Positions 1 to 61,297 of a DNA stretch of 61,297 bases are shown here, in pieces (position 1 is the first letter of the stretch; each line of letters opens with the position of its first letter). Source of the DNA: Thermococcus sp. EP1 (lineage in GTDB: Archaea; Methanobacteriota_B; Thermococci; Thermococcales; Thermococcaceae); the NCBI RefSeq assembly GCF_001317345.1, contig NZ_JXCG01000011.1, positions 1-61,297 of the forward strand, read 5' to 3'. The position numbers were made by a program, and so were the translations under genes. Below the pieces are notes generated by a model that was not told the origin of the DNA, made no database searches, and worked only from the letters and a program-made list of their open reading frames with translations.

Positions 1-1176
<1,176 letters not shown>

Positions 1177-1218
1177 AATGCACACCTCCGTACGTAAGTC
1201 CAAATTTGAGCATCTATC

Positions 1219-1250
1219 CTTGTTGAGAACAAATAGTGTTTATAAAATTA
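1219..1250 (-). promoter_or_regulatory. nfn/sud promoter with SurR-like operator
   Basis: On the minus strand a TATA box (TTTATAAA, about 1240-1247) lies about 65 bases before the sudB start. Immediately downstream on the transcript side is GTTGAGAAC (plus strand 1222-1230), an exact GTTn3AAC SurR core. It is followed after five bases by GTG, one mismatch from the extended GTTn3AACn5GTT motif. The site sits between TATA and the expected transcription start, a repressor-type position. Confidence 0.6.
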
Positions 1251-1384
1251 TTGTAAACCAATGGTTATAGATATACACGAGGCCCTCACAAATCTTGGCC
1301 TTTAAAAAAGATGAGGAGAAATTGTGAGAATAGAGTTTAGATTATGAGAAAATTTCAAAATAAGCAATAAAACATCCAAAAAAG

Positions 1385-2146
1385 TTAAGCTTTCCTAACA
1401 AAGGTTATATAACCTGTGTGAGCTAGCATAGTGGTTCGTGGTCTTATACAGTCTGGTTTAACTTCTTGGTCTCTCACCAAGCATTCAATAGTACGGGGTT
1501 TTGTAAAATGCTTTTTATATTCTCTCAGTTTTTTATAGAGTCTATCTACTTGGTTTATGCACGGAGTATATGCAACGAGAAAGCCTCCTGGTTTCAGAGC
1601 TTTTACTGCATGTTCGACAACATTTTCAGGTTGAGGAAGATCCAGGATTATATGGTCAATTTCTTCTTCATCTATCCCGTCATATATATTTTTTAGCTTT
1701 ATTTCCACTCTGTCAGAAAATCCGGCCCATTCTACGTTTCTCCATGCAAGGTTTGCAAAGTCTTCTCGTATTTCATAGCCTATTATTTTTCCTTGAGGCC
1801 CAATAATGTTGGCCAAGAAAAGGGTTAACGCCCCACTTCCAACCCCTGCCTCAATTATCATATCCCCAGGAGAGATTCCAGCAAATGCCACAATCTGAGC
1901 AGCATCTTTTGGATGAATTATCTGTGGGCCCCTTTTCATCTTATCAATGTAATCTACTATCCGTGGTTTCAGTACTCTAAATTGATACCCCTTGTGAGAC
2001 TCTACAAATATTCCGAACTCTTTATCCACAAGTTTCTCCAAGTTTATTATACCAAGATCTGTATGAAACTCCCCTTCTTTTACGGTTATTAGATATCGTT
2101 TTCCCCTAGGATCAAGTAATACAACCTTATCACCGAGTTTGATCAT
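1385..2146 (-). CDS. trmI: tRNA (adenine-N1)-methyltransferase TrmI (m1A57/58)
   Basis: SAM-dependent class I methyltransferase that makes 1-methyladenosine at positions 57/58 of the tRNA T-loop, an archaeal thermostabilising modification. An N-terminal beta-barrel-like domain (about residues 1-65) precedes the Rossmann core with motif I EAGVGSGALT, an acidic ribose ligand in IGYEIRE, and the catalytic-side motif DLPQPENV. The length of 253 residues is normal for archaeal TrmI. The ATG at 2146 is preferred because GGTGG lies five bases upstream; a TTG at 2158 is in frame but overlaps that ribosome site. It follows the DUF257 gene by 13 bases, so the two are probably co-transcribed. Confidence 0.92.
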   Translation of the reverse strand: MIKLGDKVVLLDPRGKRYLITVKEGEFHTDLGIINLEKLVDKEFGIFVESHKGYQFRVLKPRIVDYIDKMKRGPQIIHPKDAAQIVAFAGISPGDMIIEAGVGSGALTLFLANIIGPQGKIIGYEIREDFANLAWRNVEWAGFSDRVEIKLKNIYDGIDEEEIDHIILDLPQPENVVEHAVKALKPGGFLVAYTPCINQVDRLYKKLREYKKHFTKPRTIECLVRDQEVKPDCIRPRTTMLAHTGYITFVRKA

Positions 2147-2159
2147 TTCTACCACCAAG

Positions 2160-2777
2160 TTAGTCTTCGACTTTTATTCTGTATGTTCCTTTCTCTTTTT
2201 CAATTTTTAACTGCCAACTGGCAAGTTCTCTCAAAACTGCTAGTTGTTTCTCATCTAAAATGTCACTATTCACAAAATAAATTGAACTCCAATCTTCAAA
2301 TGGTAGAGTGCTTCTCGTAAACAAAATTGCCCTTAATGCTTTTTCGCCTCCAAAGTAAAGATATTGAGAGATACCCACGGTTATAGAGTATTCCACTTTA
2401 GCAGAAACTGAAAAGAGATTCATTAATGCATTGTAATAGCTCCTCATAAATTCCGAGACGTCATAAGTTATGGGGATTTCTTCTACTATGGAAGCATAAC
2501 TAGTCCTTCCAGGCCCTATTCGTATTGCTCGGATCTTTTTTGTGGCCTCTATCGCTTTTTTATATTCTTCTGGGGAAGCCTTTCGCAAGTAATCTCTAAA
2601 GAGGAGATCACCAATTCCAAAAAAGTCATCTATTAATACTTCTTCCTGTGGGATCTCCGGTATAAGTCCCCCCCAGAGCAATTTTGCAAGTGAATATGAA
2701 GATGGATACTCCACAATAACAAAGTCCCCTAAACTCACATTTTTTTTCAAGAACTCAAGGATTGGGCTTACCTCCAT
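2160..2777 (-). CDS. DUF257 family protein
   Basis: 205-residue soluble protein resembling the Thermococcales-restricted DUF257 family, which is distantly related to RecA/KaiC-type P-loop folds. Visible features are an N-terminal strand GDFVIVEYPSSY, where a Walker-type loop would sit but lacks the GxxxxGK signature, an acidic LIDDFFG segment, and a late strand IYFVN typical of this family. There is no signal peptide or membrane segment. It is the first gene of a pair with trmI. Function is unknown, and the lost P-loop argues against ordinary ATPase activity. Family assignment is by pattern memory and is moderate. Confidence 0.65.
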   Translation of the reverse strand: MEVSPILEFLKKNVSLGDFVIVEYPSSYSLAKLLWGGLIPEIPQEEVLIDDFFGIGDLLFRDYLRKASPEEYKKAIEATKKIRAIRIGPGRTSYASIVEEIPITYDVSEFMRSYYNALMNLFSVSAKVEYSITVGISQYLYFGGEKALRAILFTRSTLPFEDWSSIYFVNSDILDEKQLAVLRELASWQLKIEKEKGTYRIKVED

Positions 2778-2832
2778 GTTCTCACCAAAGAATTTTTAAT
2801 CTAATGGCTTTTAAACTTTTTAGGTGTTCAAG

Positions 2833-3141
2833 ATGAAGAGATTTGTAATATGGACAAATGAGATAGATGCAAGGATACCACGGAAATATGGAAGAGAAGT
2901 GCCGAAGAACCTTGCAGTAAACAAACCTACTCTACTCGAGATTGTCGATGCAGCTAAAACCATCGGACTCAATGTGATAGAAATCGATGATAAAGCTTTA
3001 AATCCACGACTCTCAGCACTAGACGACACTCTCAAAGTCAAAGGAAGGATTATAGTAGAAAGCAAGCATGGTAAGTCAAAGACACTAAAACTAATAACTC
3101 AAAAGGTTAGAGAATTTAGAAAACAGCACAGAAAAAAATAA
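2833..3141 (+). CDS. srp19: Signal recognition particle subunit SRP19
   Basis: 102-residue RNA-binding protein that joins helices 6 and 8 of archaeal SRP RNA and promotes SRP54 binding. It begins MKRFVIWTNEIDARIPRKYGR, which holds the family's conserved R-x-x-GRxVP segment (RKYGREVP), and ends in a basic tail (EFRKQHRKK). The ATG at 2833 has GGTG six bases upstream; an in-frame GTG at 2824 is part of that ribosome site. It is divergent from the DUF257-trmI pair and convergent with the Lrp-like gene that ends seven bases after its stop. Confidence 0.93.
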   Translation: MKRFVIWTNEIDARIPRKYGREVPKNLAVNKPTLLEIVDAAKTIGLNVIEIDDKALNPRLSALDDTLKVKGRIIVESKHGKSKTLKLITQKVREFRKQHRKK

Positions 3142-3147
3142 GGGTAA

Positions 3148-3384
3148 TCACTCTGTTTCTACTACTATGGCAGTTGTAGTGTCAATTACTCCATCTATAT
3201 TGTGGATATCGTGGAGTATTTTTCTGGTAAGTTCTCCCAAATCTGAGGCCTCAAGTTCAACTATTGCGTCATATGGGCCAGTTACAGCGTCAGCCTTTAC
3301 AACTCCTGATATGGCTTTGATTTCTTCTATTACCCTCTCTACTTTTCCAATTTCAATTGTTAACAAAACGTATGCCCTAACCAT
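3148..3384 (-). CDS. Stand-alone Lrp/AsnC ligand-binding (RAM) domain protein
   Basis: 78-residue protein that is only the beta-alpha-beta-beta-alpha-beta RAM domain of Lrp/AsnC regulators, with no helix-turn-helix. The pattern GVVKADAVTGPYDAIVELEASD matches the effector-binding loop of the family. Single-domain RAM proteins form dimers and octamers and bind amino acids; they may modulate full-length Lrp proteins. GGTGATG precedes the ATG at 3384. It is a single-gene unit convergent with srp19. Confidence 0.88.
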   Translation of the reverse strand: MVRAYVLLTIEIGKVERVIEEIKAISGVVKADAVTGPYDAIVELEASDLGELTRKILHDIHNIDGVIDTTTAIVVETE

Positions 3385-3567
3385 TCACATCACCAAATTT
3401 TGTTGTCAAGTTTTCTTAAAGATGTTCTATAATTTAAGGTTTTCGCATTTATTCTTTTACATGCCTTAATCTAAAATTATTCGTTATCTAATGTAAAAAT
3501 GTTGCTCAATATAAAGAACAAACAGGCTAATACTCGTTACTTTTGGAATCAGCATGTTTTCTAACGT

Positions 3568-3605
3568 CGAAAAGTTTATTAAACTCCTTTGATTAAGACA
3601 TTAAT
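3568..3605 (+). promoter_or_regulatory. BRE/TATA promoter of the dpp-type ABC operon
   Basis: A purine-rich BRE (CGAAAAG, 3568-3574) is followed by the TATA box TTTATTAAA (3575-3583). The predicted start is near 3604, giving a leader of about 25 bases that contains GGAGGTG before the ATG at 3630. The rest of 3385-3567 shows no gene. Confidence 0.65.
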
Positions 3606-3629
3606 GCTCTACTCTGTGGAGGTGTGCCA

Positions 3630-5717
3630 ATGAAGAAGCAATTGGCGACACTATTAGTGGTAAGCGTTTTAGTTTTTGCAGTAGTTGCAAGCGGCTGTAT
3701 TGGTGGTGAAACCACTACACAAACAACTTCAACCCCCACTGAGACTTCTACTGAGACCCAACCAACTGGCCCCACTTACGAAGTAATTGAAACGGATAAG
3801 AGCGTTATATTAGTTGGTCCTGAAGGAGCTCAAGTGCCTACTTCTCTTCCCAGCGGAAAGAAAATTATAAAAGTCACATATGTTGTTGATGAAGCCAACA
3901 CTCCAGCAGTCCAACAATTAATGGAAGAAGGCCAAGGATTTGGTGCTATTAACCCAGCATTCTTTAGAGACACTACTGTAGATGCACTTGTAATCGCTGC
4001 AAGGAGAGAAACCAACCCAGAGATAAGAACTGAGCTCTTTAAAGCTCTTTACATCCTTGGAAACAAGTATGTACCTGAAATCATTCTCGGACAAAACAGA
4101 CAACTTCGTGTTTATTGGGAATGGGTTAAGGGCAGATATTACCACCCAACATTCCCAGAGAGATATGATTTAATCTCGGAAGATCCTAATGCACCAAGTG
4201 TCCCCATTGGAATTGGAGACTACAAGAACGACGCTCAAACTTACGTTATAGGCACAATCGGATGGCCAGAGAGCTTTGATCCAGCTTGGACATATGAGAC
4301 TTTTGGATGGGAAATTTGGCATGAAGTCGGTGACACTTTGGTTACCTATTGGAAAGAAGAAACTGAAAAAGTAACTCCAGATTTAGCTGTCGCATGGGCC
4401 CACAATGAAGATGGCACTGAATGGTACTTTGTTATTAGAGGAGGAGTTGTTGCCTACGATCCATGGAATGATAAGACATATCCCATTGATGCGGTTGATG
4501 TTGCCTTCACATTCTGGCGTGTCCAGAGATTAGGACACAGTGTTTCATGGATGGTCTCCAGCTTTATGGACGTTAGCAAATCCCAAGCTCTAACCGAAAA
4601 AGAGTTCGAGGACGTTTTCAAGGACAAGAAACTTATTGCTGAGTACAATGGAAAGACTGTAGAAGTTAAGTCTCTCCAAGACTTGTTGAATGTTTTCGGA
4701 TACAATGGAGAGACTGCTGGTGTCTTTAAGCTTGTCTTGCCAGCTCCATACGCCGCAGTTCTTGGTATACTAGCAGATCCATTCCTTTCAGTAGTCCCAA
4801 TGGAGTACCTTCTTGGTGACAAATATGAAGAGGCACTAAGCGCTTCAAACAATGGAAAGACCCCAGACGCTTGGGAGGCTTACATAGAAGAAGGTGAACA
4901 AGACCCAACCCACCAACTCATGCACAAGCAACCTGTTGGAACCGGGCCATTCTATGTAAAAGAATACAAAGAAAATGCTTACATAGTTCTCGAGCGCAAC
5001 CCATATTACTGGGACAAGAGCATAAAACCAGGACATGAGAGAGTAATTTATGTTATAAACAATGATGCTGTTTCAAGAATCCAACTCTTCCAAACCGGAA
5101 CAGTTGATGCTGTTGCAACACCACCAGAGAGAGTTAATGACGTTAAAGGTCTTGAATTCCAAGGATTCAAGTCAGTAGTCCAAACAGATATTCTACAACC
5201 AATATTAACATTCATAGTCTTCAACACCCAAAAAGAGCCATTTAACAATCCAAAAGTTAGAGAAGCTCTAGCCTATGCAATACCATATGATCAGATATCC
5301 GAAGTAGTCTACTCCGGATTGCTTGAGAGAAACTGGGGACCAATTCCAAAACCATGGCCTGGATTCACTGAGTATGGAATCACCAAATACACTTATGATA
5401 TAAACAAAGCCCAACAACTCCTTCAAGAAGCCGGAATTAACCCAAGCGACTACAAGATTGAACTCATTTACAACGCTGGAAACAGTGCTCGTGAGAAGAT
5501 CATGACATTACTACAAAACATTTGGAGCCAACTTGGATTCCAAGTCACAGTAGGAAGCTATGAGTGGCCAGTATACTTAAGCAAGACATCCAAAGGAGAT
5601 TACGATGTCTATGTTGTCGGATGGGTACCAGATTACCTTGACTCAGATAACTGGGTTGGACCATTCCTATATGGTGCAACCGAATTCAGTAAGATTGAGA
5701 TTTCAGTTGAATCGTGA
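3630..5717 (+). CDS. ABC transporter family 5 substrate-binding lipoprotein, apparently circularly permuted
   Basis: 695-residue extracytoplasmic binding protein for oligopeptides or oligosaccharides. It has a signal peptide, a lipobox ending SGC at about residue 23 and a Thr/Ser-rich linker (about 27-50). The usual family start (TYVIGTIGWPESFDP, about residue 204, base 4239) comes late, and the protein stops soon after DSDNWVGPFLYGATEF, where homologs normally continue. The missing terminal segment, with its R-x-ELF-x-ALY-x-x-x-x-x-x-VPEIIL pattern and WVKGRYYHPT, sits instead at about residues 116-186 (3975-4187), before the canonical N terminus. This looks like a circular permutation rather than truncation. 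The ATG at 3630 follows GGAGGTG. It heads the operon with two permeases and two ATPases. Substrate is not evident: peptide or cello-oligosaccharide. Confidence 0.9.
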   Translation: MKKQLATLLVVSVLVFAVVASGCIGGETTTQTTSTPTETSTETQPTGPTYEVIETDKSVILVGPEGAQVPTSLPSGKKIIKVTYVVDEANTPAVQQLMEEGQGFGAINPAFFRDTTVDALVIAARRETNPEIRTELFKALYILGNKYVPEIILGQNRQLRVYWEWVKGRYYHPTFPERYDLISEDPNAPSVPIGIGDYKNDAQTYVIGTIGWPESFDPAWTYETFGWEIWHEVGDTLVTYWKEETEKVTPDLAVAWAHNEDGTEWYFVIRGGVVAYDPWNDKTYPIDAVDVAFTFWRVQRLGHSVSWMVSSFMDVSKSQALTEKEFEDVFKDKKLIAEYNGKTVEVKSLQDLLNVFGYNGETAGVFKLVLPAPYAAVLGILADPFLSVVPMEYLLGDKYEEALSASNNGKTPDAWEAYIEEGEQDPTHQLMHKQPVGTGPFYVKEYKENAYIVLERNPYYWDKSIKPGHERVIYVINNDAVSRIQLFQTGTVDAVATPPERVNDVKGLEFQGFKSVVQTDILQPILTFIVFNTQKEPFNNPKVREALAYAIPYDQISEVVYSGLLERNWGPIPKPWPGFTEYGITKYTYDINKAQQLLQEAGINPSDYKIELIYNAGNSAREKIMTLLQNIWSQLGFQVTVGSYEWPVYLSKTSKGDYDVYVVGWVPDYLDSDNWVGPFLYGATEFSKIEISVES

Positions 5718-5725
5718 CTTTCTCC

Positions 5726-5732
5726 TTTTTTT
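5726..5732 (+). terminator. T-run between binding protein and permease genes
   Basis: A run of seven T after TCTCC lies nine bases past the binding-protein stop. Oligo-T tracts terminate archaeal RNA polymerase, so this may give partial termination and raise the ratio of binding protein to membrane components. It is a weak signal on its own. Confidence 0.35.
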
Positions 5733-5770
5733 AATTTATTCCATAGATAAAAACAAAAGGAGGGAGAAAA

Positions 5771-6772
5771 ATGGCTGAACTCAAGAAATTCTTGATAAGA
5801 AGAGTTCTCACATTTATTCCTACAATAATTGGTGTCACTTTAATAGTCTTTTTAATAGCCTATGTAATTCCTGCCGACCCTGCTAAAGCATGGGCCGGTG
5901 GTGAAAAGGCCTCTCCGGAAGCTGTTGAAAGAATTAAAGAAAGATACCACCTAAACGATCCTTGGTACGAGCAGTATATATTCCTAGTAAAGGGTATAGC
6001 TACAAATACCTTGATAGATCCAAGAACTTCAAATCCTGTACTTGATGATATAAGGGATAGATTTCCGGTAACTTTTCAGTTGGCTATAATAGCTTTTATA
6101 TTTACGCTCATTATTGGAATTCCGTTAGGATTAATCTCTGCTCTTAAGAGAAATAGTATTGTAGATACAATAGTTAGAATCTTTGCCCTAATTGGTGTTT
6201 CAACTCCTGTTTTCTGGCTGGGATATCTCCTGATTTTTGTGTTCTTTGTGAAATTTAGAATAACAAACTTGGCTGGAGTCCCTCCAACCCCGGCCACCCA
6301 GATAACACATGTTCCTATAATAGATGCTCTCTTAACGGGAGATTTTGTGTTGTTTAAACAACACTTAGCTAGATTCTGGCTCCCAGGATTTGTTCTTGGA
6401 TTTATGGGAACTGGAGTATTAGCAAGATTTGTTAGAAACTCCTTCCTAGAGGCGATAAGTGGGGATTACATTGGGTTCCTAAAAGCAAAAGGTGTTCCAA
6501 AACTTAGAATCTACAGACATGCTTTGAAAAACGCTTTAGTTCCCATAGTCACAGTCCTTGGTCTGCAGTTTGGAGGTCTACTTGGAGGAACACCAATAAC
6601 AGAAACTGTTTTTGCTCTTCCGGGTATGGGAAGCTACGCAATACAATCAATCCAGAACTTAGATTTTCCTGTCATTGTTGCAATAACCTTCATTTATGCC
6701 TTGATATACGTCACCGCTAATTTAGTTGTAGACATTCTCTATGCAGTAATAGATCCAAGAGTTAGGTATTAA
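5771..6772 (+). CDS. dppB: ABC transporter permease, DppB/OppB family
   Basis: 333-residue inner-membrane permease of the peptide/nickel (family 5) ABC importers. It has an N-terminal helix (FLIRRVLTFIPTIIGVTLIVFL), a large extracytoplasmic loop and several further membrane segments. The EAA-type cytoplasmic loop is KAKGVPKLRIYRHALKNAL, and GTPITETVFALPGMG is the characteristic family segment. AGGAGGG precedes the ATG. It follows the binding protein by 53 bases and the next permease by 12, so it is part of one transcription unit. Confidence 0.93.
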   Translation: MAELKKFLIRRVLTFIPTIIGVTLIVFLIAYVIPADPAKAWAGGEKASPEAVERIKERYHLNDPWYEQYIFLVKGIATNTLIDPRTSNPVLDDIRDRFPVTFQLAIIAFIFTLIIGIPLGLISALKRNSIVDTIVRIFALIGVSTPVFWLGYLLIFVFFVKFRITNLAGVPPTPATQITHVPIIDALLTGDFVLFKQHLARFWLPGFVLGFMGTGVLARFVRNSFLEAISGDYIGFLKAKGVPKLRIYRHALKNALVPIVTVLGLQFGGLLGGTPITETVFALPGMGSYAIQSIQNLDFPVIVAITFIYALIYVTANLVVDILYAVIDPRVRY

Positions 6773-6784
6773 GAGGTGAGAAAA

Positions 6785-7939
6785 ATGCAGGACGAATATA
6801 AAAAGAACATATTTGACAAGATTGCTGATAAACTAGTTTATGGCCTTGGTTCGTTCATAAGCATATTCAAAAAAGACTGGAAAAAGAAAAACAAATCAAA
6901 AATGGAAGAATGGAGGTTAATGCTTTATGCTCTTAACAGATCCCCACCTGCTTTAATAGGGGTTTTCTTGGTTGTAATATTCATTCTTTTAGGTATTTTT
7001 GGACCGAGACTTGCAACATGGAGATATAATTACTTCCCCTCATTATATACCATGAATTTCACTCAAGTAATCCTTGCTCCACCAGGAAGTGAGGCTCATT
7101 TAGAATTTGCAGATACAACAATAACCTATCCACTAGGTGCTGACCACTTTGGAAGAGACTTACTAAGCCTAATTTTAAGTGGAGCAAGAACATCTTTCGT
7201 TGTCTCAATAATAGTCATCTCTCTTGGAGTGCCTATTGGTATAATCTTGGGCCTCTTGGCAGGATACAAAGGAGGCAAAGTTGACGAGCTCTTAATGCGT
7301 ATAACTGACATGTTTTTAGCATTTCCAGCTCTAATCCTGGCAATTGCACTATCTGCAGTACTCCCTGATAGAATTCAAGGCTTTATCGAAAGTCATGCAT
7401 TCCTTCAAAAGTTTGTCTTGTGGTTATTTGCATTGGATGTAAGAGAAGCCGGAAATTTGGGAAGATTACTTTCAGTAATTCTAGCAATGATAATAGTCTG
7501 GTGGCCAGTTTATGCTAGAATTACAAGAGGATCAACGCTAACAGAAAAAGAAAAACTGTACATAGAAGCTGCTAGAGCTATTGGTCTCAGTTCATGGACT
7601 ATAATGTTTAAGCACATCTTACCAAACATAGTGGGTCCAATATTAGTGTACATAACCTTAGATTTTGGTAGCGTGGTTCTGATGGAAGCAGGATTAAGCT
7701 TCTTAGGGTTGGGAGCAACACCCCCAATTGCAGATTGGGGAAGAATAGTATATGATGGTGCCCAGTATTTCCCAAAGGCCTGGTGGTTAGTCTTCTACCC
7801 CGGTCTAATAGTCATGTTTGTAGCACTCGGATGGAACTTGCTTGGAGATGGACTTAGAGACATCTTAGATCCAAAAACAAGAAGGAGCATAGAGTTCAAG
7901 GTTAAAAGGAGCAAAAAGGAGGGAGAGGAAAATGCCTGA
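6785..7939 (+). CDS. dppC: ABC transporter permease, DppC/OppC family
   Basis: 384-residue second permease of the same importer. A long cytoplasmic N-terminal extension (about 45 residues, rich in Lys) precedes the first membrane helix at PALIGVFLVVIFILLG. The family motif PLGADHFGRDLLS and the EAA loop EAARAIGLSSWTIMFKHILPN are present, as is the C-terminal GWNLLGDGLRDILDP. The ATG at 6785 has GAGGTG upstream; an in-frame GTG at 6776 lies inside that site. Its 3' end overlaps the ATPase gene by eight bases, which indicates coupled translation. Confidence 0.93.
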   Translation: MQDEYKKNIFDKIADKLVYGLGSFISIFKKDWKKKNKSKMEEWRLMLYALNRSPPALIGVFLVVIFILLGIFGPRLATWRYNYFPSLYTMNFTQVILAPPGSEAHLEFADTTITYPLGADHFGRDLLSLILSGARTSFVVSIIVISLGVPIGIILGLLAGYKGGKVDELLMRITDMFLAFPALILAIALSAVLPDRIQGFIESHAFLQKFVLWLFALDVREAGNLGRLLSVILAMIIVWWPVYARITRGSTLTEKEKLYIEAARAIGLSSWTIMFKHILPNIVGPILVYITLDFGSVVLMEAGLSFLGLGATPPIADWGRIVYDGAQYFPKAWWLVFYPGLIVMFVALGWNLLGDGLRDILDPKTRRSIEFKVKRSKKEGEENA

Positions 7940-8909
7940 GCCCATACTCCAAGTTAGAGACCTAACCGTTCACTTTTATACATATGCAGGAATAGTAAAA
8001 GCCATTGAAAAAGTCTCCTTCGATGTTTACAAAGGTGAAACTTTTGCCTTAGTAGGAGAAACAGGATGTGGAAAAAGCGTAACTTCAAGAGCTTTAACCC
8101 AACTTATAGAAAGTCCTGGAAGAATAGTAGGTGGTAAGGTAATCTATTATTCGGAGAAAGGTCCCGTTGATTTGTTGCAATTAAGCGAAGAAGAAATTAG
8201 GGAGATCAGAGGAAACGAGATAGCGTACATATTTCAGGATCCTCACGCCTCTCTTGATCCATTATACACTGTGGGCTACCAAATAGCAGAGGGTATGGAG
8301 GTTCATGGAAGAATAAAAAATATAAAAGAAGGTGTCAAAAAGGCTGTTGATATATTAAGATCTGTTCTAATCCCTGATCCAGAGAAGAGAGTTCACAACT
8401 ACCCCCATGAACTCAGTGGTGGTATGAAACAGAGAGTTGTTATCGGAACCGGAATTGCGAATAATCCAAAGGTACTCATAGCTGACGAACCTACAACTGC
8501 ACTCGATGTAACGGTTCAGGCCCAAATTTTGGATTTGATAAATGAGCTTAAAGCAAAATACCGTGCAACTGTTATCTTAATTACCCATAATCTAGGTGTC
8601 GTTGCAGAAACTGCTGATAGAGTAGCAGTCATGTATGCAGGAAAAATTGTGGAAATAGGAAGTGTGAAACAGATATTTAAGAATCCGCTGCATCCATATA
8701 CAAAAGGTCTTCTAAATGCTGTTCCAAATCCAATGACAAAAATTGAGCGCTTAGAAGCTATTCCTGGAACAGTGCCAAACTTAATAACTCCTCCTGGTGG
8801 ATGTAGATTCCATCCAAGATGTCCATATGCCACGGAGGTTTGTAAACAGAAAATACCTGAATTAGTGGAAATAGAAGATGGGCACTTTGTTGCATGCCAT
8901 CTTTACTGA
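7932..8909 (+). CDS. dppD: ABC transporter ATP-binding protein, DppD/OppD family
   Basis: 325-residue ATPase that powers the importer. Walker A GETGCGKS, Q-loop IFQDPH, signature LSGGMKQR, Walker B VLIADEP and the H-loop ITHNLG are all intact. The C-terminal oligopeptide-transporter extension has the cysteine cluster GGCRFHPRCPYATEVC, which binds a 4Fe-4S cluster in some family members. The ATG overlaps the end of dppC, and dppF follows nine bases after its stop. No catalytic residue is missing. Confidence 0.94.
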   Translation: MPEPILQVRDLTVHFYTYAGIVKAIEKVSFDVYKGETFALVGETGCGKSVTSRALTQLIESPGRIVGGKVIYYSEKGPVDLLQLSEEEIREIRGNEIAYIFQDPHASLDPLYTVGYQIAEGMEVHGRIKNIKEGVKKAVDILRSVLIPDPEKRVHNYPHELSGGMKQRVVIGTGIANNPKVLIADEPTTALDVTVQAQILDLINELKAKYRATVILITHNLGVVAETADRVAVMYAGKIVEIGSVKQIFKNPLHPYTKGLLNAVPNPMTKIERLEAIPGTVPNLITPPGGCRFHPRCPYATEVCKQKIPELVEIEDGHFVACHLY

Positions 8910-8918
8910 GGTGATATC

Positions 8919-9893
8919 ATGGAGAAAGTACTCGAAGTTAAACATTTGAAGAAATACTTCCCAGTTAAGGGATTATTCTTCACAAAGGGCTATGTAAAGG
9001 CAGTGGATGATATAAGTTTCGAAATTTACAAGGGCGAAACCTTTGGGCTAGTGGGAGAAAGTGGGTGTGGAAAAACAACAACCGGAAGGACAATATTGAG
9101 GCTCATAGAGCCTACTAGTGGAGAAATAATATTCAAAGGAAAAAACGTTACAGAACTTAAAGGCGAAGAGCTCAAACAGTTCCGTAAGGACGCCCAGATA
9201 ATGTTTCAAGACCCATACTCCTCCCTTAATCCAAGACAAACTGTTTTTGAAATTATAATGGAACCTGTAAGATTTCATGGAATTCATGTAGATGATCCAG
9301 AGGAATTTGTAGTTAAGCTTTTAGAAAGTGTTGGATTGAACGAAATGCACTTGTATCGTTATCCTCATGAATTTAGTGGAGGTCAGAGACAGAGAATAGC
9401 ACTAGCCCGACTATTAGCATTAAAGCCAGAATTTATCGTGTTAGACGAACCCACCTCAGCACTTGATGTTTCAGTACAAGCAAACATCCTAAACATGCTA
9501 AAGGACCTTCAATACGACTTTGGATTTACATATCTCTTTATTTCCCATGACCTTGGAGTTGTTAAGTACATGAGTCACAGAATGGGCGTGATGTACCTAG
9601 GAAAACTCGTAGAAGTTGGCCCTGCAGAAAGAATCTTCGAGAATCCATTACATCCGTATACCCAATTCTTGCTCTCAGCAATACCAGTTCCCGATCCAGA
9701 GCTCGCTGAAGAATTAAAGGCCAAAAGACAGAAGATTAGTGGAGAACCCCCAAGTCCAATAAATCCGCCGAGTGGATGTAGATTCCATCCAAGATGTCCC
9801 TACGCAAAAAGTATATGTAAAACAGACGAGCCACCATTAGTAGAAGTAGAGAAAGACCACTATGTGGCCTGTTGGTTGTATTCAAAAGCGTGA
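8919..9893 (+). CDS. dppF: ABC transporter ATP-binding protein, DppF/OppF family
   Basis: 324-residue partner ATPase. Walker A GESGCGKT, Q-loop MFQDPYSS, signature FSGGQRQR, Walker B FIVLDEP and H-loop ISHDLG are intact. The C-terminal extension again carries the cysteine cluster SGCRFHPRCPYAKSIC. It is the last gene of the operon. The final 34 bases overlap, tail to tail, the end of the hypothetical gene on the other strand, so the two 3' ends encode protein on both strands. Confidence 0.94.
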   Translation: MEKVLEVKHLKKYFPVKGLFFTKGYVKAVDDISFEIYKGETFGLVGESGCGKTTTGRTILRLIEPTSGEIIFKGKNVTELKGEELKQFRKDAQIMFQDPYSSLNPRQTVFEIIMEPVRFHGIHVDDPEEFVVKLLESVGLNEMHLYRYPHEFSGGQRQRIALARLLALKPEFIVLDEPTSALDVSVQANILNMLKDLQYDFGFTYLFISHDLGVVKYMSHRMGVMYLGKLVEVGPAERIFENPLHPYTQFLLSAIPVPDPELAEELKAKRQKISGEPPSPINPPSGCRFHPRCPYAKSICKTDEPPLVEVEKDHYVACWLYSKA

Positions 9894-10447
9894 ATGGATC
9901 CTGCAAACCCATTGTCTCTCTCCACAAGTTCCGTATAAATTAGGTCTTTTTTTCCTTTTTCATTATATATACCCTCTTTTCTGATTTCAATTGTGTAGTA
10001 TCTCCATTCCACAGCTTTTATTTTCACGCTCTCAAGTTCCTGTGGGTTTTTAATTCCAAGAACTTTTTGAAGAAGTGCCAGTGCCAAAAGACTTTCCCGA
10101 TTTTCCCTTGCCAATTCTTCGTCTTTCTCTTTATGTCTCTTAAACCCGCTTGGAATTCCAAATAGTCGGAAAAGATTCCACTTGCGAATATGGCGAAGTC
10201 TTTCGTCTAGTTTCTTGCCTGAGCGGTGATATATCTCTTTAAAGACATCCTTGATAAAATACTCCACATTTTCTTCATCAATTAAGTTTGGGAGCGGAGT
10301 ACGTGAGTCTTTACGTAGGCTTCTGTCAAATTTCTTAATAAGGACACTGACATGTTCGATCTTTTCGACTTTCTTTGAGAAATAGGCATCTATCATAAAG
10401 AGCTCCCCATTAATATCAATCACCAGGTATGGGATCTCGATTTTCAT
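9860..10447 (-). CDS. Hypothetical protein, Thermococcales-type
   Basis: 195-residue soluble protein that I do not recognise. The N-terminal half begins with a beta-rich segment (EIPYLVIDINGELFMIDAYF). The middle is charged and helical, with many Lys/Arg (RHIRKWNLFRLFG, KRHKEKDEELARENRE). There is no signal peptide or membrane helix. The ATG at 10447 is preferred over an in-frame GTG at 10456: it lies about 26 bases from a shared TATA box, and no ribosome site is visible, consistent with a leaderless mRNA. Head-to-head with hel308; tail overlaps dppF. The linkage to hel308 may hint at a nucleic-acid role, but that is inference only. Confidence 0.75.
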   Translation of the reverse strand: MKIEIPYLVIDINGELFMIDAYFSKKVEKIEHVSVLIKKFDRSLRKDSRTPLPNLIDEENVEYFIKDVFKEIYHRSGKKLDERLRHIRKWNLFRLFGIPSGFKRHKEKDEELARENRESLLALALLQKVLGIKNPQELESVKIKAVEWRYYTIEIRKEGIYNEKGKKDLIYTELVERDNGFAGSIHAFEYNQQAT

Positions 10448-10462
10448 GGAAGTCACTACATC

Positions 10463-10484
10463 AAAAAGCTATATAAACGCTTTT
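10463..10484. promoter_or_regulatory. Symmetric divergent BRE/TATA promoter
   Basis: A single TATATAAA (10470-10477) is flanked by inverted BRE-like arms: AAAAGC on the left and GCTTTT on the right (plus strand). The distance from the TATA centre to the minus-strand ATG at 10447 is about 26.5 bases, and to the plus-strand ATG at 10500 also about 26.5. One element could therefore set two leaderless starts in opposite directions. Confidence 0.6.
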
Positions 10485-10499
10485 CTCATAGGCATGATG

Positions 10500-12680
10500 A
10501 TGGTTATGGAGGTTAGTGAACTTAAATCACTTGGAGTAGACGAAAGGATAATAAGGCTAATTCAGGAGCGAGGCATAGAAAGGCTTTATCCTCCTCAAGC
10601 GGATGCCTTAAGAACTGGAGTACTTAAGGGGAAGAATTTAGTTTTAGCGATTCCAACTGCCTCTGGAAAAACCCTCGTTGCAGAAATTGTCATGGTCAAC
10701 AAAATCCTTCATGAAAAGAGTAAGGCTATCTATCTTGTTCCTTTAAAGGCCCTCGCTGAAGAAAAATACAAAGAATTTAAATTCTGGGAAAAACTGGGGA
10801 TCAAAATTACTATGACTACTGGAGACTACGACAGTACCGAGAGTTGGCTTGGAAAATATGATATTATTATAGCCACTTCTGAGAAATTTGACTCACTTCT
10901 AAGGCATAAATCTCCATGGATAAAGGACATTAGACTCGTAGTAGCCGATGAGATTCATCTTCTTGGTTCTTATGATAGAGGAGCAACTCTTGAAATGATT
11001 CTCTCTCATCTAATGGATAAAGCTCAAATACTTGGTTTAAGCGCTACAGTGGGAAATGCAGAAGAACTCGCTGAGTGGTTAAATGCAGAATTAGTTGTGA
11101 GTGAGTGGAGACCAGTTACTCTAAAAAGAGGTGTTTTTTATCATGGTCAGCTTTTCTGGGAAGACGGAAGCATAGAGAAGTTTCCAAGTCAATGGGACTC
11201 TCTCGTTCTTGATGCTGTAAAGAAAGGCAAGCAAGCATTAATTTTTGTTAACACCAGAAGAAGTGCTGAAAGAGAGGCCCTCCTTTTGAGTGGAAAGATA
11301 TCAAGATTTTTGACAAAACCAGAAGAAAGAAGGCTAAAGCAATTGACAAATGAACTTGAAAATACTCCAACGAATGAGAAACTTAAAGAATCCTTGGCAA
11401 AGGGCGTTGCATTCCACCATGCAGGTTTGGGAAGGGCAGAACGTTCAATTATAGAGGACATGTTTAGAGAAGGAGTTATTAAAGTAATAACAGCAACTCC
11501 AACATTAAGTGCTGGACTTAACCTTCCTGCTTTTCGTGTTATTATCCGGGATACCAAACGTTATTCAAATTTTGGGTGGACTGATATCCCCGTTCTTGAG
11601 ATCCAGCAAATGATGGGAAGGGCAGGGAGACCAAAATATGACAGAGAAGGCCAGGCAATTATAGTGGCAAAAACAGAAAAACCAGAGAACATCATGAAAA
11701 GATACATTATGGGCAAGCCAGAAAAACTCTTCTCAATGCTTTCAAATGAAGCATCTTTTAGAAGCCAAATTCTAGCGCTGATAACCAATTTTGGAGTTGG
11801 AAACTTTAAAGAACTAATTAATTTTCTCGAAAGAACTTTCTATTACCATCAGCGAAAGAACCTAGAAGCGCTTGAAGGTAAGGCAAAAAGTATAGTATAC
11901 TTCCTTCTTGAAAATGAGTTCATAGATATTGACTTAAATGATCACTTCATGCCACTTCCATTTGGCATTAGGACTTCTCAGCTGTATCTTGATCCATTGA
12001 CGGCCAAGAAATTCAAAGATGCGTTTGAAATGCTTGAGAAAAAGCCAAATCCATTGGGAGTTTTCCAACTTTTAGCTTCAACTCCTGACATGACGTCTTT
12101 GAGAGTAAGGCGAAAAGAACAAGAAGACATCTTGGATTATGCCTACGAAATGGAAGAGTACCTATACCAAAGTATCCCTTACTGGGAGGATTACAAATTT
12201 GAAAAATTTTTGGGAGAGGTAAAAACTGCAAAACTCCTCCTCGACTGGATTAATGAAGTAAACGAAGCGAAAATTCTTGAAACTTATGAAATAGACACGG
12301 GTGATCTTTATAGACTCTTGGAACTTGTTGACTGGTTAATGTATTCTTTGGTAGAACTGTATAAGCTTTTCAATCCCAGGCCCGAAGTTATTGAATTTTT
12401 GAAAAAGCTTCACATACGAGTTAAACATGGAGTTAGGGAAGAGCTTCTTGAGCTTATTACCCTACCGATGGTGGGAAGAAAGAGAGCCAGGGCTCTCTAC
12501 AATGCTGGCTTCAAAGGAATAGAAGATATTGTAAAAGCAAAACCAAGTGAACTTCTCAGAGTAGAGGGCATTGGTGTCGGAGTTTTAGAGAAGATTTATC
12601 AACACTTTGGGGTTGAATTACCAAAGATTCGAGAGAAGAAAAAGGCCAAGAAAGGGACTCTAGATGCATTTTTCAAATGA
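10500..12680 (+). CDS. hel308: ATP-dependent DNA helicase Hel308 (Hjm)
   Basis: 726-residue superfamily 2, Ski2-like 3'-5' helicase that acts on stalled forks and Holliday-type junctions. Motif I AIPTASGKT, motif II ADEIHLLG, motif III GLSATVGN, and motif VI with QMMGRAGRP are intact. The ratchet domain and the C-terminal helix-hairpin-helix (LPMVGRKRARALYNAGF) follow. The last residues GTLDAFFK resemble the C-terminal PCNA-interacting motif reported for Hjm. Four in-frame ATGs occur at 10494, 10497, 10500 and 10506; homologs align best from MEVSEL (10506), while TATA spacing suggests initiation near 10500. The UPF0200 gene follows. Confidence 0.94.
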   Translation: MVMEVSELKSLGVDERIIRLIQERGIERLYPPQADALRTGVLKGKNLVLAIPTASGKTLVAEIVMVNKILHEKSKAIYLVPLKALAEEKYKEFKFWEKLGIKITMTTGDYDSTESWLGKYDIIIATSEKFDSLLRHKSPWIKDIRLVVADEIHLLGSYDRGATLEMILSHLMDKAQILGLSATVGNAEELAEWLNAELVVSEWRPVTLKRGVFYHGQLFWEDGSIEKFPSQWDSLVLDAVKKGKQALIFVNTRRSAEREALLLSGKISRFLTKPEERRLKQLTNELENTPTNEKLKESLAKGVAFHHAGLGRAERSIIEDMFREGVIKVITATPTLSAGLNLPAFRVIIRDTKRYSNFGWTDIPVLEIQQMMGRAGRPKYDREGQAIIVAKTEKPENIMKRYIMGKPEKLFSMLSNEASFRSQILALITNFGVGNFKELINFLERTFYYHQRKNLEALEGKAKSIVYFLLENEFIDIDLNDHFMPLPFGIRTSQLYLDPLTAKKFKDAFEMLEKKPNPLGVFQLLASTPDMTSLRVRRKEQEDILDYAYEMEEYLYQSIPYWEDYKFEKFLGEVKTAKLLLDWINEVNEAKILETYEIDTGDLYRLLELVDWLMYSLVELYKLFNPRPEVIEFLKKLHIRVKHGVREELLELITLPMVGRKRARALYNAGFKGIEDIVKAKPSELLRVEGIGVGVLEKIYQHFGVELPKIREKKKAKKGTLDAFFK

Positions 12681-12721
12681 GCAACTTTTTTAAGGCTTTC
12701 CACATTAGATGGGTGTGGGCA

Positions 12722-13306
12722 ATGATAATCTGTGTAGTAGGAATGCCAGGATCCGGAAAAGGCCAAATAGTAAGAATTTTTGGAAAATATGGTGTGCCTC
12801 ACGTTTCTATGGGAGATATTGTAAGAGAGGAAGCTGATAAAAGAGGGATGCCAAGAACACCAGAAGGCATGAATAGTGTGAGCATACAGTTAAGGCAAGA
12901 ACTCGGAGACAATGCAGTAGCAAAACTCACAGTACCCCGAGTAAAAGAGCTTTTGAAAACTAATAAGGCCGTTATAATTGATGGAGTACGCTCTTTAGAT
13001 GAAATCCAAACGTTTAAAGATGCATTTCCTGAAGAGAAAATTGTCATAATAGCTGTCCACTCTTCTCCAAAACGGAGATTTGAACGACTTAACAGAAGAG
13101 GACGAAGCGATGATCCGAGAACGTGGAGTGAATTTGAGGCAAGGGATTGGAAAGAACTCAAATTTGGTATTGGAAGTGTTATCGCTCTAGCGGATTATCT
13201 AATTGTCAATGAAAACCATATAACGGACTTTCGTAGGGAAATAGAAAGGCTTGCAGAGAATCTTGGGATAAAAAAGAGATCCTCATCTTCTAAGCCACGC
13301 TTCTAG
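12722..13306 (+). CDS. UPF0200 family P-loop kinase-like protein
   Basis: 194-residue nucleotide kinase-like ATPase. It has Walker [10 protein letters not shown], a substrate-loop [13 protein letters not shown] like adenylate and dephospho-CoA kinases, IDGVRSLDE, and a basic LID-like segment [13 protein letters not shown]. The substrate of UPF0200 proteins is not established to my knowledge; dephospho-CoA kinase-like is a fold description only. The ATG at 12722 follows GGTGTGGG; an in-frame start at 12677 would add 15 residues that do not fit the fold. It follows hel308 closely and its last 24 bases overlap polB tail to tail. Confidence 0.85.
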
Positions 13307-15607
13307 GCCAGTTTGTTTTGATCTTTGATATTTTAGGTCCTCTTTTTTATAGCCAAACGCTTCAAGTATTCTTAAAACTGCCGGAAGGACTTGGTTCTCT
13401 ATATAATAGTCAGGATCATATTTGTGCTTTCTTGGGTCGTATTCTGTAAGCAAGACTACTCTATCGCTTATCTTTCCTCCTCCCTTAAGAACGATGTAAC
13501 TTATTATCGTACCGGGTTTCACTTTTATGCCCTTCGCTGCGAGCCTTTTTGCTATTGCCACATGCGGACCAATTGCCTTATAGTCTTTTAATTCTCTTGT
13601 AATCTGTTCGTGAATGACAAGCTTCTCAAGAGGCACTTTATATTTAGCTATTCTCTCTACAACGCTTTTTACTATTTCCACAGCTTTTTCTACACTTCCC
13701 TCCCTGAGTATCGCTTCTAATACTTTGGCTTGAGTTTCCTTGGCTATTTCACTCCAATCTCTTCTCACAACTTCAAGACCCCTTGTAGTTATTCTGCCAT
13801 CTTCATCAATAACTGCATAGCGTTTCTTTGTCACAAAGAATCCCCTCAAATAGAAACCCTCGTACTCGAGTTCAAGTAAACCAGGAAGCTTTGAATTTAT
13901 ATAATCCAAAAATTCTTTAGCCTTCTTTTTAATGGTTTCGGGCGTTTCACCTGGTAATGTGGCATAAAATCCATCCGTATCAGCATATAGGACTTTAAAG
14001 CCAAATTTCTCCTCTATTTCTCTTATGCTCATCTCTATGTAGTGTCTCCCCCAGGCCGTAACACTCTCTGCGCACTCTTTTGAATACCACCTTGCCTTTG
14101 GATACCCTTGATAGCCATAATAACTATTTGCCAGGATTTTCAAAGCTCTCTGCCGATAGTCAAGCATTTTTCTCTCAACTGGATCAGTTGTGGATTTCAT
14201 CCTCTTTTTAACCTCTTGTCTTGTTTCTATTAGGTTCTCCAATATTGACGGAATAAATCCAGGGAAGTCTTTGCAGAATCTATATCCTACTATTGGGGCA
14301 ACTTCATAATCTTGGCATCCTTCTCTCTCTAATGTATCAGGAGAAACGTTGTGAGTTACTATTATTGATGGGTACAAGCTTCTAAAGTCTAAATAAACGA
14401 TATTTCCCCATAAACCCCTCTCAGGTTCCTTAACGTATCCCCCAAGGTACGTGCTTCTTAAACGTCTTTTGTATTCTTCATCACTTGGTTTATTTGGAGC
14501 TAATTCATTTCTTTCATAAGCCACTCTTAGCATATACCATTCTACAAGATTTCCAGTACTCGATCTTGAGACATCCCAAACACTTTGACCAATAACCTTT
14601 GCCAACTCCGCTTCCATGGGGAAAAATTCCCGTCCCAGCTCATAAGTTGCTTTTGCATCTTCCATTGAGTATTGGGCAAGCTTTTTCATGCCTTCTTCTG
14701 TTTCCCATATAGCTGCTATTTCCTCTGCTCCAAGTTTAGTTTTCTGTTTTCCTAGCACCGTTTCATATACGGCTTCAAGGGTATAAGTGGGGAGATTTAT
14801 TGTCCTTCTTACAACTGGGAAAAGGTCAAAATGTATCCTACCTTTGATTTCTACTGCAAAACTATCTCCCATTCGCTGGATTTTAGGTTCAGGATGCTCT
14901 TTGTCTCTACCCAAAAGCAGGCGAACTCCAAGTTTTTCTGCCCTCTTTATGATATATGGTAGGTCAAAATTATCCCCATTATAAGTTATAATTACATCTG
15001 GATCTTTTTCTTTAATTATTTGTACAAAACGCTTTATCATTTCTCTTTCATTAGAAACTACGTGAACATAAGGTAGATTAATTCTTTTCCAAGTAATGAC
15101 TCCTGCTTCCTCGTCGTCTGCATAGCTGATCATAATTATTTCTCCTTTGCCAAATTCATCCCCCTCATGGTAAAAAGTTTCTATGTCAAAGGCCAGGAGT
15201 TTGAGATCTTCCTCTCCTTCCATTGGGATTAAACCTTTGTCTATCAAATATCGCTTTGCAAATGGTATATCATACTCATAGATATCCACAACAGCCGGGT
15301 GACTGCGTATCTTGCCTCTCATAGCTGGAACATCTTGCGGGTGTTCAAATATAAGTTTCCAGACTTCTACAGGCCTTCTTAAAAACTTTTTCTTAACTTT
15401 TATTGCATCCACTATTCTCACAGTTTTTCCATGTCTCTCCCCTTTTATCTGCATGATCTCTTCAATTGCAGAATCATCACGGAGAAGAGCGTAAATATAA
15501 GGCCGAAAGTGAGGATCTAGTTCTATCTTAAACTCTCCATTTTCTTTTTTAAAAAGCCTAACTATTGGCTTACCATCTTTTGTTATGTAATCGGCACCGA
15601 GTATCAT
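13283..15607 (-). CDS. polB: DNA polymerase family B (PolB), intein-free
   Basis: 774-residue replicative/repair DNA polymerase with 3'-5' exonuclease. Exo I is [10 protein letters not shown], Exo II has [10 protein letters not shown] and Exo III is [10 protein letters not shown]. Polymerase motif A is [10 protein letters not shown], motif B is [10 protein letters not shown] and motif C is YADTDGFY. The N-terminal uracil-sensing pocket region is present. The C terminus QTGLEAWL resembles the PCNA-binding box of archaeal PolB. None of the usual Thermococcales intein sites (motifs A, B, C) is occupied. GGTGG precedes the ATG, and a TATA-like TTTATATT lies upstream. It is divergent from the methyltransferase at 15687. 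Confidence 0.97.
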
Positions 15608-15686
15608 AAAACCACCAATATAAACTTGAACTCAAATTAAATAAAAGTTCCGCCAAATTTTTAAACCTGTTATCAAATCCAAGACC

Positions 15687-17042
15687 ATGGAATTGTTTTA
15701 CAAAATAACCCTTCATGAGTTAATTGCCGACATACTTACCATTGTAGATGAACGTGAGTACTCCTCTAAAAATGCATTAGAGAGAGTATTTAAAAGGGTT
15801 AGTGGGAAAGATAAAGAAAGAGTGAGAGGATTAGCACATGCATATGTTTTTGAAATCGAGAAATGGAAAAAGAAAATCGATTTTATTGGAAATTCTGTTC
15901 TCAAAGGCACCAAAATCGAAGAGCTTGAGCCGTATCTCGCCAATCTCCTCCGAATTGGAATATTTGAAATGAAGTTCAAGAAAATAAACCCTGCCATAGC
16001 AACAGACTCTGTAGTAAGAGTTGTAAAGGAAAGATATGACCTAAATAGAGCAAAATTCATTAATGCGATTTTAAGGGAGATTGAGGGATTTAATGTTGAG
16101 AATGCACTTAAGAGTCTTAAAGAGAGAGACAAGACAGAATATCTCAGTGTTAAATTCTCTCACCCTCGCTGGTACGTCGAATATGTAATAGATCTTCTCG
16201 GATACGAAAATGCCATAAGGCTCTTATTAAGCAATAATAAAGCCCAAAGGTATTATATCCGAGTGAACCCGTTGAAGACTGATGTGGACTCTCTTAGTGA
16301 ATACTTAGAGGAACATGGCGTCCGAGTAGCACGAACTCCAGTTAGTGATGTATTAAAAGTTCTGGATTACACGACTCCAATAACACGTCTTGAATGGTAT
16401 AAAAAGGGTTATTTTGTAATACAGGACTTAGCAAGTGCATATGTAGCTCATGTCCTTACTCCAGAAAAAGGGGAAAAAATTCTCGATCTAGCAGCAGCTC
16501 CTGGGAGTAAAACATTTCATGTTGCACACTTAATGGAGAATACAGGAGAAATAATTGCTGTAGATTATTCTCTTGAGAGACTTAGAAAGATGGAAGCAAA
16601 AATGAAAATTCTAGGTGTAAAAAATGTCAAACTCGTGCATGCTGATGGCATGAGGTTCAAAGATATGAGAAAATTCGATAAAATAATTCTTGATGCACCA
16701 TGTTCTTCTTCTGGAACCTACAGGCAGTTTCCAGAAGTAAAATGGCGTTTTAATGAGGAAAAGATAAAGAAAGTAATCCAGGTGCAAAAGGCCATGATTA
16801 GAAATGCATTTAAAAATCTGAAAAAAGAAGGAGAAATGACATATTCTACCTGTTCAATAAGAATAGACGAAAATGAAGAGAACATAAAGTATGCAATAGA
16901 AAAAGTAGGGTTTAACCTAGTTGCTTATCCATTCAACTGGGGAGAAAAGGGATTTACTGAAATCGGAGAGATGGTTTTCAGAAGCTTTACCCATTTACAC
17001 GATTGCAACAGCTTTTTCATTGCAAAATTAAAAAAAGAGTAG
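15687..17042 (+). CDS. NusB domain-RsmB/NOP2 family RNA cytosine-C5 methyltransferase
   Basis: 451-residue SAM-dependent RNA m5C methyltransferase. Residues 1-130 form a NusB-like RNA-binding domain, as in bacterial RsmB. A linking region is followed by the catalytic domain, with motif I DLAAAPGSKT, motif IV LDAPCSSSGTYR (the cysteine for product release) and motif VI YSTCSIR (the catalytic cysteine). The archaeal target, rRNA or tRNA, cannot be read from sequence. It starts with ATG just downstream of a short A+T-rich gap and is divergent from polB. Confidence 0.9.
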   Translation: MELFYKITLHELIADILTIVDEREYSSKNALERVFKRVSGKDKERVRGLAHAYVFEIEKWKKKIDFIGNSVLKGTKIEELEPYLANLLRIGIFEMKFKKINPAIATDSVVRVVKERYDLNRAKFINAILREIEGFNVENALKSLKERDKTEYLSVKFSHPRWYVEYVIDLLGYENAIRLLLSNNKAQRYYIRVNPLKTDVDSLSEYLEEHGVRVARTPVSDVLKVLDYTTPITRLEWYKKGYFVIQDLASAYVAHVLTPEKGEKILDLAAAPGSKTFHVAHLMENTGEIIAVDYSLERLRKMEAKMKILGVKNVKLVHADGMRFKDMRKFDKIILDAPCSSSGTYRQFPEVKWRFNEEKIKKVIQVQKAMIRNAFKNLKKEGEMTYSTCSIRIDENEENIKYAIEKVGFNLVAYPFNWGEKGFTEIGEMVFRSFTHLHDCNSFFIAKLKKE

Positions 17043-17045
17043 ATG

Positions 17046-18056
17046 TCACTCCAAAGCATCTTCTAGGATATCTACAGCATCGCTAATGGCAAAATATGCT
17101 TGTCTCAACGATATAAAGACTCTAAAACTATTTAGATTGGTCGTTATTGGCCCATATTCGCCTGCTTTTTCATAAAACTCTTCAGCCAGGGTTTTATAGT
17201 GTAGTGCCTCCTCTAACGTTTCGTTGCTCAGTTCAGCCGCTTCTGGGCTGTTATAGAGTTCGTTAAATCTTGCGAGCTCTCTATGATACCTCGTATTGTA
17301 GATATAGTTCAAAAGGAAGTAATGTGATGGTCCTATCCTGCCTGGTGAAACTGGAACTGGTATAGGTTTGTAGCCTAAATTAGTTTTTATCATCCATTTT
17401 AAAAGGTCTATCCAGGCCCCTCCTTTGTACTTCACACTGTATTCTATTGTGAGACCAGTAACCATAACCTGGCCCTTACCAAATGGATAACTTATTGTGC
17501 TTGGCCTGTTATAGTTAGGTGTTGCTCCATTTCCTTGAACTGTTATAACATCCACAGTACCCGGTAGATTTGTTAGGTATCCGTGACTTGCATATGTACT
17601 ATAGAGCCAAGTTCCATTTTTCACCAAATAATCATAGTTCGAATAACTTGGAAGTATTCCAACGCCTCCAGGTAGAGGAGTAGTCCAAACACCACCATGC
17701 CATCCCCAGTTGGCAGCATGAATTTCGAGCGCTCCACCAGCTCTTGCAAAGTCTTCCAGTTTTGACATTTGTGGGCCTAGATCGTTATAAAACGTCTGAT
17801 CCTGATCGCTTGCTATTAGGATCATGTCATATGTATTTATTAAGTCAGAGAGACTTAGAGAGTTTAACTGTGAAGCTGTCATAACGTCATAGGAAATCCC
17901 CATTTGAGTTAGTACCATTTCGTTTGCATTAGAATTCCATGCATTTACATTTTTCAATATCAAAACCTTTTTTCCACTAAAACTCTGGGCTGCAGAAAAA
18001 CTAAAACTACTCAGAATAAATATGAAAACAACCAAGAGTCCCAATATTTTCTTCAT
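17046..18056 (-). CDS. Secreted protein with amidotransferase-like/Rossmann domain
   Basis: 336-residue exported protein. A signal peptide (about residues 1-23, ending SAAQ) is followed by a flavodoxin/class I glutamine amidotransferase-like domain (KVLILKNVNAW, YDMILIASDQDQ, FARAGGALEIHAANWGWHGG, GKGQVMVTGLTIEY). A Pro-rich linker (PIPVPVSPGRIGP) leads to a C-terminal helical segment of about 90 residues. The usual catalytic Cys of amidotransferases is not visible at the elbow, so enzymatic activity is doubtful; a carbohydrate-binding or surface role is possible. GAGGAGG precedes the ATG. I do not know a named family. Confidence 0.8.
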   Translation of the reverse strand: MKKILGLLVVFIFILSSFSFSAAQSFSGKKVLILKNVNAWNSNANEMVLTQMGISYDVMTASQLNSLSLSDLINTYDMILIASDQDQTFYNDLGPQMSKLEDFARAGGALEIHAANWGWHGGVWTTPLPGGVGILPSYSNYDYLVKNGTWLYSTYASHGYLTNLPGTVDVITVQGNGATPNYNRPSTISYPFGKGQVMVTGLTIEYSVKYKGGAWIDLLKWMIKTNLGYKPIPVPVSPGRIGPSHYFLLNYIYNTRYHRELARFNELYNSPEAAELSNETLEEALHYKTLAEEFYEKAGEYGPITTNLNSFRVFISLRQAYFAISDAVDILEDALE

Positions 18057-18171
18057 GTAAAAGCCTCCTCACGTCTATTTATATGTCAATTTGGACAAAA
18101 TAGTATATATGTAATTGGCCATTACCACTATGTTTTAAGTAAGAAAACGAATGAAAAGAAGAATGGAAGGT

Positions 18172-18789
18172 TTAACAGAGGGGTTTTCTCCTAACTGGAC
18201 CGTTTGGATATTCTTCTTCAAAAATTTCAGCTGTAAAACGGTAAACCTCAGTACTTTCGTCCATCCAACAATCAGGGGGAAGACCTGCTTTCCAACATGT
18301 TTCACTTAAAAATTCTTCTTCATCCCAATTCCACTCAATGGGGACTTGGGGTAAGAGGAGCCCACTATAAATCCCCTTTTTAACTATTAGTCCATCTCTC
18401 CCAACTTTTATCTTATTGGGCCTCTCATGGGGAGGGCCTTCCACAAGTTCGGGAGGGGTTAGAACACTGACCTCAATCGTAATCTTGTCCAGCTCTTCAG
18501 CACTAACTGGAGGAAAACGTGGATCATCCACAGCAGCATAGATTGCCGCTTTTATTGTGGCTGTAACTAATGGGTAAATCGGATAAGGAAATCCTATACA
18601 TCCCCTTAGTGCTTGTTGAGGAGGCATGTTATATCGGTTTAATGTAACGAATACTCCCATTTTCTTCCAAAGATCTGATGGAGTGTCTTGAGGAGGCCCA
18701 AGCTCTTTACCACTCTTTAAATATTCTTCTATTGCCTTCCTAGCTAGTTTTATTAAGAATAATCCCCACTCGTCTTTTATCTTATACAT
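18172..18789 (-). CDS. AMMECR1 domain protein (TIGR00296/PH0010 family)
   Basis: 205-residue cytosolic protein closely matching the structurally known PH0010 type. The family motif LRGCIGF is present, as are DDPRFPPV, EVSVLTPPELVEGPP, KVGRDGLIVKKG and SETCWKAGLPPDCW. The conserved Cys in LRGCIG suggests a catalytic or redox role, but the reaction is unknown; some genomes place it beside radical SAM and MEMO genes. The ATG at 18789 has GGTGAG upstream, whereas an in-frame start at 18813 would add eight residues that homologs lack. Confidence 0.93.
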   Translation of the reverse strand: MYKIKDEWGLFLIKLARKAIEEYLKSGKELGPPQDTPSDLWKKMGVFVTLNRYNMPPQQALRGCIGFPYPIYPLVTATIKAAIYAAVDDPRFPPVSAEELDKITIEVSVLTPPELVEGPPHERPNKIKVGRDGLIVKKGIYSGLLLPQVPIEWNWDEEEFLSETCWKAGLPPDCWMDESTEVYRFTAEIFEEEYPNGPVRRKPLC

Positions 18790-18885
18790 AAATCTCACCA
18801 AGAATAGTTTCATCTAACAACAAATAAGGTTTTTCCACCGTTAAGCTTAAAAAATTGTCGAGCATAATTTAGCCAGGTGTCGAAT

Positions 18886-19206
18886 ATGAGTATTATAATC
18901 GAGTTTGTAATTATTCCACTTGGTGAAAAAAGTCTGAGTAAGTATGTAGCTCAAGTAGTAAAGCTTTTAGAGGAGAAAAAAGTAAAATATCAATTGACCC
19001 CTATGGGAACAATCATTGAAGTATCCTCCCTGAGAGACGGATTGAAGATAATAGAAGAGGCTCATGAAATGATGTTTAAACTCGGGACTGACCGAGTCGC
19101 TACTACAATCAGAATTGACGATAGGAGGGACAAAGAAAGAGTGATGGAGGATAAAGTTAAATCAGTTTTTGAAAAACTCCGGGGGGAACAAAAATTAGAG
19201 TATTGA
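18886..19206 (+). CDS. MTH1187/YkoF-like thiamine-binding family protein (DUF77)
   Basis: 106-residue ferredoxin-like-fold protein of the MTH1187/DUF77 family. It shows the beta-alpha-beta repeat with IIEFVIIPLG, YQLTPMGTIIEV and RVATTIRIDDRRDK. Members bind thiamine or other small ligands as tetramers; the exact role here is unknown. The ATG at 18886 has AGGTG six bases upstream. Its TGA overlaps the TTG start of the DUF373 gene (TTGA), so the two products are likely made together, which suggests a shared membrane-linked task. Confidence 0.88.
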   Translation: MSIIIEFVIIPLGEKSLSKYVAQVVKLLEEKKVKYQLTPMGTIIEVSSLRDGLKIIEEAHEMMFKLGTDRVATTIRIDDRRDKERVMEDKVKSVFEKLRGEQKLEY

Positions 19207-20327
19207 TACTTGCCATTGATAGAGATAATGACTTTGGTGAAAAAGCTGGGGTTAAAGGGCCTGTTATTGGGAAAGAGGCATGTATAGATGCTGCTTTAAA
19301 ACTAAGTCTTGCAGATCCTGAAGACAGCGATGCCAATGTTCTTTACGCAGCGATCAAATTGTATGAAGAACTTAAAGAACGTGGCGAATTTGATGACGTT
19401 GAAATTGCTCTTATAACTGGACATTCAGAGGTCGGTATTAAGAGTGATATTGAACTAAACAGGCAATTGGCAGAGGTCCTGGAGATATTCCCTGCACATG
19501 GAGTAATTCCTGTCACAGATGGGGCTGAGGATGAGCAGATTTTCCCATTGATAACTTCTAGGCTCCCTATCATAAGTACTCGGAGAGTTGTCGTTAAACA
19601 GAGTGAGAGTATTGAAACCACTTATTACATCCTTTATCGTTACTTGAAAGAAATTTTTAGCGATCCCGAGGCTGCAAAAATATTTTTTGGATTGCCAGGA
19701 ATGATACTTCTTATTTATGGCATCGCACGGTTATTATCTATTAAATATCAAGAAAGTGTTACTATAATCTCCTCAACCGTTACAGGTATTATTCTATTCC
19801 TTATAGGCGGTTATTTCTTCGCAAGAGCCTTTAGATTAAAAGAGAGCGTGGGGCACTTGCTCACTAAAGGGTTTATACAATTCGTCTCTGCAATAGCTGC
19901 AGTATTTGTACTATTTGCAGGTGCTGTAAGTGCTTACTTAAACCTAGAAAGCATAGCCCTTCAACTTACAGGTAGATATCCTGGAACAGAGCTGTTAGGG
20001 ATAGTTATATTTCTAAACGCAATAAACACATCATTTGTTGTCGCTTTAGCTGTTTTGATGATTGGCAAAGTAGTACACGCATATCTAAGAAGAGACCACC
20101 ACATCTGGTACTACATAAGTGGACTTCTCCTCCTTCCAGCTCTTTGGGTCACGATAGATGTCACCACACTTTATGCACTTTCAATTCTCTCTTTCTACTC
20201 AATGGAGTTTCTTAAGAGAGGTATAATAGCCTTAGGTGATATAGCACTTGCAACATTGGTGGGAATGTATTTGAGAGACAAATTAAGAGGATGGGAAAGA
20301 GTTGAAACTGAAAGAAGCACTGCATAA
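19203..20327 (+). CDS. DUF373 family membrane protein
   Basis: 374-residue protein. The N-terminal 150 residues form a soluble domain starting ILAIDRDNDFG with VEIALITGHSEVG and VIPVTDGAEDE, which has an acidic, DHH- or TOPRIM-like look. About six membrane helices follow from residue 163 onward (FFGLPGMILLIYGIARLL and later). The TTG start at 19203 overlaps the stop of the DUF77 gene. The last 26 bases overlap the coiled-coil gene. Family function is unknown; it is conserved in Euryarchaeota. Confidence 0.87.
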   Translation: MILAIDRDNDFGEKAGVKGPVIGKEACIDAALKLSLADPEDSDANVLYAAIKLYEELKERGEFDDVEIALITGHSEVGIKSDIELNRQLAEVLEIFPAHGVIPVTDGAEDEQIFPLITSRLPIISTRRVVVKQSESIETTYYILYRYLKEIFSDPEAAKIFFGLPGMILLIYGIARLLSIKYQESVTIISSTVTGIILFLIGGYFFARAFRLKESVGHLLTKGFIQFVSAIAAVFVLFAGAVSAYLNLESIALQLTGRYPGTELLGIVIFLNAINTSFVVALAVLMIGKVVHAYLRRDHHIWYYISGLLLLPALWVTIDVTTLYALSILSFYSMEFLKRGIIALGDIALATLVGMYLRDKLRGWERVETERSTA

Positions 20328-21369
20328 ATACGAAACAATGAAAGAAAAATCTGAGAAGGAAATAATTAGGATAGCAGAAAAACATACAAAAAATGCAAAA
20401 GCTATTATCTCAAAGATTTTAAAGTACTTGGAAGAACTCAACAAAAAGGAGATCCCCAAGAATGTGGATCCTAGACTTGCAAAGATCGTGAAAATGGAAA
20501 GAGAAACATATATTAGGGCTCTCCAAAACATGCTTGAGAAAATACAAGACATTAAGGACATAGAAAAAATACTGCCTGAAATATCGAGACTCCATATTGC
20601 TCATGGGAGACACTTGCTACTTATCTTTGAAAAAGATGTGTATAGAATAAATGCCCTTCTGAAGGATCTCTCCAACGAATACACTGCATATCTATCCGCC
20701 CTTAAAACACTACAATTTCCAGAGATTGAAACAAAAAGACTGCTAAAAGAGATCGAAGACCTTAGGAAGCATATAGATGAACAGGAATTGCTCTTAAAAC
20801 AGTTTATTGAAAGTTTACATAACCTCGAAGTCGAAAAAGAACAACTAGAAAAATTGCCCGAGTTTAGTATTCTAAAAGAAAATGAAGAGAAACTTAAGAG
20901 AGAGATCTTAAGCAGAGAGCTTAGTGCACGCTCCAAACTATCTAAGTTACAGAAACCAATAAAAAGAATGAGATTGCCAGATAAACATGCTAACGAGTTC
21001 TTAAAAAACAGTGGTTATGCATTGGAACATCCTCAAGCGTTTCTGGAAGTCTTAGAAAAAGTTGAAGGGAAATTGGACAAAAAATACAAAAAGACTTCCG
21101 AATGGGCCAAGAGAAATATTGTTAAAGAAGCCCAAACTATCAAAGAACTTAAGGAAGAGTTAACAAATGTAGAGAGAAAGCTAGCACATTTTAAAAGCAA
21201 AGAAGAGTCTATACAGAGGGCGTTAGAAGAACTAAAGCAGAAAATAAAACAAAGAGAGGAGAAAATAAAAGTCCTCAAAGAAGAACTCCAAAACTTAGAG
21301 AAGAAACTAAAAGAGAGCATTTCAGAGCTTGAACGTATTGTTGGAGATAAAATAGACGTTGAGCTTTAG
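20302..21369 (+). CDS. Long coiled-coil hypothetical protein
   Basis: 355-residue protein that is mostly charged helix. Two coiled-coil stretches are evident, about residues 145-215 and 270-350 (for example ELKEELTNVERKLAHFKSKEE), linked by a less charged middle with KPIKRMRLPDKHANEF. There is no ATPase motif, so it is not an SMC/Rad50 protein. The TTG at 20302 is used, as GGATGGGAAAGAG sits before it; an ATG at 20338 has no ribosome site. The overlap with DUF373 places it in a three-gene operon, where it may be a cytoplasmic partner of the membrane protein. Function unknown. Confidence 0.75.
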   Translation: MKLKEALHKYETMKEKSEKEIIRIAEKHTKNAKAIISKILKYLEELNKKEIPKNVDPRLAKIVKMERETYIRALQNMLEKIQDIKDIEKILPEISRLHIAHGRHLLLIFEKDVYRINALLKDLSNEYTAYLSALKTLQFPEIETKRLLKEIEDLRKHIDEQELLLKQFIESLHNLEVEKEQLEKLPEFSILKENEEKLKREILSRELSARSKLSKLQKPIKRMRLPDKHANEFLKNSGYALEHPQAFLEVLEKVEGKLDKKYKKTSEWAKRNIVKEAQTIKELKEELTNVERKLAHFKSKEESIQRALEELKQKIKQREEKIKVLKEELQNLEKKLKESISELERIVGDKIDVEL

Positions 21370-21416
21370 CCTAAAGTTTTTATATTTTTAGGGCTACCTA
21401 ATTTTAGGTGATAAGA

Positions 21417-22262
21417 ATGATAAAGGTCAGGCGATTAAGATTTGGGACTGCAGGAATACCTATTTCAACTCCTAAACCATCTACAATCACTGGAATAGAA
21501 CAAGTTAGAAAGCTGGGTCTAGATGCTATGGAACTTGAATTTGTTAGAGGAATCAATTTAAAGCCTGAAATGGCAAAGAAGATCGGGGAAGTTGCTCAAA
21601 AAAATGACGTGCTTCTGACAGCTCACGCACCTTATTACATAAACTTAAACGCAACTGAAAGAGCAAAAGTAGAGGCGAGTAAAAGAAGAATAATTCAAAG
21701 TGCTGAAAGACTCTACGAAGCTGGAGGATGGAGTGTAGTTTTCCATGCAGGCTACTATCTCAAACAAGATCCTGCTAAAGTATATGAGAAAATAAAAACT
21801 GAAATAAGAGATATCGTAAAGACTTTGCAGGATAAAGGAGTGGAGGTATGGGTTCGACCAGAACTCACCGGAAAACCCACTCAATTTGGAGATTTAAAAG
21901 AGCTCATACGCTTGAGTCAAGAATTAGAGCATGTTTTACCTGCAATAGATTTTGCACATTGCCATGCCAGAAATAGGGGGAGATACAATAGCATAGAAGA
22001 ATGGAACGAAATGCTCTCCCTAATCGAGCAAGAGCTAGGACGAGAAGCCTTAGATAACATGCATATTCACATAAGTGGAATAAACTACTCTGAAAAAGGT
22101 GAAAAAAATCACCTAAATCTGCAGGAAAGCGACATGAAATGGGAGGATCTCCTAGCTATACTCAAAGAATTCAGAGTGAAAGGAGTTGTAATAAGCGAGA
22201 GCCCAAACATAGAAGGCGATGCCATATTAATGAAAAAGAAATACAAGGAAATTAAAGTTTAA
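21417..22262 (+). CDS. nfo: Endonuclease IV-family AP endonuclease (TIM barrel)
   Basis: 281-residue TIM-barrel metalloenzyme of the endonuclease IV/xylose-isomerase-like family. Metal-ligand segments are visible: LTAHAPYYINL, VVFHAGYYL, VRPELTGKPTQFG, AIDFAHCHARNRG, NMHIHISGINY and VISESPN. These match the trinuclear zinc site of AP endonucleases in base excision repair. The ATG at 21417 follows AGGTG; a TATA-like TTTATATTTT lies about 30 bases upstream. It overlaps the convergent aminotransferase gene by 11 bases. A sugar isomerase role is less likely given the His/Asp/Glu set. Confidence 0.88.
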   Translation: MIKVRRLRFGTAGIPISTPKPSTITGIEQVRKLGLDAMELEFVRGINLKPEMAKKIGEVAQKNDVLLTAHAPYYINLNATERAKVEASKRRIIQSAERLYEAGGWSVVFHAGYYLKQDPAKVYEKIKTEIRDIVKTLQDKGVEVWVRPELTGKPTQFGDLKELIRLSQELEHVLPAIDFAHCHARNRGRYNSIEEWNEMLSLIEQELGREALDNMHIHISGINYSEKGEKNHLNLQESDMKWEDLLAILKEFRVKGVVISESPNIEGDAILMKKKYKEIKV

Positions 22263-23451
22263 CCAAGTTCTTAAAGAGATGTTCAAGGAATATCTCTACT
22301 TCATCCATGTCATTGTATAGATGAGGAGATATCCGCAAGCCATAATGTCCAAGAACTCCTCTATGGCTTATTTTTATGCCTTCCTCTAAGAGTCTTTGAT
22401 AGATCTTTTTTTCTTTTTCATAACTCAGTCCAGTTTTTACTGTTATTATAGAAGAACACTCATGTTCATTATGATCTCCAATAACCTCAAGTCCGGCGCT
22501 TAATATTTCATCTCTAATTCTTGCTATAAGCTTCTTATTATGGTTCTCAATTTTTTCAATTTGGAGCCTATTTATTAGCTCCAATGATGCCCCTAAGGTA
22601 ACTGCCAGAAGGTATGGAGGTCCGCCTCCAAAATCCATCTTTTTTGCATCTTTCCTTAATACGAAATCTTCCCATGGATTTTTCTCTGGAATACTCCACC
22701 AGAGCCCCCACTCACCTGTTGGAGCCTCCATATTCAGTAGGCCTGGAATTGGGGAGAGTTCCTCTAGGATTTCATCAGAAAGATACATGAGGCCTGAACC
22801 CACAGCAGGATTTAAAAGCCATTTTTCACCACCAGCAACAAGGGCATCTACCCCTTCTCTCTTAGGGAAGAGAGTTAAGCTTCCAAGGTGTTGGACAGCA
22901 TCTACAATAAGCCATGCTCCATGCTCATGGACTATTTTCGAGAGTTCTTTAAGATCAATCCTTTGTCCTGAAATCCATTGGATTGAGCTTATAACTACAG
23001 CAAAAGTTTTGTCATCTATTGATTTTTCAATCTCTTCAAGGGAATACCAACCATTTTTGTTTTTAACAACCCTAAGTTCAAGTTTATATTTCTCCGAATA
23101 GCTCTTCAAAAGACATGAAAGGGAAGGAAATTCCATATCGAGAGAGACTATATTCATCCTTTCTTTTGGCGTTAGAGCCATTAAAATTCTTCTCAAGCCT
23201 TCAGTGGTCTGAATTGTCAGCCCAATGTTTTCCTTCTTAACTTTCATCAGTTTTGCTCCCTCTTCAAGTGTCTCATTAAGAAACTTCACGTCCAAAACAT
23301 CAACAGAATCCGAACCTTCTCTAAAGTCTATAATATAGTTTAGGAAATCTAAGACACGTTTTAAAGAAGTCAAAGGAAGCATCCCTGCACTTGCAGTGTT
23401 TAAGTATGCTCTAAATTGCTCTAAGCCGGGGAACAAGTGTTTGACTCTCAA
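22252..23451 (-). CDS. Class V aminotransferase / cysteine desulfurase-like protein
   Basis: 399-residue PLP enzyme of fold type I, class V. It has a PLP-stacking and phosphate region (TIQTTEGLRR), the pyridine-binding Asp in IVDAVQHLGS, and the Schiff-base Lys in AGGEKWLLNPAVGSG. The activated Cys loop of true cysteine desulfurases is not evident, so it may be a generic aminotransferase, a selenocysteine-lyase-like protein or a kynureninase-type enzyme. The start is uncertain: a TTG at 23451 has GGTGG five bases upstream, while a GTG at 23460 lies inside that site. It is downstream of the P1 peptidase. Confidence 0.85.
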   Translation of the reverse strand: MRVKHLFPGLEQFRAYLNTASAGMLPLTSLKRVLDFLNYIIDFREGSDSVDVLDVKFLNETLEEGAKLMKVKKENIGLTIQTTEGLRRILMALTPKERMNIVSLDMEFPSLSCLLKSYSEKYKLELRVVKNKNGWYSLEEIEKSIDDKTFAVVISSIQWISGQRIDLKELSKIVHEHGAWLIVDAVQHLGSLTLFPKREGVDALVAGGEKWLLNPAVGSGLMYLSDEILEELSPIPGLLNMEAPTGEWGLWWSIPEKNPWEDFVLRKDAKKMDFGGGPPYLLAVTLGASLELINRLQIEKIENHNKKLIARIRDEILSAGLEVIGDHNEHECSSIITVKTGLSYEKEKKIYQRLLEEGIKISHRGVLGHYGLRISPHLYNDMDEVEIFLEHLFKNLVKL

Positions 23452-23491
23452 AATACCCACCTGAAAATGATTTCAGGAAGAACATAAAAAC

Positions 23492-24580
23492 TTAGCTCCT
23501 CTCAAGTCGTCCATATTTTTCCATGATCTCTAGAACTTTGTCTTTGGGAAGAGCATGCCTTATATGGCCATCCCTACCTACCATCGTTTCTGCTTGAAGA
23601 AGGGAGTTTATTATGGCTTCCTCCACCGCTTCAGCGGTAGCTTTGAACAACATGGAAAGGGAACTATCGGGAAGAACGTCTAGTTTTAAAGGTTTTTCCA
23701 TGTAATGGGGAATTTTTTGGGCTGTTGAAAATGCAAGAGCGATATCTCCACTTCCATTGTAAGCGTAACCTCCAGTTCTTGCAAGTCCAACAATAGCCCT
23801 CTTTGCAACTCTACCTAGTTGTCGGGAATTTAATGGAGCATCAGTAGCAATTACCATTATGATACTGCCTTTTCCTTTTCCACCTCTTCCAGGCCAGTCT
23901 TTTAATTCCATACCAACTGGAACTCCAGCTATGGTTAAATCCTCCCTTTTCCCAAAGTTACTCAAAACCAATGCTCCAACATTATATTCCTCTCCTGCTA
24001 TCTCAACAATCCTAGAAGATGAGCCAATTCCTCCCTTAAACTCAAAGGCACTCATCCCAGTCCCAGCTCCAACTGAGCCTTCTTTAAAATACCTATTAGC
24101 GCTTTCAATTGCATCAAATACGTGTTCTTTTTTCACATGTCTTCCTCGGATATCATTTAAGTATGAGTCATTACATTCCATGACAATAGGGTTAACTGAT
24201 CCCGTGGTTACTCCAATATCTTCATTTTCTTTTAGCATGTATTCAATAAGAGCATCTGTAGCCACGCCAACACTTAACGTATTTGTTAGAAGTAGTGGAG
24301 TTTCAATGGTTCCTAGTTCCATCACTTGGATGAGTCCTACTGGCTTCGCATACCCATTCATAACAAAAACCCCTGCTAAAACCTTTTCCTTATAAATATT
24401 GCCATCATGTGGAAGTATAGCAGTTACTCCTGTTCTAACAGGACCTTTCCCAGGGATAAGCTTGCCCTCTCCCCAAATTAATGTAACATGCCCTACTTTG
24501 ACTCCGTTAACATCGGTAATAGAGTTCATTTTCCCATGTTCAAAAACCCCTATTCGGATTCCAAGTTCTAGGGCCTTCAT
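23492..24580 (-). CDS. P1 family (DmpA/S58) N-terminal-nucleophile aminopeptidase
   Basis: 362-residue precursor of an Ntn-hydrolase aminopeptidase. DmpA-type proteins self-cleave before a Ser that becomes the nucleophile of the beta chain; here the site is probably the Gly-Ser in GKGSIIMVIATDAPL (Ser about residue 239), close to the position in DmpA. Other family segments are ITDVNGVKVGH, GAGTGMSAFEFKGGIGSSSR, GVPVGMEL and AIVGLARTGGY. GGGAGG precedes the ATG at 24580, which is preferred over a start at 24610. It probably acts in peptide or D-amino-acid peptide turnover. Its co-directional neighbour is the class V aminotransferase. Confidence 0.9.
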   Translation of the reverse strand: MKALELGIRIGVFEHGKMNSITDVNGVKVGHVTLIWGEGKLIPGKGPVRTGVTAILPHDGNIYKEKVLAGVFVMNGYAKPVGLIQVMELGTIETPLLLTNTLSVGVATDALIEYMLKENEDIGVTTGSVNPIVMECNDSYLNDIRGRHVKKEHVFDAIESANRYFKEGSVGAGTGMSAFEFKGGIGSSSRIVEIAGEEYNVGALVLSNFGKREDLTIAGVPVGMELKDWPGRGGKGKGSIIMVIATDAPLNSRQLGRVAKRAIVGLARTGGYAYNGSGDIALAFSTAQKIPHYMEKPLKLDVLPDSSLSMLFKATAEAVEEAIINSLLQAETMVGRDGHIRHALPKDKVLEIMEKYGRLERS

Positions 24581-24671
24581 AACCTCCCACCAAAGAAAGT
24601 GTAACACCAAAAAATAAAAGCTATTCCATAACGGATAAATACTCCAATACTAAGTTAAAGTGGTGAAAACC

Positions 24672-25202
24672 GTGGAAGAATGGAAAGAAAAACTGGGTCT
24701 AGTCCACATCTATACAGGGGACGGAAAAGGAAAAACCACAGCTGCATTGGGCTTAGCCCTTCGAATGCTTGGGAATGGGGGAAAGGTCATTATAATACAA
24801 TTTTTAAAATCTCCTAATGTTTACGGCGAACAGAAAAAAGCCTTAGAGTGTGGAATCGTATTGGAAGCTTACGGACTCCCCAAATTCGTGCATGGAAAGC
24901 CCGAACCTGAAGAAATTGAAGCTGCAAGAAGGGCATTAAGAAGAGCAAAAGAGGTTGTGAGAAGTGGAGAGTGGGATCTCGTAATTCTAGACGAAATATG
25001 TGTGGCTCTAGGTTTCAAGATGATTAAAGTTGATGAAGTTATAGAACTCATAAAAGAAAAAGCCTCAAACACCGAAGTAGTATTCACAGGGAGATACTGT
25101 CCAAAAGAGCTTTTTGAGATTGCAGACTACGTGACCGAAATGAAAGAAATAAAACACCCATACCAAAAAGGAATATCGGCCAGAAAAGGTGTTGAATACT
25201 AA
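24672..25202 (+). CDS. cobO: Cob(I)yrinic acid a,c-diamide adenosyltransferase (CobA/BtuR type)
   Basis: 176-residue ATP:corrinoid adenosyltransferase for making or salvaging adenosylcobalamin. The modified P-loop YTGDGKGKTTAALGLALR, the IIQFLKSP segment, the Walker B-like DLVILDEICVALG and VVFTGRYCP are family hallmarks. The GTG at 24672 lies downstream of GGTGAAAACC; GTG codons at 24660 and 24663 are alternatives. It is divergent from the P1 peptidase gene. Its presence points to B12-dependent metabolism, probably salvage, since no other cobalamin gene is in view. Confidence 0.92.
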   Translation: MEEWKEKLGLVHIYTGDGKGKTTAALGLALRMLGNGGKVIIIQFLKSPNVYGEQKKALECGIVLEAYGLPKFVHGKPEPEEIEAARRALRRAKEVVRSGEWDLVILDEICVALGFKMIKVDEVIELIKEKASNTEVVFTGRYCPKELFEIADYVTEMKEIKHPYQKGISARKGVEY

Positions 25203-25289
25203 AAACACCGAAAAGGTTTTAATAACCAAGGTTCAATATATGGTGGAGAAATTTTAGTTACCGATTCTTATTAAATCGGGGGTGGAAAA

Positions 25290-25550
25290 ATGAGCGACGT
25301 AGAAGTAAGAATTCAACAAATTGTCCAGGTTCTGAGGGAACAAGTTGTCCAAGACACAATAGTACCTAGAAATATTAGAAGAGCTGCTGAGAAGGCCATA
25401 GAAAGCTTGATGGACACTAATAAAGAGCCAACTGTGAGAGCTGCAGATGCAATTGCGATTCTTGAAGAAATTAGTGAAGATCCCAATATGCCAATGCACA
25501 CAAGAACGATAATCTGGGAAGTTTTAGGAGCTTTGGAGCAAATCAAATGA
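25290..25550 (+). CDS. UPF0147 family protein
   Basis: 86-residue all-helical acidic protein. It matches the conserved archaeal UPF0147 family in its repeat-like helices (VLREQVVQDTIVPRNIRRAAEKA and AADAIAILEEISEDPNMP), which resemble HEAT-like pairs. Function is unknown. The ATG follows GGGGGTGG. A TATA-like GGTTTTAATAACC lies about 70 bases upstream, so it probably has its own promoter. Its stop is one base from the end of the aldolase gene on the other strand. Confidence 0.92.
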   Translation: MSDVEVRIQQIVQVLREQVVQDTIVPRNIRRAAEKAIESLMDTNKEPTVRAADAIAILEEISEDPNMPMHTRTIIWEVLGALEQIK

Positions 25551-25551
25551 T

Positions 25552-26115
25552 TTACATGCCTTTCTCTTTTAAATACCATAACTTTGCGCTTTCTTCTACT
25601 AATTCTACCTTATAATACGCCTCTCTTAAACTCCTTCCCACAGTCACTACCCCGTGATTCTCCATAATAACCGCATCATACGTCTCTAGGTATTTTGCCG
25701 TTTCTCTAGCTAATTCCCAGCTCCCTGCAGGTTTAAACGGGACTATTGGTATCTTCTTCAGATATACCTCAGCTTCGGGTGTTATTATCGGAAGCTCTTC
25801 CTTGACTTTGGTTGAGGAGATTATAGAATAAGGAGGATGAAGATGTGCTATTGCTTTAACGTCTTTTCTTCGTTTATACACTTCTACATGAAGCTTCCAC
25901 TCAGAAGATGGACGAATGGGATTCAAAGGATTACCTTCTAGGTCTACTACTGCTATCTGTTCTGAGGTAAGATCATCCATCACAGATCCCGTAGCCTTTA
26001 TAAATATTTTTCCATTGAATAGGATGCTTAAATTCCCCCCAAAAGCTGCCGTTAAGCCTCTTTCATGTGCCAAATGGGAATATTTCTCTATAATGCTTTT
26101 GACAAGCCTACTCAT
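25552..26115 (-). CDS. Class II aldolase/adducin family protein
   Basis: 187-residue zinc aldolase of the fuculose-1-phosphate aldolase / ribulose-5-phosphate 4-epimerase / MtnB superfamily. The metal site is HLHPPYS plus a third His in MENHGVV, and the acidic catalytic residue is in TPEAEVYL. The substrate-phosphate loop is AFGGNLSI, then KATGSVMDD. Archaeal members serve in lactaldehyde production or in pentose and methylthio-sugar metabolism; the substrate cannot be assigned. The ATG overlaps the upstream zinc-ribbon gene by eight bases, so the two are co-translated. Confidence 0.88.
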   Translation of the reverse strand: MSRLVKSIIEKYSHLAHERGLTAAFGGNLSILFNGKIFIKATGSVMDDLTSEQIAVVDLEGNPLNPIRPSSEWKLHVEVYKRRKDVKAIAHLHPPYSIISSTKVKEELPIITPEAEVYLKKIPIVPFKPAGSWELARETAKYLETYDAVIMENHGVVTVGRSLREAYYKVELVEESAKLWYLKEKGM

Positions 26116-26695
26116 CTCTCATCACCTTTATCCCAAATCCACAAGACGTACAGTAAGCTTGTTTTCCTTTCCAAGCTAGGTTTTTAGCTCCACATATTGG
26201 ACAAATGTCTAGTTTTCCACTCTCCTTCCAAATTTTATAAACATCTTTCTCCACTATTAAAAAGACTTCATCTCCCTCTTCTTTAAAATACCCTAATACC
26301 GGAGTGCTCTTTAATTCGAATGTATTAGCATCTACAATAACGGGTTCTAGACCAATATTTCCTTCAAACCCTAGTTCATTGGCTGGAATAATCTCAATTA
26401 TATATGCCTTAAGGTGTTTGTCGTGATATACAGCGACTTCTATACCATCGCTTAAAACGCCTGAAAGAGGAAGAATATCAACTGTAATATACTCTTTTAG
26501 AGGGAAAACAATTACCAACACATGTTTTCCTTTGTAGATCTCCAATTTTTTATCTGAACAGAATGGTTCGAGACCTAACCTCTCTAGAATTTTCTTGAGT
26601 TCCCCTTCAGTGGGGACCTTTTTAGTTTTTATAAGATGGGTCTTCACTTCTTCTGCAAGTGGAATTGCGAGCATTATAGGTTCATAAATTATCAT
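26108..26695 (-). CDS. Hypothetical protein with C-terminal zinc ribbon
   Basis: 195-residue protein with a beta-rich N-terminal and middle region (VLVIVFPLKEYITVDILPLSG). A C-terminal treble-clef zinc ribbon, CPICGAKN and CTSCGFGI, spans residues 172-190. There is no signal peptide. Such ribbons often mediate protein or nucleic-acid contacts. The ATG at 26695 follows GGTGAGGAG. It overlaps and precedes the aldolase gene; no known family is recognised. Confidence 0.75.
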   Translation of the reverse strand: MIIYEPIMLAIPLAEEVKTHLIKTKKVPTEGELKKILERLGLEPFCSDKKLEIYKGKHVLVIVFPLKEYITVDILPLSGVLSDGIEVAVYHDKHLKAYIIEIIPANELGFEGNIGLEPVIVDANTFELKSTPVLGYFKEEGDEVFLIVEKDVYKIWKESGKLDICPICGAKNLAWKGKQAYCTSCGFGIKVMRDE

Positions 26696-26801
26696 TCTCC
26701 TCACCACAGAAAAATTATACTTAGAGCTTTTAGAGTTTATTCTTCACAAAAATTCCGATTCTAGTTAAAGAACAAAAAATAGAATAAGAGCATGGTGAAG
26801 T

Positions 26802-28115
26802 TTATCCCCCTCTCGATAGGGTCTTTATGAACCACAGAACTATTTCCGGTTTTAGAATTATAATGACTATTGCTATCACTTGCAATACGATAAATGGAAG
26901 CACGGCTTGATATATCTCGTCCATTGAAACTTCGTCAATAGCCCCTTTAAAGTAGTATAGTCCAAGTCCTACTGGAGGAGTAAGATACGAGACCAAGAGC
27001 ATTGAGGTAAATGCCACACCCCACCATAGAGGGTCATAGCCCAAGTTAGTAACTGCTGGTGTTAGTATTGGAGTCATTATCATTATGATTGAGACTGGAT
27101 CTACGAACATTCCAAGGAAGAATATTAAGGCTAGTGAAAATATTAGAACCGTAACTTTTGCTGCTGGAAGTGACATAAGCAGATCAACCACTAACCTCTT
27201 ACCTCCAATTCCACTGAAAACTGAACTAAACGCTGATCCCCCCGCCATTATCCAACATGCCATAGAAGTCACTTTTAATGTAACCAGTAATGAGTCCTCC
27301 ATGACTTTCCTATTTAGTTTTCCTCTCACAGTAACATAGATTAGACTCAAGAATGCTCCTACACCAGAAGCTTCTGTTGGCGTTGCTATTCCTGTGAATA
27401 TTGACCCAAGTACACCAAGTATTATAGCAAGCGGCCCAATTAGGTATTTAAGTGAGATTATCTTTTCTTTGAGAGTGATCTCCTCCTCAGCAAATACTGG
27501 TACCTTGTCCTTGTTTAAGTGACTCCATACAAGCACATAAATACTGAAAACCAAAGCCATCACTGTACCAACCCCAAGTCCACCAGCAAAGAGTTTTCCA
27601 ACAGAAACTCCAGCAACAGAACCATAAACGATCATGTTAAAACTTGGAGGAACGACTTGGGGAAGTGTACCAGCTGCTAGTATTGAACCTATGGCGAGCT
27701 TCTTATCATATCCATGTCTAACCATGAGAGGATATATAATTAGTGCCAAACTGGCTATGGCAGCTGCTATAACTCCCGACATTGCTCCAATAGTATAACC
27801 CAAAATTATCGCTATCACTGCCAAAGAACCTCTAATCCTACCCAAAAGCTTATAGAAGGTAGTAAATAACTCATCAGCTACACCACTCTTCTCAAGAAGC
27901 GCGGACATGAACACAAACAGGGGTAAAGCTACAAGAGCCCAGTTATTCATTAAGCTCCATACTCCTTGAAAAGTAACATACAAACCATTCCATCCCCAGA
28001 AAATCAACCCAAATACCATCGAAGTGAAGAACAGTGCAAAAGCTACCGGTACATTTAGCAATATAAGTCCAAAGAGGAACAGGAACATTACAAATGGCAT
28101 AATCATGTTAGGCAT
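26802..28115 (-). CDS. dctM: TRAP transporter large permease DctM
   Basis: 437-residue, about 12-helix large membrane subunit of a tripartite ATP-independent periplasmic transporter, driven by a sodium or proton gradient. It begins MPFVMFLFLFGLILLNVPVAFAL. The DctM segments IGAMSGVIAAAIASLALI, GTLPQVVPPSFNMIVYG, TPTEASGVGAFLSL and LGMFVDPVSIIMIMTPILTP are present. GGAGGTGA precedes the ATG, six bases from the DctQ stop. Substrate not evident; typically C4-dicarboxylates, keto acids or amino acids. Confidence 0.95.
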   Translation of the reverse strand: MPNMIMPFVMFLFLFGLILLNVPVAFALFFTSMVFGLIFWGWNGLYVTFQGVWSLMNNWALVALPLFVFMSALLEKSGVADELFTTFYKLLGRIRGSLAVIAIILGYTIGAMSGVIAAAIASLALIIYPLMVRHGYDKKLAIGSILAAGTLPQVVPPSFNMIVYGSVAGVSVGKLFAGGLGVGTVMALVFSIYVLVWSHLNKDKVPVFAEEEITLKEKIISLKYLIGPLAIILGVLGSIFTGIATPTEASGVGAFLSLIYVTVRGKLNRKVMEDSLLVTLKVTSMACWIMAGGSAFSSVFSGIGGKRLVVDLLMSLPAAKVTVLIFSLALIFFLGMFVDPVSIIMIMTPILTPAVTNLGYDPLWWGVAFTSMLLVSYLTPPVGLGLYYFKGAIDEVSMDEIYQAVLPFIVLQVIAIVIIILKPEIVLWFIKTLSRGG

Positions 28116-28121
28116 GATGAG

Positions 28122-28604
28122 TCACCTCCATTGCTTAATCTTCTCTAACATCATTGGAATGGTTTGGAGCGTTATAAGGACCACTGATATTACAGCAACC
28201 CATTTGTACCACCATATCGGAGGAGCAAAAACTATTCCCAAACTAGAGTCTACTTCTCTAATCACGAATGATCTCCATGCAATTGGTGCTCCTACTAGAA
28301 CTAATATGACTCCAGAAATGGCCACTATTCCAATATCTACGATATCCAGGATTTTCCTGAACTTTTCTGGCACTTTTCTGTAGATTATATCCACCGACAC
28401 GTGTCCTCCTTCACGTAGAGTATATGCACCTCCTAGAGCGAATAACATTCCATAAAGCCACACTGAGACGAAGATAGCCCTAGAATCAGCCCTGTGTAAG
28501 AAATATCTGGTACCTACTTCATAGACCACAACGAGAGTTATGACCAACGTAGAATACATAATAAAAAAAGAAAGTTTGGAATTAATCCTGCTTATTAGAT
28601 CCAA
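28122..28604 (-). CDS. dctQ: TRAP transporter small permease DctQ
   Basis: 160-residue four-helix small membrane subunit of the same TRAP system. Typical DctQ features are VVYEVGTRYFLHRADS at the end of helix 1, the LFALGGAYTLREGGHVSVDI segment and a final helix before TIPMMLEKIKQW. It starts at a TTG (28604) with GAGGTGA six to seven bases upstream. It lies between dctP and dctM with only short gaps, so all three form one operon. Confidence 0.92.
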   Translation of the reverse strand: MDLISRINSKLSFFIMYSTLVITLVVVYEVGTRYFLHRADSRAIFVSVWLYGMLFALGGAYTLREGGHVSVDIIYRKVPEKFRKILDIVDIGIVAISGVILVLVGAPIAWRSFVIREVDSSLGIVFAPPIWWYKWVAVISVVLITLQTIPMMLEKIKQWR

Positions 28605-28620
28605 GGTTAATCACCTCTTT

Positions 28621-29745
28621 TTAGCCTTGCTTCAAAGCAGCATCTAGTGCATTAGCCCAGTCTTCGTGACCCAATTCTTTCCAGATCTCAACAAGCCTGG
28701 TAACGTATTCACGGGCCTCTGGGCTCTTTTTGGCATATTCAACATACAGGCCCATTGCAGTCTCAATAACCTTTGCATTGTCTTCAGGCGGTAGTCTACT
28801 AATTGTAGCCCCTGCTTCAACCCACTTGGCTCTGTACTCTCTGTTTAATGAGTTAACATAGTGGCTACCCCAGAGGTAAGTCTCCATGTTGGCAACTCTA
28901 ATGATCTCCTTCAAGTCTTCTGGGAGTTTCTCCCATACTGCTGGATTGATTATTAAGTAAGCGTGGATAGTTGCTTCGCTGTGCAAGTTTATACCCGGAG
29001 TTGGCTCAAGAACATACTTGGCAACCTCATGGAAACCCATCTTATAATCGGCAGTATAGTCTGTCCACTCAAGACCGTCTATTGTTCCAAGCTGTAGAGC
29101 TTGGTAAAGTTCTCCAGAAGCCATCATCATGGCCTGAGCACCGAGGGTATTATAAAATACTGCTGCCATACCAGAAGATCTTAGGATTTTACCATTTAGA
29201 TCATCGAGTCTGTTTATAGGAGTTGTTGTAACGAGAATTTCTGGCTCTCCATATATCATTGGTCCTATATAAACCACTCCAAACTTTTCAAATGTGGCTT
29301 TAATGAGGTCTTCAACACCTTTTACTTGGAAGAAAACCTCATATGGGTTTGAGAGTGGTCCTGGTTTACCTCCAGAAAGAGCCATAATTGGGTCTTGAGA
29401 GGCCAAATAGCTACTATAGAATATAGCCATATCAACCACGCCATTGGCTGTGGAGTCTACGATTTCAGTTACGGGGAAACCAAGCTCTCCTGCCTGATAT
29501 ACCTCTATCTTTATCCTACCATTGGACATTTTTTCAACTGTGTCAGCAAAATGTTGAGCAATTTCAAATCCTGGGTCACCGGCCAAATAGAATGTAGCCA
29601 TTTTGAACTCATAAGTTTCTGTTGGAGCAGTTTGGGTTTCTGAAGGTTGTGTTTGCCCTCCAATACATCCTGCCACAAAGGACAGGACCACCAAGGCAAT
29701 CAATCCAAATACCAAATTTTTTCCAAAAGAGATTTTTTGCAACAC
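28621..29745 (-). CDS. dctP: TRAP transporter substrate-binding lipoprotein DctP
   Basis: 374-residue binding protein of the DctP/SBP7 family. A signal peptide and lipobox (SFVAGC, Cys about 27) are followed by a short Gln/Thr linker, so it is a membrane-anchored lipoprotein. The ligand fold has FKMATFYLAGDPGF, LNGKILRSSGMAAVFYNTLGAQ and GLEWTDYTADYKMGFHEVAKY; the Arg in KILRSSG is the usual ligand-carboxylate contact. It starts with GTG after GGAGGG. A TATA-like ATTAAATAC lies near 29793-29801. It is the first gene of the operon. Confidence 0.94.
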   Translation of the reverse strand: MLQKISFGKNLVFGLIALVVLSFVAGCIGGQTQPSETQTAPTETYEFKMATFYLAGDPGFEIAQHFADTVEKMSNGRIKIEVYQAGELGFPVTEIVDSTANGVVDMAIFYSSYLASQDPIMALSGGKPGPLSNPYEVFFQVKGVEDLIKATFEKFGVVYIGPMIYGEPEILVTTTPINRLDDLNGKILRSSGMAAVFYNTLGAQAMMMASGELYQALQLGTIDGLEWTDYTADYKMGFHEVAKYVLEPTPGINLHSEATIHAYLIINPAVWEKLPEDLKEIIRVANMETYLWGSHYVNSLNREYRAKWVEAGATISRLPPEDNAKVIETAMGLYVEYAKKSPEAREYVTRLVEIWKELGHEDWANALDAALKQG

Positions 29746-30085
29746 ATTTAAACCCTCCAGTAGATTTTCGTCATATTGTTACAATTACTAAGTATTTAAT
29801 TCTTTTTGCATACTTAATTGTCATAGTGTCAGTACTTGACTTTGGTTATTTTTAAACATTGGCACTATTTTTGAAAATATTTAATACTCACTAAATATTT
29901 GATAAATATCAAAATAATATAACCTTGAATTTAGAATTTGATGACATATTGAAAGAGTTATCGGATTTTTGAAAAAAATTTCTTTAAAGCTGTCAATAAA
30001 TTGAAGATATTTCGTGAATATTTGAAAATTGTAAATGTGACAAGAGATTTTGAAAACCTAGGAGAAAAGCATTCGAGCATATTAA
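29746..30085. other. A+T-rich intergenic region between dctP and tRNA-Leu
   Basis: No gene is seen. It holds the dctP promoter (about 29790-29803, minus strand) and a perfect inverted repeat TTTGATA-AA-TATCAAA at 29898-29913. Several AATATTTGA-like words recur nearby. No C/D box RNA could be built from the single TGATGA near 29938. Confidence 0.5.
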
Positions 30086-30173
30086 TGGTGCGGGGGAGGG
30101 GATTTGAACCCCTGAACCCCTACGGGAGTGGATCTTGAGTCCACCGCCTTTGACCAGGCTCGGCAACCCCCGC
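30086..30173 (-). tRNA. tRNA-Leu (CAA)
   Basis: Class II tRNA with acceptor GCGGGGG (30173-30167) pairing with CCCCCGC, discriminator A and an encoded CCA (30088-30086). The anticodon loop is CTCAAGA in a GTGGA/TCCAC stem, giving anticodon CAA. The long variable arm TCCCGTAGGGG is typical of leucine tRNA, and the T-loop is GGTTCAAATCC. A TATA box (TTTTTAAAAC, about 30211-30220) lies upstream on the same strand. No intron is seen. Confidence 0.95.
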
Positions 30174-30445
30174 GCATTTCGCAGGGTTCATTTCTCTATA
30201 CATCTCCTTAGTTTTAAAAAGATTATGGTCTTTAAATTTGAATATGAAAAAACTTCTAAGTTTCTACTCTATAGTTATGTGTTTTACGTAAAAACTTCTA
30301 ACTTATAACTTATTCTTCCTTTAAGATGGTGATTTCAATAGAGACAAGAAGACAAGATATTTTTCTTTTTCATACACTATACAAAAATTGTTAAATAAAA
30401 GGAATACTTAACCCCATAAGATGAATAATAAAGGAGGCAACCACT

Positions 30446-31666
30446 TTGTCTAAGGATACTTCAAAAATAAAACTCATAGCAGGATTGCTTATACTATTGA
30501 TTCTTCTCTCTTTTAGTGCATGGTACTTTACAACCAGAACAAAAGGTGAGACAAAAGAGCCGCTGCCGACTTTAACAACCTCAACCCCCTCTCCCACTAC
30601 CACTACTACAACATCCCAAACCACTATAGAAACCACAAGCACAAGCACCACTACGACTACAACTGCTATAGAAACTACTACTTCTTTACCCGAGAGCACC
30701 TGTCCCAGTATTTGGAGATACATATTCAAAGAAGCCCTAAAATGCGGATTAAGTTCAAATGAACTAACAAAGATCTCCTATCTTGCAATAGAGTTAAAGG
30801 GGCAAACTGTACAAGAAAGTGCGTGGAACATTCTAGAATGGCTTCAGAATAACATCGAATATGATCATTACAAAGCCTCTCTCCCAGCTCCAATAATACA
30901 AATTTCTGAAAACGGGACTATTATTGGGGTTACAGGAGGAGAAGGAACAGAAATCCAAACCCCATATGAGACTATCAAAAAAGGGAAAGGAATATGTACA
31001 GATTACACAATCTTAACGCTAGCTCTACTGCTAGAAATGGACTATTCCCCAGTATATGCATTTGAAATTAACTTTGAAAACTCAAGTACAAAACATACGA
31101 CGGCAGCAATTAAAATCGATGGCGAATACTTCCTTTTGGATCAAAATTTGCCCCCCATGGATCTGGGCACATATTACAATAAATGGGCCATTTATAGGGA
31201 AGAAAAACTGCTTATTTCAAATGCCACAGTGTATGAAATACAAAAAAGTGGCGAAAATCTCACAATAAAGATAATTGGAATAGTGCTTGCTGAAGACTTC
31301 AAGAATAGAAATTATGACTTCACATCAGCAAACTTGGCAATGATGGCGAATGATCTAATGGAATTATTTCTCGAAAATTACCCAAACCTAAGCAGGGATT
31401 TCTACATCTCTGATATTGATAAAAAAGTTCATCTTCCATATGGCTATGCAAATAGAAGCACTTGGAAGCTTGAACTGCCTAATTTCATAGATTATTACAC
31501 CCCCACATTTCACACAGAATTTGTGAAGTACTTTTACAGAAGATTCACAGAAAACCCAGAAGTTGTCAAAGATTTATCCAAATTTAACCGCTTATGGATT
31601 CGAGTGGAGAGGGATCAAAATACACTTAGAATTGTGCTAAACTTGGCAGAAAGAATAGAAAGTTAA
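30446..31666 (+). CDS. Membrane-anchored transglutaminase-like domain protein
   Basis: 406-residue protein. An uncleaved N-terminal helix (about residues 9-27) anchors it, followed by a Thr/Ser-rich linker (about 38-78) that places the rest outside the cell. The transglutaminase/papain-like core has the nucleophile in GKGICTDYTILTLALL, the His in TKHTTAAIKIDGEY and the Asp in LLDQNLPP. A C-terminal region of about 150 residues has no family I recognise. It may act as a protease or amidase on surface proteins. It starts at TTG (30446) after GGAGG. Confidence 0.85.
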   Translation: MSKDTSKIKLIAGLLILLILLSFSAWYFTTRTKGETKEPLPTLTTSTPSPTTTTTTSQTTIETTSTSTTTTTTAIETTTSLPESTCPSIWRYIFKEALKCGLSSNELTKISYLAIELKGQTVQESAWNILEWLQNNIEYDHYKASLPAPIIQISENGTIIGVTGGEGTEIQTPYETIKKGKGICTDYTILTLALLLEMDYSPVYAFEINFENSSTKHTTAAIKIDGEYFLLDQNLPPMDLGTYYNKWAIYREEKLLISNATVYEIQKSGENLTIKIIGIVLAEDFKNRNYDFTSANLAMMANDLMELFLENYPNLSRDFYISDIDKKVHLPYGYANRSTWKLELPNFIDYYTPTFHTEFVKYFYRRFTENPEVVKDLSKFNRLWIRVERDQNTLRIVLNLAERIES

Positions 31667-31693
31667 GTTCTTTTATTTAGTTATTTAAAGAAT

Positions 31694-32377
31694 TTATCTC
31701 TCTAACTTTTTGACACCCTCTTTTGTGCCAACCAGAACAATATCAGCAATATCTGCAAAGATCCCGTTTTCCACAACCCCAGGAATATTGTTGAGCTCAA
31801 TTTCCATGTCTAGAGGATCTTCAATCTTTTCAAACTTCGCATCGAGGATAAAGTTCCCATTATCCGTAATTATGGGACCATCCTTCTTGGTTCCCATTCT
31901 GAGCTCTGCTGTTGCATTAAATACTTCTAACTCTTCTTTAATAGCCCTCCAAGCGGCGGGAATAACTTCAATTGGTACCGGTACTCTTTGGCCGAGATAC
32001 TCTACTAGTTTACTCTCATCAACAAGGACTATGAAAGTTCCAGCCCTATACTCAATAATCTTCTCCATTGTTAATGCTGCTCCTCTTCCTTTAATCAGAT
32101 TAAGATGTGGATCAACTTCATCAGCTCCATCAACAGCGATATCTATTGCATCAACCTCATCAAGACTTACCACAGGAACACCGCTTTCTAGGGCCAAAAG
32201 GCGAGATTGGTGAGAGGTTGGAATACCATAAATGTCTTCAAGTTCCCCTGTCATTAGCTTTTTCCCAAGCATTTGAATGAAATAAGCAGTGGTTGATCCC
32301 GTACCTAGACCAATGATCATGTCGTCATCAATAAACTTCAATGCCTCCTTTGCAACCAGTCTTTTTAGCTCTTCCAT
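31694..32377 (-). CDS. rpiA: Ribose-5-phosphate isomerase A
   Basis: 227-residue enzyme that interconverts ribose 5-phosphate and ribulose 5-phosphate. In Thermococcales this links the reverse ribulose-monophosphate route to nucleotide and PLP precursors. Phosphate loop GLGTGSTTAYFI, the active-site DGADEVDPHLNLIKGRGAAL and the Lys in VDESKLVEYLG are intact. It lies three bases after the EMC6-like gene and is the last gene of a same-strand block that includes the threonine-synthase-like regulator candidate. Confidence 0.96.
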   Translation of the reverse strand: MEELKRLVAKEALKFIDDDMIIGLGTGSTTAYFIQMLGKKLMTGELEDIYGIPTSHQSRLLALESGVPVVSLDEVDAIDIAVDGADEVDPHLNLIKGRGAALTMEKIIEYRAGTFIVLVDESKLVEYLGQRVPVPIEVIPAAWRAIKEELEVFNATAELRMGTKKDGPIITDNGNFILDAKFEKIEDPLDMEIELNNIPGVVENGIFADIADIVLVGTKEGVKKLER

Positions 32378-32380
32378 GTA

Positions 32381-32704
32381 TCATCCCTTCGTTATGTTGT
32401 AAAGAAGTGATTGATTTGAATAAAACTTCGGTTCTGGCTGGATGATTAGATTGTAGCTAAGCAACGTGAAGTAGAGCCAGAATAACAAGAATCCCCACAT
32501 TCCCTTTCTAAGAAGGATTCTATCATCTTTAAGTTCCTCAGGAAGATCCTTAACAACAGCCATAACTATTTTCGGTGATACTAAGTATACTAGTAGCCCT
32601 GCAAGGTATCCCATTTGAGCCTGAGTTGAGAGTACTCCGCTAATAATCCCTGCCACTGCGCCAATTGTATAAAATATGAGTGACATCTTGTTTTCAACAT
32701 TCAC
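32381..32704 (-). CDS. Small EMC6-like membrane protein
   Basis: 107-residue integral membrane protein with three hydrophobic segments (LIFYTIGAVAGIISGVLS, MGYLAGLLVYLVSPKIVMAVV and GFLLFWLYFTLLSYNLI). The arrangement, with a short charged loop DLPEELKDDRILLRKG, resembles archaeal proteins compared to the EMC6 subunit of the ER membrane insertase complex. The identification is tentative. It starts with GTG after AGGTGATAAAGG. Gaps of 49 bases before it and three after it suggest co-transcription with rpiA. Confidence 0.65.
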   Translation of the reverse strand: MNVENKMSLIFYTIGAVAGIISGVLSTQAQMGYLAGLLVYLVSPKIVMAVVKDLPEELKDDRILLRKGMWGFLLFWLYFTLLSYNLIIQPEPKFYSNQSLLYNITKG

Positions 32705-32753
32705 CCTTTATCACCTAAAACTTAGTTTAAAGATTCATTTAAAATACTTTCCA

Positions 32754-34085
32754 TTATTCCTCAAAGTTCTCAAGAAGTCTTTGTCCTTTTTCAGTAAGTC
32801 TGTAATATGTTCTTCTTCCACGTTTATAAGCTTCTTCTATTAATCCCAGACTCTCGAGTTCTTTTACATGCTGATAAACGGCTTGGTACTTTATAGGTTT
32901 CTCTAGATTCTCCCAGACTTCATATCCATACATTGGTTTTTCTCTTAGCAGTTTTAGTATGTTCAATTTTGTGCCACCTATTGAAAACCGTTCCTTTTCC
33001 TCCACATAGTAACTCTTAAGCCCGGAACCGGTTATAACTAATGCTATCTTGTCATCCTTCTCGAAATAGCCCTCTTCATGAAGTTTAAGCAAAGCAGGAA
33101 TTACCACTGCTGAAGAATACTCTGCAAAAACGCCCTCTTTGGCAAGTACTCTTTCTCCAAGATCGAGCTCGTCTTCTCTTATTACTACTGCAGTCCCTTT
33201 ACTTTCTTTTATAGCATTTATTGCAAGTTCCTTGTTGATAGGATCCTTTACATAGAGACCAAGAGCTTTTGTAAAATCTCTCTTCGCTGGTATGCCTATT
33301 ATTTCCGCTGCTATTGGGGAACAGTTCTCTGTCTGTACTGCAATTAATTTTGGGACCTCCTCTATAACACCTATCTCTAAAAGTTCTTTGAAACCTTTGT
33401 ATATGCTGTAAATATTGCTCCCACTTCCTGTAGGTACTATGACATGAGTGGGATTAACTTCCTCCCAGAGTTCGAACGCAAGAGTCTTCTGACCTTCCAC
33501 TCCAACTATATTATTTTCAGGAGTTATATCATAAAGGCCATTTAATCGAGAAAGTTCTGATGCGTATTCAATGCACTCGTCCACACTGTCACCATACCTT
33601 ATAATCTTCGCCCCAAATGCTATCATCTGGATAAGCTTCCCACGATCCACCTTTTTAGGAACAACTACGAATGCTTCTTTATTTGCCCTAGCAGCATACG
33701 CTGCCAATGATGCCGCTGCATTTCCATCACTTGCCACAATAAATCCATTGTTACTCCAAGGAAGGCCATAAGAAACGCCTACTGTTGCTAACCTATCTCT
33801 AAAAGATCCCGTAGGGTTTCGGGTCTCATCCTTAATAAAAACCTCAAGTCCCACTTTCTCCCCAAGTTTAGCCCTTACTAAAGGTGTCCCACCCTCCTTA
33901 AGAGAGATTACTCTTTCAACAGGAGGGAGAAGCTCTTTATATTTCCAAACCCCTTTTTCTCGGGATTTCCATTTATTTATTTTTACTTTGGAATAGTCAT
34001 ATCTAATCTCAAGCGGAGTTCCACACGAACATTTTGGAGGGAGGAGAGAGGTATATTCCCTTCCACACTTGGGACACTTTATCAT
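32754..34085 (-). CDS. Threonine-synthase-like PLP-fold pseudoenzyme fused to a PadR-type winged helix
   Basis: 443-residue protein. Residues 1-25 form a zinc ribbon (CPKCGREY, CSCGTP) and about 55-365 a fold-type II PLP domain like archaeal threonine synthase. The phosphate-binding TGSGSN (219-224), DGNAAAS (120-126) and ITGSGLK remain. However, the Schiff-base Lys of the family motif PTGSFKDR is Arg96 here (PTGSFRDR; codon AGA, plus strand 33798-33800). Residues about 372-441 add a winged helix (LLREKPMYGYEVWENL, VYQHVKELESLGLI, GRRTYYRLTEKGQRLL). It therefore looks like a ligand-sensing transcription regulator rather than a threonine synthase. GGTGAG precedes the ATG. It is 28 bases downstream of fttA. 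Confidence 0.88.
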   Translation of the reverse strand: MIKCPKCGREYTSLLPPKCSCGTPLEIRYDYSKVKINKWKSREKGVWKYKELLPPVERVISLKEGGTPLVRAKLGEKVGLEVFIKDETRNPTGSFRDRLATVGVSYGLPWSNNGFIVASDGNAAASLAAYAARANKEAFVVVPKKVDRGKLIQMIAFGAKIIRYGDSVDECIEYASELSRLNGLYDITPENNIVGVEGQKTLAFELWEEVNPTHVIVPTGSGSNIYSIYKGFKELLEIGVIEEVPKLIAVQTENCSPIAAEIIGIPAKRDFTKALGLYVKDPINKELAINAIKESKGTAVVIREDELDLGERVLAKEGVFAEYSSAVVIPALLKLHEEGYFEKDDKIALVITGSGLKSYYVEEKERFSIGGTKLNILKLLREKPMYGYEVWENLEKPIKYQAVYQHVKELESLGLIEEAYKRGRRTYYRLTEKGQRLLENFEE

Positions 34086-34113
34086 ATTTACTCACCAAAA
34101 AATTAAGGAAAGA

Positions 34114-36069
34114 TCACTTGAGTCTAATTGCATCTAAATTGTTAGGAGCTCTTGTTGAGATACCAAATTTCTTGTGAATGCTTGAAGCCAAATCTAAACA
34201 CTTTTGAGGTTCTCCGTGTACAGTAATTACCCTTTCTGGTCTTGGTTTTACCCTTGCAACATAGCTCATTAACTCTCTTCTATCTGCGTGACCGGAGAAT
34301 CCATCTATTGTGTGGATCTCCATGTTTATTTGGATGGCTTCTGTTCTTCCACCCTCTCCAATCATTGGTATCTCTCTAAGACCCCTTTGAACTTGTCTAC
34401 CTAGAGTGCCTTCTGCCTGATAGCTCACAAAGATGAGAGAATTCCTTGGATCTGGAGCTAAGTTCTTGAAATATTCAACGCTCGGACCACCCACTAACAT
34501 GCCCGAAGATGCTATGATTATAGCAGGCTCCTCACTCTCTATTATATCTTTTCTTTCACTAGCATTAGCAACAGGTTTAAAGATCTCGTTTAGGAAGGGG
34601 TTATAACCTTCATGGAATATCTGATTCCTCAGATTCTTGCTTAAGTATTCTGGATATGCCGTATGTATTGCCGTGGCCTCCCAAATCATTCCATCAAGAT
34701 AAATTGGAGCATCTAAACCCCCAACTCTGGCGTACTCCTCCAGTACTATCATGATCTCCTGAGACCTTCCAACGGCCATGGCAGGGATTAAAACTTTTCC
34801 TTTGCGTTTTATTGTTTGTAAAATTACTTCAATAAGGCGCTTTTCTGCCTCTTCTCTTGGCATTTGGTAATCTCTACTTCCACCATATGTGGACTCCATG
34901 ATAAGGGTCTCTAGCCTGGGAAACTTTGCATTCGCTGGTTCAAAAAGCTTTGTTGGAACAAATTTGAAATCTCCAGTTACAGCAATATTGTGAAGTCCAT
35001 TTCCAACATGAAGATGAGCTATTGAAGAACCGAGAATATGGCCCGCATTATGTAAAGTAAGTCTAAGGTCTGGTGAGATGTCTCTAACTTCTCCATAATC
35101 GAGGGTTATAGTGTGCTTAACGACTTCCTTGATATCCTTCATTCTGTAAAGTGGTTCAACTCCATTACTTTGCTGAATTTCAATGAAGTCCTTCTGAAGG
35201 AGAACCATCAAGTCTCTTGTTGGGGGTGTTGCATAAATAGGACCATCAAAGAGGTTGTATCTAAATAGATATGGCAATAAGCCAGAGTGGTCTAAGTGGG
35301 CATGAGTAATTATTATAGCATCAAGCAGGCCCTCTTTAAGAACGTATGTGAATTCTGGGGCCTCAAAATGAGGAAGTCCTTTTTTAGGATCATTAAGCTC
35401 AGCGACATTAACTCCAAAATCTACTAGTACAAAGCTTTCATTTGTTTGAAGTAACAAAGCGCTTCTTCCAACTTCCCTAAATCCACCAAGACCCGTTATT
35501 CTTATCCAATCGCTTTTAAGTTCTGGCTTTCTGTATATGTTTTTCCCTACTTGTCTCAAAAATTTCCTTCTATCTTTGCTCTCTGATTGAAGTATTCCTC
35601 TAATTGAGTATATTGTCTGAGACTGTAAAGGAGGTGTTCTAATAACTTTGGGTGCCCAATAAACTTTTTGTGTAATTTCTCTAAGGGTTTCTCCATTTTT
35701 CCCGATAACTAATCCTGGCTTTTTAGCTTCAATTATGACTTCTCCAACAGAAGGATCAAAACTGATATTGGTTATCTCCGCCTCAGAAGGCACTATCTCC
35801 TTGATCAATTCTTCAGCTCTCTCCGGAGCCAAAAGAACGTCCGGGTCAGGTCTAACACTAATTCTCTTTTTTAAAACTTTAGCAAGGTTTTTTATGAGCT
35901 CACCATCTTGCATTACAACTTCAGGGTTTTTAACATAGATAACAAGTTCTGGTCCTTCAAATTCAACTTCAGTTATTCTAGCTTCTCGTGGGATCATCTG
36001 ATTTATAATCTCTCTAATCTCCTTTAAGATCTCATCAACACTTGTTTCTCTTTTTATCACCGTAATCAC
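34114..36069 (-). CDS. fttA: Beta-CASP ribonuclease / transcription termination factor FttA (aCPSF1)
   Basis: 651-residue archaeal CPSF73-like endoribonuclease that terminates transcription by cleaving nascent RNA. Two KH-type domains (about residues 1-145, with LVIGKNGETLREI) precede the metallo-beta-lactamase core (THAHLDHSGLLPY, NAGHILGSS, TGDF) and the beta-CASP domain (ESTYGG, IIASSGMLVGGP, GFSGHADR). All metal-ligand motifs are visible. The ATG follows the psmB stop by about nine bases. It is a core archaeal gene usually expressed at high level. Confidence 0.96.
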   Translation of the reverse strand: MITVIKRETSVDEILKEIREIINQMIPREARITEVEFEGPELVIYVKNPEVVMQDGELIKNLAKVLKKRISVRPDPDVLLAPERAEELIKEIVPSEAEITNISFDPSVGEVIIEAKKPGLVIGKNGETLREITQKVYWAPKVIRTPPLQSQTIYSIRGILQSESKDRRKFLRQVGKNIYRKPELKSDWIRITGLGGFREVGRSALLLQTNESFVLVDFGVNVAELNDPKKGLPHFEAPEFTYVLKEGLLDAIIITHAHLDHSGLLPYLFRYNLFDGPIYATPPTRDLMVLLQKDFIEIQQSNGVEPLYRMKDIKEVVKHTITLDYGEVRDISPDLRLTLHNAGHILGSSIAHLHVGNGLHNIAVTGDFKFVPTKLFEPANAKFPRLETLIMESTYGGSRDYQMPREEAEKRLIEVILQTIKRKGKVLIPAMAVGRSQEIMIVLEEYARVGGLDAPIYLDGMIWEATAIHTAYPEYLSKNLRNQIFHEGYNPFLNEIFKPVANASERKDIIESEEPAIIIASSGMLVGGPSVEYFKNLAPDPRNSLIFVSYQAEGTLGRQVQRGLREIPMIGEGGRTEAIQINMEIHTIDGFSGHADRRELMSYVARVKPRPERVITVHGEPQKCLDLASSIHKKFGISTRAPNNLDAIRLK

Positions 36070-36078
36070 CTCTTAGAA

Positions 36079-36702
36079 TTAAAGTTTCTTGAGGATTTTC
36101 TCCACTTCTTCCTTAGAAAGCTCTTTGTATCCCTCTTCACTTATAATAACTACCATTATCCCATCTCCAGTAAAAACATCTCTTTTTATTGCTGTATTTA
36201 TAGCTTTTATTGCAAGCTTAACACCCTTTTTTAGAGTAATTTTTTCATTATATTCATTATCTAAAACAGAATACGCAAACTCCATACCAGAGCCTGCAGA
36301 AACATACTTATCTTCGGTAATCCCCCCAGCCATGTCAATCGAATAAAGCTTTGGGCTTTCATCATATCCACCAATTAAGAACCAGCCAAAATAGGGGAAG
36401 TACCTTCTGCCACTCAAAACGTTGGATGTTAGTGTCGCTAAGGCCTTTGTGCTCATCTCTTTGCCAACTTTTGCCTTGTATAACCTTGCTTGTGCTCTGA
36501 GAACTCTAACAAGGCTTAAAATGTCACCTACACTGCCTGCTCCTGCTAGGACTAAATGGTCATCCACTTGGAAAATTTTTGTAACCTCCCTTGAAATAAC
36601 CATGTTGCCCAATGAAGCCCTCTTGTCCGCAGCTAGGACTACTCCATCACTACAAACAATGCCTACTGTTGTTGTGCCTTTAATTTTGTCCAAAGCCCAC
36701 AC
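36079..36702 (-). CDS. psmB: Proteasome subunit beta
   Basis: 207-residue catalytic subunit of the 20S proteasome. A short propeptide ends KIKG and autocleavage exposes Thr in [24 protein letters not shown]. The catalytic Asp of LAAD and the Lys of VTKIFQ are present, plus the C-terminal GSG(M)EFA and GDGIMVV segments. The start is uncertain: GTG at 36702 gives a nine-residue propeptide, while TTG at 36693 with GGTG upstream gives six. It is the first gene of the block psmB-fttA-pseudo-threonine synthase-EMC6-like-rpiA. Thermococcales usually have two beta genes. Confidence 0.95.
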
Positions 36703-36746
36703 CCCTTAGGAATATTTTCTTAGCTTGAGAATAGAAACAACTGCTA

Positions 36747-36786
36747 CAGTTGGGCTTTGATTACGGTAGTATTTAAAGTTTTCGCA
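36747..36786 (-). promoter_or_regulatory. psmB promoter
   Basis: On the minus strand the sequence GCGAAAACTTTAAATACTACC contains a BRE-like GAAAAC and the TATA box TTTAAATA (36777-36770). The expected start near 36747 leaves a leader of about 45 bases. The remaining bases up to 36993 hold the serK promoter region and no gene; one small AGAG-AACG-CTCT hairpin is seen at about 36912-36926. Confidence 0.55.
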
Positions 36787-36993
36787 AAAATATTGGCTTT
36801 TCTATTTCAAAATTTAAACATGGAAAACAAAGAAAAATGTTTACTCTCCCTGGAAGATCTGTACCTTAGAGAAAGACAAGGCTACTTATGCATATTCACT
36901 GGTGTGCTAGAGAGAACGCTCTTCAGATGAGAAGAAAAGCTTTTATTCCATGAAATGTTTTACAGTAGTGTAACTTCAGGGGAGGTATGAAGG

Positions 36994-37725
36994 ATGGGTG
37001 TCGAAAAAGTTCCAAAATACAACATTCCAACAAAAAAAGTTGAATATGTTTTTATTGAACTTGACAAAATGAAGCCTCACGAGCAACTTGTCCAAAAAGA
37101 GCTTGAGGCGTTTATTGAAAGCGTAACTGGCTCTGGAGTTTTTTGGAAGCCTATGCTTTTGGCAAAAGTCCCAGGAGAAGACATGTATCTAATAGTAGAT
37201 GGCCACCACAGATGGGCGGGTTTACAAAAACTTGGTGCCAAAAAAGCACCCTCAGTAATCCTAGACTACTTCAGTGATGATGTTAAGGTCTACACATGGT
37301 ATCCTGCTTTTAAGGGAGACCTTGAGAAGGTTCTAGAAAGACTAAAGAAAGAGGGATTAGAAATCATTGAGGATTCCGAAGCTGAAGAAAAAGCAGAAAG
37401 AGGAGAAATAGCATTTGCTTTAATTGGTAAAGAAAAGAAGTTCTCTATTCCTGGAGCTATTAATGAACAGAAAAAAGTCAGTAAAGTGCTTGATGAGATG
37501 AGTGTTGAAGGAGAAATAGAACTCATATACTATGGACTTAAAGAAGATGCAGGAGAAGACATGGAGAAAGGTGAAATCGATTATGTCTTCATAAGAAAGG
37601 CCCCAAGTAAAGAAGAAGTCATGGAACTCGTAAAGAGAGGAGAGGTTTATTCTCCAAAAACTACAAGACACGTGTTGCCATTTAATCCAGATAAAATTGA
37701 TGTGAAGCTTGAGGAACTCTTTTGA
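36994..37725 (+). CDS. serK: ADP-dependent L-serine kinase SerK (ParB/Srx-like fold)
   Basis: 243-residue enzyme closely matching SerK of Thermococcus kodakarensis, which phosphorylates free serine with ADP to make O-phosphoserine for cysteine synthesis. The N-terminal ParB/sulfiredoxin-like domain carries Glu30 (KMKPHEQ) and the nucleotide/serine motif IVDGHHRWAGLQKLG with Asp69 and His72, the residues reported as essential. GGGGAGG lies upstream of the ATG. It is transcribed away from psmB. A generic ParB DNA-binding label would be wrong for this protein. Confidence 0.93.
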   Translation: MGVEKVPKYNIPTKKVEYVFIELDKMKPHEQLVQKELEAFIESVTGSGVFWKPMLLAKVPGEDMYLIVDGHHRWAGLQKLGAKKAPSVILDYFSDDVKVYTWYPAFKGDLEKVLERLKKEGLEIIEDSEAEEKAERGEIAFALIGKEKKFSIPGAINEQKKVSKVLDEMSVEGEIELIYYGLKEDAGEDMEKGEIDYVFIRKAPSKEEVMELVKRGEVYSPKTTRHVLPFNPDKIDVKLEELF

Positions 37726-37804
37726 AGAACCCTTTTAACTCGATTTTATCTATTTCCCTATATTTTACTCCCTTTTTGCTACAAATTTTGAAATGTACTT
37801 CAGG

Positions 37805-37820
37805 CAACATTTATATACAT
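37805..37820 (+). promoter_or_regulatory. TATA promoter of the aminotransferase operon
   Basis: GGCAACATTTATATACATTC contains a strong TATA box (TTTATATA, about 37810-37817). The start is expected near 37840 and AGGTGG lies before the ATG at 37854. Confidence 0.6.
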
Positions 37821-37853
37821 TCTAGATTAGGTTGTTAACTAGGTGGTCTTGTC

Positions 37854-38987
37854 ATGAAGGTAAAACCCTTTCTTGTTGAACGATTTATGGGAGAGCATGA
37901 ACATAATGTAGAGATAAACATAGCTGAAACCTGTGTAAAGCCGTTTACTCTTGGAGAATTCCTAGAGTTTGTAGGAGAAGAAGATTTTTTAGAGGAAATT
38001 AAAGACCTAAGGCTCACTTATGGGTATGTTGAGGGCCTTCCAGAATTAAAGGAAGGGTTGGCAAGTTTTTATAAGCATGTGAGTGCAGAAAATATTTTCC
38101 CAACTCATGGGGCTATAGATGCTAACTTTCAGGTCTTTTACAGCTTGGTTGAGCCGGGAGATACTGTTATCTCAATCTTCCCTACATATCAACAGCTCTA
38201 CAGTGTGCCCGAATCTTTTGGTGCCAATGTAAAACTCTGGCACCTTTATGAGGAGGAGGGATGGATGCCCAACCTTGACGAGCTGAACGAGTTGGTGGAC
38301 AAAAAGACAAAACTCATAGTAATAAATAGTCCTAACAATCCAACTGGCGCCCTCTTGGATGAAAAAATGCTAAGAGGAATCAGTGAAATTGCTGAGGATG
38401 CAAACGCATATGTCTTGAACGACGAATCGTATAGAGGCCTTTATATAAACCCTCATGATTACGTTCCATCAATAGTTGACATTTCAGATAGAGGAATAGC
38501 AACGAGCTCTTTCTCAAAGCCTCTGTCCCTAACAGGCTTGCGCCTTGGATGGATAGCCACTTCTAATGAAGATGTTGCTAAAGAATTAGTCCTTCACAGA
38601 GACTATACTACTATAAGCATTAGCATACTCATAGAGAAGCTCGCTGCACTTGCAGTTAAAAACGCAAAGAAAATATATGAGCGCAACTTGAAAATACTTC
38701 ACACAAACTTCAAGATTCTTGAGAATTGGGTTCGAGAAGAACCATTAATTGATTGGGTTCCGCCAAAAGCTGGCACTGTTGCATTCCTAAAATATAACCT
38801 TGAGATTCCATCAGAAGAACTTGCTATAAAACTCATGAAAGAAAAGAGCACATTTCTCGTTCCAGGCTCATGCTTCGGCATAGAAAACCATCTTCGTATA
38901 GGATATGGAAACCCCACTGAGGTTATGAAAGAAGGATTGAAACGCTTAAGGGAATTTTTAGCCTCACTCGAGGGAGAGGTTCAATGA
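37854..38987 (+). CDS. Class I/II aminotransferase
   Basis: 377-residue PLP aminotransferase. It shows THGAIDANFQVFYSLVEPGD (phosphate region), NSPNNPTGALLD with the pyridine-contact Asn, LNDESYRGLY with the conserved Asp and Tyr, and the Schiff-base Lys in SSFSKPLSLTGLRLGW. The C-terminal Arg is in ENHLRIGYGNP. The substrate is not evident. Its stop overlaps the start of the next gene by four bases (ATGA), so it is translated together with the serine/threonine dehydratase-like enzyme, which suggests one amino-acid pathway. Confidence 0.92.
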   Translation: MKVKPFLVERFMGEHEHNVEINIAETCVKPFTLGEFLEFVGEEDFLEEIKDLRLTYGYVEGLPELKEGLASFYKHVSAENIFPTHGAIDANFQVFYSLVEPGDTVISIFPTYQQLYSVPESFGANVKLWHLYEEEGWMPNLDELNELVDKKTKLIVINSPNNPTGALLDEKMLRGISEIAEDANAYVLNDESYRGLYINPHDYVPSIVDISDRGIATSSFSKPLSLTGLRLGWIATSNEDVAKELVLHRDYTTISISILIEKLAALAVKNAKKIYERNLKILHTNFKILENWVREEPLIDWVPPKAGTVAFLKYNLEIPSEELAIKLMKEKSTFLVPGSCFGIENHLRIGYGNPTEVMKEGLKRLREFLASLEGEVQ

Positions 38988-39961
38988 TCGATGTAGTTAA
39001 AGAGGTTACCGAAGCAGAGAAACGAATTAGGAAATACATAAGAGAAACGCCCCTAGAATATTCACATTTTTTAAGTCAAAAAGGAGATGCTAATGTCTAT
39101 TTAAAGCTAGAGAACTTTCAAGTGACTGGTTCATTTAAAATTCGAGGTGTACTCAACAAACTGCTTTCTTTGAGTGAAGAAGAAAAGAGGAAAAAGATAA
39201 TTACAGCTTCCAGCGGCAATCATGGAGTTGCATTTGCTTATGCTACTAGCGAGCTCGGTCTCAACGGAATCGTTTTCCTACCCGAAAATGCCTCACCTGC
39301 AAAAATCAAGGATATAGAGCAGTATAACGTGGAGCTCAAGTTTTATGGAAAGGATATTGTTGAAACTGAGAAATTTGCACGAGAATTTGCCGAGAAGAAT
39401 GGGATGATATACGTACCTCCATATAACGATCCCAAAATTATCGGAGGACAAGGGACTATAGGAATTGAACTTGAAAGAGAGTTAAAAGAGATTGATGCAG
39501 TTCTTATACCCGTTGGGGGCGGAGGACTTATATCGGGGATAGCGGGTTACCTAAAGAGCTTAAACCCCAATATAAAGATAATCGGAGTTCAACCAGAAAA
39601 TTCTGCCGTTATGTATCATTCAATAAAAGCAGAAAAGATTCTTCAAATGATATCAAAACCAACGCTAGCAGATGGCACCGCTGGAGGAATCGAGAAAAAC
39701 TCAATAACCTTTGATCTGTGTAAAAAATATGTGGATGATTTCATTTTAGTAAGTGAAAAAGAAATTGCAACCGCTATACTCCTAATGTTAGAAAGGCATC
39801 ATATGCTGGTGGAGGGTGCAGCCGCCCTCTCCGTTGCAGGATACTTAAAAGATTCCAAGAGGTTCAAACACAAGAACGTTGTTCTCATTATCAGTGGGTG
39901 TCGGATAAGTTTGAATATCCTTATTTCACTTTTAAAATCTAAATTTCCCATGGAAGAGTGA
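38984..39961 (+). CDS. Threonine ammonia-lyase / serine racemase family PLP enzyme
   Basis: 325-residue fold-type II PLP enzyme. The Schiff-base Lys is present in TGSFKIRGVLNKL, the substrate loop is ASSGNHGVAFAYA, the phosphate loop is PVGGGGLISGIAGYL, and the pyridine-nitrogen Ser/Cys region is IISGCRISLN. It lacks the C-terminal ACT domain of biosynthetic IlvA. It could be a catabolic threonine/serine dehydratase, a racemase or a related eliminating enzyme. It overlaps the aminotransferase and the HAD gene. Confidence 0.9.
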   Translation: MIDVVKEVTEAEKRIRKYIRETPLEYSHFLSQKGDANVYLKLENFQVTGSFKIRGVLNKLLSLSEEEKRKKIITASSGNHGVAFAYATSELGLNGIVFLPENASPAKIKDIEQYNVELKFYGKDIVETEKFAREFAEKNGMIYVPPYNDPKIIGGQGTIGIELERELKEIDAVLIPVGGGGLISGIAGYLKSLNPNIKIIGVQPENSAVMYHSIKAEKILQMISKPTLADGTAGGIEKNSITFDLCKKYVDDFILVSEKEIATAILLMLERHHMLVEGAAALSVAGYLKDSKRFKHKNVVLIISGCRISLNILISLLKSKFPMEE

Positions 39962-40623
39962 TGAAGATGATAAAAGGACTGATATTTGACGTGGACGAAA
40001 CCTTGGTTTACTATGAAGGATACGATGGAAGGGATTGGTTCAAAAACTGGGGAGAGGAGGAAATAAAAAAGCTTGGGATTGAGATTAATTTTGAAACTTA
40101 CAGGAAGATGGTAAAAGGAGAACTTCCAAGAAGTTGGGTAGAGAAGCTTGGAGTGAATCACGTTGAATTCTGGAAAGCTATAGATAAAGCCAAGCTTAAA
40201 TATAGGAAATGGGCAGCAGAAAGGGGATTAATAAAAGCCTTCCCTGATATTGGAACACTAAAAGAATTCAAACAGCTTGGCTTAAAGCTCGCAGCTGTTA
40301 GCAATGCTTCTCAAGAGTGTACAGAATTTGTATTGGAGCTTTTTAATATAAAAGATCAATTCGACGTTATCTTTGGTAAAGATTACAGGTATCTTGATGG
40401 TGCTAAACCAAACCCATATCTCATAAACAAAGCTCTTAAAGCACTAAACACTCTTCCTAAAGAAGCTCTTGTGGTTGGAGATTCCCTATCAGATATTCTA
40501 GCGGCACAGAAAGCAGGAGTGCAAGTTGTCCAAGTTATGAGGTTTGGCAGAATAGAAGGTGCAGATTACTATGTAAAAGACCTAAATGAACTTCTCCAAT
40601 TGGTACTCCAGATTAATAGATAA
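39961..40623 (+). CDS. HAD superfamily hydrolase
   Basis: 220-residue phosphatase of the HAD family. The nucleophile motif is FDVDETLVYY, motif II is AAVSNAS, the Lys lies in DGAKPNPYLI and motif IV is VVGDSLSDILAAQKAG. An alpha-helical cap sits between motifs I and II. Family members act on small phosphate esters such as phosphoglycolate; the substrate is unknown. The ATG at 39961 overlaps the TGA of the previous gene, and an ATG at 39967 is an alternative. Last gene of the operon; the H/ACA RNA promoter starts right after its stop. Confidence 0.88.
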   Translation: MKMIKGLIFDVDETLVYYEGYDGRDWFKNWGEEEIKKLGIEINFETYRKMVKGELPRSWVEKLGVNHVEFWKAIDKAKLKYRKWAAERGLIKAFPDIGTLKEFKQLGLKLAAVSNASQECTEFVLELFNIKDQFDVIFGKDYRYLDGAKPNPYLINKALKALNTLPKEALVVGDSLSDILAAQKAGVQVVQVMRFGRIEGADYYVKDLNELLQLVLQINR

Positions 40624-40636
40624 GGATTTATAAAGG
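40624..40636 (+). promoter_or_regulatory. TATA promoter of the H/ACA RNA
   Basis: GGATTTATAAAGG has a TATA box at 40626-40634. The expected start, about 25 bases downstream, coincides with the first base-paired residue of the RNA near 40654. Confidence 0.7.
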
Positions 40637-40653
40637 AAGTACCTAATTTATAA

Positions 40654-40874
40654 TGCCCCTGCGCGAGGACCCACCCAATTAATGAAGGTGGGGGCGATGC
40701 AGGGGCAACAGCTCGGCCATAGCGAGGTCCCCACGGAAGGGCCTTCCGCGTTACGGAGCACAATGACCGTGGGAAACCCTGGCCGAGTACACTATTCTGG
40801 CCCGCCTGGGTTAAGCCGCTTGAGAGTGCCTTATGGCTTCAATGAGGGCGGTCGTTACGGGCGGGCCACATTTT
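40654..40874 (+). ncRNA. Three-hairpin H/ACA box guide RNA
   Basis: GC-rich RNA with three consecutive hairpins, each ending in ACA (40708-40710, 40789-40791, 40868-40870). Lower stems are TGCCCCTGC/GCAGGGGCA, CTCGGCCA/TGGCCGAG and GGCCCGCC/GGCGGGCC. Upper stems are CCCACC/GGTGGG, CCCACGG/CCGTGGG and GCCGC/GCGGT, and in each case ACA begins about 15 bases after the upper stem, the expected H/ACA spacing. Each apex has an AATGA word of an L7Ae K-turn or K-loop. Pocket 2 (GGTC and AACCC) fits 23S rRNA GGGUU-UA-GACC; pocket 3 (GGGTTA and GTTAC) fits GUAAC-UA-UGACUC. A T-run follows at 40871-40874. Confidence 0.82.
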
Positions 40875-41085
40875 GACTTCTAACTTCTCCTTCAGCTCGA
40901 AAAATGAGACTTTCAAGTATAACGAGAAACGTTCTAATGAATTTTAAAAGCTTTAAAAAGGGATCAATATCAAACTATACGACCCTATAACTAGAAAGAT
41001 AAATTCTAGTCAGATAATAAAGCTTGTTTACGTCATATACCATCGAATAGGAATAAACAATTCAAACAGAAAAGTTTTTGCCTGG

Positions 41086-41163
41086 TGGTGGGCCCGCGGG
41101 GATTCGAACCCCGGACCTCCACCTTGTCAGGGTGGCGTCATAACCAGTCTAGACCACGGGCCC
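41086..41163 (-). tRNA. tRNA-Val (GAC)
   Basis: Acceptor GGGCCCG pairs with CGGGCCC, discriminator A and encoded CCA (41088-41086). The anticodon stem is CCACC/GGTGG with loop CTGACAA, giving anticodon GAC. The T-arm is CGGGGTTCGAATCCCCG. It lies 13 bases downstream of tRNA-Ala on the same strand, so both are likely processed from one transcript. Confidence 0.95.
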
Positions 41164-41176
41164 GCCCGAAAAGTTG

Positions 41177-41254
<78 letters not shown>

Positions 41255-41436
41255 ACTCCGTCTGTCCAGATACGTATCCCCAAAATGAGTTTAAAAACTT
41301 TACGCTTGTATCCAATGCGATGAAACACTCCTTTATTAAACTCCCTTTTAGTGGGCACCACTATATTTAGTTCTTCCATAGCATTGCTTGACGATGTGAA
41401 AGGTCAACCACTTTAAAAAGGAAAGTGAAGAATCCA

Positions 41437-43119
41437 TCATTTACCTCCTTTCATTCTCTCTTGGAATTGGTATAACTCAGCTACTCTCTGGATGGTATCT
41501 GCATCTTCTGGTCCTTTATCTTCTCTCAGGGAGATATAGCGTGGGAACCTAAGCGCAAAACCGCTTTCGTATTTAGGACTCTTCTGTATCTCTTGATAGG
41601 CTACTTCTATAACTACTTTGGGTTCTAATTCTACTTCCTTGCCATGTTCTTTCTTTATGAGTGGTTTAAGCATTTTTGTAAATTCTATTAAATCCTCATC
41701 AGTGAACCCACTTCCTACCTTGCCCACTGGTACAAAGTCACCTCTTACTGGATCATAAGCTCCAAGAAGGAACGAACTAAGTACTCCACTCCTCCTGCCT
41801 TCTCCCCATTCTGCTCCAAGTATAACCAGATCTAAGTTTTCCATTGTGGGTTTGAGCTTAAGCCATTTCTTGCCCCTGTTACCGGGTTCATAAACTGAGT
41901 CTAGTCTCTTGGCCATAAGGCCTTCATGTCCCAAGTCTAAGGCTTTGTGATAAAACTCTTCTGCTTCTTCTGGATTCTTTGTTATGAGATTCTCTGCAGG
42001 TTTTATCCATTCGTTTGAATTTACAATACTCTCAAGAACCTTTCTACGTTCCATAAATTGGACATCTATCATGTTTTTGCCATCTACGTAGAGGACATCA
42101 AAGAGGTTAAGTTCAAGTGGGATTTTCTCTATCATTTCTTCTATATTGTACTTTCTCCTGAATCTCCTGAGCACATACTGGAAGGGTCTGGGCCGCCCCC
42201 CTTCTCCAACAGCAACGAGTTCTCCTTCTACTATAGCCTTCTTTGCTTTTAGAGCCTCTTTGACCCTTTCAACAACTTCCGGAATCGATTTGGTAACGTT
42301 TTCAAGACGTCTTGAATAGATGACTACGTTATTCCCGTCTTTGTGAACCTGGACTCTAGCTCCATCGTATTTAATTTCAAACTCAGCCTCACCACCCATC
42401 TCTATCAAGGCCTCTCTAACATTTGCAGCCATTTGGGCTAGCATGGGCCTTATGGGCTTACCTACTTGTATTTCTACTTTAGCTAACCCTTCGTTGCCCT
42501 CAAGCTTTGCAACCTTTGCCACGAATCCAAAATCACTCGTAAGCATGTACGCCCTTTCTACAAGTTCAACTTTTACTTTAAATGCATCGGCCAGAGCATC
42601 TCTCAAAAGACCTTCCGCAACTCCAGTTCTCATTGTCCCAAGAATGGTTCTCGCAAGATATTTTCCTTCCTCTGGAGAGGCATCCATAAAGAGATTAGCA
42701 AGATACTTGAGCTTTCGGTCTTGACTTCCTGCTCCCGAGGCTTCTGCAACTTTGACAAGTGTATTGTAGACTCTCTCCAAAGTAAGGGGCTGAGAAAAGA
42801 AGCTTTTTTGTTTTCTTTTACTTAAGGCCAAGGCAATACTCTCTCCGAGATCTCCGGTGTCTTTTATGGAGTTCTCTATCTCCTCACTCTTAATCCCTGT
42901 TGCCATAGACACGGCTTTTATTAAAAGCTTCTCACCAACGCCTAGCTCTCTCTCATCCCAATCCGGAAAGACTTTTCCAAGGATCATGTAAGGGACTATC
43001 TCAAGAAGCTCAGGCTTTGTAACAGATTTTAGAAAATCAGATACAAACTTTGTTTTGAGAGTTTTAAGTGTAGTTTTTTCAAGTCTTTTATATAACTCAG
43101 CCAACTCTTTGTAAAGCAT
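41437..43119 (-). CDS. lig: ATP-dependent DNA ligase
   Basis: 560-residue replicative DNA ligase joining Okazaki fragments. The N-terminal DNA-binding domain (about residues 1-230) is followed by the adenylation domain, with nucleophile Lys in [15 protein letters not shown], then [19 protein letters not shown] and KWLKLKP. The OB-fold follows. The length is typical for Pyrococcus/Thermococcus ligase. The ATG at 43119 follows GGTGGTG; a TTG at 43131 is inside that site. It is probably the third gene of a pantoate kinase-membrane protein-ligase operon. Confidence 0.96.
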
Positions 43120-43162
43120 TCGCACCACCAATAGTGCATTATTACATTAAAAAATAAAAAGG

Positions 43163-43396
43163 TTAATCTTCTCCAAACCTCGGTCTAAATCGGATGTACT
43201 CAAAAAACACTGTCGCTATGAAACCACTAATAAATACTAATGAAAGTGGGTATCTGCTACCCTCAAAAACTACTAAAAAGGCAAATCCCCCCGCAAATCC
43301 AGAGGCCATGAGTCCAATTCCTCTCTGTCCACTTTTATTTAGGAATACTGCAAGAAATAGAGACACAATAGCGAGAGTAAAATAAAGAATGTTCAT
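43163..43396 (-). CDS. Small two/three-helix membrane protein
   Basis: 77-residue membrane protein with hydrophobic segments at NILYFTLAIVSLFLAVFL, GLMASGFAGGFAFLVVF and SLVFISGFIATVFF, and a charged C-terminal tail (RFRPRFGED). No family is recognised. The ATG at 43396 follows GGAGGGAAGC and overlaps the pantoate kinase stop by four bases (ATGA), which argues that it is a real, co-translated gene. Confidence 0.72.
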   Translation of the reverse strand: MNILYFTLAIVSLFLAVFLNKSGQRGIGLMASGFAGGFAFLVVFEGSRYPLSLVFISGFIATVFFEYIRFRPRFGED

Positions 43397-44310
43397 AAGC
43401 TTCCCTCCATCCATCTTTCTACTTTAGGCTTTTGATTATAAATGTCACTGATATAATAATTTTCAATGGAAAGCTCTTCAAGCATTGTCTTTGTTTTTTC
43501 AATCTCATTCTCTTTTAAAAGGGCGAAAAGACTTTTACCTAGCATCACCATTGAAGAGGGCAAAGTTAAAACTCTATCTAGCTCTCTAGCAATCTCAAGC
43601 ATATCCCCTGATAATAAACCTGTCCTCTCCGAAAATCTTCTAGCAGCGTTCATTAGAATCTCGACTCTCGGCTGTTTTAGAACTTCTTCTAATGCTAGCA
43701 TACCCTCTTTTTCTATTAGTTTGACAACTTCACTATCAAGGATTTCTTTTGTAGATAATCTCCCTAGTGGAATAGCAAGCACTTTATACCCTTCAAAAAG
43801 GATGTTGTCCACTACACCTATCCCAGGGGCACCAGCTTTCACTCTTATCTCTACCCCACCATGGATTTGAGCTATAACGTCTCCCAATCCACCCTTATAT
43901 TGTACTTCATATTTATGGGCTATTTGAGCAGCTTGAAGGAAGGTCTTCTCTTTAAATGCATACGCTAGTGATAATGCCGTTCCCAAGGCTCCACCTGCGC
44001 TGTTTCCAAAGCCATGACCATTCGGAAAGTCAAAATATTGCCAGATTTCAACTTCTCCAACGAATTCAGTGGGAATCATTTCATTTGCGACGGAATAACT
44101 TATTATCGCATCATCTTCTTTAACAGGTTCTCCATTAAAAGCTATGTGCACCTGCCTCTCGAGGCCTTCTTTATCTATATTTACAAAGATATTCGTGCCT
44201 TTATCCAAATTAATCCCCGCACCTAAAGAACCTGCTAACAATGGATCCTCATGAAACTTTGGAATGAAGAATGCTGTGATATGTGCTGGAACAAAGACTT
44301 TTATCAGCAT
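43393..44310 (-). CDS. Pantoate kinase (archaeal CoA pathway, GHMP family)
   Basis: 305-residue GHMP kinase that phosphorylates pantoate, the archaeal alternative to pantothenate kinase in CoA biosynthesis. The N-terminal KVFVPAHITAFFIP, the P-loop-like GHGFGNSAGGALGTALSLA, VQYKGGLGDVIAQIHGG and the C-terminal SMVMLGKSLFALL match the characterised Thermococcus enzyme type. The ATG at 44310 follows GGAGGG; an upstream in-frame start at 44400 would add 30 residues across a promoter (TTTATATAAC, about 44330). It is the first gene of an operon with a membrane protein and DNA ligase. Confidence 0.93.
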   Translation of the reverse strand: MLIKVFVPAHITAFFIPKFHEDPLLAGSLGAGINLDKGTNIFVNIDKEGLERQVHIAFNGEPVKEDDAIISYSVANEMIPTEFVGEVEIWQYFDFPNGHGFGNSAGGALGTALSLAYAFKEKTFLQAAQIAHKYEVQYKGGLGDVIAQIHGGVEIRVKAGAPGIGVVDNILFEGYKVLAIPLGRLSTKEILDSEVVKLIEKEGMLALEEVLKQPRVEILMNAARRFSERTGLLSGDMLEIARELDRVLTLPSSMVMLGKSLFALLKENEIEKTKTMLEELSIENYYISDIYNQKPKVERWMEGSL

Positions 44311-44442
44311 TTTAGCACCCTCCACTGAAAAGTTATATAAAAGACTTTTAAATGTGAGCCCAATTAGTGTAGTTGTGTTCTTTTCATAACCCATGAGCAA
44401 ACTATTTTAGCATAAGGCTTGTATTGAAATATGGTGCTTTGA

Positions 44443-45234
44443 ATGGACAGATTATTTGATAGGGTTATAGTTAGACCTCCAGGAGAGAGTTATAAAAATT
44501 GTGTCTCAACAAACCCTCAGCATGCTACAATAGATGTCAAACTAGCCCAGAAGCAACACAGAGAATATGTGAAAGTTCTCAGAGAAAACGGGGTTGATGT
44601 TGTTGAGCTTGAACCATTAGAAACCCACCCTGACAGCGTTTTTGTTCAGGACACTTCGGTGATAGGAGCATCCTCAGGCGTAGCCATAATAGTAAGGTTT
44701 GGAGAACCAAGCAGAAGGGGAGAAGAAAAAAGCATTGAAAAGTTTTTGTTAGACAACGAAGTCAAAATTAACAAAATTCAAGCACCTGGCACACTTGAAG
44801 GGGGCGACGTTTTAGTAACTGATCAAGGAGTTATCTTTGTTGGAGAATCTCAACGAACGAACAGGCTTGGTATTGAGCAATTTGCTAAGTATTTCTCACA
44901 TGTGAAGGTTGTTAGAGTCCCAGTGACGAAAGTCTTCCATTTACTGTCCGCTGTTAGTTATCTTGGAAACAAGACTATTACAATTTCTCCTCAGATCATC
45001 GATGTAAGTTATTTCAAAGGATTCAAACTAATAACGATTCCAGAAGAGGAGCTTTATGCAAATAATATGCTATACTTAGGGAATAAAATGGTCCTAATTC
45101 CTGCAGGGTACTCAAAAACCGAAGAAAAATTAAAGAGAGAGGGTTTCAAACCGATTACTCTCGACGTTTCTGAGTTTTGGAAAGGAGATGGAGGAGTTAC
45201 TTGTCTGAACTCGCCATTCTACAAGCCTTTATAA
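44443..45234 (+). CDS. Dimethylarginine dimethylaminohydrolase-like amidinohydrolase
   Basis: 263-residue pentein-fold enzyme of the DDAH/arginine deiminase superfamily. The N-terminal VIVRPPGESYKNCV, the acidic SVFVQDTSV, LEGGDVLV, the catalytic His in KVFHLLSAVSYLG and the catalytic Cys in GDGGVTCLNSPFY are intact. It hydrolyses a guanidino group, probably of arginine or a derivative; methylarginine is not an obvious archaeal substrate, so the true substrate is open. It is convergent with the saccharopine-dehydrogenase-like gene, overlapping by 16 bases. Confidence 0.9.
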   Translation: MDRLFDRVIVRPPGESYKNCVSTNPQHATIDVKLAQKQHREYVKVLRENGVDVVELEPLETHPDSVFVQDTSVIGASSGVAIIVRFGEPSRRGEEKSIEKFLLDNEVKINKIQAPGTLEGGDVLVTDQGVIFVGESQRTNRLGIEQFAKYFSHVKVVRVPVTKVFHLLSAVSYLGNKTITISPQIIDVSYFKGFKLITIPEEELYANNMLYLGNKMVLIPAGYSKTEEKLKREGFKPITLDVSEFWKGDGGVTCLNSPFYKPL

Positions 45235-46283
45235 TACTCCTCCAGTGTTATATTTCTCTTTCTGACTTCTTTTACTATATACTTAAATAGTTCCTCTTCC
45301 ATTCCAAAGAGCTCCGGTGGGATGATTCCAGCCTCAAATTCGTATTTTAGCATTATTCGTGCTGTTATTGCTGTTATGTATCCAGTACTTCTTGCCATTG
45401 AACTAAAGCCTTCTCGAGCTTCATCATACATGAAGTACTTGATTTCTTGGTCTCCACTTCTTCCGTAGACTTCCATTATTGAGAAATCCTCACTTTCAAA
45501 CTGCATTAATGGTAGAATTACTTTCATTGTGAAGTCCAGGTTCTCTTTTCTAAAGAAACCAAGTTCTTTCAGCACTTTCATCCTTTCCAGGTGTCCCTTC
45601 CACCTTAAAGTATTCTCATAGAGGTTGTCTGCTTCAATCGTTGTTAAAAGGGTTCTCAATCCATCACTAACAAAACTTTCAAACTCAAAATTTCCGATCT
45701 TAACTTCTTTAATTTCTTCCAAAGGATCTACTGTCACAAGACGTCCGCCTTTTATAATCCTAGCAGGACGTGTGTACTCCTCTATTAAGTCATATGGTGA
45801 AAAGACCACCTTGTAATAAAGGGGCGCCTTAGGGTTTTTTGGCAATCCACCAACACTTATTACTCCCTCATCCAGTTTTCCAAATTGGGATGCTATGTAG
45901 CCCATTAAAATATTGCTTAACCCTGGTGCAAATCCTGCGTCTACAGCTATTCTCACCCCTGCTTTTTTAGCATCCTCATCCAGCCTCAGTGGGTCCTCTG
46001 GCATAAACGAGACATCAACCATATCTTTTTTGGCTTTTATCGCTGCTTTTAGTGTGGTAAATCCAAATCTTCCTGGTAAGGCCCCTATAACAAAATCAAA
46101 CCTTCTCATTGTTTCTACCAATTGGTCAAACTTTGACGCATCAAGCTGGATAGTAGCCCCAAACTCTTCAGCTAATTTTAATCGTTTTTCATTTATATCT
46201 CCTATAAAAACCTCGTAATCCTTGCTAAGATCAAAAGCAATTAACCTACCAACATCTCCAGCACCCAATATGAGAATCTCCAT
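45219..46283 (-). CDS. Saccharopine dehydrogenase-like NAD(P)-dependent oxidoreductase
   Basis: 354-residue dehydrogenase. The Rossmann motif ILILGAGDVGRLIAFDL is followed by IGDINEKRLKLAEEFG and FVIGALPGRFG. The segment VSFMPEDPLRLDEDAKKAGVRIAVDAGFAPGLSN is typical of the saccharopine dehydrogenase/lysine 6-dehydrogenase family, and the second domain carries the substrate site. It could be an amino-acid dehydrogenase acting on lysine or ornithine derivatives. It lies 46 bases downstream of the NhaC gene on the same strand. Confidence 0.88.
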   Translation of the reverse strand: MEILILGAGDVGRLIAFDLSKDYEVFIGDINEKRLKLAEEFGATIQLDASKFDQLVETMRRFDFVIGALPGRFGFTTLKAAIKAKKDMVDVSFMPEDPLRLDEDAKKAGVRIAVDAGFAPGLSNILMGYIASQFGKLDEGVISVGGLPKNPKAPLYYKVVFSPYDLIEEYTRPARIIKGGRLVTVDPLEEIKEVKIGNFEFESFVSDGLRTLLTTIEADNLYENTLRWKGHLERMKVLKELGFFRKENLDFTMKVILPLMQFESEDFSIMEVYGRSGDQEIKYFMYDEAREGFSSMARSTGYITAITARIMLKYEFEAGIIPPELFGMEEELFKYIVKEVRKRNITLEEYYKGL

Positions 46284-46329
46284 GCTTTCACCTCAAAAGC
46301 TTAAAAAGAGGAAAAAGAGTAGAAAGAGC

Positions 46330-47928
46330 TCACTCCTCGACAACATATACCGGCACTTTTCCGTGTGGAATTCCGTATTTCTTGCCGTACCATTCACTAA
46401 GCACGTACCAAGCAACAATTAGGAGCACAAAGCCTATTGGTAGCAAGACTGGCCAGCTGTGGACACCTATTGCAAAGAGGATGTAGAGGATTATTCCACT
46501 TCCTGCAGCTGTTACGGCGTATGGAATCTGGGTATTTACGTGATCTATGTGGTCACTTCCTGAGAACATTGAACTCATAATTGTGGTATCACTTATTGGT
46601 GAACAGTGGTCACCAAAGATACCACCAGCAAAAACTGCACCTATTGAGGCATAGAGAACGGGACCAATTTGTCCGCCTGTAATTTGATATGCTAAAGGAA
46701 TTGCAATTGGCATGAGGATACCGAAAGTTCCCCAAGAAGTTCCTGTTGTAAATGATATGAACATTGCTACTAGGAATACTATAAGTGGGACTATTCCTGC
46801 TGGAATGTTTGCGCTTGTAGCTAGGTTTACTACATAATCAGCGGTTCCAACAGCGGTTGTAGCACTTTTGATACTCCATGCAAGCACTAAAATTGCAGTT
46901 GCCAACATCATTTGTTTCATACCTTGGACAATTGCGGTTTCAACTTCTTCAACTGTCATTTGTTTTCTTGCAAGAATTATTACCATTCCAACCAAGACCA
47001 TGCTAAATGAACCCCAGAGCAAGGCAGTGGCAGCATCGGAGTTCGAAAGTACTCCCATCAGACCTTCCTCTGCGTAAGTTGCTCCTCCACCACCAGTGTA
47101 CCACATTCCATAGAGAGTTATAAACACAAGGCTAAGGATCGGTAGGATAAAGTTCCAGACATCTCCAGTTTCTTTTGGCATTCCAAGATCCACTTCAGTT
47201 GTCATTAATGGTTTAGCTCCATCACGCATGACTTTTCCAGTTGTCCTTGCCCTATACTCAGCATGGAGCATTGGGCCGTAGTGTCTGTGAGTATAAGCAA
47301 CTAGGAACACTAGTATTATAGCCAAGATTGAATAGAACCTATAAGGAACACTTGAAAGCCAAGCAGCATAGGAACCGAGAGTAATTCCAAGGCTATCAAA
47401 GGATTCACCAATCAATCCAATTTCGTAGCCGATCCATGTAGAGACTAATGCTAATCCAGCTACTGGTGCTGCGGTTGAATCATCGATATAAGCAAGCATT
47501 TCTCTTGAGACCCTTGCCCTGTCTGTTATTGGCCTCATAGTGTTACCAACTATGATGGTGTTGGTATAGTCATCGAAGAAGACAAGAATTCCCAAAAGCC
47601 ATCCAAGCACCGAGGCACCTTTACTGTTCTTCACCTTCTTTGTTAAACTTCTTGCAACTGCATGGGCTCCTCCTGATTTATAAATTAGTCCAACTCCGGC
47701 ACCAATCAGAAAGTCAAAGACTAAAATCGTTGCATTCCAGCTGTCTGTCACATTCTCAATTATCCAAGTCCATGTTTGAATTGTGCCGGTTACTGGGTTC
47801 CATCCAGATGCCATGACTCCACCAATCCAAACACCTGCAAACAAAGCGAATAATACTCTTTTTGACCAGATAGCCAATATAATAGCTACCAAAGGTGGCA
47901 GCAAAGACAAGATTCCAAAGTCCGCCAT
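46330..47928 (-). CDS. nhaC: NhaC family Na+/H+ antiporter-type transporter
   Basis: 532-residue membrane protein with about 12 helices. NhaC features include LGILVFFDDYTNTIIVGNTMRPITD, YIDDSTAAPVAGLALVSTWIGYEIGL, ISFTTGTSWGTFGILMPIAIPL and GGIFGDHCSPISDTTIMSS. The acidic Asp residues in FFDDY and GDHCSPISDT are the likely ion-binding sites. Family members exchange Na+ for H+ or for organic ions. Co-directional with the dehydrogenase gene, so it may move a substrate of that pathway rather than act in pH control alone. Confidence 0.93.
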   Translation of the reverse strand: MADFGILSLLPPLVAIILAIWSKRVLFALFAGVWIGGVMASGWNPVTGTIQTWTWIIENVTDSWNATILVFDFLIGAGVGLIYKSGGAHAVARSLTKKVKNSKGASVLGWLLGILVFFDDYTNTIIVGNTMRPITDRARVSREMLAYIDDSTAAPVAGLALVSTWIGYEIGLIGESFDSLGITLGSYAAWLSSVPYRFYSILAIILVFLVAYTHRHYGPMLHAEYRARTTGKVMRDGAKPLMTTEVDLGMPKETGDVWNFILPILSLVFITLYGMWYTGGGGATYAEEGLMGVLSNSDAATALLWGSFSMVLVGMVIILARKQMTVEEVETAIVQGMKQMMLATAILVLAWSIKSATTAVGTADYVVNLATSANIPAGIVPLIVFLVAMFISFTTGTSWGTFGILMPIAIPLAYQITGGQIGPVLYASIGAVFAGGIFGDHCSPISDTTIMSSMFSGSDHIDHVNTQIPYAVTAAGSGIILYILFAIGVHSWPVLLPIGFVLLIVAWYVLSEWYGKKYGIPHGKVPVYVVEE

Positions 47929-48257
47929 TCCATAAACACCCCCAGTATCAATATTTGCGAGTCCGAATTCTTCGAGTATTTTATAAATTTTTTGGAGATT
48001 TTGTTGTATATTTGCTAATTACCGAAATTTTTAAGGAGTACACTGCCATATCTCGAAATTCCTTCTATGAACAATATTGTAGGTTCCTGTTCTTTGTAGT
48101 TTATATGTGATAAGCTGTGTTTAACATTATACAATACAGCTCTCTTTCCATAAAAACGTTTTCCCGAGATTTTTGTATAATTTTAGAACAACCTCTAAAT
48201 ATTATTTGGAGAGGCTAAAAGAACTATAAAAGAAGCTTCAAAAAGTGTTTAACAAAG
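47929..48257. other. A+T-rich intergenic region
   Basis: No gene is seen. It carries the nhaC promoter (TATA-like TTTATAAA near 47980, minus strand) and an imperfect hairpin CCTCT-AAAT/ATTT-GG-AGAGG at 48192-48214, just beyond the end of the uracil-DNA glycosylase gene, possibly marking its 3' end. Other inverted words are short. Confidence 0.5.
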
Positions 48258-48848
48258 TTAAAGCAAATCATCCAGAAGAGTTCGAAGCTTTTTAAAATCC
48301 TTTTCTAATTCTTCTCTAAGTTGGGGTCTATAAAGAGCAACAGCAGGATGGTAAATTGGCATTATGACAATTTTGCCAAAAAGTGTCCTTGCTTCAAAGG
48401 TCTTCCCGTGAATCTTGCTTATCGGCTCTGGCTCAAACCCAAATTTCTTGAGGATATATGACATCGAATGCCTGCCCAGTGGCACTATGATTTTTGGTCG
48501 AAGTAGATCGATCTGCATATCCAGATATGGAGAACATGTTTTTATCTCTTCTTCTGTTGGATCCCGATTGTTTGGAGGTCTACATTTTATGATGTTTGTG
48601 ATATACACCTCATCTCTCGTTAGACCAATACTTTCTAAAAGTTCATCTAATACCTTCCCTGCCCTTCCCACAAAGGGCAAGCCTTTCTGATCTTCCCAGT
48701 ATCCTGGTCCTTCTCCAACAAACATTATCTTCGATTCGTAGCTCCCTGAACCCGGAACAGCGTTTGTTCTAAGTTCTCCTAAAGGACACTTTCTGCAAGT
48801 TTTTACTCGTTCTTCCAACTTCTTCATTGCTTCATGCTTTTTTGCCAC
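48258..48848 (-). CDS. udg: Family 4 uracil-DNA glycosylase (Fe-S)
   Basis: 196-residue thermostable uracil-DNA glycosylase. Motif A is GEGPGYWEDQKGLPFVGRAG and motif B is IYHPAVAL; cluster cysteines are in TCRKCPLG, IKCRPP and TCSPYL. It removes uracil from DNA, the product of cytosine deamination at high temperature. The GTG at 48848 has GGGTG six bases upstream; an ATG at 48827 is an alternative that begins MKKLEER. It overlaps the end of the small helical protein gene by 17 bases and is probably co-translated. Confidence 0.94.
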   Translation of the reverse strand: MAKKHEAMKKLEERVKTCRKCPLGELRTNAVPGSGSYESKIMFVGEGPGYWEDQKGLPFVGRAGKVLDELLESIGLTRDEVYITNIIKCRPPNNRDPTEEEIKTCSPYLDMQIDLLRPKIIVPLGRHSMSYILKKFGFEPEPISKIHGKTFEARTLFGKIVIMPIYHPAVALYRPQLREELEKDFKKLRTLLDDLL

Positions 48849-49203
48849 TTTTAACACCCAACCTTTCTTGAGAAAGATAAGCTGTTAAAAGTTCTTTCCA
48901 AGCAGTATAGTATCCTTTCTCGTAATCATCTCTAAATTCATGCTGGAGAATACTTTCAAAATGTTCGAGAAGCTCTTGGGCCTTTTCATTATTGGGCTCT
49001 CGAATAAGCTGGACTATCAATGCATCTGAATCGGTGTCTTTTAAAGCTGAAAGAAACCCATTTATAGCCCTACTATACCCTCTCCCCCATTCATCGTCAC
49101 CTACTATCTTCTCGAGCTTATCAATATGAGACTTAGCCTTAGCATAGTCTCTCCGCATCAAGGCCTTGAGGAACATTTCCATTCTCATTTCTCTTGCAGG
49201 CAT
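48832..49203 (-). CDS. Small helical hypothetical protein upstream of udg
   Basis: 123-residue, largely helical and soluble protein (MEMFLKALMRRDYAKAKSHIDKLEKIVG and a second half with EHFESILQHEFRDDYEKGYYTAWKELL). It has a TPR- or HEPN-like look but no diagnostic motif. GGTGGTGAAAA precedes the ATG. The overlap with udg suggests a shared transcript, and a link to DNA repair is only inferred from that. Confidence 0.75.
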   Translation of the reverse strand: MPAREMRMEMFLKALMRRDYAKAKSHIDKLEKIVGDDEWGRGYSRAINGFLSALKDTDSDALIVQLIREPNNEKAQELLEHFESILQHEFRDDYEKGYYTAWKELLTAYLSQERLGVKSGKKA

Positions 49204-49404
49204 TTTTCACCACCAGCTTATGTGACACGACTGTATTTTTAATACTTTTCAATGAATCCTCACATCAAAACCATGAGTGAACATTTTTACCAATGAGATT
49301 CACATCCCTTTCAACTCTTTTGGTACACCTATGAAAGTAAATCTTCATATTTACGCAAAAGTTTTTATACTCCATGTTTGTAAAAACTCTTAGAGGTGAA
49401 GAAT

Positions 49405-51156
49405 ATGGAAGAAGCATCTGGGGTGGTGCCAAGCGGAGAAAAAGAATTTGAAGAATCAAGCAAGCACCCCCAAGACATTATTGAATACCCTGAAATCAGT
49501 GATGAAGAGTTCTACAAACTCCTTAGCAAAGCCAGTAAGCATTATGGTGGGTCTCTGCCCCATAAGACATGGTCTATTTGTCCAGAAACACGTGACATTG
49601 TCCCTGCTGTTGTCTGGGAAAAAGATGGAAAAATTTGGATAACAAAGAAATGTTCTGAAGGTATGATTACTGATGTTTATTATGAAGATGCTGAGATGTA
49701 CAAACGCTTTGAAGAGTGGAAATTTGAGTTTAAAATAAAGACGTATAATGTTGAGAACACAGGTGTTAATTGTCCTTTTGATTGCGGTTTATGTCCAAGA
49801 CATTACTCCCATACAAACCTTCTTAACATTGTTTTGACCAATCGGTGTAATTTATCTTGTTGGTATTGCTTTTTCTATGCCAAAGAAGGGCAACCAATTT
49901 ACGAGCCTACTTTAGAGCAGATTAGAATAATGCTCCGTAATGCAAAGAAAGAAGAACCTGTTGGGGCGAACGCAGTTCAGTTCACAGGAGGAGAACCAAC
50001 GCTTAGGGATGATATTATCGAGATTGTCAAAATAGCAAAAGAAGAAGGTTATGACCACATTCAATTGAACACGGATGGAATAAAACTTGCCTTTGACCCT
50101 GTACTTGTGAAAAATCTCCGAGAAGCAGGTGTAAATACCCTCTATCTAAGCTATGATGGAATGACTCCTCAAACCAATTGGAAGAACCACTGGGAAATTC
50201 CATTGATTTTCGAGAACGTAAGAAAAGCTGAAGGGCCTGGAATAGTTCTGGTACCCACCACTATAAGGAACGTAAATGACCATGAGCTTGGAGCTATTAT
50301 AAACTTTGGTCTTAACCATCTTGACATAGTCAGGGGCGTAAACTTCCAACCAATTTCCCTTGTTGGAAGAGTCCCAAGAAGAGAGAGACAGCGCTTTAGA
50401 ATCACAATTCCTGGGGCAATACAAAAAATAGATGAGCAAACAAATGGAGCTATAGCAAAAGAGGATTGGTACCCGATTCCTATAGCTGGCCACATTGCAA
50501 GATTCTTTGAGGCTTTTGCAGGTAGAAAATACTACATGACCTCCCACTTTGGATGTGGGGCTGCTACTTACATTTTCCTTGACGAGAATAGAGTAATTCC
50601 CATCTCTAGGTTCCTTGATGTTGAGGGATTCGTAGAATTCTTAGAAGAGAGAGTAGAAGAAATTAAAGAATGGAACTCACTAGGAAGACTTCAAAAGTTA
50701 AAGCTTGGAGCAGAAATCTTTCTAAAGTTTAAGAGTTTCTATGATGAGGACTATGCTCCAAAAAGCTTTGATGTGCTTAAAATTATGAGACATGCCTTCA
50801 CCCATGGAACCTATGAAGCCTTAGGAGAATTCCACAACAGAACTCTATTCCTTGGCATGATGCACTTCATGGACGAGTACAATTATGATATTGAGAGAGT
50901 GGAGAGATGCGTGATTCATTATGCACTACCGGATGGAAGAATAGTGCCATTCTGCACATTTAATGTGATTCCTGAACTATATAGGGACAAAATCCAAGCT
51001 CAATTCAGCTATACGTGGGAAGAATGGAAGGCTCTACATCCGGAATGGGAATATAAAAAAGATAAATACGTAAGAACCAGGGAGTTTATAGAACAAATGA
51101 AAAGAAGCGAACTATACAAAAAGACTTACATAGACATAAAGAATTATTTTGGGTGA
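49405..51156 (+). CDS. tes: Tetraether lipid synthase Tes (radical SAM, GDGT biosynthesis)
   Basis: 583-residue radical SAM enzyme that joins the phytanyl chains of archaeol to form macrocyclic archaeol and tetraether lipids. An N-terminal domain includes a cysteine set CPFDCGLCPRH (Cys 123, 127, 130). The radical SAM cluster is CNLSCWYC (Cys 148, 152, 155), followed by FTGGEPTLRDD. Later cysteines are in HFGCGAATY and FCTFNVIPEL. This arrangement matches the MJ0619/MA1486 type. The ATG at 49405 follows GAGGTG, and a TATA-like TTTTTATACTCC lies about 40 bases upstream. A 90-residue gene follows. Confidence 0.9.
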   Translation: MEEASGVVPSGEKEFEESSKHPQDIIEYPEISDEEFYKLLSKASKHYGGSLPHKTWSICPETRDIVPAVVWEKDGKIWITKKCSEGMITDVYYEDAEMYKRFEEWKFEFKIKTYNVENTGVNCPFDCGLCPRHYSHTNLLNIVLTNRCNLSCWYCFFYAKEGQPIYEPTLEQIRIMLRNAKKEEPVGANAVQFTGGEPTLRDDIIEIVKIAKEEGYDHIQLNTDGIKLAFDPVLVKNLREAGVNTLYLSYDGMTPQTNWKNHWEIPLIFENVRKAEGPGIVLVPTTIRNVNDHELGAIINFGLNHLDIVRGVNFQPISLVGRVPRRERQRFRITIPGAIQKIDEQTNGAIAKEDWYPIPIAGHIARFFEAFAGRKYYMTSHFGCGAATYIFLDENRVIPISRFLDVEGFVEFLEERVEEIKEWNSLGRLQKLKLGAEIFLKFKSFYDEDYAPKSFDVLKIMRHAFTHGTYEALGEFHNRTLFLGMMHFMDEYNYDIERVERCVIHYALPDGRIVPFCTFNVIPELYRDKIQAQFSYTWEEWKALHPEWEYKKDKYVRTREFIEQMKRSELYKKTYIDIKNYFG

Positions 51157-51161
51157 GAGAG

Positions 51162-51434
51162 ATGAAGAGGATAGATTTTAAACTCAATAACATCACGCCC
51201 GCCGAGGCTAGGAAAACTCAATACCAACTCCTACTAAACCCAGCAGTATACAGAGTATTTCTAAACGGGTATACGAAAAAGGGTTACATAATATTCGAGG
51301 AAAACAAACTTCCTCAAGAAAAACTTCTAGAAATGCTCAGAATCTTTGAACCAATAATCATCAGTGAGAGGAAAACTACTCAAGAAGAGCTGATTGAGAG
51401 TAGTCTAAGCTGGAAGAACACAATAGGAACCTGA
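51162..51434 (+). CDS. Small hypothetical protein downstream of tes (possible DUF3213)
   Basis: 90-residue soluble protein with an alpha-beta pattern (FKLNNITPAEARKTQYQLLLNPAVYRVFLNGYTKKGYIIFEE). It looks like a ferredoxin-like fold and resembles small Thermococcales proteins labelled DUF3213; that match is tentative. The ATG at 51162 follows GGTGAGAG, which overlaps the tes stop, so it is co-translated with tes. It may be an accessory of the lipid synthase, but nothing in the sequence proves it. Confidence 0.7.
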   Translation: MKRIDFKLNNITPAEARKTQYQLLLNPAVYRVFLNGYTKKGYIIFEENKLPQEKLLEMLRIFEPIIISERKTTQEELIESSLSWKNTIGT

Positions 51435-51455
51435 TCTATTTAAAAATTAAATGAA

Positions 51456-52937
51456 TCAAAGAAGTTCTATTTTTATTTTTCCTGCAAAGTCCGGTTTTTT
51501 GAGTTTAAATGAAACAATGCCACTAAAAGCAGATAGATCAATGACGTTCCTTCCTTCCTCAATGCCAATGACTTCCTCATAAGCCCTCCCCACTGGAAGG
51601 GAAAGATCATACTCATATACTGTCAGTCTATTGTCTTTACTCGCATTTATTATCATCCTCGGGTTTTTATATCCATCAAGAGGTATTCCTCCAAATGCAC
51701 TTGCTCCAAAAAGTTGCTCTGCTTTTGCAAGAGAAGCCATTTCAATGGAAATACTTAATGCTGGGGGAGCCCTCTGTATTATCGCTTCGTCTAGAATAAC
51801 AATATCCTTGTTTCCGGTATCAAACGGAGTAGCCTCTAATGCACCAGTATTTGGAGTTGTATTTGTTCCAAGTAATATCTTTCCAAAGGCCTTTTCAATG
51901 CTTGTTATTCTTGCTCCAAAGATACCAACGATTTTGACCATTGGTGGGGTTATATAGAGAAGTAGAGAGGGAGCATTTATACTATTGGTGAACTCTGCCA
52001 TGATTTTTCCTTCTTCATTCATAGGTCTATACACCGCATCATGATGTGCATTATAGGCTACTAGAATGCCCCCACCTATTGTTAGTGCATTTGTTCTCAT
52101 GGGGGCGTAGAAATTTGGAAAATCAAAGAGTCTCACAAAAACCATTTCTTCTTCATTAACTGGATTTCCAACGAACATTCCCCCTCTAACAAAGGCAAAT
52201 ACTCTGTTATATGCGCTTTCCATATCTCCAAGGTTAGGTCGTACAAATGAGTTTCCATCAACTGAGGTCTGACCTACTGGGAACCGCTCCCACTTTCTTG
52301 TAATAAGATCAAAGACATGAACCTCCATCATGCCCCAATTGAAATTTTTGCCTACCCCAAAGAAGACAGTATCATGAACAAGCGCTCCCTTGAGGCTTGG
52401 GTTTTCATTCAAAAGTTCCATTTTTCCACTCTTCCTATCGAGTTCATATATGCCGAGATTTGCATGACCATCCTCTCTTGCTATGAGGAGTTTGTCTTCA
52501 TAGGGGTCATAAATTATGTCACTGACCTCTCCGGCCCAGTCAGTATTATGGTGAATCGATTCCTTCCATAGGAGTCTTATTTCATCATTTTCAGTATCAT
52601 ATTCATGAACATGAGAGTACTTGTTTACAAAACTTATAGTGGATTTTTCATTTTTCCCTTCATAGATTGCTGGAGCATGAACCCAACCTCCAAAATAAAT
52701 AAATTCATCCACCGTCTCAACTGCATTGTACGTATCTCCACCGGATGTTGGTTTTTCTCCAACAAGCTCGAACTCATAGATTCTTTTTGAGTCTTCCCTT
52801 ATGAAGTGGGCTTGGGCCTCAAATGCCACTGTAAAATAGAGAACATCGTTATGATATCTTAGGCCAAATATGCCCCCACTTCCCCATTCTGGACCATATC
52901 TTTGAGGAAACCTATTAATATGTTTCAGTATTTTCAT
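51456..52937 (-). CDS. DUF2139 family protein
   Basis: 493-residue cytosolic protein of the archaeal DUF2139 type. It appears beta-propeller-like: repeated strands such as DVLYFTVAFEAQAHF, FIYFGGWVHAPAIY, DIIYDPYEDKLLIAREDGHAN and VHVFDLITRKWERFPVG. Conserved His/Asp residues in GGWVHAPA and HHNTDWAGE could bind metal. Function is unknown. The ATG at 52937 follows GGTGGTGATT. It is divergent from ppcA. Confidence 0.8.
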   Translation of the reverse strand: MKILKHINRFPQRYGPEWGSGGIFGLRYHNDVLYFTVAFEAQAHFIREDSKRIYEFELVGEKPTSGGDTYNAVETVDEFIYFGGWVHAPAIYEGKNEKSTISFVNKYSHVHEYDTENDEIRLLWKESIHHNTDWAGEVSDIIYDPYEDKLLIAREDGHANLGIYELDRKSGKMELLNENPSLKGALVHDTVFFGVGKNFNWGMMEVHVFDLITRKWERFPVGQTSVDGNSFVRPNLGDMESAYNRVFAFVRGGMFVGNPVNEEEMVFVRLFDFPNFYAPMRTNALTIGGGILVAYNAHHDAVYRPMNEEGKIMAEFTNSINAPSLLLYITPPMVKIVGIFGARITSIEKAFGKILLGTNTTPNTGALEATPFDTGNKDIVILDEAIIQRAPPALSISIEMASLAKAEQLFGASAFGGIPLDGYKNPRMIINASKDNRLTVYEYDLSLPVGRAYEEVIGIEEGRNVIDLSAFSGIVSFKLKKPDFAGKIKIELL

Positions 52938-53081
52938 AATCACCACCAGCAAAGATTGTTTTTAAAGAATTAAAATGTTATGCAAAGTGAACAAGAATAT
53001 TTTGAGATTTTCTGTCATACATACAATAAATTAATCAAAAACCTTAAAATTTTTACATTCTCTCTCGATTTGGTGGGCAAA

Positions 53082-54512
53082 ATGATACCAAGGACAATGA
53101 GTACTCAACATCCTGACAACGTATTCATACCATTTTTTGCACATGAAAGTTCTCTGGGAGGAGAAGACGAAGTCTTGGAAGCGTTCTACGCTTTTAGTGT
53201 ACTTGAAGTGCAGGAACAAATGTGGGACTTTGAAGGAAAAGAAGTAGACGAGTTTGTAGTAAAAAAACTACTAGAAAAATATGGGGAATTCTTTAAAAAG
53301 AAGAAACTAGGCAAAGATTTTAGAATAACTCCCCGTGTCCCGAATCCCAGTGTAGAAAAGGCTGAAGCTAAACTTTTACTTGAAACTCTCGAAAGTATAC
53401 CTCGCTCTGCAGACTATGCCAAGATTTTCTATAATGAGGAGATTGCTCCAATATTCGAAGTTATACTCCCAATGACAACTTCATCAGAGGAAATAGAAAG
53501 AGTTTATGAGCTCTACAAAAAATACATAATAGGAAAACAGTACAAACGAGTCTATGACGTGAAGATCTATGAATGGATTGGAAAATTCTACCCGGAAGAA
53601 ATAAGTGTTATACCTCTTTTTGAGACAAAAGAAGCCATATTAAATGCACATGAAATCTTAGAAGAATACTTAACGGGAAAACAATTTGAATATCAGCGAA
53701 TCTTTCTCGCAAGAAGTGATCCCGCAATGAATTACGGCTTGATAAGTGCTGTTATCTATGATAAATATGCACTGTTCAAACTTCAGGAACTTGAAGAGGA
53801 AATTGGTATTACCATATACCCAATAATAGGCGTAGGTGGAGTACCATTTAGGGGGCATTTTACCCCCAATAATGTTGAAGAAGTCTTGGAAGAATACCCA
53901 AGTGTTCAAACTTTTACCATCCAGAGTTCATTTAAATACGATCACCAGCCAAAAGAAGTTATTAAAGCCATTGAACATGTTAACGACTCTAAGCGAAAGA
54001 CTGCAGAACCAATAGGTGAGGAAATCTTTGCGATTTTAGAAAAGTACAAAGAAAAATACTCTAAAGAACTCAGACCTCTAGCTCCACTTATAAGAGAAGT
54101 AGCAAAATATGTGCCCTCAAGGAGAAGAAGGAAGCTCCACATAGGTCTTTTTGGATACTCAAGGGAAGTTAATGGCATGGCCCTACCAAGAGCCATAAAG
54201 TTTACTGCATCCCTCTATTCCCTTGGCATTCCACCAGAGGTCTTAGGACTGAGTGCTTTAAGTGAAAGTGAGTTAGACAAAATCAGCGAACACTATAAAG
54301 GCCTTTACAGAGATCTTAACTTTGCCATGATGTTTTTTAACCCGAGAGCAGCTGAGAAGTTCAAGTTCTTAAAGCCTATTGCCGACTTTCAAAAGGAGTT
54401 TGGAGTCGAGCCTGTTGAAGAGCATGAGGCAATAACCACGAAGATACTAAGCGGAGAGTTCGATGAGAGTTTAATCGTCGAAGCAGCGGGTTTGAGAGGG
54501 TTTTTGGGTTGA
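53082..54512 (+). CDS. ppcA: Archaeal-type phosphoenolpyruvate carboxylase
   Basis: 476-residue enzyme forming oxaloacetate from PEP and bicarbonate. The N terminus MIPRTMSTQHPDNVFIPFF, with the STQHPDN motif, is typical of the short archaeal PEPC family, as are IIGVGGVPFRGHFTP and the FGYSREVNGMALPRAIKF segment. The ATG at 53082 follows GGTGGG; an in-frame start at 52980 would add 34 residues over a likely promoter. A small membrane protein gene lies 46 bases downstream. Confidence 0.95.
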   Translation: MIPRTMSTQHPDNVFIPFFAHESSLGGEDEVLEAFYAFSVLEVQEQMWDFEGKEVDEFVVKKLLEKYGEFFKKKKLGKDFRITPRVPNPSVEKAEAKLLLETLESIPRSADYAKIFYNEEIAPIFEVILPMTTSSEEIERVYELYKKYIIGKQYKRVYDVKIYEWIGKFYPEEISVIPLFETKEAILNAHEILEEYLTGKQFEYQRIFLARSDPAMNYGLISAVIYDKYALFKLQELEEEIGITIYPIIGVGGVPFRGHFTPNNVEEVLEEYPSVQTFTIQSSFKYDHQPKEVIKAIEHVNDSKRKTAEPIGEEIFAILEKYKEKYSKELRPLAPLIREVAKYVPSRRRRKLHIGLFGYSREVNGMALPRAIKFTASLYSLGIPPEVLGLSALSESELDKISEHYKGLYRDLNFAMMFFNPRAAEKFKFLKPIADFQKEFGVEPVEEHEAITTKILSGEFDESLIVEAAGLRGFLG

Positions 54513-54558
54513 GTTAGGTTTTAATACCCTTCCACCAGAAAACCTACGGTGTGCTACC

Positions 54559-54888
54559 ATGCTCATGGAGTTCACATTGGGCTTTTTATTTATTCTCGCA
54601 TGGGTTGGATTTTTCATTTTGATTGGACAACAGAAAAGTGTAGTGAAGGCATCACTGGGCATTTTTCTTCTGTTCACCGCAATGAGTGTAATGAACTACC
54701 TTAAGTGGCACCTTGGTGAGCCTCGTGGCTGGTTTATTGGCTTCATCACAGGCTTTCCACTTGGTTTATGGCTCGTTCGGAGAATCGGACCAGATAAACC
54801 TACCGAGGAAAGTGCTGTCGCCCTTTTCCTCCTCGGCCCACTCATCTTCGCGTTTATCCTCATAATCATCTTATTCATCTGGGGGTAA
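54559..54888 (+). CDS. Small membrane protein, function unknown
   Basis: 109-residue integral membrane protein with four hydrophobic stretches (LGFLFILAWVGFFILIG, SLGIFLLFTAMSVMNYL, WFIGFITGFPLGLWLV and FLLGPLIFAFILIIILFIWG). No family is recognised. GGTG lies about seven bases before the ATG. It may be co-transcribed with ppcA and is convergent with the S9 peptidase gene. Confidence 0.68.
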   Translation: MLMEFTLGFLFILAWVGFFILIGQQKSVVKASLGIFLLFTAMSVMNYLKWHLGEPRGWFIGFITGFPLGLWLVRRIGPDKPTEESAVALFLLGPLIFAFILIIILFIWG

Positions 54889-54914
54889 AAATATTCAAAA
54901 AGCAGAATAAAAAC

Positions 54915-56825
54915 TTACCTCTTGAGCCATCTCTCCATCCAGCCTACTATGAGCTCCAATCTCTTAATCCTATGCTTTGGCTTTCCGCTTCTTGAAAGGT
55001 CATGGTTTTCACCTGGGAACAACGCGAGCTCGACGGTCTTTCCAAGATATTTGAGTGCAGTATAGAACTGTAAAGCTTCAGGAAGCCAGCAACGGTAGTC
55101 TTCGATTGAGTGTATTATCAAGAGAGGTGTTTCTACATTAGGCGCGTACTTGAGGGGGCTCTTATCCCAATAACCATCGAGGTTGCTCCATGGATCTTTT
55201 CCGATTTGGTCAGGTGCAAAGTAATACCCTATGTCAGTCGTTCCAAAGAAGCTTACCCAGTTTGATATTGACCTTTGAGTTACCGCAGCTTTAAACCTCT
55301 TGGTGTGACCTACAATCCAGTTAGTCATGAAGCCCCCGTAAGAACCCCCGGTAACACCTATTCTTTCTTTATCAATGAAATCAAAGCGCTTTAGTGCCTC
55401 ATCAACGACCTCCATCAAATCCTGATAGTCCCTCTCACCATAGTGCTCCCTAATGTCGGCAAACTCCTCTCCGTAACCATCACTTCCCCTTGGGTTAGAG
55501 AATATTACCACAAAGCCATTAGCAGTCAAAACATGAAATTCATGCATGAAAGAATAACCATAGGCAGTCTTAGGGCCTCCATGGATCTCAAGGACAGCAG
55601 GGTACTTCTTTCCTTCCTTAAATCCAACGGGTTTCATTATCCAGGCATCGATTTCTATGCCATCGGAGACTTTAACCTTAAAATGCTCTGGTTCTGAGAG
55701 TTTGTACTCTTTAATCCAATCATTAAACGCTGTAACCTTCTTCTCTTTGCCATCTTTCAAAATATAGAGCTCTGTCGGAGTTGTAGCGTCTTGGGCAATA
55801 AATGCAATGTAATCTCCAAATCCAAAAGTTTCAATGCTTCTCTTCCCCTCCACCACACGCTCTATTTTACCATTCAGATTAACACGGAATAAATTCGCCT
55901 TTGGACCATCAGTAGCTATATAGTAGATCCACCCTTCTTTATAAACTAGAGGATTCCTTGATTTTCCTCTAACGTCACAATTAAGAGAATTGTATGCAGA
56001 GCGATCGAGTTTGGCTGTGAGTTTTTTAATCTCTTTAGTTTCCGGGTTAAAATGATAAATATGTGTATTAGTTGGGATACCCCTTTCGAGGGTACTCATT
56101 CTAAGAATAAACGTGCCATCATCAATTGGAAGAAAATCTCCAATACGCCACTCTGAATTGGTGAGTTTATTCACTTTCTTGGTTTTAATGTCAATCACAA
56201 AAAGATCACTTATCATTGGCCTCTTCTCTCTATCTTCCTGGGCTATAAAGTAGATTTTACTTCCATCCTTGCTCCATTTTAAAGTTTGAATGTTTAAGGT
56301 GCCTCGTGTCAATTTTCTTTTTCTACCATTCTTTGCATCCACAAGATAAATCTGATTCCTCTTGCCATAAACCCATCCTATACCATTAAACCAGAAGGGA
56401 ATTTCTTTTATGATATGTACATCTTCACCTTTTTTCTTTTTTTCAAGCTCTATTGGAGTAATTACGGCTATGCTATTTCCATCAGGAGAGTATTCATAGT
56501 CTATTATTCCCAACTTAAACTTAGTCAAAAGTCTAGCTTCTCCTCCAGTGGTGGGTATTGAATAGAGCTCAGCCTCTTTGCTCTCTTTTTCGCGTTTTGA
56601 TGTGAAAATAATGAACTTACCATCTGGTGAAAACCGAGGATTTGAGTCCTTAGGGCCTGAGGTGAATTGTTTAACATTTCTTCCATCATAGAGATAGATC
56701 TTTGAAAAATAGTCATTTTTTTCTACATTTATCTCACTTACCACGAAAGCAACTTTTTTTCTATAAACATCCAAACCCCCTACAAGCTTAAACTTACCAA
56801 GATCATTTATACCCAGCTTCTTCAT
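54915..56825 (-). CDS. S9 family prolyl oligopeptidase / acylaminoacyl-peptidase
   Basis: 636-residue serine peptidase. An N-terminal beta-propeller (about residues 1-370, with repeated DSNPRFSPDGKFIIFTS and SKDGSKIYFIAQ blades) gates an alpha/beta-hydrolase domain. The nucleophile is in TGGSYGGFMTNW, the Asp is in the IHSIEDYRCWLPEA region and the His is in GENHDLSRSG. No signal peptide, so it degrades short peptides in the cytoplasm and may complement the proteasome. GGTGATC precedes the ATG. It is divergent from tmcA. Confidence 0.93.
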   Translation of the reverse strand: MKKLGINDLGKFKLVGGLDVYRKKVAFVVSEINVEKNDYFSKIYLYDGRNVKQFTSGPKDSNPRFSPDGKFIIFTSKREKESKEAELYSIPTTGGEARLLTKFKLGIIDYEYSPDGNSIAVITPIELEKKKKGEDVHIIKEIPFWFNGIGWVYGKRNQIYLVDAKNGRKRKLTRGTLNIQTLKWSKDGSKIYFIAQEDREKRPMISDLFVIDIKTKKVNKLTNSEWRIGDFLPIDDGTFILRMSTLERGIPTNTHIYHFNPETKEIKKLTAKLDRSAYNSLNCDVRGKSRNPLVYKEGWIYYIATDGPKANLFRVNLNGKIERVVEGKRSIETFGFGDYIAFIAQDATTPTELYILKDGKEKKVTAFNDWIKEYKLSEPEHFKVKVSDGIEIDAWIMKPVGFKEGKKYPAVLEIHGGPKTAYGYSFMHEFHVLTANGFVVIFSNPRGSDGYGEEFADIREHYGERDYQDLMEVVDEALKRFDFIDKERIGVTGGSYGGFMTNWIVGHTKRFKAAVTQRSISNWVSFFGTTDIGYYFAPDQIGKDPWSNLDGYWDKSPLKYAPNVETPLLIIHSIEDYRCWLPEALQFYTALKYLGKTVELALFPGENHDLSRSGKPKHRIKRLELIVGWMERWLKR

Positions 56826-56940
56826 AAGATCACCATGCTATGTAAGATCTTTTCGTATAAAAGTTTAGCGTTTAAATTAATATCTTAATGAAGTATAGAT
56901 TTTTAAACATCATTCCCTTTTTCATTCTGGGGATGAGAAA

Positions 56941-59382
56941 ATGACCGTGAGAGTGAGATTTGACAAAGAAACAAGAGAATATGCAAAAAGCGAGGGGATT
57001 AAAGACTCCATCTTAAAACTCACTGAAAGTGCCCTTGGAGAAGCTTTAGAGAACTTTCACAGAAGAATGATAATCCTTGCTGGAGAAACTATGAAAAAGG
57101 CCACTTTGGCTGGAATTCTTGGTGGGGCTTCTGCCAAGATAATATCCTCTATTCTCGATGAACTTGTGGAAAGAAAACTCAGAGACGAAAGTGAAAGCCG
57201 AGTTGAAGTTTTATATGCCACTGATGCTCTTGGACAAGAAACCTTCGGGAGAATGAGATATGAAGAATTTAGAAAGCATTTTGACATTTTGGCTGGAGAT
57301 AACATAAATGTGACATCTGTAACTTTCAAACACACTCGAGATATTTTGGGAAGAACTTACGATCTCCTTGTTCTTGATCTGAGCTATGACTTTTCACCCA
57401 ACGATCTGGGTAGAATTATTGAAACTATTCGAGGGGGCGGATTAATATTCGTTCTTGCCAATCCCTTTGAAAAGTGGAAAAACATGTGGACAGGATTTCA
57501 CAAAAGCCTTGTAACACCACCTTATACCATCGACGATGTGAAGAAAAGGTTTAACAGAAGACTGATCAGGAAATTTGAAGAACATGACGGAATTTATATA
57601 ATTAACGCGGAAACTCAAAAAATTCTAAAAGGGTCAAAAAATGAAAAAAAGCAAGCAAAACTTCCTGAACGAGAAAAAGTAGAAGTTCCTGATAATATAA
57701 AATTCCCGAAGGAACTTTACAACCTCTGTCTTACAAACGGACAGGTTGAGGTTCTCAAAGCCCTTGAAGAGCTTGTAGAAAAAGATGGGATGGTAGTGCT
57801 AACCGCTGATAGAGGGAGAGGAAAAAGTGTCAGTGTAGGGATAGGATCCATTGGATTGGCTGTTATGGCAAAAAAGAGAAGAGTTAGAATAGTCATCACT
57901 GCACCAGAACTTGAAAACGTTCAAAGCCTCTTCCGCTTTGCCAAAAAAAGCCTTCAAAGGTTAGGCTACAAACCCAAAATAATAGAAGAAAACGGCCTTA
58001 TAAAAGAAATATACGCTAAAGGCATTGGGCTAAGGTATTATCCACCCACACAAGGATATAAGATGAATGCTGATGTTTATGTGATCGACGAAGCCGCTGG
58101 AATCCACGTCCCAATCTTGCATAAATACCTCAACAAACCAAAGGTTATTTATTCATCAACAATTCACGGATATGAAGGAGCTGGGAGAGGTTTCTCAGTC
58201 AAGTTTCTAAAAAAGGCTAAAGAAAAGAGAGAGTTCAAAGAGATACATCTCTCCATACCTATTAGATATGAAAATAATGACCCTCTTGAGAAATGGCTCT
58301 TTGACGTTCTCCTTCTAGATGCAGAACCCGTAGAGCTTACTGAGGAGGACTACGAGCTCATAAGAAAGAAAGAGGTCTACTTTGAAAAACCAGACCTAGA
58401 TGATTGGTTTGAGAATGATAGAGAAGATCTAAGACATTTCGTGGGGATCTACGTACTAGCCCATTACAGGAACAGACCAAGTGATGTCGCTTTATTGGCC
58501 GATGCTCCACACCACGAGGCAAGAATCTTGAGGCTTAAGAATGGAAAAATAGTTTGTGCAGTGCAAGTTGCAAAAGAAGGTGGAATTCCAAAAAAAGAAA
58601 TAGAAAAAATGGTCAAAGGGTACAAGCCCAGGGGAAACATAATACCGGATATGATGGTTAAACATCATTACGCAAAGGAATTCGCCCGGCTAAAGGGATA
58701 TAGAGTTGTAAGGATAGCCACTCATCCAGATGCAATGGATATGGGCCTCGGAAGCAGGGCCCTTGAGCTCCTAATTCAGGAAGCAAGTAAAGAAGGACTA
58801 GACTGGGTCGGAAGTGGATTTGGAGCGAGTGAAGAGCTCATTAGATTCTGGATAAGGAATGGATTTGCAGTGGTGCATTTGAGCCCCTCAAGAAACCCAG
58901 TAAGTGGAGAATACACTGCAATAGTCGTGAAACCAATAAGCAAAAAGGCCCAAAGTATAGTGAAAACTGCTCACAATGAATTTAGAATAAGGCTAACTGA
59001 ATGGTTGGGAGACACTCATAGAGATCTAGAACCAGAAATAGCAAGATGGTTGTTTGAGACTCCCTTTGGAGAAGCAGTTGACTACCCACTAAACCTAACT
59101 CCAGTACAAAGAAAACGTCTTGAAATGTTCGTTGGCAAAGTCTTGACTTATGACACAGTTCTTGATGCTGTGAAACCTATAGTGAAGCTTTATTTCCTCG
59201 ATGGGTGGATGAAGCCATATCTCGACGAGAGGCAGATACACCTCCTTATCTACCGCGTTTTGCAGGCACATACTTGGGAAGAAACCGCAAATCTCATAAA
59301 CAGAAGTCCTATGTTCACAATGATAGAAGTCAGGGATATAATAAGAGGATTATGGTATTATTACAAACACATAATCAAATGA
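56941..59382 (+). CDS. tmcA: tRNA/RNA cytidine acetyltransferase TmcA
   Basis: 813-residue enzyme making N4-acetylcytidine; in Thermococcales it acetylates many CCG sites in rRNA and other RNAs. The order is an N-terminal DUF1726 domain (about 1-200), an RNA helicase module with Walker A ADRGRGKSVSVG and Walker B YVIDEAAGI, a GNAT acetyltransferase (VRIATHPDAMDMGLGSRALELL, WVGSGFGASEELIRFW) and a C-terminal tRNA-binding region. It is complete. GGGGATGAG precedes the ATG. Bases 59383-59543 after it hold no convincing gene. Confidence 0.95.
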   Translation: MTVRVRFDKETREYAKSEGIKDSILKLTESALGEALENFHRRMIILAGETMKKATLAGILGGASAKIISSILDELVERKLRDESESRVEVLYATDALGQETFGRMRYEEFRKHFDILAGDNINVTSVTFKHTRDILGRTYDLLVLDLSYDFSPNDLGRIIETIRGGGLIFVLANPFEKWKNMWTGFHKSLVTPPYTIDDVKKRFNRRLIRKFEEHDGIYIINAETQKILKGSKNEKKQAKLPEREKVEVPDNIKFPKELYNLCLTNGQVEVLKALEELVEKDGMVVLTADRGRGKSVSVGIGSIGLAVMAKKRRVRIVITAPELENVQSLFRFAKKSLQRLGYKPKIIEENGLIKEIYAKGIGLRYYPPTQGYKMNADVYVIDEAAGIHVPILHKYLNKPKVIYSSTIHGYEGAGRGFSVKFLKKAKEKREFKEIHLSIPIRYENNDPLEKWLFDVLLLDAEPVELTEEDYELIRKKEVYFEKPDLDDWFENDREDLRHFVGIYVLAHYRNRPSDVALLADAPHHEARILRLKNGKIVCAVQVAKEGGIPKKEIEKMVKGYKPRGNIIPDMMVKHHYAKEFARLKGYRVVRIATHPDAMDMGLGSRALELLIQEASKEGLDWVGSGFGASEELIRFWIRNGFAVVHLSPSRNPVSGEYTAIVVKPISKKAQSIVKTAHNEFRIRLTEWLGDTHRDLEPEIARWLFETPFGEAVDYPLNLTPVQRKRLEMFVGKVLTYDTVLDAVKPIVKLYFLDGWMKPYLDERQIHLLIYRVLQAHTWEETANLINRSPMFTMIEVRDIIRGLWYYYKHIIK

Positions 59383-59543
59383 AAGGAGAGATTCATCTCT
59401 TGTCTATTCATTCTTTTTCTAACCTTGGAAAAGGAGAAAAATGTTCAAAGGCTCAGCTTCGTCGATCCCGGGCATCACATACCCCAAAGGCCAATCTACA
59501 TCATCGCCTGAAGAGAATTAACAATGAAGTTTAAAAATTCATC

Positions 59544-60299
59544 TTAAAGAACACTCAAATACTTATGAACCTGAAAGCTTAGCCCAACATTTTCTCTTCC
59601 CATGATTTTAGTTGCAACATTATAAATATCCATTAATTGGACCTGGGATATGTCAATTGGCTCCTTGGGCTGGATTGCCAATGGAGCTAAGCCTTTTAAC
59701 AGTTCAGCATACCATTTAACGTGCTCCATTTTTGTATCTTTTGTAACAACAAGCTTAGCGTAGGTTTTTACTCCCGCCTTTTTTAGTATCCTAATACTTT
59801 CAATCTCTTTGAGAACCAGATCCACCCAATTTTCAGTTGCTTTGGAAGTTTCATCCTTTATGTCCACACTTGCGTAATCTGTAAGCGGAGCTATCTTTTT
59901 TATCCTCTCCGGCTTGCTTCCATTAGTCTCTAGGAAATTTCTGAAACCATGGTCATGCATTACCTCCATGAGCATGAGCAAATTCTGAGTCTGAAGGACT
60001 GGTTCTCCTCCCGTGTAGCTTATAGAGTGTATATCCCCCGTATCTAACTTTAGAATTATATCAACAACTTCATCAAATTTTGCCGGATTTGGTTTATAGG
60101 CAAATCTCCCTGAGAAAGGCTTTATTTCGTACCTATATTTTGGGACACTAGATGCAAGGAGATAGGCTCTTGAGTCACACCAATAGCATCTAAGGTCACA
60201 CCCAGCAAATCTAACAAAAATTTGCCTCCTACCAAAGGCACTGCCTTCTACACTTCCCCCTTCTCCTTGCCAGCTGTTAAAGATCTCCGCTAAGAACAT
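59544..60299 (-). CDS. queE: 7-carboxy-7-deazaguanine synthase QueE (radical SAM)
   Basis: 251-residue radical SAM enzyme that makes 7-carboxy-7-deazaguanine for archaeosine in tRNA. It has EIFNSWQGEGGSVEG, the cluster motif GCDLRCYWCDSRAYL with the CxxxCxxC spacing, SYTGGEPVLQ and FLETNGSKP. The ATG at 60299 follows GGTGGCGG; an in-frame GTG at 60308 lies in that site. It is the last of three same-strand genes with short gaps, the first two being of unknown function. Confidence 0.95.
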   Translation of the reverse strand: MFLAEIFNSWQGEGGSVEGSAFGRRQIFVRFAGCDLRCYWCDSRAYLLASSVPKYRYEIKPFSGRFAYKPNPAKFDEVVDIILKLDTGDIHSISYTGGEPVLQTQNLLMLMEVMHDHGFRNFLETNGSKPERIKKIAPLTDYASVDIKDETSKATENWVDLVLKEIESIRILKKAGVKTYAKLVVTKDTKMEHVKWYAELLKGLAPLAIQPKEPIDISQVQLMDIYNVATKIMGRENVGLSFQVHKYLSVL

Positions 60300-60309
60300 A
60301 ACCGCCACC

Positions 60310-60558
60310 CTATAATTCTACGCCCTTTACTTTGTCACTTACATAGCCCTCAAGTATCTCAATCTTGACGCTCCTATCTTCGCCAGTTAAATCGGCCATT
60401 AACTCTACTCCCCTCGCATAATCCCAAAGTCTCCTCTTTGCGTCCTCATCTATTGCTTCACACATAATAATAATCTCTCTTGGATCTTCTCTGCTGGCTA
60501 TCTCAATGACTTTCATGGCATCCTTCACGGTAAAAAGGCCTTTTTTCTTAAATAACAT
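60310..60558 (-). CDS. Small hypothetical protein upstream of queE
   Basis: 82-residue alpha/beta protein (FTVKDAMKVIEIASREDPREIIIMCEAIDEDAKRR, then VELMADLTGEDRSVKIEILEG), acidic overall, with no membrane segment and no family recognised. The ATG at 60558 is placed by AGGTGATGG, which overlaps the stop of the preceding gene. It is ten bases from queE, so co-transcription is very likely. Confidence 0.72.
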   Translation of the reverse strand: MLFKKKGLFTVKDAMKVIEIASREDPREIIIMCEAIDEDAKRRLWDYARGVELMADLTGEDRSVKIEILEGYVSDKVKGVEL

Positions 60559-60568
60559 CACCCATCAC

Positions 60569-61069
60569 CTACACATATTTCATTAAAAGTGAAACTGCCT
60601 CATCTAAAATGCTCCTATCCTCCATGTCTACGACATTCTCAAGATAGTAAAGACCTTTAATGTTAAGGATTATATACGCCTCGTTCCGTTCCAACCCCAA
60701 GCCATAAGCCTCATAATAAACTAATTCCTCACCCAAAGCATCATTTAGCATCTCTACAAAGTAATTTATTTCGCTTGTAGTTAAATCTTCCCATCTACTT
60801 TCAATTTCATCAAAATATCTTTCGAGAATTTTTAATGTATCAAGATCAATTCTTAGAGTTCCCTCAACATAGGGAAATTCTCCAATTCTGAAGATTTTGA
60901 TACCTTCCTCATCCCTAATTCCAACATAATCCCATAAGAGAATCCCTTCTATGACATTCACTCCATATCTACTAGCAAGATATGTAAATCTCTCCATGGC
61001 CTCTTCTATGTCTTCTAAAAATTCTTCTTCATTATTAAAGCGGACAATTTTGCTAACTGTGCCACTCAT
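60569..61069 (-). CDS. Acidic hypothetical protein, first gene of the queE operon
   Basis: 166-residue, strongly acidic, soluble protein (EEEFLEDIEEAMERF, TLRIDLDTLKILERYFDEIESRWEDLT). No known family or catalytic motif is recognised. AGGTG lies before the ATG at 61069. The neighbour order 166-residue gene, 82-residue gene, queE suggests a link to tRNA deazaguanine modification or merely shared transcription. Confidence 0.72.
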   Translation of the reverse strand: MSGTVSKIVRFNNEEEFLEDIEEAMERFTYLASRYGVNVIEGILLWDYVGIRDEEGIKIFRIGEFPYVEGTLRIDLDTLKILERYFDEIESRWEDLTTSEINYFVEMLNDALGEELVYYEAYGLGLERNEAYIILNIKGLYYLENVVDMEDRSILDEAVSLLMKYV

Positions 61070-61163
61070 AAGTTACACCTTGAAAGGCATTATGCTTAAG
61101 GGTTATAAGTCTTTATCTTTTTTGGCGGGAAGACCCCTTCCGAGAGGAAGGAGATGAGAATCC

Positions 61164-61192
61164 CAAAGGTTTAAATACTATTACTAATAGTA
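61164..61192 (+). promoter_or_regulatory. BRE/TATA promoter overlapping an operator-like palindrome
   Basis: AAAGGTTTAAATACTA gives a BRE (CAAAGG) and TATA box (TTTAAATA, 61170-61177). A perfect palindrome TACTATTA-C-TAATAGTA (61176-61192) overlaps the TATA edge and ends just before the expected start near 61198. It is placed where a repressor would block TBP/TFB or RNA polymerase. Confidence 0.6.
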
Positions 61193-61197
61193 ATGAC

Positions 61198-61297
61198 TGG
61201 TCCAACAATTTAAGAGGTAGCCGGCGATTCCTCCGTTAGGGGGATAGCTGGTAGTGGCCGTGTGAACCGGCCAGTGAGAGTGAGGCTACCGGCAACG
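61198..61297 (+). ncRNA. Unidentified structured RNA (cut by window end)
   Basis: This stretch is GC-rich against an A+T-rich genome and folds into a three-way junction. The closing stem is GGTAGCC (61216-61222) with GGCTACC (61284-61290). Hairpin A is TTCCTCC-GTTA-GGGGGA (61228-61244) and hairpin B is TGGCCG-TGTGAAC-CGGCCA (61255-61273). There is no open reading frame of note and no match to tRNA, 5S, SRP or RNase P that I can recognise. The 3' end lies outside the window. The 5' end is inferred from the TATA box and is approximate. It may be a stand-alone RNA or a 5' leader element. Confidence 0.5.

Follow-up and report, generated by a model that had tools for sequence, protein, structure and literature searches.

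A GC-rich RNA at a contig end of Thermococcus sp. EP1, very probably the omegaRNA of an IS200/IS605-type element without tnpB

Stand-alone omegaRNAs have already been discussed in the literature, hence their existence is not claimed here as a first report. In Pyrococcus abyssi, sRk48, sRk52, sRkB and sRkC (Phok 2011) are repetitive intergenic loci related in sense orientation to the 3' ends of OrfB (tnpB) genes; they have BRE/TATA promoters of their own, their expression was seen by Northern blot, and kink-turns were shown for the tnpB-related ncRNAs of this organism (PMC3124441). The solved ISDra2 omegaRNA has a pseudoknot at positions -5 to -3 (PMC10097598). Also known are PATEs, IS605-type elements reduced to their ends, and it is these ends that the papers considered describe (PMC3119063, PMC7290912). 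In the solo tnpB elements of Sulfolobus islandicus, TTTAT is the predicted TAM, and the TAM tested, TTTAA, is that of another group (PMC10640517).

The locus analyzed here lies at the end of a 61,297-nucleotide stretch of Thermococcus sp. EP1 (the window), which represents an entire contig (C11) of its assembly. The contig break falls within a repeat, inside a GC-rich RNA that the original prediction had located at positions 61198-61297 as a stable three-way-junction RNA of no recognised class.

Anatomy of the element across two contigs

The end of C11 and the start of contig C12 overlap by 28 identical bp. Also, the genes flanking the RNA (query 60577-61090 and a gene near the start of C12) adjoin in relatives, with a spacing between the two queries of ~120 bp in genome G076 and of ~150-160 bp in G074, G075, G077, G079 and G080. 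Given the overlap and this adjacency, C11 very likely continues into C12. With the two contigs joined, the extension past 61297 that had been proposed carries the RNA into C12 and completes an element of 234 bp, in the order TTTAT motif, left-end hairpin, promoter and 136-nt scaffold with the right-end hairpin, followed by unique flank. The first 181 bp of this PATE-like, tnpB-less IS200/IS605-type element occupy 61117-61297 and the last 53 bp are C12:29-81. The interval first given is therefore real but incomplete, as the element begins upstream of it at 61117 and its last 53 nt, with the right end and the putative guide, are on C12. The suggestion that a part of a known RNA was being seen, with its hallmark beyond the window, proved apt.

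All features are on the plus strand. The target/TAM motif TTTAT (61112-61116) is found immediately outside the left end, followed by the left-end hairpin CCTTCC-GAGA-GGAAGG (61136-61151), which is read from the sequence and resembles a left-end hairpin of tnpB-bearing copies. The BRE/TATA promoter AAAGG-TTTAAATA (61165-61177, with the TATA box at 61170-61177) lies 45 nt 5' of the RNA scaffold, and the 5' part of the omegaRNA transcript would span 61198-61297, its start being predicted from the TATA box. The right terminus, ..CAGTTCAC, is on C12. The element thus has the end hairpins and the target motif of a PATE and is devoid of a transposase or tnpB gene. Across copies, left ends start after TTTAT and right ends are conserved up to ..TTCAC, beyond which the flanks are unrelated. 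Close to the left end, 16 of 40 tnpB-less and 18 of 26 tnpB-linked copies carry the word TTTATC, against 2/40 and 1/26 on the opposite strand. No target duplication was seen at the window element, the empty sites of relatives having diverged.

The site is without the element in G074, G075 and G080, which read ..CTTTA.. there. G076 retains just the start of the left end, directly followed by flank, and this stub is interpreted as a deletion scar. The same intergenic site in G084 (L146, G084:C2:23990-26060) holds a different element, with resolvase-like and TnpB-like frames as read from its sequence. The site seems to be repeatedly hit by elements.

Structure and covariation of the RNA

The GC content reaches 58% at 61198-61297 and 63% at 61215-61297, compared to 39% window-wide, and equally GC-rich stretches of 83 nt number 209 of 61215 in the window. 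With the TATA box and all three proposed stems also present, and the stems pairing across relatives, the view of a stable RNA with a TATA box of its own is borne out. Folded alone, the 100-nt piece has a z of -1.8 versus shuffles, 10 of 200 shuffles folding as well, and the single-sequence fold is therefore weak structural evidence. It is the comparison with the copies of relatives that makes the case for a structured RNA a strong one. In 40 aligned copies (all 42 full-length, non-identical rows except two rearranged ones, L057 and the second place of L095), 96.5% of the cells of six helices are paired, versus 36-49% with slid partners, and the covariation check that had been called for yields double-sided changes at 12 of 36 pairs. 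In tnpB-less copies alone (35 of 40, leaving out L010, cut by a contig end, and the decayed L239, L237, L238 and L058), 93.5% of cells are paired, versus 35-49% with slid partners, with double-sided change at 14 of 36 pairs.

Two of the proposed stems, TTCCTCC/GGGGGA (61228-61234 with 61239-61244) and TGGCCG/CGGCCA (61255-61260 with 61268-61273), were confirmed. They contain P3 (61229-61234 with 61239-61244; double-sided change in 3 of 6 pairs) and P4 (GGCCG with CGGCC, 61256-61272) of the 40-copy covariation alignment, in which P2 (61221-61225 with 61247-61251) has double-sided change in 2 of 5 pairs. In P5, the 5' strand GTGAGAGT (61274-61281) pairs with ACTCTCAC on C12; 98.1% of its cells are paired, and A-U is replaced by G-C at one pair in 7 of the 40 sequences. 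The RNA model built for the family (R1) matches the window at 61215-61297 with 100 bits, its 3' end being cut off.

The 3' end of the scaffold is predicted to form a pseudoknot, in which GAAC of the P4 loop (61264-61267) pairs with GTTC on C12, directly 5' of the guide. In the 40 rows 99.4% of these cells pair, and both sides change in 5 of them, at one of the four pairs (GAAC/GTTC to GACC/GGTC). Once identical rows were removed, 68 rows could be parsed and 19 could not. The parsed rows consist of 59 with GAAC/GTTC, 5 with GACC/GGTC, 1 with GATC/GGTC, 2 doubtful and 1 broken (L096), counts in which the decayed rows L235 and L237 may be misparsed. Two of the unparsed rows, L230 and L234, carry GACC/GGTC as judged by eye.

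For the third proposed stem, GGTAGCC/GGCTACC (61216-61222 with 61284-61290), a count over six pairs finds 236 of 240 cells paired. Double-sided change is absent from the four pairs counted in the 40 sequences, and occurs at one such pair in the 35 tnpB-less copies. In folds of the whole RNA its strands are taken up by P2 and P5, and in the deletion derivatives L060, L232 and L233 this closing stem is weakened or broken, with a hairpin internal to P5 being kept (L232 and L233 by eye). Because the closing stem shows no double-sided change in the 40 sequences and loses out to other helices once the whole RNA is folded, the three-way junction appears to be in part an artefact of the cut, its other two stems standing. 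At best, it would be one of two alternative pairings, or the closing stem would be tertiary.

Linkage to tnpB and the class of tnpB-less copies

Further copies of the RNA in the EP1 genome lie at C1:134066-134201 and C10:35179-35315. The RNA and right end of the C10 copy match 31 of the 94 genomes of the order, some of these through short right-end pieces only, and in many matching genomes a tnpB gene has the RNA as its 3' end. An open frame of 453 residues in L045 traverses the RNA, which is covered by codons ~388-433, and its product has OrfB_IS605 and Cas12f1-like_TNB domains. Overlap with the right end and with the 3' end of tnpB, which characterizes an omegaRNA, is thus found in relatives, the window copy itself being without tnpB, and a variable, putative guide follows straight after the right end, where conservation stops at TTCAC. 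Since full elements of relatives have this RNA as their tnpB 3' end together with the right end, we conclude with high confidence that the window holds an IS200/IS605-type element whose tnpB was deleted and that the RNA is its omegaRNA (reRNA). An RNA first described as unknown thereby becomes a guide RNA of a named kind; the kind is known, and its sequence family is without a database match.

With the first 150 candidates per genome scored, all 13 genomes of the genus have matches to R1, several of these matches being weak. From 67 chosen sources, which mostly leave out copies close to contig edges, 67 RNA copies were classified as tnpB-less (40) or tnpB-linked (27). Of 72 matches, 5 stayed unclassified, four of them weak and the other being the part of the window copy that lies on C12. 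The term tnpB-less denotes here that no tnpB match of at least 30 aa lies just upstream; the class includes decayed copies, of which there are several, as well as chimeric ones and a truncated tnpB end (L076). In G076, the single closed (one-contig) genome examined, 19 of 22 R1 matches reach at least 80 bits, and tnpB-less, promoter-bearing copies are the majority, with 14 of these matches tnpB-less and 5 tnpB-linked. This makes G076 the genome in which guiding by TnpB in trans could be tested directly.

A TATA-like word within 120 nt upstream is present in 32 of the 40 tnpB-less copies, a few of these being chance or chimeric cases, versus 2 of the 27 tnpB-linked ones. In tnpB-less copies its distance to the RNA is mostly 43-46 nt, as in the window copy, or 76-85 nt, as in the C10 copy of the same genome. 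Copies of the latter group have two further 5' hairpins. Folding of this region in four copies gave z of -3.1, -2.1, -1.6 and -3.0, and in the third of them the hairpin pair did not form. Members of the 5'-hairpin subclass are L095-L097, L089, L054, L240-L244, L233 and L234, most of them with two hairpins (for example CAGCC-gtaa-GGCTG and CAACCC-gtaa-GGGTTG), which are predicted to start just 3' of the transcript start. The two extra hairpins were not seen in L055, the tnpB-linked copy of this subfamily.

The C10 copy (L007:4980-5116, minus strand) is located directly upstream of an SRP54-like gene and points at it. A comparison made without L251 of G084 finds this copy at the same place in G076 (L252), where its inner part is lost. 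Also, a mini-element at C1:397810-397858 (L009:3811-3858) has its left-end hairpin joined directly to the right terminus (..GGGGTAGTTCAC), with no RNA in between.

Proposed function, rival explanations and known systems

The explanation that we favor, and regard as probable, is that the omegaRNA of the tnpB-deleted element guides in trans, now or until recently. The sequence comparisons establish the architecture, the copy's own promoter and the conservation of the RNA structure after the loss of tnpB. The RNA would be transcribed from the left-end promoter, and the ~16-20 nt 3' of the right end (GCTTACTATTAAGTGCCC on C12) would act as guide. A TnpB supplied in trans would load the RNA and cut the same site (TTTAT plus guide) in copies from which the element is absent, after which the element would be restored by recombination. 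Apart from the site itself, the EP1 genome has 0 matches to the putative guide flank at up to 2 mismatches and 1 site at 3, the backward control also giving 1 match.

Neither a TnpB of the window RNA family nor a Y1 TnpA was found in the EP1 draft genome. As this draft is 95.9% complete and its contigs break in repeats, a tnpB or TnpA copy may have been lost. The one full TnpB of the genome (L011) was considered as parent and rejected, being 29% identical and having other ends. Intact tnpB genes of the family occur in some genomes of the genus and Y1 TnpA in 25 of the 94 genomes of the order, and partners in trans therefore exist nearby. Since its cognate TnpB was not found in the EP1 genome, the window RNA may be idle there at present.

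In a rival explanation, the omegaRNA part is a passive relic of a deletion that left the right end and the RNA overlapping it, in an element that moves or moved by its ends alone. The missing cognate TnpB and TnpA, the existence of decayed copies, the mere stub kept by G076 at the window site and the ends-only mini-element at C1:397810 all fit such a relic. However, the tnpB-less copies retain the scaffold with its pseudoknot, and a promoter at a constant distance, which movement by ends alone should not need, and one subclass has the two 5' hairpins not seen in tnpB-linked L055, leaving the relic a conceivable but doubtful reading. Domestication as a host regulator, in which the RNA and a TnpB-like protein act on a host locus, would accord with the copy shared by EP1 and G076 upstream of SRP54, yet is very improbable: the window guide matches its own flank alone at up to 2 mismatches, and G076 does not retain the window copy and has part of the shared SRP54 copy deleted. 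These two losses in G076, like the decay of several tnpB-less copies, also count against guiding in trans.

The RNA itself had no Rfam match, at the gathering threshold or at E up to 10, in line with the original failure to match it to a known class, nor was it matched in the plasmids and viral contigs searched. The lack of an Rfam match would suit a free-standing RNA unrelated to transposons, such as the new regulatory RNA or riboswitch-like leader first considered. However, the many copies bounded like mobile elements and the overlap with tnpB in relatives leave this virtually no probability, and the omegaRNA of a tnpB-type element takes its place. A divergent SscA RNA (RF00063), brought up by a weak match at 61098-61201 (20.8 bits, E 0.3), has an equally negligible chance and was rejected, as the score is far below the cut-off of 60, genuine P. 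abyssi SscA scores 109 bits and the match lies mainly on the left end, 5' of the RNA. Elsewhere in the window, HgcG RNA (RF00064, 202.7 bits) is found at 40600-40875, beside two tRNA genes on the other strand.

Going further than an omegaRNA guiding in trans, the tnpB-less copies of this Thermococcales clade could be RNA-only selfish elements, a class whose spreading unit is a promoter with a guide RNA and which employs the TnpB and TnpA of others in trans. The two 5' hairpins gained by one subclass might then stand in for the processing or protection that the tnpB mRNA would otherwise provide. We consider this reading rather unlikely. The assignment of the window RNA to the omegaRNAs points to a function for the ncRNAs related to tnpB that were reported in P. 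abyssi in 2011. The sRk48, sRk52, sRkB and sRkC RNAs are of the same kind as the window RNA, with a BRE/TATA promoter and a relation to tnpB 3' ends. R1 has no significant match at their loci (best 6.4 bits, E 0.61), so that the window RNA family differs from the sRk families, membership in which was rejected on these scores.

With the ISDra2-type omegaRNA (reRNA) of TnpB, the window RNA family shares the overlap with tnpB 3' end and right end, a putative guide 3' of the right end, and a pseudoknot of the scaffold 3' end with an upstream GAA, at an equal position relative to the guide. In contrast, the window RNA belongs to another sequence family, its tnpB is missing and its role in cleavage is putative. 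The solo tnpB elements of S. islandicus have the TTTAT motif, as predicted TAM, in common with the window element, which is of another lineage and without tnpB. Like the PATEs, the window element is short, has hairpins near its ends and lacks a transposase gene; where the PATE papers considered describe the ends, its family also retains a promoter and an omegaRNA that covaries.
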